The translations under genes and the position numbers were made by a program. From positions 1-35,495 of the IMG/VR virus record IMGVR_UViG_3300027306_000009: a stretch of DNA of 35,495 nt; one strand, 5' to 3'. The notes under the pieces are model-generated. The model did not search any database and had not been told where the DNA came from. It saw only the letters and a list, made by a program, of their open reading frames with translations. Below are positions 1 to 35,495 of the stretch, one piece after another. Numbering within the stretch: the stretch's first letter is position 1; every line of letters starts with the position of its first letter. The DNA is from a virus.

Positions 1-3000
1 ACCGCGGCCCTGAACTCTCGGTAGTAGCCGATCTGCTCGTCCGTGAGCTTGAACTGGTCGCGCAGTTCCTTGTCGGTGAACACGACACCGGCCTCGCCGT
101 CGAATCCCTGCGAGACAGCCTCGTCCATGGGCACCAGTTGCCCACGCACGCGGGCCCACGACAGCGTGCCCTCGAAGATCGGCGCGGCGACTGCCTTGGC
201 GTCCGCCTCCTTCAGGCCGGTCTTTGCCAGGTCGCGCCAGTTCTCCAGTTTCGGCAGGATCGACGGGGCGTTGTCGGCTGCCTCGTTGGCCAAGGTCGAC
301 ACGCCCTCGATGTAGTCCTGCAGCTTGTTGAACACCGCACGGAAGGCCGGGAACTTTTGGGCCTTGGCGTACTGGGTCTTGAAGGTGCGGTCCAGCCAGT
401 CAACCTGGGCGCCAGCAGAGCCAAAGAAGTCCTGCACCGCTTCGCGGGCCTTGCCCGTGAACTGCTGGGCGGCCTGGGTTCGGCTGAAGCCTACGTCTTC
501 TCCGCCCAGCGCTTGAGGTGAGCCGCCTTTTGCTCGGGCGTCAGCTTGGCGATTCGATCCTTGGTCTTCTGCAAGGATGCCTTGTGCGCCTCTTGCTCGT
601 TGGGCTTGGAGGTAGGTGGCGTGGTTGATCGTGCCGTCATAGGCCGCTCCTTCTTCCCGGTTTTGGGTCGGAACCCCGATTTTCTCCCAGAAGCCCTGGG
701 CGGTGGGGATGATGTTGGACACGTTCATGTCCGTTTCAGGGTGTGCGGCCAAGAGCATGCCGACCGCCTTGGCGCCCACACCCTTGTTCTCGCCTTCCAC
801 GTTGATGTCCAGGATGGACACCGGCTGGCCATTCTCGACCAGCACCTCCATGTTGCCCAGCACTTCAAACGAGTCGGTGGGCATGATGGCGTAATTCAGG
901 ATCTTCTGGCCAGGGCCTGGGATGACCTCCAGGCGCTCGCTCTCAATCGGGAACACCAGAGAGACGCCGCCTGCGGCGTACACCCGCTCGCCGGACTCGT
1001 CGCGCTTGACCGCCACGGGCGAACCCTCACCGCGCGAGAAGCCACGGTCACGGCGGAACGCCGGGATAAGCCCCTGCCCACCATCGGGCGGTCCGTCCTT
1101 GATGAACCGCTGCACCGGCACGATCAACTCGCGGATGATCTCGTCATCGGTCATCCGCATCTTGGCCAGGGCCGGCACATTGCGACGCAACCACGAACGG
1201 ATGGCAGCCACCGCGCGACGCACAAAGCCCAACTGCGGGTTGTCCTGCGCGATCTCGGCAAGCCATTCCTCCGCGGCAATCTGGCGGTCCCGCGCGTTCT
1301 TCATGTTCAGGCCGTACTGCTTGGCCTTGACTTCCACATCGGCGCGGCGGGCGCGCGCCACCTGGTCAAGGATCTCGCCGATTTCCGTGCCGTACAGCCC
1401 GCGCATCCCCAGGTGCCCCAGCACCTCGTGGAACACCGCGCGGCGCACGTCGTTCATGGAGCGCATGTGGCTGGCCAGCAGATAGGCCTTGCCCTGGTGG
1501 TAGAAGGCCTCGGGCTCACCGGTCGCGCCGTTGGCCAACTGCCGATCGTTTTCCCGGCGCACCGCGTCCGGCGCCTCGTCCATGCTGCGCAGCACCACGA
1601 TTTCCGGTGCGTTCTTCCAGCCGTCCGTCAATTGGCGAACCAAGTCCTCCACCATGTCCATGTGGGCGATGGCGGTGATGGCGTCCTGGCGGCGGAAGCC
1701 TTCTTGGGAGCCGTCGCGGGAGAACAGGGTTTGATCTGCTGCATCTGGCGCGGCTGGCGCGTCTGAGCTCAGGGCTCGCACCACTTCCTCCAAGCGAGCC
1801 CGCTTGTCAGACAATTCCTTGGCCTTCGGGAATTCTTCCTTTTTGCGTTCCAACAGGGAAGGCAGGTCACGCTCAGCGCGCTCCATCTGACCCTGCATGT
1901 ACTTGACGGTCGAGGCATAGTCGGCTCGGCGCTGGATGTCGCCCTCCAACTGCTCCAGCAACTTGCGGCCTTGTGCGGTGGACATCTGGACAATGCCGTC
2001 GACCGAGGCCTGTGCCGTGGCCATCGTGCGCTCGCCATCAATCAGGTGGACGTCAACCGACGTGGACGTGTCACCTCGGGCGTTTCTGACCGGCTCCAAG
2101 TCAGCCACCAGTTTGTAGCCGAACATCTCCCCCAGGGTGATCGTTTCCGCCTCCTTCAGCCCAGCCTTGGCTTCGCTGACCAATCGGGCGACTTCACGCC
2201 CGGCCGAGGTGCGCTGCGCGTATTCAGCCCCACCAACCTTGGCAAGGAATGGGGCCGAGTCGCCCAGGGCGGCACCGATGGCGTCGTTGATGGCCTCTTT
2301 GCTGGTCGCGCGCTTGCCATCAATCGAGACGGCATAGCGGGCGTTCGGGTTACCCTCCTGCTGGGCCTCAACTGCCGCCAAGGCAGCGCGCATCGCGTCA
2401 GCCTGATCGGTGTAGGTCGCACCTTCCACGGAGACCGATCGGCCGGCGTGGGCCTGCTCCACGGCACGCACTCGCTCAGACAGCACCTTGCCGCGCTCTT
2501 CCTCCTTGCGAATCCGCTCAGGGTTCTCTCGCAGTGCTCGCTCCGCACTCTGGATGGCGTCCAGCACCCCATACATCTTGCGGCGGTGTGCGCGCTCCTG
2601 CAGTTCCAGGCTGCCAATCTGTGATTCCAGCGTCACGCGCTCCAGCAGCAGGGGGTTGCCCGATGCCAGGGCAGCCATTTCCGCCATGCTGACCGATTCC
2701 TCGTCCTCGAATTCCATCGAGAAAGCGCCGTCGTACTTGCGGATGCCGTTAATCATCCGCAGCTTCTGGGCGTTCAAGTCCCACATCTTGGCATCCACCG
2801 TGCGCTCGGTGGCGTAGGCCATGATCTCGACCTCGAAGCCATCAGGCCCGTACTTCTCCAACAGCTTGTTGCCCTGGCGGATGATGCGCCCTTCTCGCTG
2901 TTCGATGTCGCTGGGCTTCCAGGTGACGTCGACGTGGTGCAGGCCGACCAGGCGGTCTTGCACGTTGGTGCCTGCACCCATGCGCGGGGTTGAGCCCAGC

Positions 3001-6000
3001 AGCACGCGGACCTTGCCTCCACGAACGGCGTCAAACAACGCAGCCTTCTGCTCATCGTTCTGGGCTTCTTGGACAAACCGGATCTCAGCAGCCGGGATGC
3101 CCATGGCCACCAAGTTGTCCTTGATCTGCTGGTAGGCGTTCCATCCCGATGTCTGGGCGTTGCGAAGTTCGGCGATCTCGTTTGCGTCGAACTTCTCCAG
3201 CGCATCGGCGGCGGACTGATAGGCTTCGTCGTTGCGCTCAGCTAGGGCCTTGTCGCGCTTGGCCACAAGTTCGTCGTATTCCTTGACGATCTTGTCGTCG
3301 CCCTTCGCCTTGGGCACCGACCGATCCAGGAACACCAGTTGGGTGCCACGGTCAGCCGTCGACTTGTCATAGATGCGCTTGATCTCCTGCGAGACGCGCG
3401 CCAGTTTGCCGCCTTCCTCTGTGCTGGTTGATCGGGCGTCAACTGCGCGGATGTCCAAGGACACCTTGCGCGCACGGTCCATCAGGCGCAGGCGGGCGGC
3501 GTTGCGCTCGTAGGGGTCTTTGATGCCGTCCAGGCCGTCAAAGCCCGCGATGATCTCCTTGAGCGCGCCTTCTTGCGCTGGCGTAGGCTTGACCTTCACC
3601 AAAGTGCGGTCACCACCCTTGACCTTTGGCACCGGGAAAGGCTTGCCGTTGTTGTCCTCGGCAAACCACTTCTTGATGTCGTCGATGGACACCGCATCGG
3701 TGAACCCGTAGTAGGTGTCCATGAGAGAACGCATGTTCGCCCAGGTACGGCCCAAGCGCGTGACCTCTTTGAGGCGGCCGGATTCGGTGGGCTCAAACGC
3801 TGCCGAAGCCTCCACCGACTGCGCGCGCCAAGCGTCAAAGTGCTCCAGGCCCTGCTCCTTGAGCTCGTCGGCGGCCAGGTAGCGCATCATGGTGTACATC
3901 TCGACCGCGCTGTTGCTGATCGGCGTTCCGGTCATGAAAGTGACTGCCCCGCCACCCTCGCGCATCACCCGAACCTTGTTGTACAGGTCGGCGGCCTTGC
4001 GTGAGCCGGTCTTGTCTCCCATGCCGCGAACGCCCGTGAGGCGGGATGAGTAAAACAGGTTCTTGAACTCGTGAGCCTCGTCCACGGTCAGGTCGTCCAC
4101 CCCCAACTGCTCGAAGGTCAGCAGGCGGTCACGCACCCCGCTTTGCAGCTTGTCAATGCGGGTCTGGATCTTCTCGGCCAGTCGCTCGGCCTCCTTCACG
4201 CCGAACGGCTTGCGGAAACCAGAGTGCCCATCCTCTTGGGCCTGCTCTTCGGCTTCCTTGATGGCTGCCTTGGCCTGCTCCATCTCCTGCTCGAGGTAGC
4301 GCATCTCGGTCTCCGGCGAGATGCCGATGAACCCAAAGGAGGAATGAGGGACGATCACAATGTCCCAGTCACCCGTGGCGATCTTACCGAACAGGCGGCG
4401 GCGGCGCTTGGCCTCAAAGTCTTTCTGTCCGGCTGCCAGCACCTTGGCGCCAGGGTACAGACGGTACACGTCAGCAGCCCACTGCTCGACCAAGTGGTTC
4501 GGGACCACGATCATGGGCTTGCGCGCCAGCCCCATACGGCGACGCTCCATCGCGCGGGCGATGCCGGTGAAGGTCTTGCCGGCCCCCACAACATGGTCCA
4601 GCAGGAGGAATCGCGAAGCGATGCCGCGCCAGATGGCGTTCTTCTGGTGACGGCGCATCTGGATGATGGCGTCTGGCACCTTCCCGGGGAGCTTGAGATG
4701 CGAGCCGTCGAACTGCCGGTTGACGCGGGTGTTGAACTTCTCGTTGAAGAGGTCAACCAAGCGCTGGCGGCGGTCACCGTCCTTGAAAACCCAATCACCG
4801 AACTCGGCGACGATCTCCTTGGCCTTGAGTTGGGCCAGGGCGGTGCGCTCCTGGTCAACCTTCATGGACCCGTTCTCGTCCTTGTACGTCACCACCACCG
4901 GCTGGCTGTTCAGCAGGCGCGTGACGATGTAATCGGCAGGGGCCCCCTCAGCAGACCACTGCTCAGACTTGGCCCGCTCCGACTCGCGCACGTTGACGGA
5001 GAAGCTGTTGGTGATCGCAGAAAACGACACCGAGGCCTTGCCGCCCACCAGGGACTGAACAAACTCGGCGTACACGTCGCCCGGCACCCAGGTGGCACCC
5101 ATCTGCGCCGTGACGTTCTCTGCGGTCCACGCTTCCGGCTGCACCGCCTCCAAGGCCTTCACGTTGACCTCAAACCGAGGATCGCGCGCAGCTGCATCGC
5201 GGGCGGCGTTCAGCTTGCGGCGAACCATGCCAGACAGGTAGGCGTCCGCCGTCTCCCAGGTTTCCGACTCCGGGTCGGAGAACACCAGCGGCTTCTCACC
5301 CGATTGCAGTTCGGACACTGCGGCCTCCGGCGAAACGCCGCGCAGCGCTGCGATTCGCTCGATGTCAACCCGTCCGCGCTCAGCCAATGAGATCGCCAGG
5401 GCATCGGCTGCGGTCGCAGCTTTGGTAGGCGGCTCGTACTTCGGCACAACGCGCTCACGCAGGATCGGTGCAGCCGTGGCTTTCTCAGCCTGCACCTCGA
5501 GGCCGCTTCGTGCGGCCTGTGCCTTGGTTCGCTCCGGCTGATAGCCGACCTCGAGGGCCGTCACGAGCCCCCCGTCAGGCATCGTCATGGCCAATGCCAT
5601 GTTCGTGCTGCGGTTGACCGGGCCATGGGCGGCCACAAAGCGCGCGTAGGCGTCGGCCAGCTTCTTGCGGTTGCCCTCCATGACGGATGCCTTGGCATCC
5701 TCGGTTTCGAGCACCAACTGCTTCTTCAGCAGGTCACGCAACTCCACCAGACCCTGCAGACGCTCATACCCGGCTTTGCCCAGGCGCATGCCGTCAGGCA
5801 CCTCGGCCTCATTGGCGTAGGTCGTGCGCTTGTAGACGTTGCGCTTTGTCGCCTTGCCTTCCTTGTTCAGGGCCTTGACGGGCTTTCCGTCGTCGCCCAT
5901 TTCCACCTCGAGCTTGTACCAGCGGCCTTGGTCGTCCATGGACAACTGCTCAGACCAGGGGCTCTCTGGCGTGATCTGCTGGCGGGACATGATGTAACCA

Positions 6001-9000
6001 CCGTCCGGCGCCTCGCGCTCGATCACACGGACCAGCGCGCCCCCCTCATCGAACTTCATGTGGCCGACTTCTTCGTTGGCCACGGCAATGCGCAGGGCAT
6101 CAGCCAAAAGGGAGAACCGCTCTTCCGTTGCGGCCAGCACTTCGTCTGGGATGTTGCTGACATTCTCCGGCAGGCGGGCCACCGCATCGCGCAGCATGGA
6201 CTCCAGTTTGGTCGGGTCGTCCAGGCGAACCGTGATGTCGGCGCCTTGCTGCATGGAGCCAGAGCGCTCCAGAACGCCCATGATCTGCCCAGGATTCTGA
6301 GCAAAGTAGCGGTTGACGGTCATGGCCTCGCCGCCCAATGGGTCGCGCACCTTGTCGACTTCGATCCAGGCCGGCGCCTTGTCGGCCAGCGCACGGTCCT
6401 TGTCCTTTGCGCTGTTGGGCTTGAGGTAGTTGTCGATGACCTGCTCGCGGGCGGCCTGCTCGGCCGGCGTCAGCTTGCGCAGGATGATGATGTCCGTCAC
6501 CACCTCCGTGCGGGCGTTCTCCTTGAAAGCCGTGTCAGGCAGGCGGATCGCCGCAACCAGATCAGCCTGGCGAGCCAGCGCCACGCGGGTGGACTTGTCC
6601 TGCGCATCCATCAGGAACCGAGACACCACCTTGATCTGCAGGCCGCCCGGGCGCACCGCGTCCATGCCGGCGCGGAAGAACTGGTTGTGAATGGACACGC
6701 CCTGCAGTTCCGGCTTGAACTGGAAGCGCAGTGACTCCGACCCAAACGGGGGGTTGCCGATGTTCAAGGCAAAGGCGTTGTCTGCCACCGGCACCTTCTG
6801 GAAGCCGGAATTGAGCACGGCCGCCTGCGGGTAAAGAGCCTGGGCGATCCGCGATGTCAGGTTGTCGTACTCGACGCCGATGAACTTGCCCGGCAGGTCT
6901 TCGGGCTTGAGCCCCAAGAAGTTGCCGGTTCCCATGGAGTTTTCGAGCACCAGCCCACCGCGGAAGCCCAGCCGGCGCGCGGCATCCCACATGGCGCTGA
7001 CCACCACCTCAGAGGTGTAGTGAGCGTTGCGGGTCGACCGGCGCGCGTCGGTGTACTCCTTGTCGGACAACAGGGAGCGCAACTCTTCACCCCGGGCCTT
7101 CCATTTGTCCTTGAATTCGCCCGTCATCGGGTCAGGGAAGGCGTTTGCCAGGCCGCCCCATCCGACGTACCGCGCCAGGATGCGCTGCTCATCCGGGGTG
7201 GCGCGGCGGCGCTCGGCCTCCAGCGTCTTGAGCGTGCGGATGGCGTTCAGGTTGTCGTTGAACTTCTCGACCTCGCCGCCGCGCCCCAGGCGCAGGTCAG
7301 GCGTGATGCGGAAGTTCTGCGCCGGGACATTCGGCGCAGCCGGCGTTACAGCAGGCTCGGCTGGTCCGGGTCGCTTGGCTCGGCCATCTGCGCGCGGTAC
7401 TGCTTTTCGAGCTCGTCCAGTTCCTGCGTCTCCCAGTCCGTCAGCCCGGCGCCCTGCTCCGGCTTCAGGAAGACGTACTGCGCCAGCGCGACTTCCTCGG
7501 CTTCGGTCTGCTGATACCCCTGCTCCATCAGTTCCAGCACCATCCGCTGGGCGTTCTTGCCCGCTGTCTGCAGCGCTGCGTTGAACTTGTCCGCTTTCTT
7601 GAGGTCGGCTGTCATCTGCGGCAGCCACTTCGTCCAGTGCTTGCGGGCCTTGGCCGCGTAGGTTTCTGCGCTCATCGTCTTGCTCGCTGGTGGTTTCATC
7701 TGCAGTCTGGGCCGCTTGCGCGGGCTGGTCAACGGGTGTGTTTGCGGGTGCGTCGACGCTCGCCGACTCCACCTCTGCCGCCGTGCTCATGCCGTCCAGG
7801 CCTGCTGCACGGGGATCGTACTTCACCCCCATGTACCAGGACTTGAGGTAGGGGCGCACGCTGTCGCCCAGGTCTTCCAGCATGGCCTTGGCGTAGGCGG
7901 CAAACGTCCGGGCGCCCTTTTCGATGTGGTAGCCGGCCAGGGTGATGCCGGCCTGCATCATCTCGGGGTCAAGGCCGCTGCTCAGTTGCCCCAGCTTCTT
8001 GCGCAGGATCTCGCGGGCCTTGGCTGCTGCGTCCTCGGTGAAGATGGTGTTTGCGCTGGGCGTGGCGGCCTCGGCAACCTTCTTGCGGTCTTCGGCTCGC
8101 GTCTGGGCAGTCTGGCCGCGCTCGTAGGCAGCCATCTCCGGGTCGGCGGCCAGGTCATCGGTGACCGGGCCAGTTTTGAAATTCGCAAACGTCACGCCCT
8201 TGAGTGCTTCGCGGGCTGCGTCGCCGCGCCCCCAACCCCATTGGCGATCTGCGCCAACCGGCCCCTTGGTGAAAACCACGCTAGAGCCCTTTTCGCGGGT
8301 CTTAAAAACGTAGGTGTCGCGAGTGCCACTCTTGGCGCGGTCAAGCCAGGCCTCTTCCTCAAAGTCCGTGCCTGCGTACAAGATCACCCGCTTGCCGTCT
8401 TCCAGGCCCTGCAGCGCTTCGGCCAGCGTCTCGGGCTTGATGGCCTCGTTCGGCGCACCGTGGGGGCCCTTCTTCGGCTCAGCTTCCGCCTTCATCTCGG
8501 CGATCAACTTCTCCTGGCGCTTGATCCGTTCAGACACTCGGTCGTCCAGCACCCCGCCAAACTCGCCCGTGTTGCTGCGCATGGCATCCAGATCTTGCTC
8601 GGCCATCTCAAGGGTGTAGCCCGGCTCACCTTGTTGTGGGCGCGATGGCTTGTTGGCAGCCGGAAGCGCCTTGACCTCTTGCACCTCCTTGGCCTCACCC
8701 ACCACCTCGCCTGCCTGGCGCGCAACGGGTTCCTGGTCGTCCTTGCGGGCCTTGCCTTCGTCCCAGGCTGCGAGCCAGCGCGCCTTCTGGTCTTCGTTCA
8801 GGCCTGCGGGCGGGACCGGGGCCTCGCCGTTGGAGTGAGCAACCCGTCCAGCCTTCTCGGGGTCGGCTTTCGCGTACTCGGTGTTGAAGAACTCGACGCC
8901 CACAGCCGCGCGGGTCAGGTCGTTCAGGTCCAGGGTCTGGCGCACCGACAGGTTGTTGTTGCCGGCGAACTGCTCGCGCAGCTTGGTGAAGGCGCTCCAG

Positions 9001-11624
9001 CCACCTTCGCGCAAGGCGTCGCCCAGCGGCTTGGCCATGTCCTGCAGGGTCATCTGCTTGGCGGCCGGCGCGCTTGGCTTCGGTTCGGCTATAACGGGCT
9101 GGTTTTCGGCTGCGATCCTTGCCCGTACCGCCTCATCACCGCGCAGCATCACGCGCTTGACGCCCTTCAGTGGGTCGATGTCAGAGTCACGGTCCGCAAC
9201 GATGCCGACAGTTTTCCTGCCTTCTTTGATCGGCCCTGTGACGGTGTAGGACTCGCCATCAACACTCACCTTGTCGCCAAGGCGGATGTCAGTAAGCGGC
9301 AAATCGCCGTCCTTTGCCTCTTTGCTCGGTCGCTGCGGCGCACGCTTGGCCATCTCCTTCTGGATGGTCTTGGCACGCTTGTGGTTCGGCCCGTAGAAGG
9401 CCTGGGCCTCCTTCAATTCCTCGTCCGTCATCTCGGGGACGGTCTTGGTCTTGAGGAACGCAGGCGTCTTCCCCTTCAGTGCTTCACCGATTCCTCGGTC
9501 AGCTGATCCGTCAGGTACAGCACCTGCGCGACCGACTCCAGCCCCATCTCGGCCAGCAGAAGTCCCGCCTCGCTCATCGACAGCCACTCCCCCATCAGCA
9601 GGGCTTCGTCCATCGCTGCCCAGGCTTCGGACAGCGTCAGGTGCCCCATCAGCACCAGTTCGTTCAGCGGACCCGACAGTTTCGCCACCTCGGACATCGT
9701 CTGCTTCTCCTTGGGTTTGAACAGCCCAACCACCTTCGACGGGGACCACGTCACCGCCGACGCGGCGCTGCTCGAGCACGGCCGCGCGCTGGTTCTTGAA
9801 GGGCTCACCGTTGGGGCGGTAGACAAGGCGCGGCACAGGGCCTGCGGCAGGCCGTTGGCGCGCGGGCCGTTCAGCTGGTGTCAGCACCCCATCGCCCACC
9901 ATCACACCTGGGCCTGCGCCACGCATCGTGTCGCGCGGCGTCATGGCGTCCATGCCGGGGCCACCCTGCGGGCGATCCTTCTTTGCTGCTGCAGCTTGTC
10001 GGGTGTTGATCCGGTCGGCGTTCGTCTCAGGCGCCACGTTGCCCGCGGCATCTGCGCGGAACACACCGGTCTGCTCGGTGTCCAGTCCGATCTGAGGCAC
10101 TCCGACATCAGCACCGATGCGCTCCGGCGCCGAGTACGCGCCAGCGCCGAGGCCTCCGGGCTGCCCCATCGGCGTCAGGCGCGACCGAGAGACGATCTCT
10201 TCCGCCACCGCGAGCATGTTTTCTCGCGTCTGGTCGGGGATCTGCCCAGGGCGGTCGGCCTGGTTCAGGTAGTAGAGCACCTCATCGAGAGCCGACTGGC
10301 CGAACTTCTCCCGGATGGCTTGGCGGTTCCCCTCGTCAGCGATGGTTTCCCGCGTCGCCATGATCCGGTCCGCGAGCGCATCAAACGGCTGCTCGCTCTG
10401 CGCAAGCGGGTCGACGCCAGGCGCTCCCATTGCTGGGGCCCCTGCGGCATTGGCGTATGCGGACGGCCCCTTGTCCATGAACCCGGCCTGCTTCAACGCC
10501 TTCATGTCGGCGTCGCCCTGGGCCATGATCCCGTCCATGGCGTGGTTGTACTGGCCTTCGCTCAGACCAGGTGCTGGATTGCCGGATTGCATGGCTGCGG
10601 CCTCGGTATCCATCCGGTCAAGCGCCAAGTTGGCACCACGGGACAGGGGGCCGTTGTTGGGCAGGCGCGGACGCGCCACCACGCCAGCGGCACCGCCCAT
10701 GGCAGCACCCGTCAGGGCACCCAGAACGGCGGCTTGGTCCACCCCCTCGTCGATCGGCTTACCAAGCGCCAAGTTCTGCAGCGCCTGCTCCTGAACAGAC
10801 TGCGGCAGTTCTTCCAGCAAGCCTTCCGAAACGGCCCCCTCGAGCGTGCTGCGGACGATGCCCTTGCGCACCCCCGCATCAAGCGACCCTTGAGCGAGCA
10901 TCGTGTCGACGTCGCTGATGCCAAGTTTCTTGGCCACCTTGCCGCCCAAAGCGCCCAGGCCAGCAGTCAGCGCACCAATGGTGCCTGCAATGGCCGCCTG
11001 CTCGCCCGTCAGCAGGCCGTCCTGGGTTTGCTGGCGGATCTGCTCGGCAGAAGATCCAGCGGAGACGATGCCTTCACCCGCAGCTGCCGCAGCCAAGACC
11101 CCCACACGCGGGGCAACGCGCATCACCCCCTGAGCCACCGCACCGCCACCACCCATCAGCGGAACCGACTCCGCAACCGCCAGGGGAATCACGGATGGGT
11201 TGTCGATGACCGCGCCCAGCGTGCCCATGACGCCTTCGGCCTTCTGGACGTTCCCCAGGGCCTGTTTCGTCTGGTCGGTGTACTGCTCATCCAGGATGGC
11301 CTTGGCCTCGGCTGGGCGAAAGCCCACCTCTTCGAGCGCCTTGCCCGCACGGCCACCGCTGACCATGTCGGCCAGACCCACGGCAGCCTCGGGAACTGCA
11401 ATCGCGCCCTTGAGCGCGGAGATGCCAAGATCCTTGGCCCAGCCTGCCGCACCGCGGCCCGTCATGGGCGCCTGCGCCGGCTGCTCAAGCGTGACACCAA
11501 GCCCCTGAGCGACTTGCTCGCGCGTCAGATCCGGGTAGTCCAACTGGTGGATCATGTCCACCACCTGGGAGTCAGTGAGGGTGCTCCACTCCGGGCGGGC
11601 CTGCTTGATCTGATTGATGTCCAT
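1..11624 (-). CDS. Giant polyvalent phage protein, DarB-like methyltransferase-helicase with added domains (partial, 3' end outside window)
   Basis: This is one uninterrupted frame of 3874 codons from ATG 11624 to the left edge with no stop. I translated 11624-6721 codon by codon and checked the frame at landmarks further on. Order: a Gly/Ala-rich hydrophobic N-terminal part (about 70-330); helical and SH3-like modules typical of phage large polyvalent proteins (about 730-1290); an N6-adenine methyltransferase with YVGWGGL (1486), GTGN (1565) and catalytic NPPF (1624); an SF2/SNF2-type helicase with GAGKT (2347), DEAH (2515) and QREGR (2909); HEVLGH (3399), a possible metal site; and a GNAT-like segment (GVGAK 3615, FWEK 3645). 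Known relatives (P1 DarB and the polyvalent-protein family) travel in virions and protect incoming DNA from restriction; that role here is inferred. It follows two internal virion protein genes, which fits injection with the DNA. The start has a weak Shine-Dalgarno, but no alternative start exists in frame. Confidence 0.9.
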   Translation of the reverse strand, partial: MDINQIKQARPEWSTLTDSQVVDMIHQLDYPDLTREQVAQGLGVTLEQPAQAPMTGRGAAGWAKDLGISALKGAIAVPEAAVGLADMVSGGRAGKALEEVGFRPAEAKAILDEQYTDQTKQALGNVQKAEGVMGTLGAVIDNPSVIPLAVAESVPLMGGGGAVAQGVMRVAPRVGVLAAAAAGEGIVSAGSSAEQIRQQTQDGLLTGEQAAIAGTIGALTAGLGALGGKVAKKLGISDVDTMLAQGSLDAGVRKGIVRSTLEGAVSEGLLEELPQSVQEQALQNLALGKPIDEGVDQAAVLGALTGAAMGGAAGVVARPRLPNNGPLSRGANLALDRMDTEAAAMQSGNPAPGLSEGQYNHAMDGIMAQGDADMKALKQAGFMDKGPSAYANAAGAPAMGAPGVDPLAQSEQPFDALADRIMATRETIADEGNRQAIREKFGQSALDEVLYYLNQADRPGQIPDQTRENMLAVAEEIVSRSRLTPMGQPGGLGAGAYSAPERIGADVGVPQIGLDTEQTGVFRADAAGNVAPETNADRINTRQAAAAKKDRPQGGPGMDAMTPRDTMRGAGPGVMVGDGVLTPAERPARQRPAAGPVPRLVYRPNGEPFKNQRAAVLEQRRVGGDVVPVEGGWAVQTQGEADDVRGGETVGSAERTGADGAPDAVRSLGSDGRSPADGGVAVDERGGTSAGRDGAGVGRAGAVPDGSADRGIGEALKGKTPAFLKTKTVPEMTDEELKEAQAFYGPNHKRAKTIQKEMAKRAPQRPSKEAKDGDLPLTDIRLGDKVSVDGESYTVTGPIKEGRKTVGIVADRDSDIDPLKGVKRVMLRGDEAVRARIAAENQPVIAEPKPSAPAAKQMTLQDMAKPLGDALREGGWSAFTKLREQFAGNNNLSVRQTLDLNDLTRAAVGVEFFNTEYAKADPEKAGRVAHSNGEAPVPPAGLNEDQKARWLAAWDEGKARKDDQEPVARQAGEVVGEAKEVQEVKALPAANKPSRPQQGEPGYTLEMAEQDLDAMRSNTGEFGGVLDDRVSERIKRQEKLIAEMKAEAEPKKGPHGAPNEAIKPETLAEALQGLEDGKRVILYAGTDFEEEAWLDRAKSGTRDTYVFKTREKGSSVVFTKGPVGADRQWGWGRGDAAREALKGVTFANFKTGPVTDDLAADPEMAAYERGQTAQTRAEDRKKVAEAATPSANTIFTEDAAAKAREILRKKLGQLSSGLDPEMMQAGITLAGYHIEKGARTFAAYAKAMLEDLGDSVRPYLKSWYMGVKYDPRAAGLDGMSTAAEVESASVDAPANTPVDQPAQAAQTADETTSEQDDERRNLRGQGPQALDEVAAADDSRPQESGQVQRSAADSGQERPADGAGTDGAGVSADRSRGSRAGAVRLPEAGAGRRADGLGDAGTGRARKAVPRADGRAKRPGPAEPAVTPAAPNVPAQNFRITPDLRLGRGGEVEKFNDNLNAIRTLKTLEAERRRATPDEQRILARYVGWGGLANAFPDPMTGEFKDKWKARGEELRSLLSDKEYTDARRSTRNAHYTSEVVVSAMWDAARRLGFRGGLVLENSMGTGNFLGLKPEDLPGKFIGVEYDNLTSRIAQALYPQAAVLNSGFQKVPVADNAFALNIGNPPFGSESLRFQFKPELQGVSIHNQFFRAGMDAVRPGGLQIKVVSRFLMDAQDKSTRVALARQADLVAAIRLPDTAFKENARTEVVTDIIILRKLTPAEQAAREQVIDNYLKPNSAKDKDRALADKAPAWIEVDKVRDPLGGEAMTVNRYFAQNPGQIMGVLERSGSMQQGADITVRLDDPTKLESMLRDAVARLPENVSNIPDEVLAATEERFSLLADALRIAVANEEVGHMKFDEGGALVRVIEREAPDGGYIMSRQQITPESPWSEQLSMDDQGRWYKLEVEMGDDGKPVKALNKEGKATKRNVYKRTTYANEAEVPDGMRLGKAGYERLQGLVELRDLLKKQLVLETEDAKASVMEGNRKKLADAYARFVAAHGPVNRSTNMALAMTMPDGGLVTALEVGYQPERTKAQAARSGLEVQAEKATAAPILRERVVPKYEPPTKAATAADALAISLAERGRVDIERIAALRGVSPEAAVSELQSGEKPLVFSDPESETWETADAYLSGMVRRKLNAARDAAARDPRFEVNVKALEAVQPEAWTAENVTAQMGATWVPGDVYAEFVQSLVGGKASVSFSAITNSFSVNVRESERAKSEQWSAEGAPADYIVTRLLNSQPVVVTYKDENGSMKVDQERTALAQLKAKEIVAEFGDWVFKDGDRRQRLVDLFNEKFNTRVNRQFDGSHLKLPGKVPDAIIQMRRHQKNAIWRGIASRFLLLDHVVGAGKTFTGIARAMERRRMGLARKPMIVVPNHLVEQWAADVYRLYPGAKVLAAGQKDFEAKRRRRLFGKIATGDWDIVIVPHSSFGFIGISPETEMRYLEQEMEQAKAAIKEAEEQAQEDGHSGFRKPFGVKEAERLAEKIQTRIDKLQSGVRDRLLTFEQLGVDDLTVDEAHEFKNLFYSSRLTGVRGMGDKTGSRKAADLYNKVRVMREGGGAVTFMTGTPISNSAVEMYTMMRYLAADELKEQGLEHFDAWRAQSVEASAAFEPTESGRLKEVTRLGRTWANMRSLMDTYYGFTDAVSIDDIKKWFAEDNNGKPFPVPKVKGGDRTLVKVKPTPAQEGALKEIIAGFDGLDGIKDPYERNAARLRLMDRARKVSLDIRAVDARSTSTEEGGKLARVSQEIKRIYDKSTADRGTQLVFLDRSVPKAKGDDKIVKEYDELVAKRDKALAERNDEAYQSAADALEKFDANEIAELRNAQTSGWNAYQQIKDNLVAMGIPAAEIRFVQEAQNDEQKAALFDAVRGGKVRVLLGSTPRMGAGTNVQDRLVGLHHVDVTWKPSDIEQREGRIIRQGNKLLEKYGPDGFEVEIMAYATERTVDAKMWDLNAQKLRMINGIRKYDGAFSMEFEDEESVSMAEMAALASGNPLLLERVTLESQIGSLELQERAHRRKMYGVLDAIQSAERALRENPERIRKEEERGKVLSERVRAVEQAHAGRSVSVEGATYTDQADAMRAALAAVEAQQEGNPNARYAVSIDGKRATSKEAINDAIGAALGDSAPFLAKVGGAEYAQRTSAGREVARLVSEAKAGLKEAETITLGEMFGYKLVADLEPVRNARGDTSTSVDVHLIDGERTMATAQASVDGIVQMSTAQGRKLLEQLEGDIQRRADYASTVKYMQGQMERAERDLPSLLERKKEEFPKAKELSDKRARLEEVVRALSSDAPAAPDAADQTLFSRDGSQEGFRRQDAITAIAHMDMVEDLVRQLTDGWKNAPEIVVLRSMDEAPDAVRRENDRQLANGATGEPEAFYHQGKAYLLASHMRSMNDVRRAVFHEVLGHLGMRGLYGTEIGEILDQVARARRADVEVKAKQYGLNMKNARDRQIAAEEWLAEIAQDNPQLGFVRRAVAAIRSWLRRNVPALAKMRMTDDEIIRELIVPVQRFIKDGPPDGGQGLIPAFRRDRGFSRGEGSPVAVKRDESGERVYAAGGVSLVFPIESERLEVIPGPGQKILNYAIMPTDSFEVLGNMEVLVENGQPVSILDINVEGENKGVGAKAVGMLLAAHPETDMNVSNIIPTAQGFWEKIGVPTQNREEGAAYDGTINHATYLQAQRARGAQGILAEDQGSNRQADARAKGGSPQALGGEDVGFSRTQAAQQFTGKAREAVQDFFGSAGAQVDWLDRTFKTQYAKAQKFPAFRAVFNKLQDYIEGVSTLANEAADNAPSILPKLENWRDLAKTGLKEADAKAVAAPIFEGTLSWARVRGQLVPMDEAVSQGFDGEAGVVFTDKELRDQFKLTDEQIGYYREFRAA
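7346..7675 (-). CDS. Small phage protein (109 aa) nested out of frame inside the giant ORF
   Basis: The frame is +1 to the giant ORF and lies wholly inside it. Its product starts MSAETYAAKARKHW and is a balanced soluble helical protein with HWTKWLP near the N-terminus, an Ala/Glu-rich middle and a YVFLKPE motif. I recall small phage proteins with this general pattern (HW..WLP, then EA.E.AL..Y...PE), but cannot name the family. The giant frame here encodes Gly/Arg/Ala/Asp-rich low-complexity linker between a polyvalent module and the methyltransferase. ATG 7675 was chosen because the protein-like sequence begins there; ATG 7699 is also in frame, and neither has a strong Shine-Dalgarno. It ends in TAA. 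It could be a chance frame, but the amino-acid make-up argues against that. Confidence 0.6.
   Translation of the reverse strand: MSAETYAAKARKHWTKWLPQMTADLKKADKFNAALQTAGKNAQRMVLELMEQGYQQTEAEEVALAQYVFLKPEQGAGLTDWETQELDELEKQYRAQMAEPSDPDQPSLL
9476..9697 (-). CDS. Small protein (73 aa) nested out of frame inside the giant ORF
   Basis: The frame is +1 to the giant ORF and fully contained in it. ATG 9697 has an AAGGAG Shine-Dalgarno at 9712-9707 with a 9-nt spacer, far better than the giant gene's own. The product (MSEVAKLSGPLNELVLMGHL... to ...LTEESVKH) is acidic and amphipathic, rich in Leu, Met, Glu and Ala, and looks like a compact helical protein. In the giant frame the same bases encode a Gly/Ala/Asp/Arg-rich linker (about residues 643-717). 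I do not recognise a family. Expression is plausible from the ribosome site alone. Confidence 0.6.
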   Translation of the reverse strand: MSEVAKLSGPLNELVLMGHLTLSEAWAAMDEALLMGEWLSMSEAGLLLAEMGLESVAQVLYLTDQLTEESVKH

Positions 11625-11684
11625 GAGGCGATTGGCTTGTGGTCTGAGGTGTGACCACCAGCCTATTGATCGCCTTCATGGGTG

Positions 11685-11692
11685 CAATGTCA
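11685..11692 (-). promoter_or_regulatory. TGACATTG motif copy E, upstream of the giant gene
   Basis: On the minus strand this reads CTGACATTGCACCC. The TGA is the stop of the 539-aa gene, and the motif lies 61 nt upstream of the giant gene's ATG. ATCAAT follows 17 nt after the TGACA and could be a -10. It is one of five copies in the window, each just upstream of a gene start. Function is inferred from position only. Confidence 0.4.
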
Positions 11693-13309
11693 GACCTTCT
11701 CGGCGAGCAACTTCTTGATCCGCTGCTTGGTTGCCTCGGACAACCTCGAGCCGTTTTGCTTCAGGTGTGCCTCGAGTGGAGCCAGTGCGCCGCTGCGGAT
11801 CAGGTTTTCCGCTTCTCTCTCGGCGGCTGCATTGGTCGATGCTTCACCATCCGGGATCAGCGCTCCCAGTTGCTGCAAGATTCCGGGCCCCTTGCGCTCA
11901 GGAACTGACGAATCAGCCACCTTCTGCGCCTTTGGCTGTTGCGCCGGCTTGGATGGCTCTTTGGGCTGACCTTCAGGCGGGCGAGCAACCTGGCCGCGCT
12001 CCGACATTGGAAGGCGTCCGATTTCCTGCTTGAGCGACTCGACGTTGGCGTTCTCTCTCTTCCACTCGTCGGAGCCTGGCGCAGCGGAGGCCATGGCTTC
12101 CTGCGCCTTCTTGAGCTCAGCATTGATGATCCTGAAGCGATCTGACCCGCCGCCCTGCCCGCTTTCAGGCATCGGCGCACCGCTCTGGCCCTGCGAAGCC
12201 GGTTGACCGCCAACCTTGCCGCGGATGCCATATGGATCCGATTTCGGTTGCTGGCCACCGCTGGCGTCCGCAGAACGGTAACGGTCAAGAATGCCCTGGG
12301 CCTTGCGCAGCGCGATCTCTCGGCGCTGCAGGAGCGCCAATTGAGATGGGTTCTTGGATGGCTCCCAAGTACCGTCAGCCTCCGCGCGCATGATGTTCTC
12401 GTTGATCTTCTGCGCCTCGGACTTGTGCAAGTCGAACTCTTCCTTGTCGACCTCGCTCATCTTGTCGCGGCCTGCGCCACCTTTGCCGGTCTTGCCGTAC
12501 CCGTTCTCGTAGGTGTCGGCCCGGTCTCGGGCGACTTTGAGCATCCCATCCTTGTAGTCGCGCTGGATGTCCACGCCCTGTTGGGCCACGCTGATCCGCT
12601 TGCCTTGCTCAAACTGCTTGTCGGCGATTTCGTCGCGCGACTGCGCCGACATCTGGGCGATCAACTGGATGGATCGCGCGCTGGGCGCCACCGGCTTTCC
12701 TTCTGCGTCAATCACCTCGAAGTCAACCACCTTGCGGCCGTTGGGGAGCTCGAATGTCGTCCAGCGCCCCTTTTGCCCCTCGCCAATCGTGACCTTGCCG
12801 CCGACCGCGTTGAACTTCTTGACGTCGTCCGGGTTGAAGTCGAACACACCGGCCTTGCCGGCCTCTACGTCCTCGATGCGCGGAGCACGCACCATGTTGG
12901 AGTCGATGAACTCTGAGACCCCCTCAGCCTTCATGGCGTCGGCCAGCTTCTTGGAGAACGCCTGGTGCTTCATGGCACGTTCATCAAGCTCGAGGGCGGC
13001 ATCTGGTCGGCCTTGGCCGATCAACGCACCCATCTGGCGCTGAATCTTCGCCTGGGGCGTGTTCTGCTGGTCTGCCGCCGTCTGGGCTTCACCCTCGGTG
13101 CCGTAGGCCTGTTTGCCGACCATCACGGCAGATGGCCCCATGCCGCCTGCTGCCTCCTTGATGACGGGCTCCACATCGGCGCCAGCGTCTCGCAGCGCTT
13201 GCTCATCGGCGCGCTTTTGGCGGCCAGCTGAGCGATCCTCTTGAACCTTCTCGTTGAGGTTCTTCAAGCCCATGCCGGCCAAGCCGAGTGCAATCAGTGG
13301 CAACGCCAT
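11690..13309 (-). CDS. Putative internal virion / DNA-ejection protein (539 aa)
   Basis: It starts at ATG 13309, which overlaps the previous stop (TGATG) and has AAGGAG 7 nt upstream; a GTG three bases earlier is less well placed. The product opens with a short hydrophobic stretch (MALPLIALGLAG), then is highly charged and rich in Gln, Lys, Glu and Ala, with long helical stretches and Pro/Gln/Ser-rich linkers (about 375-500). It ends in a Lys-rich helix. No enzymatic motif is visible. Long, charged, helical proteins placed between tail genes and the giant injected protein are typically internal virion (ejection) proteins in podoviruses, so that role is inferred from context and composition. 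Confidence 0.75.
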   Translation of the reverse strand: MALPLIALGLAGMGLKNLNEKVQEDRSAGRQKRADEQALRDAGADVEPVIKEAAGGMGPSAVMVGKQAYGTEGEAQTAADQQNTPQAKIQRQMGALIGQGRPDAALELDERAMKHQAFSKKLADAMKAEGVSEFIDSNMVRAPRIEDVEAGKAGVFDFNPDDVKKFNAVGGKVTIGEGQKGRWTTFELPNGRKVVDFEVIDAEGKPVAPSARSIQLIAQMSAQSRDEIADKQFEQGKRISVAQQGVDIQRDYKDGMLKVARDRADTYENGYGKTGKGGAGRDKMSEVDKEEFDLHKSEAQKINENIMRAEADGTWEPSKNPSQLALLQRREIALRKAQGILDRYRSADASGGQQPKSDPYGIRGKVGGQPASQGQSGAPMPESGQGGGSDRFRIINAELKKAQEAMASAAPGSDEWKRENANVESLKQEIGRLPMSERGQVARPPEGQPKEPSKPAQQPKAQKVADSSVPERKGPGILQQLGALIPDGEASTNAAAEREAENLIRSGALAPLEAHLKQNGSRLSEATKQRIKKLLAEKV

Positions 13310-14493
13310 CACAAAACTCCTTGCGCTGCCATCCGGCCTGCGCCAATCTGCTTGACAGCGCCCTTGATGGCCTTGACTTCTTTGGCAAGTCCTTGGATGC
13401 CAGCCATCAGCACGCCGTTCATGGAAATCGGGTCGATGGCGCGGCCACCAGGCGCGACCTCATCGCCCATGTTCTTCTGCACGTCTTGGGCCATGGGGCC
13501 ATCGTGAGGAATCCTCCCGTCGTCCGGCCCACCCTTCTCGGGGCTATAGGTCCAGTCCTCATGGACAGGTGTGTCCAGGATCGCGCCCAGCGCCTTGGCG
13601 GGGCTCATCTTCTTGCCGGTGCCGTCCTTGACCTTCTCGTCAGACATGAATGCGGCCAGACCCGATGCAGAAGAGCCACCAGCACCGTTGGACGAAGAAC
13701 CCGAACCGTTGACCATTGACTGAACGAACTGCATGTTCTGCCCACGAGTCGCCGACTCAATGCCGGCAGCGGCGTTGTAGAGACTGCCGGCCGATGCGTT
13801 ACCGCCAATGGCTTGCTGGATGCCGGACTGGACAGACTGGGTGGCTTGGTTGCCGATCGAGACTGGAACCTGCGCATTGCCAACGCTCGAGTTCCCTGCG
13901 TTGAGCGCCACGCCTGCGCTCGTGGCTTGGCTGCTGGCCAGACCTCGGCCCAGGTTCGCTGCGTCCATCTTGCGGGCGTAGCCCTGGAGTTCCACATCCT
14001 CTCGGGCCTTGTTTGCTGCCGCCGCCGCTGCCGCCCCCCCCTGCACAGCCATGGCCGACTCTTGGGCGATCATGTTCCCGCTGCCGAGGTCAACCCCTCG
14101 CGCCGCCATGCGCTCTCGCATCGCCGTGCGGGCGTTGTCAACCTGAGTGTTGACCCCAGCGACGGCCTGGCCAGCCTTCTGCTCACGCCGGGCCGTGGTG
14201 TCGTACTCTTCGGCAGCCTTGACGATGCCCTGCTCCAGAGGGCGGAAGGTGCCCTTCTGGTAGTCGTAGTAGTCCTTGGAGATATCCGCGTTCTGCTGGG
14301 CAATGTCGAACTGCTGGTTCGCAGTCTTCATTGCCATGTCGATCGCGGCCTGGCGAGCGGGAGCCTCTTCGGCATAACGCTGCTTGGCCCAATCCAGCGC
14401 CTCTTTGCTCAGGGCAGCATTGGACCGGGCAGCGTCGTTCACGCCGCTGTTGTCCGGCCCATCGCCAAAAACCATATCAACAACGCCGCCCAT
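13309..14493 (-). CDS. Virion protein with C-terminal S74-type (endosialidase-chaperone-like) domain (394 aa)
   Basis: ATG 14493 overlaps the upstream stop and is preceded by AAGGAG with a 7-nt spacer; upstream in-frame codons are part of the previous gene. Residues 1-200 are helical and Gln/Ala-rich (coiled-coil like). Residues 200-280 are Ser/Gly/Asn-rich with an Ala run. From residue 284 the sequence SDEKVK begins a segment with GPMAQDV and a final AGIQGLAKEVKAIKG helix, the pattern of peptidase S74 / intramolecular chaperone domains, in which self-cleavage occurs at the Ser-Asp. These domains usually end tail fibres; here the rest resembles an internal virion protein. Cleavage and trimerisation are inferred. 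Confidence 0.75.
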   Translation of the reverse strand: MGGVVDMVFGDGPDNSGVNDAARSNAALSKEALDWAKQRYAEEAPARQAAIDMAMKTANQQFDIAQQNADISKDYYDYQKGTFRPLEQGIVKAAEEYDTTARREQKAGQAVAGVNTQVDNARTAMRERMAARGVDLGSGNMIAQESAMAVQGGAAAAAAANKAREDVELQGYARKMDAANLGRGLASSQATSAGVALNAGNSSVGNAQVPVSIGNQATQSVQSGIQQAIGGNASAGSLYNAAAGIESATRGQNMQFVQSMVNGSGSSSNGAGGSSASGLAAFMSDEKVKDGTGKKMSPAKALGAILDTPVHEDWTYSPEKGGPDDGRIPHDGPMAQDVQKNMGDEVAPGGRAIDPISMNGVLMAGIQGLAKEVKAIKGAVKQIGAGRMAAQGVL

Positions 14494-14864
14494 CACAACT
14501 CCTTGACGCCAATGGCGCTTTGTTGGTACTCGGGGAAGTGCCGAAGCCACCCGCGACGGCCGATCCAGGCGATTCGATTCGATCCGACTGACCTGGCTTC
14601 GTCTTCGATCATCTTGACCAGCGCCGGGCAATCCGTGAGATCACCAGTCATGGCCACGATGGTCGTGACCTTGTACCCATGGATGCCTGAATGAGCCACC
14701 AAGGCGCACGCCATGCCGATGCAGCGAAGATCAATTGCCCCAGTCCTGTATCGATCCCTGACCGACTCCCATGGGACAGGCAGCGGAGCCGCATCCCCCA
14801 TGGCTGTACGCAGGCCTTCCAAGAAGGGGCCTGCGTCATCATCAAGATTTCGGACTGAGCTCAT
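14493..14864 (-). CDS. Small phage protein of unknown function (123 aa)
   Basis: ATG 14864 overlaps the stop of a short upstream frame (ATGA). The C-terminal part (ALVKMIEDEARSVGSNRIAW, then GRRGWLRHFPEY) resembles the end of small GNAT-like phage proteins that occur near internal virion genes, but no full acetyl-CoA loop is obvious, so I do not assign a function. It is translationally coupled to the S74-domain protein downstream by a one-base stop-start overlap. Composition matches its neighbours. Confidence 0.75.
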   Translation of the reverse strand: MSSVRNLDDDAGPFLEGLRTAMGDAAPLPVPWESVRDRYRTGAIDLRCIGMACALVAHSGIHGYKVTTIVAMTGDLTDCPALVKMIEDEARSVGSNRIAWIGRRGWLRHFPEYQQSAIGVKEL

Positions 14865-14965
14865 TCGCCCATGATGTTCATGGACAGGAAGTCTTCAATG
14901 TCAGGCCCTGGATAGCCTGCGAATGATGATGTTGAGCCGGCTGATGACGTCTTGCAGGGTCGCAT
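14861..14965 (-). CDS. Candidate 34-aa overlapping ORF, or +1 frameshift extension of the 68-aa protein
   Basis: The frame overlaps the end of the 68-aa gene in the +1 frame and ends in a TGA that overlaps the next ATG (ATGA), as most genes here do. It has a GGTGGAG Shine-Dalgarno 10 nt before ATG 14965. The product begins MRPCKTSSAGST and ends DIEDFLSMNIMGE; the Ser/Gly-rich part followed by an acidic, hydrophobic tail looks like a genuine protein end. It is either an independent small protein or the C-terminal extension of the 68-aa protein made by +1 frameshifting. I cannot decide between these. Confidence 0.45.
   Translation of the reverse strand: MRPCKTSSAGSTSSFAGYPGPDIEDFLSMNIMGE
14896..14903 (-). 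promoter_or_regulatory. TGACATTG motif copy D, upstream of the 123-aa gene
   Basis: On the minus strand this reads CTGACATTGAAGAC. The TGA is the stop of the 68-aa gene and the motif ends 32 nt before ATG 14864. It lacks the ACCC tail of copies B, C and E, and it is also read as codons of the overlapping 34-aa frame, so it is the weakest copy. Confidence 0.3.
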
Positions 14966-15107
14966 CGGGCTGCAACTCCACCAGTTCCTCTGCGCCTGAT
15001 GTGGCCCCGATCAACTCGTTGATGTTGCTCGCCACTGCGCGCATGGGGCCGTCGATGCGCTGATCGCCGGTCCTGGTCGGCTGAACTGGTGTCTGCTTGC
15101 CACTCAC
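14901..15107 (-). CDS. Hypothetical small protein (68 aa)
   Basis: ATG 15107 overlaps the stop of the nozzle-like gene by four bases. The product has a polar, Thr/Gln-rich N-terminus and a helical C-terminal half that ends in a basic amphipathic helix (LNIIIRRLSRA). No family is recognised. The +1 frame over its last third is also open and protein-like (the 34-aa frame), so the true product may be longer than annotated. Confidence 0.65.
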   Translation of the reverse strand: MSGKQTPVQPTRTGDQRIDGPMRAVASNINELIGATSGAEELVELQPDATLQDVISRLNIIIRRLSRA

Positions 15108-17098
15108 ATCCGCCCCTTGAGCTCGCGCAATGAGGTGGCCACGGAAAACCCGCGAACGGGGATGTTGGTCGACATGGCGTAGTAGTAGGAGGATTCCTTG
15201 AACCCACCAGGCAACCTGAAAGGTTCATCGTTGAGCACTCTGGTGCTGTACAGGATCTCGCCATCCTGCCGAATGATGGAGAAAACCACCTGGGGCACAG
15301 ACTCAGCATCCACTCGTCTGATCCGCGAGCACCCAACAGCCAATGCGCCAATGGGCGCGCCGCCAAGGTATCCGCCCGCCCTCCATGGGCTGGCCAGGAT
15401 GATTTCATTGGCGGACAGGTCGACCAGCCCCTGACTGGACGCCACTTCATCAAATGCACCGTCAACCTTGGCAACAGCCATGTTCAGCGGGGCGGGGAAC
15501 TGCCACAGCTTGGACACCCATGAGCATGTCATGAGAGAGGCCTGTTCATTGCCCCACAACTGCACGTCCCTCCCCTTGGCAAGGTACAGGCGTCCATCAA
15601 TCCTGGAGACATGCAAGGCGTCAGGCTGAACGTCGACGTTCTCGATCGCGTTCTTGTCTGCCAGGTTGAAGCGCAACATCCGCCTGTTGCCTTCCTCGTC
15701 CTGGTATGAGCAGGCATAGATGCCGTTGTGAACAACGGCGACCATGCTCGAAGGCTGCAGCTTGTTCCATTCCTGGATGCGGAACACTGGCGCTGACAGG
15801 GGTGTGACGCCGCTCGGCGTGGCCAAGTACCAGCCGTCGATGGACGGGAACACACATCCGCCGTCTACTTGCGCGACCGCGCGCTTCGCTACGCATCGCT
15901 GCGAGCCAATCGGATCAGGCGCGGCCGAATCCGGAGTGGGTGCGCTGTAGTACCGCACATCTTCATCGGTCAAGACGATGACGCCCATGCCAGCAACGGC
16001 CAGCGCAACACCGTCCGCCGACATCGCGTAGCGCAACCTGGTCGGATACGAGTGCGGCTTGCCGATCTCGGAGAAGCACAGTTCATTGCCAGCCAGCATC
16101 GCCATGCTGCTGTTCGGCAAAACGACAAGGCTGTGCCCATTCTTCGGTGGGATGTTGACCTCGAGCGAATCCAGGGTGATTGCCAGATCAGTGCTGGCCG
16201 TCGAATCAGCGTAGGTCGTCTGTGCCGGGTCCGTGATGACCATGCCGGCGCTGCGCCGGTAGGCGGCATCTGTTCCTGTCGTGCGGTAGATGCAGCGGAC
16301 CATCCCAGTGGTGTTGTGCTCGGCCACGCGCGCCCACGTCCCACCTGTGCCCGAATCGTTTGGCGTCACTACGTCGAATGTGACTGTTGAGGCACCAACG
16401 CTCTTGAGCACCTTCTTGCCGTTCAAGGCAGCGTTTCCAGTTCCAGCAATGACAGTCTCTTCGCCAGCGAACAGGCCGAACGTGCTGGGTAGCGTCAACG
16501 TCGCCACGTTGCCACTCACCACCCAGGACGTGACCGAACCGGAGTTCGGTGGCGGGGTGTCAAGGCCGCTGAGGTTCCATGTGCCGGATCCGTCACCACT
16601 GGCCACTGCGACCGGGCTGGGCCCTGACTCTTCGCCCAGGGCAGTTTTTAGGGTGTAGACGTAGGCGCGAGACACCGTCGTCCCACCAGATGGGGCAGAG
16701 ATGGTCGGCGCGGTCTTGGGGGACGGGACACCCAGCACAAACACCTTGAACGGGTACGGGCCAGGGCCGGAGATGGCGTCCGAGTAGGTCGTCATCCTCG
16801 GCTCACCGTCGCCAGTCAAATAGAGACGGCCTTGGCTGTCCTGCGCAATCGGGGAGCGCGCAACGTCCACAACCACCGGCCAGGTCAGCCAGTATGTGTT
16901 GTCTCCACGCTCCAGGTGATAGATGGTCTGGATGGCATCAGTCAGCGACGTGTACGTCGTCGAAACCTTGCGATAGGGCTCAACCAGCCCGCGAGACGTG
17001 TCGACATTCACGGAATCAGACGCGAACTGCTCGCCCAAGTTCCGGTCATCTTGACGCGGAACCTCGGCAAAGAACGGGCCGACTGCGATCCTGGTCAT
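15104..17098 (-). CDS. Putative tail nozzle / tail-tube distal protein (664 aa)
   Basis: The protein is long and beta-rich, with repeated short strands and Gly/Ser/Thr/Pro turns. It begins MTRIAVGPFFAEVPRQDDR, then has a fibronectin-like section (about 130-280; SRAYVYTLKTALGEESGPSP). A second half with repeated W/Y-containing blades (DGWYLATPSG, NGIYACSYQD) suggests a beta-propeller. This layout, downstream of a tail adaptor gene in a phage with an N4-gp56 capsid, fits the P22 gp10 / T7 gp12 type nozzle that closes the short tail. The assignment rests on architecture and synteny. It starts at ATG 17098, and its end overlaps the 68-aa gene by four bases. Confidence 0.65.
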   Translation of the reverse strand: MTRIAVGPFFAEVPRQDDRNLGEQFASDSVNVDTSRGLVEPYRKVSTTYTSLTDAIQTIYHLERGDNTYWLTWPVVVDVARSPIAQDSQGRLYLTGDGEPRMTTYSDAISGPGPYPFKVFVLGVPSPKTAPTISAPSGGTTVSRAYVYTLKTALGEESGPSPVAVASGDGSGTWNLSGLDTPPPNSGSVTSWVVSGNVATLTLPSTFGLFAGEETVIAGTGNAALNGKKVLKSVGASTVTFDVVTPNDSGTGGTWARVAEHNTTGMVRCIYRTTGTDAAYRRSAGMVITDPAQTTYADSTASTDLAITLDSLEVNIPPKNGHSLVVLPNSSMAMLAGNELCFSEIGKPHSYPTRLRYAMSADGVALAVAGMGVIVLTDEDVRYYSAPTPDSAAPDPIGSQRCVAKRAVAQVDGGCVFPSIDGWYLATPSGVTPLSAPVFRIQEWNKLQPSSMVAVVHNGIYACSYQDEEGNRRMLRFNLADKNAIENVDVQPDALHVSRIDGRLYLAKGRDVQLWGNEQASLMTCSWVSKLWQFPAPLNMAVAKVDGAFDEVASSQGLVDLSANEIILASPWRAGGYLGGAPIGALAVGCSRIRRVDAESVPQVVFSIIRQDGEILYSTRVLNDEPFRLPGGFKESSYYYAMSTNIPVRGFSVATSLRELKGRM

Positions 17099-17102
17099 GG
17101 CG

Positions 17103-17495
17103 TCACTTTGAGAAGTTGAACTTCAGGCCAAAAGCGCCATACGGCCGCCAGCCTGCGTAGAAGTTGCACCAGCCGCGGTAGCTGACGAAAGGGAGCCACA
17201 GCCATCCGCAGCGCAGTGCATGGAAAGTCCAACCCGGCGACCCCCATTCGCGCGTCGAGTAGAACGTGCGATAACGGTCAGCCACACCGATGACGTAGAA
17301 GAACAGGTTGTGGAGTGGGTTTCGAAACCACCAGATCACGGCCAACTTCCAAGTCTTGGCACGGCCTGCGCGCCACTTGTCGTCACCGTAGATGCCGTCG
17401 TCATCGTTTCCGAACAGTGCCCACAGAAGGCGGAACCAGCGCAAAACCCAAGGCGTGCTCACGTTGCGGCGTGGGGGGAAGTCTTCTCGGAGCAT
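17103..17495 (-). CDS. Aromatic-rich phage protein of unknown function (130 aa)
   Basis: The protein is unusually rich in Trp, Phe and Tyr, with motifs PPRRNVSTPWVLRWFRLLW, WWFRNPLHN and YVIGVADR, and several stretches that could sit in or on a membrane. I recall small phage proteins with a similar RNPLHN motif near tail-fibre genes, but no function that I can state. It lies between the collar-domain tail fibre and the nozzle gene. A lysis role or a virion role are both possible. Confidence 0.7.
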   Translation of the reverse strand: MLREDFPPRRNVSTPWVLRWFRLLWALFGNDDDGIYGDDKWRAGRAKTWKLAVIWWFRNPLHNLFFYVIGVADRYRTFYSTREWGSPGWTFHALRCGWLWLPFVSYRGWCNFYAGWRPYGAFGLKFNFSK

Positions 17496-17503
17496 GTTTA
17501 TCC

Positions 17504-18529
17504 TCAGAACTTGATGCAGTAGAGCAGCGCGACGTTGCGCGGGCGTGCGTCGCCAGGTGTCACGGTCACCGTTCCGTCGCCTTCACCGTTGCTGACTATC
17601 ACCTGCCCGCTGTTAAAGTTGATGGCAGTGACTGACCGGAAGCTGCCGCCTTGGCCGTCACCGTCGTCTGGATCCGCGTTCACATAGAAAGAACCAGCGT
17701 AAGCAGACTGTGCGGACCCCGATGTACGGCCTGAGTCGACCCCTCGACCATCATCCCAGCCCCGGACGAACTCGCCACGCAGGTCGGGAAGATTGAAGGT
17801 CGTGGAGCCGTCGCCGGTGCCGTAGGTGGTTCCGATGGCTGCAAAAAGAGCAGCGTATGTGGTGCGCGAGACGGCCGCACCGTTGGCCTTGAGCCAACCG
17901 GTCGGGGCGGTGGACATGGCGAAAGCCTGCACTGATCCAGCAACTATGACGGAAGCGACAGCCTCATCCAACTGCTGTTTCGGAATGGCTTGAAGGGAGG
18001 CCGTCGCGTTTCCTGGAAGAGTCTGAGCCCCAGTAAATGTGTTGGCCCCGGTTGACGCCTTGCCATCCAGCGCAGTTGCCACATCAGCCGCGCTGGCTTT
18101 CTCAGAGTCGAGTTCCTGGAGTGCTGCTTGGACTGTCCCAGCAGAGATCCCGCCTGCCGGCGTCACGCTGATCGCCGTGGCCGCGTGCGCGCCAGTTCCG
18201 ACACTCGGGTGAGCGATGCTTGACGCCAAGTCGGCAGCCGTCATGCGCAACTCAACCAGTGAGCCCGCCACGAAAGATCGCGCTGGGAACTTCGTCGCAT
18301 CCTCGGTCGCACGCTCGGTGATCGTCAGCAGGCTTTGCCCGACCGCGCGCTGCACGCGCATGTATTCCAGGTTCCCGCTGGAATCCTCGAGCGCAACCTT
18401 GAACCAGTCCGCACCGGTAGCCACGGGGAACAGGGCCTGGTCCGCTGGGTTGATCTGCAGCTGAGTCGAACTGCTGGTGATGGACGCCGTCAGGGTGGAC
18501 CGTGCGGCGTTGGCAAAAAGCTGGGCCAT
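17504..18529 (-). CDS. Tail fibre protein with phage tail collar domain (341 aa)
   Basis: Residues 1-130 form a variable beta-rich attachment region. Residues 130-190 are an Ala/Thr/Ser-rich shaft. From about 200 comes a collar domain with APTGWLKANGAAVSR, then DGSTTFNLPDLRGEFVRGWD and a C-terminal DARPRNVALLYCIKF, the usual end of phage tail-collar fibre proteins. It is likely the receptor-binding or fibre component of the short tail. ATG 18529 is eight bases after the preceding gene's stop. Confidence 0.88.
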   Translation of the reverse strand: MAQLFANAARSTLTASITSSSTQLQINPADQALFPVATGADWFKVALEDSSGNLEYMRVQRAVGQSLLTITERATEDATKFPARSFVAGSLVELRMTAADLASSIAHPSVGTGAHAATAISVTPAGGISAGTVQAALQELDSEKASAADVATALDGKASTGANTFTGAQTLPGNATASLQAIPKQQLDEAVASVIVAGSVQAFAMSTAPTGWLKANGAAVSRTTYAALFAAIGTTYGTGDGSTTFNLPDLRGEFVRGWDDGRGVDSGRTSGSAQSAYAGSFYVNADPDDGDGQGGSFRSVTAINFNSGQVIVSNGEGDGTVTVTPGDARPRNVALLYCIKF

Positions 18530-18537
18530 GTCGATCC

Positions 18538-19140
18538 TCAGTAGAAGTGCCCACGCACGCGCATGGGCTGGCTTGAGTGGTTGCGCGTCCGCTTGGATCG
18601 CGCGTCAGCGATGCAGTCCTGAAAGCGCGCCAGCATCGTCCCGGACTTCTCGGGGTTCGTGTAGGGCTTTTCAGCGTGCTCGCACAGCTTGGCAATGGCG
18701 CCCCAGGCGATGTGGGCGCTGAACGAGTCGAAGAGTTCGTCGTTCAGGCCTGTTGCTGCCTTGGTCAGAGACAACGAGACTTTGGCCTTGAGGATCCTGT
18801 CAGGCGCTGGCGCGTCCGGCCCGATCTGGATGACCTTCATGTCAGGAAGGCTCAGCTTGTAGGCGGCGCCTACCTCACCAAGCGCCACGCCTTCGATGCT
18901 CAACGGCTCGGCATCAAGCGTGCCTTCATGCAACTTCACCATGCGGGCGCCTGCTGGCAAGATCGGCGCGTAGTCGGTCTGGCCTGTGGCTGTGACCATG
19001 GCCGGCGTGACATACCGCCACGCGTAGGATTTCTCGAAGAACTCTTCGGCAGCGTTGCGGATCTCGTCTTCTGCGACTAGGTCAGGGCAGCCCGGGCAAT
19101 GGGGCAGCACAAGCGGCAGGAACTGGTCCCAGGGCTTCAT
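18538..19140 (-). CDS. Neck/tail protein of unknown function (200 aa)
   Basis: It starts at ATG 19140, overlapping the adaptor gene's stop. The N-terminal part has a CPGCPD pair of cysteines followed by a helical region (AEDEIRNAAEEFFEKSYAWRYVTP) and then strands, the usual layout of small head-tail connector proteins. Position between the adaptor and the tail fibre suggests a neck or fibre-attachment role, which is inferred. No enzymatic motifs are seen. Confidence 0.7.
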   Translation of the reverse strand: MKPWDQFLPLVLPHCPGCPDLVAEDEIRNAAEEFFEKSYAWRYVTPAMVTATGQTDYAPILPAGARMVKLHEGTLDAEPLSIEGVALGEVGAAYKLSLPDMKVIQIGPDAPAPDRILKAKVSLSLTKAATGLNDELFDSFSAHIAWGAIAKLCEHAEKPYTNPEKSGTMLARFQDCIADARSKRTRNHSSQPMRVRGHFY

Positions 19141-19790
19141 TGCGACACGTCCTTGCGTTGGGTCTTGGCCTTCTCGGGCTTGGCGCTGAGCTCGGCGGCG
19201 GTGCGCCCTGTCAGCTGTTGCACCATGAGGCTGTACATACCCTGGGCGAGCGATTCCATGGCCGCGTCTTCCGAGTCGCGCAGGTAGGCGCGGTGGATGA
19301 TGTAGGACACCAGCGGGCCCTTGTACATATCGTCCAGGCTGATCGCGGCCTCTTCTGTCAGGACATCAGCAGGAGGCACAGAGATGAGCAGCCGAAGCGC
19401 GGCAAAAGCCGTGGCGGGAGGCCACACCTCGAAGCGCTTGGGGTCGCGCTCGTCATAGGTCCAGGCCTTGACCGTGGCGCTTGACGGGTCCGTTCGCCAG
19501 GAAGGGCGCTGGTCGTCCAGCGAATCGCGCTTGGCCAGCTTGCAGGCACGGCCACTCACGTTGCACTTGACATCCATCAAGCGGATGGCCTGGGCCGGTA
19601 GCGTTTGCAGGAACCCAGCAGTCAAGGTGTGATTGACCAGCGCCGTGCTGGCGTCAGGCCTGTACAGCAGGATTTCGCGCTGCCCGTCGTTCAGGTAGCC
19701 AAGCAGGTCCGCCCGGGGCCATCGAACCCCGGCGTCATCGTGCAGCACCTCGACGGCGCTGTCGATCACCTGCTTGGCCGTCGTTGCCAC
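19137..19790 (-). CDS. Phage tail adaptor (head-tail connector, DUF6682-like) protein (217 aa)
   Basis: The N-terminus (AKQVIDSAVEVLHDDAGVRWPRADLLGYLNDGQREI) and the later ISVPPADV and LVSYIIHRAYLRDSEDA segments are typical of phage adaptor proteins that bind under the portal, like P22 gp4 or the T7 tail tube A protein. Length fits the family. It lies after the capsid genes and before the tail genes, as expected. The stop overlaps the next start by four bases (ATGA). Confidence 0.82.
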   Translation of the reverse strand: MATTAKQVIDSAVEVLHDDAGVRWPRADLLGYLNDGQREILLYRPDASTALVNHTLTAGFLQTLPAQAIRLMDVKCNVSGRACKLAKRDSLDDQRPSWRTDPSSATVKAWTYDERDPKRFEVWPPATAFAALRLLISVPPADVLTEEAAISLDDMYKGPLVSYIIHRAYLRDSEDAAMESLAQGMYSLMVQQLTGRTAAELSAKPEKAKTQRKDVSQ

Positions 19791-19792
19791 GA

Positions 19793-20185
19793 TCAGGCCT
19801 CGTCTTCGCCAGCCTTGACGGCAGCCTCATGAACCGCTTGGCGCAGCTTGTCGCCACGGGCACGCAGGTCCACTTCCAGACCGTTGGCCTTGGCGAACGC
19901 CTTGACCTCGTCATCGGTCATGGCGCCCAGGTCGACGCGGGTTTCGCCGTTGACCAGGATGAACTTGCTGGGCTCACCCGCAGGGGCTTTCTCGGTCGCA
20001 GCAGCCTTTGCAGGCTCTTCGCCGAACACCTTGAACGCTTCCGGGGTCTTGAGGAAGAACTTCTCGGCGTGCGCGTCATCGACTTCACACACCACATGGC
20101 CGTTCTCGTCAGGCGCAAACTTGTAGGCCACGGCCCCGATGGTGTGGGTGACGGTGGCCTTGCGGCGAAAGGCATGGATCAGCAT
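19793..20185 (-). CDS. Hypothetical head-proximal protein (130 aa)
   Basis: It starts at ATG 20185 just after an intrinsic terminator. The N-terminal half is a small beta-rich domain (VAYKFAPDENGHVVCEVDD, KFFLKTPEAFKVFG). A Pro/Ala/Glu linker follows, and the C-terminal third (MTDDEVKAFAKANGLEVDLRARGDKLRQAVHEAA) resembles a HeH/LEM-like helical DNA- or protein-binding module. A head-completion role is suggested only by position between capsid and adaptor genes. Confidence 0.68.
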   Translation of the reverse strand: MLIHAFRRKATVTHTIGAVAYKFAPDENGHVVCEVDDAHAEKFFLKTPEAFKVFGEEPAKAAATEKAPAGEPSKFILVNGETRVDLGAMTDDEVKAFAKANGLEVDLRARGDKLRQAVHEAAVKAGEDEA

Positions 20186-20221
20186 GGTGGTGCTCTTTCA
20201 GGTTGTGGGAGATCAGGCGGC

Positions 20222-20249
20222 AAAAAGGGGGAGAGCCGAAGCCCTCCCC
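20222..20249 (-). terminator. Intrinsic terminator after the capsid / decoration genes
   Basis: On the minus strand a 9-bp stem (GGGGAGGGC with GCTCTCCCC, one G-U pair) closes a TTCG loop and is followed at once by CTTTTTG. This is a textbook rho-independent terminator, 20 nt after the stop of the 147-aa gene. It would separate the highly needed capsid and decoration mRNA from the neck and tail genes, probably with partial read-through because no promoter is obvious immediately downstream. Confidence 0.88.
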
Positions 20250-20269
20250 AACTCACCACCACGGAGAGA

Positions 20270-20713
20270 TCAGGCCTGCAGGTCGAAGACGGCCACGCCG
20301 ACCTTGCCCGAGCCGGCATAGGTGGCCGCGGCGGTCGTGATCTTCATGGCGATGCGGCGATCAGCGCTCGAGCTGGACTCGAAATGCGCCGAGTTGGCGG
20401 CACGGTAAACGCCAGCTGCTTGACCGGTCGTGATGCCGGAGGCGTAGACCGTGGCCAGGTCGGTGCCAGCGGCATTGAGCTCACCGATGGACCAGGCGAA
20501 GGCCGGCGAGCCGCCGCTGTCTACGTCGGGCAGGACCACCTTGTAGTCCACGCAGCGCACGCCAGCGGGGATGGTGGTCAGACGGATCAGATCGTTGGCT
20601 GCGAAGGCCGTCGACGGGAGTTCGATGTCGACGTGGGCGCCGCACACTTCGGCCGCGTCGGGGGTGTACATGGGCTTGATGCCGTCGTACTGCTTGGTGT
20701 TGATGCTGGGCAT
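20270..20713 (-). CDS. Putative capsid decoration / head protein (147 aa)
   Basis: The protein is small and beta-rich, with Ala/Ser/Thr-rich strands and no enzymatic motif. It has an AGGAG Shine-Dalgarno before ATG 20713. It lies directly after the major capsid gene and is followed by a strong terminator, so it should be made at capsid-like levels. Proteins of this size and composition in this place usually decorate or stabilise the head. The role is inferred from context. Confidence 0.72.
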   Translation of the reverse strand: MPSINTKQYDGIKPMYTPDAAEVCGAHVDIELPSTAFAANDLIRLTTIPAGVRCVDYKVVLPDVDSGGSPAFAWSIGELNAAGTDLATVYASGITTGQAAGVYRAANSAHFESSSSADRRIAMKITTAAATYAGSGKVGVAVFDLQA

Positions 20714-20750
20714 TTCTTGCTCCTACAGATTCGGGTTGGGCAGGTGTCCA

Positions 20751-20768
20751 CCCGGGCCGAAGCCCGGG
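20751..20768 (-). other. UUCG-tetraloop hairpin between capsid and decoration genes
   Basis: CCCGGGC and GCCCGGG flank a TTCG loop on the minus strand, a very stable hairpin 10 nt after the capsid stop codon. No T-tract follows, so it is unlikely to terminate transcription. mRNA stabilisation or processing of the capsid message is more likely. Confidence 0.6.
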
Positions 20769-20778
20769 CACGCCGTCA

Positions 20779-21906
20779 TCAGGCGTTCGGATCCTTGCAG
20801 TAGGTGTCCAGGGCGATCACGCCGAAGTCGCGCGTGACCAGGCTGTCCTTGGACTTGTAGGTGGCCTTCTTGACACCGAAGATCGAGTTGGTGCCGATCT
20901 TCACGGCGTTGCCGTGGTCCTTGACTTCCTCGGTCCAGTCGAAGCGCAGGCCGTTGCCGTTGGAGCCGAAGGCGATGAAGGCAGCCTGAGCGCCCAGGAA
21001 CAGCGCCCGTGCAGCCGGCACGTTGCCACCAGCGCCGTAGTCGCTGAAGCGCAGCACGTTGCGGTGCTGGTGAATGATCGTGCTGGCGTACATGCCATCG
21101 GAGCTGTCGAAAATCGGGTTCTTGCGGCCTTCGGCGGCGGCGGCGGCCTTCTGGATGTCCAGCCACTGGCCGGTGGCCGTGTTGGACTTCATGGCGTCGA
21201 ACTGCCAGGGGTGCATCAGGGCAACGTAGTGCTCACCGCCTTCGATCTCGATGGGCAGCATCGAGATATCGTCGGTGGTGTCGCCACCCATGGTGCGAGC
21301 CTTTGCAACAGCACGGTCAATCAGGCGCAGGTCGAAACCGTCGTCGGTGGCGATGTCTGCCTTGGCCGTCGCGTTGCCGCCGTACATCTGGTGGCCAGCG
21401 TCTGGTGCAGTCACGCCGTTGATGCCGAACATGCTGTTGTTGCGCTTCCAGACGAAGCCCTGATCGATCTGCGGCTGGGCGCCCGACAGGTAGATGAAGA
21501 AGAGCTCGTCGAACAGGCGCTTCCACCAGTCGGTGGCGGCCCGCTTGGCATCCTGGCGGATGTCGCGCAGGGTGCGCTTGCGGGTCATGCGGCCACCGAG
21601 GTCAACGCCACCGCGAACCTGGTCGATGCGCAGGCGGTCGGTGTAGTACTTCAGGGGCTGCTCTTTGCCGTCCAGGGTTTCGTCGCCGATGACCGGCTCC
21701 ATGGACATGGGCATCAGCAGGTCGACGGTGATTTCGTCACCGGCGTCCGACTGCAGGTCCATCAGCAACTGGATGGGCAGGCGGGAGTTCTTGCCTTCAC
21801 CCATCATCTTGCGGGTGAAGTACGAGGACTTGTTGACAGCGGCAGCCAGCAACAGGCTCCACTTCTTGACGGCTTGAGGGTCATTGACCCCAACAACGGT
21901 ACGCAT
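20779..21906 (-). CDS. Major capsid protein, N4-gp56 / DUF4043 family (375 aa)
   Basis: The conserved stretch LLMDLQSDAGDEITVDLLMP, then LKYYTDRLRIDQVRGG, GGRMTRKRTLRDIRQ and DWWKRLFDELFFIYLSG, are hallmarks of the N4-gp56 type HK97-fold major capsid family. Length fits. ATG 21906 is preferred because AAGGAG lies 7 nt upstream; a GTG at 21912 would be too close to that site. Two hairpins with GGA loops lie just upstream, next to a CsrA-like gene, so translation may be controlled. A UUCG hairpin follows the stop. Confidence 0.93.
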   Translation of the reverse strand: MRTVVGVNDPQAVKKWSLLLAAAVNKSSYFTRKMMGEGKNSRLPIQLLMDLQSDAGDEITVDLLMPMSMEPVIGDETLDGKEQPLKYYTDRLRIDQVRGGVDLGGRMTRKRTLRDIRQDAKRAATDWWKRLFDELFFIYLSGAQPQIDQGFVWKRNNSMFGINGVTAPDAGHQMYGGNATAKADIATDDGFDLRLIDRAVAKARTMGGDTTDDISMLPIEIEGGEHYVALMHPWQFDAMKSNTATGQWLDIQKAAAAAEGRKNPIFDSSDGMYASTIIHQHRNVLRFSDYGAGGNVPAARALFLGAQAAFIAFGSNGNGLRFDWTEEVKDHGNAVKIGTNSIFGVKKATYKSKDSLVTRDFGVIALDTYCKDPNA

Positions 21907-21913
21907 GGACACA

Positions 21914-21919
21914 CTCCTT
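21914..21919 (-). promoter_or_regulatory. Shine-Dalgarno of the capsid gene (contains GGA)
   Basis: AAGGAG lies 7 nt before ATG 21906 and decides the start over the upstream GTG. It contains the GGA core that CsrA proteins recognise, and lies about 15 nt downstream of two GGA-loop hairpins. Confidence 0.8.
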
Positions 21920-21933
21920 CAACGGTGTTGACG

Positions 21934-21950
21934 GAGCGCGTCCTGCGCTC
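21934..21950 (-). promoter_or_regulatory. GGA-loop hairpin 2 in the capsid leader (candidate CsrA site)
   Basis: On the minus strand GAGCGC and GCGCTC form a perfect 6-bp stem with the loop AGGAC. GGA in a hairpin loop is the recognised core of CsrA binding sites. No T-tract follows. Confidence 0.6.
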
Positions 21951-21953
21951 AAT

Positions 21954-21968
21954 GCGGATTCCATCCGC
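21954..21968 (-). promoter_or_regulatory. GGA-loop hairpin 1 in the capsid leader (candidate CsrA site)
   Basis: On the minus strand GCGGAT and ATCCGC form a perfect stem around GGA (or a 5-bp stem around TGGAA). It lies 16 nt after the CsrA-like gene's stop and three bases before hairpin 2. Confidence 0.6.
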
Positions 21969-21983
21969 TATGGGACAAAGGTG

Positions 21984-22169
21984 TCAGGCCTTTGCGGTTT
22001 CCGGTTTGGCTTGCGCCTGGGCGGACCTGCTCAGCTTGACACCCTCATCGACTTCGATGATGAGGCGGGCCCGGTTCCGGCCCGACTTCTCTTCAACCCG
22101 AACGCTGGCGACGTTTCCGATGGCGATGCGCTCGCCGACCTTCACGTCCATGACAACTCGGTTTTTCAC
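21984..22169 (-). CDS. CsrA-like RNA-binding protein (61 aa)
   Basis: The segment VKVGERIAIGN...VRVEEKSG aligns by eye with the CsrA core (RVGETLMIGDEVTVTV), and VKLSR near the C-terminal end aligns with the CsrA VAVHR region that carries the RNA-contacting Arg. The total length is right for CsrA (about 60 aa). It lacks the usual Ala-Pro before the last strand. It overlaps the scaffold stop (ATGA) and lies directly before a capsid leader with two GGA-loop hairpins, a fitting target. Family membership is by pattern only. An unrelated small beta-barrel is the alternative. Confidence 0.55.
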   Translation of the reverse strand: MKNRVVMDVKVGERIAIGNVASVRVEEKSGRNRARLIIEVDEGVKLSRSAQAQAKPETAKA

Positions 22170-23077
22170 TCGGCTGCTTCCCAGCGTTCTTGCTGATCTG
22201 GTGTCAATCTAGCCACTGCGCGCTCCAGTGCAATGCCAGAAAGTCCATCCAAGTGAGAAAACTCATCTGAATTGACAGACGGGGTTCCTGCAGACGGGCC
22301 CCGGCCAACGGTGGGAGGCACTTTCGACAGGTCGGGCGTGCGGTTGCGGGCGACCTCGGCGGCCTTGTTCGGCTTGCCGTCCTTGCCGGTGTCGTCGCCA
22401 CCGGCCTTCTGCGCCGGGATCTTGAACTTGGCCGCTGTGACCATGTGGGCATTGCCCAAGATCTCGCGCCACAGTTCCGGGCCTTCTTCACCTTCAGCTG
22501 TCTGAGACAGCGCCTTGATGGTCTTGTCCAGGTGCTGCAGTGCGCCCTTGTTCGCGTCGGCCTTGTAGTCAAAGCCGGACTTCTTGATGTCGGAGAAGAA
22601 GCCGTCCAGGGTCTTGCGGTACTCGCGCTGCAGCTGCTGGGTCGTCATGTCGGCCGACACCTCGGCGCGGATGCGGGCGCTGTTGACCTTGTCGCGCTCT
22701 TGCTCGATGCGATCCAGTTCGGCGTCGTACTGGTCTTCGCTGAGCTCTCCTTCCTCGTACTTGCGGCGAGCATCGCGGCGGGCCTGGGCCAAGTCCTTCA
22801 GCTGCTGATCCAGGTTTTCGCCCCCTTGGGCCTGGTAGATGGGCTCCACCCTGGCGGTGGCGGCTGGCTGATCTTCGCCAGCGCCGGAACCAGGCTCGGC
22901 CGCAGAACCGGTTGCGTCACCTTGCTGGCCGTCATCATCGCCAGTGGCGCCGTCGTCACCGGAGCCCGCTGCATCGCCGTGGTCAGCATCGGCGCCATCC
23001 AGTTCAGCAAGCTGCTCTCGTTCTTCAGCGGTCAGGCCGGAGAGGTCGTCGTTGTCGGTCGTGTCTTGGGTGCCCAT
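22166..23077 (-). CDS. Capsid scaffolding protein (303 aa)
   Basis: The N-terminus is extremely acidic and low-complexity (Asp/Gly/Ala), followed by a long charged helical middle (about 90-200; LKDLAQARRDARRKYEEGEL) and a C-terminal part that ends in an acidic/Arg helix. This composition, between portal and major capsid genes, is the usual look of a podovirus scaffolding protein that guides procapsid assembly. No protease motif is visible. The gene starts at ATG 23077 with a purine-rich leader and overlaps the CsrA-like start. Confidence 0.82.
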   Translation of the reverse strand: MGTQDTTDNDDLSGLTAEEREQLAELDGADADHGDAAGSGDDGATGDDDGQQGDATGSAAEPGSGAGEDQPAATARVEPIYQAQGGENLDQQLKDLAQARRDARRKYEEGELSEDQYDAELDRIEQERDKVNSARIRAEVSADMTTQQLQREYRKTLDGFFSDIKKSGFDYKADANKGALQHLDKTIKALSQTAEGEEGPELWREILGNAHMVTAAKFKIPAQKAGGDDTGKDGKPNKAAEVARNRTPDLSKVPPTVGRGPSAGTPSVNSDEFSHLDGLSGIALERAVARLTPDQQERWEAAE

Positions 23078-23114
23078 TTCGTCTTCCTTCGTGGTGGTTC
23101 TGCCCTTTCGGGCC

Positions 23115-25388
23115 TCATTGCGGCATCACGCCATCGTTCTGCATCGTCTCGATGCCAGCTGCTGCGCCATCGCCCTGCATGAGTTCAGGAGGTGGCTGCA
23201 TGGGGACTGCCTGTGCAGGCGCTGGGATGTTCGGGTCTTGCCCGCCCTGATCCTGGAAGCCTGCGCCCTTGGCGATTTCGTCGGCAACCGGTGCCACACC
23301 AGGAACCGTGGCCACGATCTGGGCGGCTTGGAGCGCGCTGTACATGGACTCGATGAGGCTCTTGACCTTCTTGGCGTCCATGTCCGACACCCGGGCCTTG
23401 ATTTCGGCGATCTCGGCCAGCACGCGCTCCATGGCGAGCTGCTGCTCGAGTTGGGCCTGCTTCTGCTTTTCTTGCTGGGCGGCCTGCTCTTCCGGCGTCG
23501 GGTTCTTGGAGGGGTCGCGCTTGCCGTTGAACTCGCGCACGCGGGCGACAACCTCTTCTTTCATCGGCAGGTCAAACTGCTCGACGATCAGATCCAGCAT
23601 GTTCACAATGGCTTGCGGGGCCACGGGAGCGATGACCTTCATCATTTCCATGAACTGCTCAAGCGCCGCGGCCTGCAGGTTCGCGCGCCAGTCCTGCTCG
23701 GAGACGATGAAATCCGCCTGCGTGGCTGTGATGTCGTTGAGCACTTCACCGGTGTCGGGGTTGATCTCGTTGACGGTCAGCCACTCGACAGGCTTGTGCT
23801 GCCCCACGATGCGGATGACGCGCTGCTGCGTCATGAACTGGGCGATGTTGCTCAGGCGGATCTGCCCGGCGATCTGGATGGAGATGCGCAGGCTCTCGAA
23901 GAGCTCGGCCGTGGTTGTGCCACCCTGGCTCTGCTTGGCGATGATGGCCTTGCCGCTGGTGGCATTCGTGTCGCGTCCGAGGTTCTCCTGCGTCACGCCC
24001 GACACGTTCTGCAGGTGCATGCGCGAACGGTCGGCCAGCTGAAGGCTGACGTTCACGTCCGTGGTGTTCTCGACAGGCCGGATGTCCTTGTTGGAGTTCT
24101 TCTCGATCCAAGCATCCGGGCGCGCGATCTCTGCGCGGGCCTCGTCGACGTCGTCCACGGCGCCCTTGTCGGCGATCACCCGATTGGATGATGCCGCCCA
24201 GATGGCCTTGGACATGCGCTTGTTCAGATCCTTCTGGGCGTCACGCATGCCGCGCCAGACGCCGTAGCACATGCCATCGCCACGGCGGCGGTAGGCATAC
24301 ACAGGGATCAGAGGGAACTTGTTGTGCTTGAACGGGCTGGGGCCGTCCCAAAGCGGTGCGGCCTCGGTGCAGATCATGACCCGCATGCGCCAGGCCACTG
24401 TCTGGTACAGGGGCCAACCTTCGGCCATGGCCGCTTTCGCACGCTGGTCGCGCTCATCGGCGATCTTGCCCATCATCGGGCCGCCACTGAACACCTTGAC
24501 CGTCTCGGGCACCTTGTACCAGGCCTCGATCAGGTCCACAGCGGTGCGCCGGCCCATGTCTGCCTGGGAAGTGCCAACGTAGGCGCCGCGGTCACGCTGG
24601 CCCATGGGCATGCGCAGCGAATAGTCGTAGTCGTGGGCAGCGGTCAGGCGCTCGCCCAAGTACCAGCGCTCGGTGAGCTCGTCCGTGTCCTCGGCGTCGC
24701 GCGTGTAGCTGGAACCCAGCAAGAGGTCACGGCAGTCCGGCATCAGCGCGATGGCGTAGTCCAGATCGAGTTTCTTGCGGCGGAAAATGTACCGGCCATC
24801 CTTGTTGTAGTCGATGTCCCGGCTGCGGGAATCTCGGATGACGTTGCGCCAGTCCTCAGAGCCGGAGTAGATCAACTCCTGGTCAGGCTCGATGTTGATG
24901 GACTCTTCCAAGTAGCCCAGGCCAGCGACGACAGACTGCTTGAACGACAGCGACCGATGGAAGCGCGCCATGTTCACGTCGTCGGTGTACTTGACCGTCT
25001 TGGTGATGACCTCGGCACCCTTCTCGTCGCTTTGCTCGCGGGGGAGGATCTTGTAGTCCACCCGGTTGCGCTTCTCGGTGCCAGTGATCCACTCGACCGA
25101 CAGCCGGCCCTCGTTGTAGACCAGCGCGCCCTGGCCACGGTCGGCAAGCTCTTGGGCTTCATCGACGGTCCACTGCAGGTGGTCGTGAAAGTCCTCGTCC
25201 ACAGCCATCTGGTAGCGCTCTTCGGCCTGAAGGTCCATTTCCTCGTGCAGCGTGGAGATGAGCACACCATGGCGCTCCTGCATGGCGGCTCGCTGCTCCG
25301 CTTTCTCGGCAGCCTCCTTGCCGACGGCCGAAACCTCTTCGTCTGGGTCGACTGCCGGATTGGAGGTGTTCTCGCGCTGCACGAACAT
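23115..25388 (-). CDS. Portal protein, P22-like (757 aa)
   Basis: The length is close to that of P22 portal (725 aa). It has an N-terminal charged helical region, a core with YKILPREQSD, SEDWRNVIRDSRSRDIDY and MPDCRDLLLGSSY segments, and a Gln/Ala-rich C-terminal helical barrel-like tail (about 650-757; AAQQEKQKQAQLEQQLAMER). It would form the dodecameric DNA gate at one head vertex and bind TerL and the adaptor. It lies two bases after the preceding stop. The P22-like assignment is by pattern and position. Confidence 0.9.
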   Translation of the reverse strand: MFVQRENTSNPAVDPDEEVSAVGKEAAEKAEQRAAMQERHGVLISTLHEEMDLQAEERYQMAVDEDFHDHLQWTVDEAQELADRGQGALVYNEGRLSVEWITGTEKRNRVDYKILPREQSDEKGAEVITKTVKYTDDVNMARFHRSLSFKQSVVAGLGYLEESINIEPDQELIYSGSEDWRNVIRDSRSRDIDYNKDGRYIFRRKKLDLDYAIALMPDCRDLLLGSSYTRDAEDTDELTERWYLGERLTAAHDYDYSLRMPMGQRDRGAYVGTSQADMGRRTAVDLIEAWYKVPETVKVFSGGPMMGKIADERDQRAKAAMAEGWPLYQTVAWRMRVMICTEAAPLWDGPSPFKHNKFPLIPVYAYRRRGDGMCYGVWRGMRDAQKDLNKRMSKAIWAASSNRVIADKGAVDDVDEARAEIARPDAWIEKNSNKDIRPVENTTDVNVSLQLADRSRMHLQNVSGVTQENLGRDTNATSGKAIIAKQSQGGTTTAELFESLRISIQIAGQIRLSNIAQFMTQQRVIRIVGQHKPVEWLTVNEINPDTGEVLNDITATQADFIVSEQDWRANLQAAALEQFMEMMKVIAPVAPQAIVNMLDLIVEQFDLPMKEEVVARVREFNGKRDPSKNPTPEEQAAQQEKQKQAQLEQQLAMERVLAEIAEIKARVSDMDAKKVKSLIESMYSALQAAQIVATVPGVAPVADEIAKGAGFQDQGGQDPNIPAPAQAVPMQPPPELMQGDGAAAGIETMQNDGVMPQ

Positions 25389-25390
25389 GG

Positions 25391-25855
25391 TCAGATCACC
25401 TCTTCGGCGATGGTCTTGCCGTTGATGGAAGCGGACAACTCGACGCCCATGCGCTGCACCTGGACCTCAAGGGCGTCAGGCTGGGTACTGGGCATGCTGA
25501 CCAAGTCGCCCAGGCTCTCGCAGATCGCGTCAATGACCCGGTAGATGGTCGACTGGTCAGGGAAGAAGCCCATGGTGTGACAAGCCTTGAAGGCCGTGCC
25601 CATCAGGTGCGCGGTCGGGCTGCCATCCTTCTCGCAGAAGGCGAAGGCGTTGCGCTGCGGGATGACATAGGCGCCGCCATCCATGCGCATCGTGCGCGGG
25701 AACAGCACCATGCAGGGGTGAGGTCCGTCCGGGTCGATGTCGGGCCGGTGCAGCCATTGCAGGCTGACCACGATGTCACCCTTGACGAACTGGCGCCAGG
25801 CTCGATCGCCGCCCAGCTGGACCATGGGGAGGCCGGTTGATCCGAGGATGTTCAC
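25391..25855 (-). CDS. Hypothetical protein (154 aa), GTG start
   Basis: GTG 25855 overlaps the stop of the membrane protein gene (GTGA). The product begins MNILGSTGLPMVQLGGDRAW, has beta-rich segments (DIVVSLQWLHRPDIDPDGPH), and ends with an Ile/Val/Ala/Glu helix. Earlier in-frame codons read as a shadow of the upstream genes. I do not recognise a family. It is transcribed in the packaging-head cluster just before the portal. Confidence 0.72.
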   Translation of the reverse strand: MNILGSTGLPMVQLGGDRAWRQFVKGDIVVSLQWLHRPDIDPDGPHPCMVLFPRTMRMDGGAYVIPQRNAFAFCEKDGSPTAHLMGTAFKACHTMGFFPDQSTIYRVIDAICESLGDLVSMPSTQPDALEVQVQRMGVELSASINGKTIAEEVI

Positions 25856-26085
25856 GATTCGCAGCCCTCCGCGTTCAGGGACTTCTCGCCCCGGTAGACC
25901 TGGTAGATGGCGTGAGGGATGTAGTAGCCCCAACCCACAGCCACCAGCAGAGGCGCGATGACCTCTTGGGGCGTGGCCGGCTGGCCAGGCTTGCGCTTGC
26001 CGACCGTGAAGCCCACCAGCAAGATCAGCATGCAACCGGCGATGGCCAGGTAGATGCACAGGACGGTGACGAGAGCGGACTTCAT
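25852..26085 (-). CDS. Small membrane protein (77 aa)
   Basis: An N-terminal transmembrane helix (VTVLCIYLAIAGCMLILLVG) is followed by a short basic loop and a second hydrophobic stretch (IAPLLVAVGWGYYIPHAIY). The arrangement could suit a holin or pinholin, but no endolysin or spanin lies nearby, so I leave the function open. ATG 26085 overlaps the previous stop by four bases (ATGA). Confidence 0.72.
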   Translation of the reverse strand: MKSALVTVLCIYLAIAGCMLILLVGFTVGKRKPGQPATPQEVIAPLLVAVGWGYYIPHAIYQVYRGEKSLNAEGCES

Positions 26086-26693
26086 GCCGACTTGCCGCCC
26101 GTGGCTTCGTTGTGCTTCCGCACTGCCAGCGCCATTCCGATGTCGCCGCCGATCGCCTCAGTCCCTGCCTTCAGCGCATCACGGACCTCGTCGCCTGTCA
26201 CCTGCTCAGTCAATCCGTCGGAGAATCGGTACGTCCGGGCGTCTTGATATGGGAGCGTTTCCCAGGAGACAACGTCGTAGTTGGTGTACGGCGTGCGCGC
26301 CTTGGCAACCAAGGGCTGCCCATCGGCGATGCGGGTGCGCAGCTCGTAGCCCATCAGCGGCCAGATCTTGGCGACGGCGTTCTCACGGGCGATGCGACGG
26401 CCGATGTCCGCGTTGAAGTTCTCGGGGCTGGCGCAGGCTGATTCGCCGGTCACGGTGAAGCCGTTTTTGAGCACCAGCACGCAGAAGGTCAGGACCTCAA
26501 GGCTGGGATGGATGTACCCATCAAATCCATCGCGATGAATGCTTGTCGCGTTGAGCCGGTCGTCAATCGCGTCAGCCGCAATGAAGTAGTGCTCACTGAC
26601 GATGTTCGCCTTGATGTCGTCAGGCGTGATGCGCGGGGCGACGTTGGCCCCCACTGCCTGAATCTGCTGCTCGATGGTCTGGGCTGTGCTCAT
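26082..26693 (-). CDS. N4 gp49 / Sf6 gp66 family phage protein (203 aa)
   Basis: The stretch from ITPDDIKANIVSEHYFIAAD through LTFCVLVLKNGFTVTGESAC to ENAVAKIWPLMGYELR is the hallmark of the N4_Gp49/Sf6_Gp66 family, widespread in phages and without a defined function. The later part (VTGDEVRDALKAGTEAIGG) is an extension beyond the core domain. It lies in the head cluster between TerL and the portal and is preceded by a TGACATTG motif. Confidence 0.87.
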   Translation of the reverse strand: MSTAQTIEQQIQAVGANVAPRITPDDIKANIVSEHYFIAADAIDDRLNATSIHRDGFDGYIHPSLEVLTFCVLVLKNGFTVTGESACASPENFNADIGRRIARENAVAKIWPLMGYELRTRIADGQPLVAKARTPYTNYDVVSWETLPYQDARTYRFSDGLTEQVTGDEVRDALKAGTEAIGGDIGMALAVRKHNEATGGKSA

Positions 26694-26763
26694 GGCTCTG
26701 CTCCGTTGATTGCTCGGTGGTGGTGATGAAGCACGTTCATCCTTGCGTGCAATTTCCCGGGTG

Positions 26764-26771
26764 CAATGTCA
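26764..26771 (-). promoter_or_regulatory. TGACATTG motif copy C, upstream of the N4 gp49-like gene
   Basis: On the minus strand this reads CTGACATTGCACCCGGG. The TGA is the TerL stop and the motif ends 71 nt before ATG 26693. ATTGCAC is repeated 14 nt downstream. Copies C and E share the 14 bases CTGACATTGCACCC. Confidence 0.4.
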
Positions 26772-28385
26772 GGCGGCAGCCCATCCGACCCGGCGTTTTG
26801 GCTTGCCGGGAGGCTTGAAGGCCTTGGGCGTGAAGCCCTGGGCGTGCTGGCGCAGCGCGTCGGCCGCTTCTGAGTGCCCGTCGTACTTGACTGGCTCGTC
26901 CGTGTAGGTGGCCGTGGGCCGGTGCCACTTCTTGCGGTAGCTCTGCAGGTGGATGATCCCTTCCTTGCAGCCCTCTTCGTCGAAGCAGTAGCCCGGGAAC
27001 TTGGACCGGGTCTTGTTGATCCCGTGGATGAGGTCGTCCACCCTGGGAACCACCTCGTAGCGCCCGCCAATGCCCTTGAGGTCTTCCAGTTCCTGCTTGG
27101 GGCTGGCTACTTTCTCGCCCTGCTGGTGCTGGTGCTCGGCGTCGTGAGGCAGGTAGTGAACCCCCCAGACGATCCCGTGCTTGACGCCCACCTCTTGCAA
27201 CTTGGTGATGAAGTGGCTGTAGGGCTTGTCCCAGTCCTCGATGAAGTAGAAGAACCGGTCCATCCCGTGGACGTGCTGGTGCAGCCAGATTGCCGTGCCG
27301 TCTCCGCCGCCGATGTCCCAGAAGGTGTTGACCGGGTAGCCGTCGACGTAGGGGTACTTGCCGATGCGCCCCGATTCCCGGGCTTTGCGCATCTGCTCGG
27401 CGTAGTAGGTGCCCTCGGTGCTGACTTGGAAGGCCTCGTCCGGCGTGCTCGGGTACTCCCGCCACATCAATTCTGGATCGCTCAGGCACTCAGACTGGAA
27501 TGTGGTCACCCACCAGGCGCGCTGGCCTCGGGTCAGATCCCGGCCAATGACGGCCTCGAGCTTGTCGAAATACTCGTGCTCCTTGTCTGTGATCGGCACA
27601 CCCTTGGCCTGCTCAGGCGTCAGGGTGTAGGCCGGCTCAGCCCACCATGGGTAGAAGTGGAAGCGGAACTGCTTCGGGTTGAGCTCGACACCTTTCTCGG
27701 CCAGGGCGCGCGCATCGTCCACGATGTCCTTGAAGTGCCCCGCCTGGCCTTCGGCGGTCGACTCCACCACGATGATCCCGTCCATGGGGACAGCCGGGAA
27801 TGAGCCTGAGACGATCTCTCGGGCCTTGTCCGGGTACTTGGCGCCGATCTTGCCCATCTCGGACACATGGAGCCGGTGAGGCGTGCCGCCCCGGGCGCTC
27901 GTGGCAACCCGAACGATGGAGCCGTTGCGGAACTCGATCTGCGTGGCGGTCTGAGTCTTTGTCGGCTTGGCCTTTCTCAGCGCCTCGGGCAGGTTCTCGT
28001 AGGCCTTGATGATCTTGCCCTTGAAGATCGACTCGACGTCCTCGCGGGTCTGGGCAACCTGGACGCACAGTTGGTCCTTGTTGAAAAGGGCGTGATCCAG
28101 CCACAGGATCGACACCAGGGTGGTGAAACCCAACTGCCGTGCCTTGAGGATCACATTGCGGTGCCACAGCCTGCGCAGGAACCGGCGCTGCGCCCTGTTG
28201 GGCCGAAACGGCACCAGCGTGTCGCCGTCGCCGGCCTTGATGGTGATTTTGTAGAGCTTGCCCGACTCCACCCGCCAGAACGGGTCACCCAGGCATCGCA
28301 GCAGGTCAGCCTCGTCCTTGGGCTCGTAGTCCCGGTGGATGCTGCCGGGCTCGAGCGCCTCAAACTTGAGCTCAGTCGTCGACAT
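26769..28385 (-). CDS. terL: Terminase large subunit (538 aa)
   Basis: ATPase: a Walker A variant KARQLGFTTL near residue 83, and Walker B GIIVVESTAEG with the catalytic Glu. Nuclease: TFWDIGGGDGTAIW carries the first acidic metal ligand, and the C-terminal part contains further acidic residues (DEEGCKEGI, KYDGHSEAADALR). Length fits headful or pac-type terminases. ATG 28385 overlaps the TerS end by 14 bases; earlier in-frame codons lie deeper in terS. Its stop is followed at once by a TGACATTG motif copy. Confidence 0.94.
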   Translation of the reverse strand: MSTTELKFEALEPGSIHRDYEPKDEADLLRCLGDPFWRVESGKLYKITIKAGDGDTLVPFRPNRAQRRFLRRLWHRNVILKARQLGFTTLVSILWLDHALFNKDQLCVQVAQTREDVESIFKGKIIKAYENLPEALRKAKPTKTQTATQIEFRNGSIVRVATSARGGTPHRLHVSEMGKIGAKYPDKAREIVSGSFPAVPMDGIIVVESTAEGQAGHFKDIVDDARALAEKGVELNPKQFRFHFYPWWAEPAYTLTPEQAKGVPITDKEHEYFDKLEAVIGRDLTRGQRAWWVTTFQSECLSDPELMWREYPSTPDEAFQVSTEGTYYAEQMRKARESGRIGKYPYVDGYPVNTFWDIGGGDGTAIWLHQHVHGMDRFFYFIEDWDKPYSHFITKLQEVGVKHGIVWGVHYLPHDAEHQHQQGEKVASPKQELEDLKGIGGRYEVVPRVDDLIHGINKTRSKFPGYCFDEEGCKEGIIHLQSYRKKWHRPTATYTDEPVKYDGHSEAADALRQHAQGFTPKAFKPPGKPKRRVGWAAA

Positions 28386-29022
28386 CGTCTGCCGGGACAG
28401 TCTTGGCAATCGGCAGGGCTGAGCGGGAAACCTGCTGGAACAACTGCGACAGCGGGTCGGCTGCTTGCTCCTGCGCCGTGATGCCGAAAGCCTCGCGCTC
28501 CAGACCGATCAGCACCTTCAGCGTTTCGCCCAGCGCCTTCATGGTCTTGGTGCGCTCCGGCAGGCTGATGATGGTGTGGTAGATCTCGTTGAGCCGGTCC
28601 TTGCCCTTGTCGTCCGGCGCGTACATGACCTCGCCCAACTGGCGCAGCAGGTCCATGTTGTCGGTCTGGTGCTCGAGTTCGTCGACCAGTTTGCGCAGCA
28701 GGTTTCGGTTGCGCTCGATGTCCTTGCGGTGGCTGAGGCGGATGCGGGCTTGAACTTGGGCTTCGACCTCAATCACCTGCGTTTCGGTTTCCAGCCGCTG
28801 CGCGTTAACCTCGGCGTTAACCTGCGCTCTGGTAACCAGATCGTCCGCCTTGGCTTTGACCTTGGCGGAGATGTCGCGGGGCCATCCTTCCTTCTTCTGG
28901 CGCTTCGTGATGGCGACGTGAGACACCCCGCACTCGGCCGCGATCTCCCGCAGGGACATGGTGTTTGCGCGGTAGAGCGCTTGGATGCGCTCCCAATCGA
29001 CGGGGGACTTGCTGGTTGCCAT
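28372..29022 (-). CDS. terS: Terminase small subunit, TerS (216 aa)
   Basis: An N-terminal HTH (MSLREIAAECGVSHVAITKR) is followed by a long central helical oligomerisation region and an acidic C-terminus. It overlaps terL by 14 bases, as is typical. ATG 29022 (MATSKSPVDW) is chosen; ATG 29031 is nearby in frame. The start lies inside an inverted/tandem TGGAAAC array, and the gene contains a GCGTTAACCT direct repeat, both candidate recognition sites for the protein itself. Confidence 0.86.
   Translation of the reverse strand: MATSKSPVDWERIQALYRANTMSLREIAAECGVSHVAITKRQKKEGWPRDISAKVKAKADDLVTRAQVNAEVNAQRLETETQVIEVEAQVQARIRLSHRKDIERNRNLLRKLVDELEHQTDNMDLLRQLGEVMYAPDDKGKDRLNEIYHTIISLPERTKTMKALGETLKVLIGLEREAFGITAQEQAADPLSQLFQQVSRSALPIAKTVPADDVDD
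28802..28837 (-). repeat. Direct repeat GCGTTAACCT x2 plus GGTAACC inside terS (candidate pac)
   Basis: GCGTTAACCT occurs at 28802-28811 and 28814-28823, 12 bp apart, and the palindrome GGTAACC follows at 28831-28837. These AT-containing words stand out in a GC-rich gene. P22 pac lies in its small-terminase gene, so this is a candidate pac site, although the repeat may simply encode the VNA repeat of the protein. Confidence 0.35.
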
Positions 29023-29048
29023 GGTTTCCATTCTGGAAACTGGAAACC
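29023..29048 (-). repeat. Inverted and tandem TGGAAAC repeats at the TerS start
   Basis: GGTTTCC (29023-29029) and GGAAACC (29042-29048) form an inverted repeat, and TGGAAAC is tandemly repeated (29034-29047). The array abuts ATG 29022. It may be an operator, an autoregulatory TerS site or part of a pac region. Confidence 0.5.
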
Positions 29049-29054
29049 TGGGTT

Positions 29055-29062
29055 CAATGTCA
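29055..29062 (-). promoter_or_regulatory. TGACATTG motif copy B, upstream of TerS
   Basis: On the minus strand this reads GTGACATTGAACCCAGG, between the hairpin terminator and ATG 29022, ending 33 nt before the ATG. The preceding operon ends at a terminator, so a promoter for the packaging/head genes is expected here. No clear -10 box is visible. Confidence 0.4.
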
Positions 29063-29076
29063 CCCCCAGAAAGCAC

Positions 29077-29100
29077 AAAGCCCGCTTGGTGGCGGGCTTT
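29077..29100 (-). terminator. Intrinsic terminator between the early block and the packaging genes
   Basis: AAAGCCCGC and GCGGGCTTT form a 9-bp stem with a six-base loop. On the minus strand it is followed by GTGCTTTC, so the U-run is mostly in the stem. It lies 25 nt after the stop of the 90-aa gene and could work in both directions. Confidence 0.75.
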
Positions 29101-29125
29101 GGTTACTTCTGGTTGGGTTGATGGC

Positions 29126-29398
29126 TCAAGCCGGCCACGGCTTTCCAGGGTATCGCTTGGCAAATGTCTGGTGCGAAATGCCTAGCGCACGTCTGGCTTG
29201 CTCCCTTGATGCGTAGGTCACGCCATCAATCATGACGGAGTGCCCCATGCGCCTGCGGTTTTCATCGTGACCCGCCTGAATCTTGGCTTTTGTTGCGGCC
29301 ACCTCGTCCTCCATCAGTTTGCGAACCGCCTTGCCAAAATCGGGGTCTGGCAATGCAAGCATGTCCACGGGTACGGAAACTTGTTTTCGCACGCTCAT
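29126..29398 (-). CDS. Small DNA-binding-like protein with NUMOD1-like C-terminus (90 aa)
   Basis: The C-terminal half (VTYASREQARRALGISHQTF) matches the pattern of NUMOD1-type helix-turn-helix segments that usually accompany homing endonucleases; no HNH or GIY-YIG nuclease is attached here. The N-terminal half is helical (DFGKAVRKLMEDEVAATKAK). It is the last gene before a terminator. A regulatory role is possible but not shown. Confidence 0.65.
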   Translation of the reverse strand: MSVRKQVSVPVDMLALPDPDFGKAVRKLMEDEVAATKAKIQAGHDENRRRMGHSVMIDGVTYASREQARRALGISHQTFAKRYPGKPWPA

Positions 29399-29433
29399 GT
29401 TGATTCTTTCTTGGGCTTTGGTGGGAGGGTTGG

Positions 29434-29757
29434 TCAGTCTGGGTATCCGTCAATGGCCTGCTGCGTGGCCTCAACCGTCGTCATGGCGGCTTTGTATGCC
29501 GCAGAATCCTTGGGCAGACCCTGTGCCATGGCCTTGTACTTGTCGCGCTGAATTTCCAGAAGTCTTTTGCCATCAACGCTTCGCGGCAACGCTTCGCCCA
29601 ACTGAGCGCTGAGCGACTCGGCCAACTCCTTGATCCGGTGGTGGTGCTCAGGTCTGGCCCACACCTCGAGGGGCCGAAGCCCCCGGGCTCTCTTGTCTGC
29701 CCGCTCCTTGGCCTTGCGCTGGGCGGCCGTGGCAGGCGGTTTGTCGGTGCCTGCCAT
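29434..29757 (-). CDS. Hypothetical basic phage protein (107 aa)
   Basis: The protein has an Arg/Lys/Ala-rich N-terminus (AAQRKAKERADKRARG), then LRPLEVWARPEHHHRIKELA, which resembles the short strand-helix of small ribbon-helix-helix-like phage proteins. Function is unknown. It starts three bases after the preceding stop. Confidence 0.7.
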   Translation of the reverse strand: MAGTDKPPATAAQRKAKERADKRARGLRPLEVWARPEHHHRIKELAESLSAQLGEALPRSVDGKRLLEIQRDKYKAMAQGLPKDSAAYKAAMTTVEATQQAIDGYPD

Positions 29758-29760
29758 GGT

Positions 29761-30066
29761 TCAGGCGGCCACGGGGGCGGCGAACTCGTGGAAGGCCGAG
29801 GCCTTGGCGATTGCCCAAGCCTCTTCCCACAGCGCAAGCAGGTCGTCGCGGTTCAAGATCTCGTCCAGTTCATCTTCCAGTTCAGGGGCCAGCGACTGCA
29901 GGGCGGCGAGCATCACCATGTTGGCGTCGCAGAAGTCGTGCGAGGCACAACCCTTGCCGTGGATGGAGTTGCGGCGGATGACCTCGCGCAGGTTGGTTTC
30001 GCCGATGCGGACGAAAAGACGGGCGGCAAACTCTTCGGCCAGTTCTGCAGGGGTGGGGGTGGTCAT
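29761..30066 (-). CDS. Hypothetical acidic phage protein (101 aa)
   Basis: It starts at ATG 30066 with an AGGAG Shine-Dalgarno, first gene after the long non-coding stretch and its promoter-like element. The acidic helical C-terminus (LEDELDEILNRDDLLALWEE) follows a segment with HGKGCASHDFCDANMVM, a pattern I recall from other phage proteins of unknown role. It heads a three-gene unit (101, 107 and 90 aa) that ends at a hairpin terminator. Confidence 0.75.
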   Translation of the reverse strand: MTTPTPAELAEEFAARLFVRIGETNLREVIRRNSIHGKGCASHDFCDANMVMLAALQSLAPELEDELDEILNRDDLLALWEEAWAIAKASAFHEFAAPVAA

Positions 30067-30113
30067 GGGGGCTCTCCTGGGTTGGTGGGCAGCGTCGTGC
30101 TGTCCATGTCTGC

Positions 30114-30142
30114 ATTGTGCGCGTGACTGGTCACAATGTCAA
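30114..30142 (-). promoter_or_regulatory. Sigma70-type promoter with internal palindrome
   Basis: On the minus strand TTGACA (30142-30137) is separated by exactly 17 nt from CACAAT (30119-30114), a fair -10. The spacer contains the palindrome GTGACCAGTCAC (30134-30123), an operator-like site. Transcription would begin near 30107 and lead to ATG 30066. Confidence 0.6.
30134..30141 (-). promoter_or_regulatory. TGACATTG motif copy A, in the promoter of the 101-aa gene
   Basis: Minus strand TTGACATTGTGACC; the motif includes the -35 hexamer and ends 68 nt before ATG 30066. This copy has the best -10 match, which suggests that the shared motif is a -35 region. Confidence 0.45.
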
Positions 30143-30186
30143 CAGGAGATTGGTGAGGGCCCCGCGCAGTCCCGGTGACGGCCATC

Positions 30187-30223
30187 GCAAGCCCCCAGGA
30201 TCTCCCAGGGGCATCCGGCTTGC
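30187..30223 (-). repeat. Inverted repeat GCAAGCC/GGCTTGC
   Basis: Seven-base arms at 30187-30193 and 30217-30223 enclose a further CCC/GGG pairing. It is a stable hairpin in the non-coding stretch; function is unknown. Confidence 0.55.
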
Positions 30224-30240
30224 GTTACTCGGCGCTACCC

Positions 30241-30272
30241 TCGCGTCTGCAGACCACGATCCACAGACGCGA
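30241..30272 (-). repeat. Inverted repeat TCGCGTCTG/CAGACGCGA
   Basis: Perfect 9-base arms at 30241-30249 and 30264-30272 with a 14-nt loop. No T-run follows on either strand, so it is not a classic terminator. Confidence 0.6.
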
Positions 30273-30450
30273 AGGGGGAGCGCGCCCCTTCAGTCCCCAC
30301 AACCTCGTTTGGCGCCCTCCGCGGTCTTCGTGCAGGGAGTTGGCCCGAACTGCGGCCTTGCTATGCACTCTGACTCAGGCCCTGATCTGTCCAACCTTGG
30401 GAGCACTGCATCCGGGGTGGATCTCATGTTTCAGAGTTTGGCCTGTGTGG

Positions 30451-30819
30451 TTATCTTGGCGTCTGGGTGGGTGAGTGCAATGGCAGGAGCCTTTCCAGTC
30501 GTTCCAGTTCTTCCAGGCCGGCGCGCTCTTCGGTGCCCAGCTTGTCGCGGGGCACTTCGCCGATGCAGGTTTCGCCGTCGACGTAGGTCCGAGCCCATTC
30601 CATTACCTGCTTCGTGCCCAAGGGTGGCTGGGCGGGCTCATGCTCTGCGCACCAGTCATCGGCCTTCAACCAGGGCCAGCGGGGCGGGAAAGCCTCGGGG
30701 TAGACGCCGAAGTGCTTGTTGGGGTCATGAACGGCAATGGGGGCACGGCGGCGGCATGTGAAGGCCTGCCAGCCGGTTTCACGGGCGACGAAGCGGCATG
30801 TTGAGCATTGGGCGGTCAT
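30451..30819 (-). CDS. Small Cys-containing phage protein (122 aa)
   Basis: CSTC at the N-terminus, a later Cys in FTCRRRAP, and DDWCAEHEP form a zinc-ribbon-like pattern that I recall from small phage proteins with a DDWCGEHEP-like tail motif. A Glu/Leu/Arg helix follows (ERAGLEELERLERLL). Function is unknown. ATG 30819 overlaps the previous stop (ATGA). It is the last gene before the long non-coding stretch. Confidence 0.75.
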   Translation of the reverse strand: MTAQCSTCRFVARETGWQAFTCRRRAPIAVHDPNKHFGVYPEAFPPRWPWLKADDWCAEHEPAQPPLGTKQVMEWARTYVDGETCIGEVPRDKLGTEERAGLEELERLERLLPLHSPTQTPR

Positions 30820-31361
30820 GCGGCCACCCGGCGAGCGCCAAAAAGTTCGGCGCCAATCGCCATGGCCAGGTACCGAGAAATTTCTCGGATAGCCCGCGAT
30901 TTGCCCATCGCCAGCAATGTTCGCCGATCAACGTGGTATGCCCATCGCCCACCGTCGTACTCGACCAGCACATGCACGTTGCATTTCAACTCGTCATGAG
31001 CGACCGATGCCAGCATCCCGGGGAGGTCAATGACAGTCATCACATCTCTTGCTGTGGGCTCATCACCCAATTCGGTAAACGGGGAATCCATCCCCGCATC
31101 AGCAGGAAGTCTGAATCGTGCTCCAGGGTGCGCTTGATGGTGCTGAGCAGTCGTCTTCGGTCCGAACAGCGCCGAATAGGGCCCGACCATCGACTTGGCC
31201 ACCTGAATCTCTTGCTCGAGATCTCGCTTTTTCTCTGCGACGTGCTCCAGAAGGCCTGAGGCCATTGCATGGGCGGTCTTGAAGCGTTCGGCTTCGCTTG
31301 CGGCAGCGGCCAGAGCCTCTCGTGCGCGGCGGCGCTGGTTTCTTCCAAATCGTTTGCTCAT
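30816..31361 (-). CDS. Hypothetical phage protein (181 aa)
   Basis: ATG 31361 (MSKRFGRNQRRRAREAL) follows a GAGAG purine run; upstream codons are a shadow of ninG. The product has a basic N-terminus, a coiled-coil-like helical stretch (ERFKTAHAMASGLLEHVAEKKRD, about 26-50) and a beta-rich end (VHVLVEYDGGRWAYHVDRRT). I do not recognise the family. It overlaps the 122-aa gene start by four bases. Confidence 0.72.
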   Translation of the reverse strand: MSKRFGRNQRRRAREALAAAASEAERFKTAHAMASGLLEHVAEKKRDLEQEIQVAKSMVGPYSALFGPKTTAQHHQAHPGARFRLPADAGMDSPFTELGDEPTARDVMTVIDLPGMLASVAHDELKCNVHVLVEYDGGRWAYHVDRRTLLAMGKSRAIREISRYLAMAIGAELFGARRVAA

Positions 31362-31389
31362 GGTTCTCTCTCGTGGTGGTGGTTGGGGT

Positions 31390-32070
31390 TCAAGCGAAGG
31401 CTTCTTCAGCCTCTCGAACCTGCTTGGCCAGTTCGTTGGAGGCCTTGCGGTAGTGGTTTCGGATCTCGCGAACTTGGTCGCGGGTGTACTTCTTGGGGGT
31501 CTGGTCGGCCTCGAGGGCCTCAACCTGGGCCAGGCCGATGCGGGCAATCAGGCCGGCGCGGTACTCGACGTGGTTGCCGGCCTTGTGGTTGTTGCAGACC
31601 TTGCGCTGGGCGTGGACGTTGCGCTCATCGAATCTGAGGTGCGGGGCGCTACCTACGCTGCGGTAGTGGCCGGCGTCGTAGGCGCCCCCAAAGCGCTGGT
31701 CGCCCAGGGGCTGGCCACAGCAGATGCACGGCCGGCGCGCATCTCTCAGCCGGATGAACCGGTTGAACTCGCGCTGAGCCTCGGCCAGAAGTTCGGGCAA
31801 GGTCTTCATTTCTTCCAGCTTGGCCCGGGTCTGGCGCTTGTCTTCTGCTGCGGTCTTCTTCGCGGCCTTGGCGTTCTTGAGCTCGCCCATGTTCTGGGCG
31901 CACGGAACGCTGCAGGCGCACTGCATCGGCCTGGCCGGGATGAACTTCGCTCCACACCCACCCTTGGACTTGGCGCAGGTCTTCGGCTTGACGGCTGCCG
32001 TCGCCCGATCGGTCGCGCTGGCGGCCTTGGCCTTGAACGGGGTTCGCTTGAGCGGCGTGCTTCGCTTCAT
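31390..32070 (-). CDS. ninG: NinG (Rap-like) recombination endonuclease (226 aa)
   Basis: The basic N-terminus (MKRSTPLKRTPFKAK), a CGAKFIPARPMQCACS cluster and CICCGQPLG...GGAYDAGHYRSVGS with conserved Cys/His, then VCNNHKAGN, are the hallmarks of NinG/Rap, which in lambda processes recombination intermediates. Length fits. It lies in the same operon as NinB, as in lambda. ATG 32070 overlaps the previous stop (ATGA). Confidence 0.88.
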   Translation of the reverse strand: MKRSTPLKRTPFKAKAASATDRATAAVKPKTCAKSKGGCGAKFIPARPMQCACSVPCAQNMGELKNAKAAKKTAAEDKRQTRAKLEEMKTLPELLAEAQREFNRFIRLRDARRPCICCGQPLGDQRFGGAYDAGHYRSVGSAPHLRFDERNVHAQRKVCNNHKAGNHVEYRAGLIARIGLAQVEALEADQTPKKYTRDQVREIRNHYRKASNELAKQVREAEEAFA

Positions 32071-32276
32071 GCAGCAAACTCCAGGGGCAATTGGTCTTCT
32101 GTCTCTTCAGGGCGGTGGCTGGTGGTGCGCAGCTGAATGGCGCGCTGGCGCGGCTTGGCCTCGATCAGGCCGGCGCGACGGGCGCACACCGGGCCCCAGG
32201 CGCTCAGGCCTTGGGCTGTCTGGACGGTTGCGGCGGGCTTGGGGCCCAGGGGCCTCCCGCATTTCACGCATTTCAT
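32067..32276 (-). CDS. Small zinc-ribbon-like protein (69 aa)
   Basis: It opens MKCVKCGRPLGPKPAAT and then SAWGPVCARRAG, a pattern seen in many small phage zinc-binding proteins found beside NinB and NinG. Function is unknown. It shares four-base overlaps with both neighbours. Confidence 0.8.
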   Translation of the reverse strand: MKCVKCGRPLGPKPAATVQTAQGLSAWGPVCARRAGLIEAKPRQRAIQLRTTSHRPEETEDQLPLEFAA

Positions 32277-32743
32277 GCCGGGACCGCCTCTCTGGCCTTG
32301 GCGGCAGGCCGACGCGCTTGAAGGTCAGCCGGGTGGGGCTCGAGGTCGTAGAAGGTGACACCCAACTCGGTGGCGGCCCACGCCTCCACCTGGTCGCAGA
32401 ACGCTGCGAACTCGACCGTGGTCAGGGTGGTGGAGCTCTTGCCGATGACCTGGCCATCCGGCAGTTCGATGACGCCGATGAACTTGCGCTTCGCGAGCTC
32501 GTGCCACACCTCGGCGTCGAACATGCGGCCGTTCACGGTGGCCTGCTCGGCGATCTGGGCAAGCACTCCCCTACCCCAGTAACGCCTATTCTGCGGTTTC
32601 GTCCGCTTGCGGCGCTCGACCTTGAGCACCCAGCGGGATTCGCCCAACAACTTGCCGGCAAGGAAGGGGAACAGCCGGCTCTGGATCACAGCCCAGGCCT
32701 GCTGCCGGTTGTGGAGCTCAAGCTCCAGGCGCTCGTCGCTCAC
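32273..32743 (-). CDS. ninB: NinB (recombination mediator) family protein (156 aa), GTG start
   Basis: GTG 32743 overlaps the preceding stop (GTGA). The core (KRTKPQNRRYWGRGVLAQIA, then NGRMFDAEVWHELAKRKFIG) matches NinB, the lambda Orf protein that helps load recombinase on ssDNA-binding-protein-coated DNA. Length is near the family's (about 142 aa) with a Pro/Ala/Arg tail. Earlier in-frame codons read as a shadow of the upstream gene. Confidence 0.85.
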   Translation of the reverse strand: MSDERLELELHNRQQAWAVIQSRLFPFLAGKLLGESRWVLKVERRKRTKPQNRRYWGRGVLAQIAEQATVNGRMFDAEVWHELAKRKFIGVIELPDGQVIGKSSTTLTTVEFAAFCDQVEAWAATELGVTFYDLEPHPADLQARRPAAKAREAVPA

Positions 32744-33000
32744 TTGTCGCTCCCACGAATGGAGGAGTAAGGCAGCCCGTTGGCCTGCAGCAAGTTGCGC
32801 GTCAGGGCGTTGGCCCGGCGCACACGATCGGCGTACTCCTGCCCCTTGTTCTGCGCCAGCGTCTCGTAGGCGTGCACCTGCATTTCGTGGGACATGCGGC
32901 GGATGGCTATGGCCGAGCCGTTGATCTCCAGGCACTCGGCCTGCCACTCAGGGCTGGCGCTGTCGACCAGGGTTCCGTCAAGCAGTTTCACGATCGCCAC
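32740..33000 (-). CDS. Hypothetical protein (86 aa), GTG start
   Basis: It is read from GTG 33000 (VAIVKLLDGTLVDSASPEW), overlapping the previous gene by 23 bases. The product is helical (HEMQVHAYETLAQNKGQEYADRV) and ends SSIRGSDK. Longer in-frame versions contain a Ser/Pro/Arg shadow sequence. No family is recognised. It is coupled to NinB by a GTGA overlap. Confidence 0.7.
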   Translation of the reverse strand: MAIVKLLDGTLVDSASPEWQAECLEINGSAIAIRRMSHEMQVHAYETLAQNKGQEYADRVRRANALTRNLLQANGLPYSSIRGSDK

Positions 33001-33175
33001 GGGCGTTCTCCACAGGGATGAATTGAGGGCGGTCGACCTGGCCAGGCTTGGCACAGGTGGCCATCCACCAGATGTGGTCCATGGCGTTCTCGGCCTTGAT
33101 GTACCGAAGGCACTCGGCGTGCTTTGGGCAGGCCAGGCCATGGCAGAGGTAGTCGGATGGGCCCAGGGTGGTCAT
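32978..33175 (-). CDS. Small Cys-rich phage protein (65 aa)
   Basis: Four cysteines (C11, C16, C22, C41) with a nearby His suggest a zinc site. The tail FIPVENARG is of a kind seen in small phage proteins. Function is unknown. It overlaps the winged-helix gene by four bases (ATGA). Confidence 0.75.
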   Translation of the reverse strand: MTTLGPSDYLCHGLACPKHAECLRYIKAENAMDHIWWMATCAKPGQVDRPQFIPVENARGDRETA

Positions 33176-33894
33176 GCAGACTCCACTTCAGGCGCGCGGT
33201 GCGCCTTGCGCTTGACAGAGTGGTCCTGAACCCCAACGGTGGTCAGGAGTTGCCAGAACGGGTTTTCTGCGGCGCTGGCCTTGCCGTTCTCGGCAAGTCG
33301 TCTGGCGGCCTCGGCGGCGCGGATCTTGGCGCGGTTCCTCTCCCGCCAAATGGCCATGTACTTGCGCTTATCCACAGGCGGCTTAGTCGCGTCACGCCCA
33401 GGCCCAAATCCATACTGAGGCGTCCAGCCGCAACGCGGTTTGTCGACGTAGACCCATGACCAAATGCGGAACACATCGGTGCAGCGCCCGCCTTGCCTGT
33501 AGTGCGTGATTGCCGAATTGACCAGCGATTGGTCAATCTGTAGCCAGCTGGCAATCTCCGCAGCGGTCATCGGCTCGCCGTTTTCTTGGATCGCCGCTGT
33601 GATCGCGTCACGTCGGTGGGCGTTCTTCCCAATCCTGGCCTTGTGTTGGTCTTCTAAGGGGCTGGCGTGATGGACGTGAACGCCGTAGAGCGGTGAAGGC
33701 TTGGTTGCGTGGTTTGGTCGGCTGCCAGCCACATAGACCAAACCCTTGGCCTTGAGTTTTCGCAGGTTGCTCAGCACCGGGCTTTCCGTTAGGTTCAGCC
33801 GCTCCATCAGGTCGGTTTTGGACATCGGCGCTTGACTGAGCGCGGCCAAGATCCGCTTTTGGTTGTGGGTCAGGGTTGAGGTCTGATCTTTCAC
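33172..33894 (-). CDS. Winged-helix DNA-binding protein (240 aa)
   Basis: Two HTH-like segments are visible: residues about 8-55 (NQKRILAALSQAPMSKTDLM...LTESPVLSNLRKLKAKGLVYV) form a winged helix, and about 100-140 (MTAAEIASWLQIDQSLVNSAI) a second one. A basic helix (WRERNRAKIRAAEAARRLAE) follows. It sits directly after the DnaC-like gene with an ATGA overlap and could be a replication or transcription regulator. The specific target is unknown. Confidence 0.78.
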   Translation of the reverse strand: MKDQTSTLTHNQKRILAALSQAPMSKTDLMERLNLTESPVLSNLRKLKAKGLVYVAGSRPNHATKPSPLYGVHVHHASPLEDQHKARIGKNAHRRDAITAAIQENGEPMTAAEIASWLQIDQSLVNSAITHYRQGGRCTDVFRIWSWVYVDKPRCGWTPQYGFGPGRDATKPPVDKRKYMAIWRERNRAKIRAAEAARRLAENGKASAAENPFWQLLTTVGVQDHSVKRKAHRAPEVESA

Positions 33895-34658
33895 GATTGC
33901 TCCACTCCGACAGACGCCCGCAGGCTCTGCCAGTCAAAGGTGAGGCGGCAGGCCCCGGCTTCGCGCAGTCGGTCGTAGGCGGCCTCGCTCATGACGTCGA
34001 TGACGCCCTGGCGGTCCAGGTTGGACAGGACCATCGTCGGGCGCACCGCCTCGTACCTCGCGTCAATGAGACGGAAGAAGGCGTTCTGGGCGTTCGCGGT
34101 AGAGCTCGAGCGCCCCACCTCGTCCAGGATCAGGAGGTGAACGGCTGCGAGCTCCTGCATCCAGGCTTCGCGCTCCTTGAAGTCCTTCCCCCAGTAGGCG
34201 TCCAGGAACTCCGAGGCCTTGACCCTCAAGACCGTGCGCTTGGACGCCCTGACAGCCTTGCAGATGGCCGTGGCGAGGTGGTTCTTGCCAGTGCCGGGAT
34301 TGCCCAGCAGGATCAGCCCGCGGCCTGCGGCCAGGTTCGACTCGAAGTCGGCGGCGTAGGTACGGCAGGCATCCAGTACCAGACGCTGCTTGTCCGACTC
34401 GGTCAGGTAGTTGTCGAAGTCGCAATGCGCGAACCGGGCCGGGATGTTGCTGGCGCTAAGGAGCCCGGCTGCGCGCTTGGTGCTCAGGCAGTGCGGACAC
34501 CCGCCCGGGTTCGCGGCGTACACCGTGCCGTCGATGGTCTGGCGCACCACATAGGGCCCGTGAACGTCACAGACCTCCATGTCGCGCAGGTCGGCCAGCG
34601 TCCGGCCGCTGCCGGGCTTGGTCTGGACGCCAGAAACGTCAAGCGGGCTCAACGACAT
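33891..34658 (-). CDS. DnaC/IstB-type helicase loader ATPase (255 aa)
   Basis: Walker A GNPGTGKNH at about 119-127, Walker B LLILDE at 175-180 and an arginine-finger-like C-terminal segment (YDRLREAGACRLTFDW) are the signature of DnaC-type loaders. An N-terminal Cys/His cluster (CDVHG...CPHC, residues 30-57) precedes the ATPase. It would load the host replicative helicase at the phage origin. The start overlaps the DnaT-like gene by 20 bases. Confidence 0.92.
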   Translation of the reverse strand: MSLSPLDVSGVQTKPGSGRTLADLRDMEVCDVHGPYVVRQTIDGTVYAANPGGCPHCLSTKRAAGLLSASNIPARFAHCDFDNYLTESDKQRLVLDACRTYAADFESNLAAGRGLILLGNPGTGKNHLATAICKAVRASKRTVLRVKASEFLDAYWGKDFKEREAWMQELAAVHLLILDEVGRSSSTANAQNAFFRLIDARYEAVRPTMVLSNLDRQGVIDVMSEAAYDRLREAGACRLTFDWQSLRASVGVEQS

Positions 34659-35379
34659 CGTGGCCTCCGTGGTTGGGGGTGCGTGTGGCGGCCGGCCGCG
34701 ATGGCTGGAACGCCGGTCGGCTGGCGCCGCGGACTTGGCGCGTCTTCAGGCTCTTGGCGAGGGCGTTGTCCCACTCAGCCTGGGTGCGAATCTCGTGCGG
34801 CCTGGCCATCCAGTAGCCCCGGAACTCGTTCAGCCCCTCGGTCATCTCGACGTCGTTGAGCACCGGCAGGCCGGCCAGTTTGGCCTGGGCTGTGAAGCCA
34901 GGGCTTGGCGCCCAGTCGGCTTCGATCGGGAAGACCTCGTTGTCGGCAACTGGCGCGCGCGCTGTTGTTGCTGGTATTACTTCTTCTCTTCTCTTCTCTT
35001 CTCTGGTCCGCTTTTTGTCCGCATCTGATGCGGACGCTTTGCGGTCATTGCGCTTGCGCTCGGTTTCCTGGGCGCGTCTCTTGGCAGACTGACCGTTGTG
35101 CTCTTCAAAGCGAGGCAGAAACACGCCTTCTTCGTCGTGAGACAGCCAGCCGACAGACTCCATTGCTGACGAGATGCCTGGAAATCCGACAAGCTCATCA
35201 AGCGCGTCGGGCGTGTATCCGGACAACTGTCCGTCTGCCGAGTGCGTGTCAAACAGACACCAGACCGCAAACAGTCCGCCAACCGTCCGAAGTCTGTCCG
35301 CACGCAATGCGGACGACATGCGGACAACTTTCGGATGTGTCAGCAGGTCTTTGCCCATCTTGATCCAGTCGCCGGCCAT
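34639..35379 (-). CDS. DnaT-like replication initiator / primosomal protein (246 aa)
   Basis: Residues 1-100 resemble the N-terminal winged-helix of phage replisome-organiser proteins (MGKDLLTHPKVVRMSSAL, then a YTPDALDELVGFPG helix). A basic low-complexity linker (about 100-140) follows. The C-terminal part (FRGYWMARPHEIRTQAEWDN) is the DnaT-type ssDNA-binding domain. It is followed by a DnaC-type loader. A GTCCG/CGGAC iteron-like cluster and a polypyrimidine tract lie within the gene, as lambda ori lies within O. Confidence 0.82.
   Translation of the reverse strand: MAGDWIKMGKDLLTHPKVVRMSSALRADRLRTVGGLFAVWCLFDTHSADGQLSGYTPDALDELVGFPGISSAMESVGWLSHDEEGVFLPRFEEHNGQSAKRRAQETERKRNDRKASASDADKKRTREEKRREEVIPATTARAPVADNEVFPIEADWAPSPGFTAQAKLAGLPVLNDVEMTEGLNEFRGYWMARPHEIRTQAEWDNALAKSLKTRQVRGASRPAFQPSRPAATRTPNHGGHDVVEPA
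34981..35003. repeat. Pentanucleotide repeat (TTCTC)4 in the DnaT-like gene
   Basis: The plus strand reads TTC followed by four perfect TTCTC units. It encodes the Arg/Glu/Lys linker. A change of one unit would shift the frame and remove the DnaT-like domain. It also forms a strand-asymmetric polypyrimidine tract beside the iteron-like cluster. Confidence 0.6.
35006..35325. other. Candidate replication origin: iteron-like GTCCG/CGGAC cluster
   Basis: GTCCG or its complement occurs about ten times: near 35006, 35017, 35031, 35220, 35229, 35274, 35285, 35296, 35310 and 35321. ATGCGGAC occurs at 35028, 35307 and 35318, the last two exactly 11 bp apart. GTCCGCATC and GATGCGGAC form a 9-bp inverted repeat around 35026. 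A polypyrimidine tract adjoins at 34981-35003. Iterons next to an asymmetric tract inside the initiator gene match lambda ori. Confidence 0.5.
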
Positions 35380-35495
35380 CAGCGCCCCCCCTTCTGACGG
35401 CCCTTGATGAACTCAGGGCTCAGGCCTCGGTTGGACAGATCGCCCAGGCAACCTGTTGCGCGACGAACGACTTCAGGGTCATCAGACTCGAGATC
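35379..35495 (-). CDS. C-terminal 38 residues of a phage protein (partial, 5' end outside window)
   Basis: An open frame enters from the right edge and ends at a TGA that overlaps the DnaT-like ATG by one base (TGATG), as is usual in this operon. Its last residues are acidic then basic (DLESDDPEVVRR ... IKGRQKGGR). Too little is present to name it. Confidence 0.6.
   Translation of the reverse strand, partial: DLESDDPEVVRRATGCLGDLSNRGLSPEFIKGRQKGGR

Follow-up and report, generated by a model that had tools for sequence, protein, structure and literature searches.

A giant DarB-like gene with nested reading frames

The window, by which we mean the whole stretch of viral DNA that was analysed (35,495 nucleotides), carries genes for terminase, portal, major head protein, tail fibre and internal virion protein that lead to a giant gene on the minus strand, the frame of which reaches the end of the contig without a stop codon (Table 1). 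PEp14-type podophages share this gene order up to the giant gene. A DNA methylase and an SNF2 helicase are joined in the single giant frame (PHROG 10089 at E=0; SNF2-rel_dom at cutoff). A separate protein with a match to a PHROG DNA methyltransferase (E 2.5e-10) is encoded at positions 25394-26059, upstream of the portal gene. An earlier note on this DNA had described two small ORFs nested out of frame in linkers of the giant protein, and inspection of the sequence bears out this description. Both ORFs, here called genes A and B, lie in the +1 frame relative to the giant frame, and the strong AAGGAG site that had been noticed before one of them belongs to gene A and is identical in the relatives L004 and L005. 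Over both ORFs the giant frame encodes low-complexity sequence rich in Gly, Ala, Arg and Asp, as had been described.

Table 1 Features of the giant gene and its nested ORFs in the window
Feature	Position	Strand	Remarks
Giant DarB-like polyvalent gene	3..11624	-	3874 codons; PHROG 10089 (DarB-like antirestriction), E=0
Shine-Dalgarno AAGGAG of nested gene A	9707..9712	-	9 nt before ATG
Nested gene A, 73 aa (P0001)	9476..9697	-	+1 frame; three diverged sequences; giant wobble constraint
Nested gene B, 109 aa (P0002), TnpV-like family	7346..7675	-	+1 frame; family comparison, wobble test
N-terminal (methylase) part of DarB-like methylase-helicase	5085..7304	-	Giant frame; directly downstream of nested gene B
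SNF2-type helicase part	2322..5084	-	Giant frame

How can a small frame that is used be told from one that is simply open? The length of an ORF is no evidence in this GC-rich DNA, since the same region contains antisense ORFs of 608 and 647 aa. The wobble position of the giant frame is, however, the second position of the nested codons, and a collapse of wobble substitutions is therefore a prediction of selection on the nested protein. This codon-level check, which the earlier note had proposed, gives such a collapse in both ORFs. Comparison of the window with L002 yields 421/308/1148 substitutions at giant codon positions 1/2/3 outside the small ORFs, such that 61% fall at position 3, whereas the corresponding counts are 28/22/14 over gene A (Fisher p 4e-10) and 22/8/6 over gene B (Fisher p 8e-8). 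Comparison with L005 yields 13/8/6 over gene A (Fisher p 6e-6). Judged by this pattern of substitution, selection acts on the encoded protein in both small ORFs. The Shine-Dalgarno sequence of gene B is weak in the window; a match shorter than 4 nt occurs in two of 71 relatives, namely the window and its close relative L002, and gene B may therefore depend there on coupling or on a weak site. A survey of low-wobble intervals also flagged a few stretches, in L013 (+656), L019 (-442) and L036 (-5311), that have no long open small frame, and these were taken as local misalignment.

Gene A is represented by three diverged sequences in all, and a structure model based on the three is helical with a pLDDT of 77. 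P0001 has no Pfam or PHROG match, and the search for relatives found none beyond its three distinct sequences; on sequence grounds, gene A is a second, lineage-specific case of nesting. In Pavtokvirus (PEp14, Pavtok and Stean; L009:9763-9990), a 76-aa ORF is nested in +1 at a similar place within the giant's upstream half; it has no sequence kinship to gene A of the window and shows wobble constraint of its own (p 1.5e-8 and 3e-6). A third nested +1 family, termed site C, comprises ORFs of 58-69 aa at 31 loci and lies ~6.5 kb downstream of gene B (for example, L036:14061-14267), with wobble tests giving p values of 8e-12, 3e-8, 2e-5 and 1e-3. Every nested site (A, B, C and the Pavtokvirus ORF) is in +1, a preference that likely stems from the genetic code itself, because common codon pairs, for instance ATG or CTG followed by A, produce stops in the other frame.

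The gene B family and its likeness to TnpV

A tblastn search with the gene B protein returned matches in five kinds of named phage, each within an annotated DarB-like gene and each in the +1 frame. Diverged queries and a profile extended the family to 70 loci in IMG/VR and 18 in genomes, in addition to the named phages VvAW1, LASTA, SopranoGao, PEp14, Pavtok, Stean, POI1126, Atu_ph08, Itty13 and Mwe-JY07. The giant of the Pseudomonas phage Itty13 (L012:4987-17325) is an open frame of 4112 codons, in place of which the annotation has three CDSs on the opposite strand. Before any filtering, the small ORF is in +1 and spanned by an open giant frame in 92 of 101 B-family loci, and it is in +2 in none. 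The nine exceptions comprise stand-alone copies (L091, L095, L096, L101 and L102), a degraded locus (L041), a contig end (L049) and PBC5, which occurs twice (L014 and L058). In PBC5 (L014:3716-19515) a change of frame immediately ahead of the small gene divides the giant, such that the small frame is fused in frame to the upstream half; this split may be natural or an old sequencing error. The extent of the giant upstream of the small gene ranges from ~27 codons in Fibrobacter L104 to more than 1000 in phages, and in both Fibrobacter loci (L104 and L109) the small gene sits, again in +1, close to the N-terminal end of a DarB-like giant. BcepIL02 and JC1 carry a more diverged nested ORF in the same place; its ribosome site is strong, its profile scores are weak and its wobble p is 1e-4.

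What kind of protein does gene B encode? The AlphaFold2 model of the family consists of five helices and has a pLDDT of 88 overall and of 96-98 over residues 1-70, and the protein is mostly acidic (median pI 4.9). The Pfam family TnpV (PF14198) weakly matches 26 of 61 family members at E<=0.01, and the Fibrobacter member L104 scores above the TnpV cutoff (35.5 bits vs 27). P0002 itself has no Pfam TnpV match, and for this reason it is named TnpV-like. Profile-profile comparison of the B family with TnpV gives an hhalign probability of 26%, with an E of 7e-4 and 47 collinear columns. In DarB/SNF2 giants of Clostridia, genuine TnpV is also found nested in +1, both on the Subdoligranulum plasmid L112 (144 bits, cutoff 27) and in the giant frame of the gut phage L122 (137 bits, cutoff 27). 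A second, stand-alone TnpV gene is present on the same Subdoligranulum plasmid (L112:9374-9712). TnpV-type ORFs are likewise nested in SNF2 genes on the Enterococcus faecalis plasmids L114, L126 and L127, and comparison of the nested ORFs of L126 and L127 gives a wobble p of 9e-13. A search for plasmid relatives with the VvAW1 protein as query found none; more distant TnpV forms do occur on plasmids.

The top structural match to the B protein is PG0816 of Porphyromonas gingivalis (PDB 2apl), with a Z of 8.1 and an rmsd of 2.1 over 64 residues, at 19% identity over the aligned residues and with the reservation that helical bundles readily give middling Z; the next best match has a Z of 4.1. The 2apl entry names no function. 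We take PG0816 to be a member of DUF1896, and a DUF1896 search in one phylum gave no match. In a viral fold search, the only match above noise was the PBC5 protein in which the same sequence is embedded, presumably the entry Q8W6J4. PDB sequence matches to the B profile were mostly designed helical proteins and were disregarded. Matches in NCBIfam were all far below cutoff. An assignment of P0002 as an endolysin (PHROG 938) was rejected, as the match is confined to the C-terminal 77 positions of a 2185-long profile that represents the PBC5-type upstream half, and Pfam finds no lysis domain in P0002.

Frame conservation over gene B and the origin of the nesting

Two frames overlap across gene B, and the question is which of them is conserved. 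Loci in which the giant is broken or absent were set aside first, and the frame comparison and the openness test were made on 71 non-redundant nested loci; the figures below thus cover nested loci only, unlike the unfiltered count given above. Where nucleotide identity is 60-70%, 55% of the amino acids are identical when the nested frame is translated, as against 39% for the giant frame and 40% for the third frame, which is not used. Since the giant frame is no better conserved than the unused one, it shows no detectable protein conservation over gene B. Its openness is another matter. The giant frame is open at 71 of 71 loci, whereas 3.3 would be expected with the codon usage of the flanks and 24.9 with within-gene synonymous shuffles, and the third frame is open over gene B at none of the 71. 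This excess of open giant frames over expectation indicates that both frames appear to be used. The giant frame over gene B in the 71 relatives consists of 18% G, 15% A and 12% R, while W, C, F, Y, I and M together make up 0.7%, and pairwise wobble tests across the B family give p values from 5e-4 to 2e-17. As far as the alignments can tell, it is the sequence of the small protein that is conserved, and of the giant linker nothing is kept beyond its open frame. The earlier suggestion that both frames are still in use is thus supported by a small frame that is conserved and a giant frame that is kept open, and it does not extend to the amino acids of the linker, which are not conserved.

How might such an arrangement have come about? 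The identity of gene B between loci follows that of the downstream methylase half (rho 0.81, Mantel p 0.001; median identities 0.52 and 0.54) and hardly that of the upstream half (rho 0.28), as would be expected if different upstream genes fused across gene B. The sequences fit an origin in which the small gene stood before a methylase gene and was subsequently taken into a larger frame that arose by N-terminal extension or by fusion. The earlier proposal that the giant was built by read-through of small genes gains from this co-evolution pattern, from the variable upstream reach of the giant and from the existence of stand-alone TnpV; the exact steps, stop loss among them, are inferred. Stand-alone homologs had been predicted, and they exist for the 109-aa family (TnpV of transposons and plasmids, and the five stand-alone loci listed above), whereas none was found for the 73-aa ORF. 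The prediction of a small gene between separate polyvalent-protein genes fared less well, as no clean intermediate was found, the nearest cases being the split PBC5 locus and, as a candidate, the Xanthomonas plasmid L113. Alternatively, the small gene may have been inserted into an already existing linker. In Variovorax, a stand-alone copy (L101:7862-8321) lies beside a type I HsdM-like gene on the opposite strand. The giant register at this locus is open for 149 codons in the absence of any giant, and this is perhaps a fossil of nesting.

A gene-in-gene model and its relation to known systems

We hypothesize that the locus is a gene within a gene, in which the giant coexists with internally started small genes in +1, the linker is a passenger, and the methylase-helicase has the B protein as a partner, and we consider this reading highly probable. 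A single mRNA would carry the giant DarB-like gene, and both products would come from the same message, with ribosomes also initiating within the giant at the start codons of the small genes themselves, in the +1 frame. The product of gene B, whose coding sequence closely precedes the methylase/helicase part, would then be a TnpV-like protein that is small, helical and in most cases acidic, while the giant frame over gene B would yield a Gly/Ala/Arg/Asp-rich linker whose sequence would be immaterial as long as it contains no stop. Position and co-evolution suggest that the B protein could act as a subunit, chaperone or regulator of the methylase-helicase and would thereby protect incoming DNA at entry; entering P1 DNA is protected by DarB (PMC5512222).

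One competing hypothesis is that ribosomes on the giant mRNA slip to +1 by programmed frameshifting, such that the small protein is the C-terminal domain of a truncated giant. The PBC5 small frame, which is in frame with the upstream half, and PHROG 938, which fuses both, are what slippage would predict. However, the small ORF has its own conserved ATG or GTG and Shine-Dalgarno sequence (a match of at least 4 nt at 69 of 71 B-family starts vs 22% of other ATGs), an in-frame stop within five codons upstream of the start leaves hardly any room for slippage at 12 of 71 loci, and the residues before the start are not conserved, all of which makes frameshifting very unlikely. It is scarcely credible that the small ORFs are open merely by chance in GC-rich coding DNA. 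GC-rich frames are often open, and the long antisense ORFs of the same region illustrate this, but the codon-position tests, the conserved Shine-Dalgarno sequence and the confident fold argue against chance, as do the Enterococcus plasmids, whose nested ORFs have 42-49% GC and for which synonymous resampling gives a probability of an open giant frame below 1 in 2000. Conversely, only the small gene might be used at each site, the giant being in reality separate proteins whose frame is open by accident. Although the lack of amino-acid conservation over the small gene and the PBC5 split would accord with such an accident, it is rendered highly improbable by the openness of the giant frame at every nested locus, by the third frame being always closed, and by the detection in JC1 virions of gp69, the DarB-like giant of this relative, with 51 unique peptides (PMC9144972).

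A further alternative concerns the role of the B protein, which could be an independent mobile-element factor, active in excision or as an acidic antirestriction protein, that resides in a tolerant linker and has no partnership with the methylase. TnpV has been postulated to act in the excision of Tn4451 on the basis of homology to Xis (PMC3158075), and the low pI of the B protein and the stand-alone copies without a nearby giant, one of which adjoins the HsdM-like gene, are consistent with such a factor. Against it, the place upstream of the methylase is kept across phyla, gene B co-evolves with the methylase and not in the same way with the upstream half, and PADLOC gives no match. We therefore regard an independent factor as unlikely and retain the B protein as a probable partner of the methylase-helicase. 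A broader proposal, for which the case seems to us evenly balanced, is that the partnership of a TnpV-type protein with DarB-like methylase-helicases is ancient, that the giant frame engulfed the small gene in phages, plasmids and integrative elements belonging to three or more phyla, that giant polyvalent proteins were thus built by read-through of small genes, the frameshifted products of which turned into tolerated linkers, and that A, B and C arose independently.

Under the gene-in-gene model, about ten named phages as well as Enterococcus plasmids would encode a further, predicted protein that has so far escaped annotation, and the poorly understood TnpV family would gain a genomic partner in the DarB antirestriction enzyme. 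Translation through small genes would provide a route for the growth of giant multi-domain proteins, and the usual roles of overlapping genes would be reversed, with the large gene as the passenger across the overlap. Some misannotation, as in PHROG 938 and PBC5, would also be explained. The arrangement was not found in literature on TnpV with nesting or methyltransferase or on DarB with overlapping genes, in a search that lay mostly outside subscription journals, and the paper on polyvalent proteins makes no mention of genes nested out of frame.

Comparison with known systems places these observations in context. The giant of the window resembles DarB of P1 in the fusion of a methylase to an SNF2 helicase, but the methylase stands at the very start of P1 darB, which lacks a TnpV-like ORF. 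TnpV of Tn4451-type transposons and plasmids resembles the B family in size, helical core and aligned core motif, yet it is described as a stand-alone gene, unlike the nested gene B. Nested phage genes are known from phiX174, where E lies in D, and from lambda, where Rz1 lies in Rz; in both, as here, the overlap is complete and out of frame, and the inner gene has its own start. In contrast to the phiX174 and lambda pairs, the nested gene here looks like the older and conserved one, the host frame is the overprinted passenger, and the nesting spans phages, plasmids and several phyla.

Follow-up and report, generated by a model that had tools for sequence, protein, structure and literature searches.

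A divergent CsrA-like phage protein and a predicted bistable leader element at the starts of capsid and other late genes

Organization of the capsid locus

The DNA analyzed here (the window) is a stretch of 35,495 nucleotides from the viral record IMGVR_UViG_3300027306_000009, and all of its features described below lie on the minus strand. A P22-type portal gene (23115..25388; PF16510, E 1.7e-143) is followed by an ORF at 22166..23077, by the gene of a 61-aa CsrA-like protein (21984..22169, stop codon included; PHROG 8397) and by the major capsid gene (20779..21906; PF13252, E 1.5e-60; PHROG 334). The csrA-like gene has a GTG start that shares the last 4 nt of the ORF upstream, in agreement with the overlap described previously. 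This upstream ORF had been called the scaffold gene. Its place in the gene order fits that label, and the function is assigned from this position; the only strong family match is PHROG 8246, a family of no assigned function. The capsid start was placed at the ATG whose first base is 21906; the ORF list begins at a GTG at 21912.

The leader of the capsid gene comprises the 77 nt between the stop codon of the csrA-like gene and the capsid ATG (21907..21983). Two perfect 6-bp hairpins with GGA in their loops and a Shine-Dalgarno sequence, AAGGAG (21914..21919), had been reported in it, and all were confirmed. Hairpin 1 (21954..21968) has arms GCGGAT and ATCCGC around the loop GGA, and is a possible second binding site in the clade of the window. 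The second hairpin, henceforth hairpin A (21934..21950), has arms GAGCGC and GCGCTC around the loop AGGAC; it represents the conserved element and is the proposed binding site of the CsrA-like protein.

Among 142 parsed loci, a CsrA-like ORF ends at most 260 nt before the start of the capsid gene in 124 and lies within about 1.8 kb upstream in 130, none being found there in 12; some of these loci share one contig or record and are not all independent. The csrA-like gene precedes the capsid gene in named phages of the genera Lessievirus, Ittyvirus, Parlovirus, Pavtokvirus, Skulduggeryvirus and Lastavirus, and DC1 has a small annotated ORF on the minus strand between the two. The capsid gene is relocated in Agrobacterium phage ph08, Ochrobactrum phage POI1126 and Sinorhizobium phage PBC5, where the CsrA-like ORF still follows the scaffold-like gene. 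The adjacency of csrA and capsid is already visible in Table 3 of the JC1 report (PMC9144972). Phage F116 also encodes a second CsrA-type protein (NC_006552 16229-16600, minus strand), annotated as a transcriptional regulator.

Family and fold of the CsrA-like protein

The window protein matches PHROG 8397, 'CsrA-like regulator', with E 2.8e-10, and this PHROG is matched by 57 of the 70 members of the family. Comparison with Pfam CsrA (PF02599), suggested earlier as a check, gave a divided result: the single sequence scores 16.9 bits, under the 27-bit cut-off, whereas 39 of 70 aligned relatives match at E <= 0.01. The window protein also scores 19.3 bits against Pfam MlaD (cut-off 25.1). A profile built from the 70 relatives finds solved RsmE/CsrA structures with a best E of 1.2e-12; the single window protein, searched against the PDB by phmmer, yielded 0 matches. 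On sequence grounds, the protein is a divergent relative of CsrA and not a standard CsrA.

An AlphaFold monomer model of the window protein has a pLDDT of 84.3 and a pTM of 0.58. With this model, rows 1 to 12 of the Foldseek output are all CsrA, RsmA or RsmE chains (E 0.019 to 1.3); rows 1 to 11 have TM(query) values of 0.58-0.73, with a best E of only 0.019. VIA-align gave a Z of 7.2 for RsmA, the first row other than CsrA scoring 2.4. According to the model, the protein has the CsrA-type beta fold. The resemblance to the CsrA core noticed in the first-pass annotation is thus borne out at the level of family, profile and predicted structure alike.

Leu4, Arg6 and Arg44 are important for RNA binding by CsrA. 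The corresponding residues in the window protein are Met, Val and Arg. Among aligned members, position 6 is hydrophobic in all 70, and Arg or Lys is retained at position 7 in 62 of 70 and at position 44 in 49 of 70. A KSG motif is new in the phage CsrA-like family. The putative binding surface differs from that of CsrA, and the replaced Arg6 speaks against the mechanism proposed below.

A conserved hairpin in capsid leaders

The element shared by the capsid leaders consists of GCGC, a loop of 4-6 nt and GUGC. Of 105 distinct capsid leaders, 90 contain this strict motif, whereas dinucleotide shuffles predict 0.93; it occurs in only 1 of 105 control stretches of the same length inside the capsid gene. 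With eight hairpins placed by hand for the analysis of hairpin A and helix B, hairpin A is found in 99 of the 105 leaders; L003, carrying a chance hairpin, and five hairpin-less leaders were dropped before the counts were made.

The pair closing the loop is C-G in all 53 representative leaders, and the next pair is G-U in 47 and G-C in 6. The loop begins with ANGA or ANGGA in 45 of the 53. GGA is present in 20 loops, including the AGGAC loop of the window, and absent in 33, so that strict GGA conservation was rejected; the full ANGGAN loop occurs in 2 of 53. These leaders point to ANGA(N)/ANGGA(N) as the loop code, in place of strict GGA.

On average, 1.36 of the 2 outer pairs of hairpin A are formed, compared with 0.89 ± 0.09 when arms were re-paired between leaders (0 of 5000). 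In a MAFFT alignment of 45 of the 53 representatives, eight being omitted for spacer length or loop type, the outer pairs covary (score 0.216 versus 0.135 ± 0.018; 0 of 500 shuffles). Both kinds of shuffle leave some relatedness among leaders in place. The covariation suggested earlier as a check on both hairpins thus holds for hairpin A, but hairpin 1 is confined to close relatives: it is present in L001, L002, L007 and L010, and in L009 with one compensated stem pair. Of the proposed signal of two GGA-loop hairpins, the conserved hairpin A is retained; GGA itself varies, and the two-hairpin layout was rejected as a general design because hairpin 1 is limited to one clade. Upstream of hairpin A, 13 of 52 representative leaders do carry a hairpin with a GGA or ANGA loop, where 3.6 would be expected.

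In the 99 capsid leaders, hairpin A ends 20-48 nt (median 33) before the start codon; at POI1126 gp21 it ends 19 nt from the start. Scanning the window with a covariance model of the leader gave one convincing match (21901-21954, minus strand; E 2.8e-9) and two others with E about 1. The convincing match is not an independent discovery, since a near-identical leader is among the 45 used for training. A search of Rfam gave no gathering match in 10 loci and no leader match in the window.

A GATAAT box was observed 13-18 nt upstream of hairpin A in L004, L093, L094, L096, L104 and their relatives, often preceded at about 18 nt by a TTTGC-like stretch; this arrangement is not general across leaders. 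Such boxes suggest a capsid promoter from which RNA would start near hairpin A. A promoter was rejected as the cause of the conservation, as upstream −10-like hexamers numbered 44 in 52 leaders against 47.0 expected, although some named phages share the GATAAT-type box.

A predicted competing helix over the start

Hairpin A can pair, through its loop and 3′ arm, with the bases immediately ahead of the start codon in the same leader. The resulting duplex, helix B, has a mean energy of −11.4 kcal/mol with a leader's own sequence, compared with −8.0 ± 0.3 after partners were swapped (0 of 5000 as good), and 22 non-capsid elements behave likewise (−11.8 versus −9.2 ± 0.5 kcal/mol; 0 of 5000). Loop and start region match each other in kind: AUGA loops face UCAU, GGA loops UCC and AGA loops UCU. 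Since the 3′ arm is common to both, hairpin A and helix B are mutually exclusive. In the window, helix B (21901..21948) is supported by the predicted minimum-energy fold and by this leader-specific pairing. Eleven pairs would join 21933-21943 to 21907-21917 and five pairs 21944-21948 to 21901-21905, so that the Shine-Dalgarno sequence would be hidden and the start codon flanked.

The predicted minimum-energy fold includes hairpin A in only 5 of 53 leaders. The mean penalty for imposing it is 7.3 kcal/mol; in the window leader, whose minimum-energy fold has −33.7 kcal/mol and whose fold with hairpin A enforced has −15.7, the penalty is 18.3. Helix B is usually the predicted ground state; with hairpin A imposed, the mean predicted pairing of the Shine-Dalgarno region falls from 0.73 to 0.54. 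Helix B is weak in several leaders (L022, −2.0; L057, −2.9; L045, −3.2 kcal/mol), and in leaders of the enteric/Ittyvirus type it pairs mainly upstream of the Shine-Dalgarno sequence. Taken as predictions, these folds describe a capsid leader that is bistable between hairpin A and helix B. Given the high cost of enforcing hairpin A, binding of a protein alone may not suffice to win it without co-transcriptional folding.

Because the default fold hides the Shine-Dalgarno sequence, the anatomy would favor activation over the usual repression by CsrA. Repression would require the CsrA-like protein to bridge the loop of hairpin A and the GGA of the Shine-Dalgarno sequence so that ribosomes are blocked, helix B being a second lock or only the folded default; most CsrA mechanisms are repressive (PMC7492729), the window has GGA in hairpin 1, in hairpin A and in the Shine-Dalgarno sequence, and the excess of upstream GGA/ANGA-loop hairpins points the same way. 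We nevertheless consider repression unlikely, as helix B covers the start even when no protein is present and is kept by covariation, the Shine-Dalgarno GGA varies across leaders, and hairpin A lies at least 20 nt from the start in the 99 capsid leaders and 19 nt from it at POI1126 gp21. A distance of about 20 nt is roughly beyond the footprint of the initiating ribosome.

The element at other late genes

Outside capsid genes, the covariance model gave 24 matches at E <= 1e-3. An annotated start codon marks the exact end of 14 of them, an in-frame alternative start that of 2 (POI1126 gp26 and the Pavtok endolysin) and an ORF start in an unannotated contig that of 7, while 1 (G013) looks false. 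As the model includes the start codon, the ATG is partly built into these matches; the annotated gene is not. The non-capsid targets comprise endolysins, DarB-like proteins, the terminase large subunit, head and other virion proteins and an internal virion protein. In ph08, POI1126 and PBC5, the model places the element at the starts of capsid, DarB-like, endolysin and structural genes. Model R1 has no match in 8 of 34 records, some of which bear the element, and the matches at PBC5 36044, F116 33960 and G013 40674 were rejected by eye as false.

An independent 17-base scan of viral contigs gave 50 distinct matches, 31 of which are followed by a Shine-Dalgarno sequence, a start and an ORF, compared with 4.5% of random places. 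Among these 31, 24 precede capsid genes and 4 precede genes that are terminase-like by eye. A filter requiring a start delimited by an in-frame stop retained 16 of 51 and missed obvious leaders. The recurrence of the element at endolysin, DarB-like, terminase and structural gene starts in CsrA-encoding phages makes the balance between scaffold and capsid, which the first-pass annotation had taken as the purpose of the circuit, too narrow, although a post-transcriptional circuit as such appears likely.

Several further observations concern individual starts. The element points to later in-frame starts than those annotated for the Pavtok endolysin (NC_070921, 42156 to 42183), POI1126 gp26 (NC_070932, 18530 to 18563) and the ph08 capsid (NC_070876, 40370 to 40337). 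In L220, L227, L253, L258 and L259, all matches of the 17-base scan, the expected capsid-like start reads ATC or ATA instead of ATG, GTG or TTG, straight after a good Shine-Dalgarno sequence and the element; these could be non-standard starts. The element also occurs on F116 p53 and at G009 48062 (minus strand), members of PHROG 8123 (no assigned function) in two distant phages.

Relation between the element and the CsrA-like protein

The loop type is identical in 28 of 37 pairs of genes from the same genome (shuffled mean 5.9, maximum 15), these pairs including the near-identical genomes G021 and G022. The most CsrA-like proteins coincide with full ANGGAN loops (L111-L114 and L124). PTXU04, whose N4-type capsid is unrelated and whose CsrA lies above the Pfam cut-off, has one covariance-model match (6e-5), at a tail-fibre start and with a 7-bp stem, and five capsid relatives devoid of a CsrA match have no covariance-model match below E 0.039.

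The correspondence has exceptions. F116 has two csrA-like genes, yet no element at its capsid gene; in Microcystis phage Mwe-JY07 the element is accompanied by no more than a weak CsrA-like candidate (hhalign probability 44.6). Two leaders, L080 and L081 (about 2930-2995), have lost the loop of hairpin A (GCGCATGTGC and GCGCACGTGC, respectively). The genome of L081 (G033) keeps its csrA-like gene, while that of L080 (G019) has no CsrA match and carries antisense ORFs at the expected place of csrA.

Loops such as CAUGGAAG agree with the general CsrA consensus, and hosts such as E. coli and Pseudomonas do have CsrA. Host CsrA or RsmA could thus be the ligand, as the first-pass annotation had allowed, linking late-gene translation to host physiology. 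We regard this as very improbable, because most hairpin A loops are not GGA and because chromosomal csrA is reported missing in B. cepacia, B. cenocepacia and S. meliloti (PMC7366521), although the element occurs in Burkholderia Lessieviruses and in phage PBC5.

These csrA-positive phages of hosts reported without chromosomal csrA also speak against a reading in which the element is independent of the CsrA-like protein, working as a co-transcriptional timer or as a site for a host or other phage factor, while the protein serves to manipulate the host or is carried in the virion. In favor of it, hairpin A is located 5′ of helix B and predicted as the weaker fold, as would suit a timer, and G018 carries the element although its 42 kb contig gave no match to CsrA. 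The csrA of JC1 was termed a moron, and one CsrA peptide was detected in purified virions (PMC9144972); host manipulation is the role proposed for csrA in PTXU04 work (PMC11879866). We consider independence quite unlikely, given the linkage of the genes at 124 of 142 capsid loci, the genome-specific loops shared by unlinked genes, the missing element in the five CsrA-less relatives, and a loop and closing pair that resemble CsrA targets, up to the canonical ANGGAN loops of L111-L114 and L124.

Proposed mechanism

We favor, with moderate confidence, a model in which the phage CsrA-type protein acts in trans on bistable late-gene leaders and activates their translation via hairpin A. The family and fold of the protein, the gene order, the element, the covariation of both helices, the late-gene targets and the genome-specific loop types were computed directly. 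From there, we infer that the CsrA-like protein is the ligand, that its binding favors hairpin A and that the effect is activation. As to function, PTXU04 forms smaller plaques when its csrA is knocked down, and expression of this gene was among those found toxic or interfering (PMC11879866).

The protein would be made from the gene between scaffold and capsid and act in trans on the element at the capsid start and, in related phages, at other late-gene starts. An undisturbed leader would adopt helix B: bases between the Shine-Dalgarno sequence and the start codon would be paired with the loop and 3′ arm of hairpin A, and the ribosome site would thereby be hidden. During transcription, hairpin A may form first, given its 5′ position. 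By gripping its ANGA(N) or ANGGA(N) loop, the CsrA-like protein would prevent helix B, and the 30S subunit could load some 20 nt or more downstream of the held hairpin. Late proteins would then be made after the CsrA-like protein has accumulated, which in this way probably times late virus protein synthesis.

A wider claim, to which we give slightly better than even chances, is that phage CsrA proteins of one clade, recognizing a loop code of their own, C-ANGA(N)-G, control a post-transcriptional late regulon across the phages of many hosts. The same start-anchored bistable switch would then act on capsid, endolysin, DarB-like and terminase mRNAs, and CsrA would serve these viruses as an activator dedicated to late genes, not as a gene for manipulating the host.

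Implications and comparison with known systems

In short-tailed phages, the timing of late genes is usually attributed to transcription; if the proposed mechanism is true, a translational layer is added to it. The element would offer phage-borne csrA a concrete target within the phage genome that is open to mutation, and the family would provide a natural series of CsrA-RNA pairs with altered specificity. A full-text search of the open-access literature gave no report of such a leader element or regulon.

Phage-borne csrA has been described before (Sobrero and Valverde 2020, PMC7366521; JC1, PMC9144972; PTXU04, PMC11879866), in the same protein family and in the same or related phages. In their passages on csrA, these reports propose host regulation or a moron and name no phage RNA target; the PTXU04 report presents the role of phage csrA as not tested before and cites host manipulation (PMC11879866).

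Phage Mu offers a parallel in mechanism, as the Com protein is said to melt the inhibition structure of mom (PMC6483171). There too, a small phage protein, with a leader hairpin beside a translation-inhibition structure, activates a late gene; however, Com is a zinc-finger protein and its target is mom, whereas the CsrA-like protein has a predicted CsrA fold and many putative targets. A precedent within the CsrA family is E. coli CsrA, which activates ymdA by opening a hairpin that hides the Shine-Dalgarno sequence (PMC7492729). Both cases would involve a CsrA-type protein, two leader sites and a sequestering structure opened for the 30S subunit. In contrast to ymdA, a single host gene, the phage system combines a divergent phage CsrA with a start-anchored element on many late genes, an explicit competing hairpin in the leader and non-GGA loops. 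Leader control by CsrA, in itself of a known kind, thus appears to extend here to a phage regulon.
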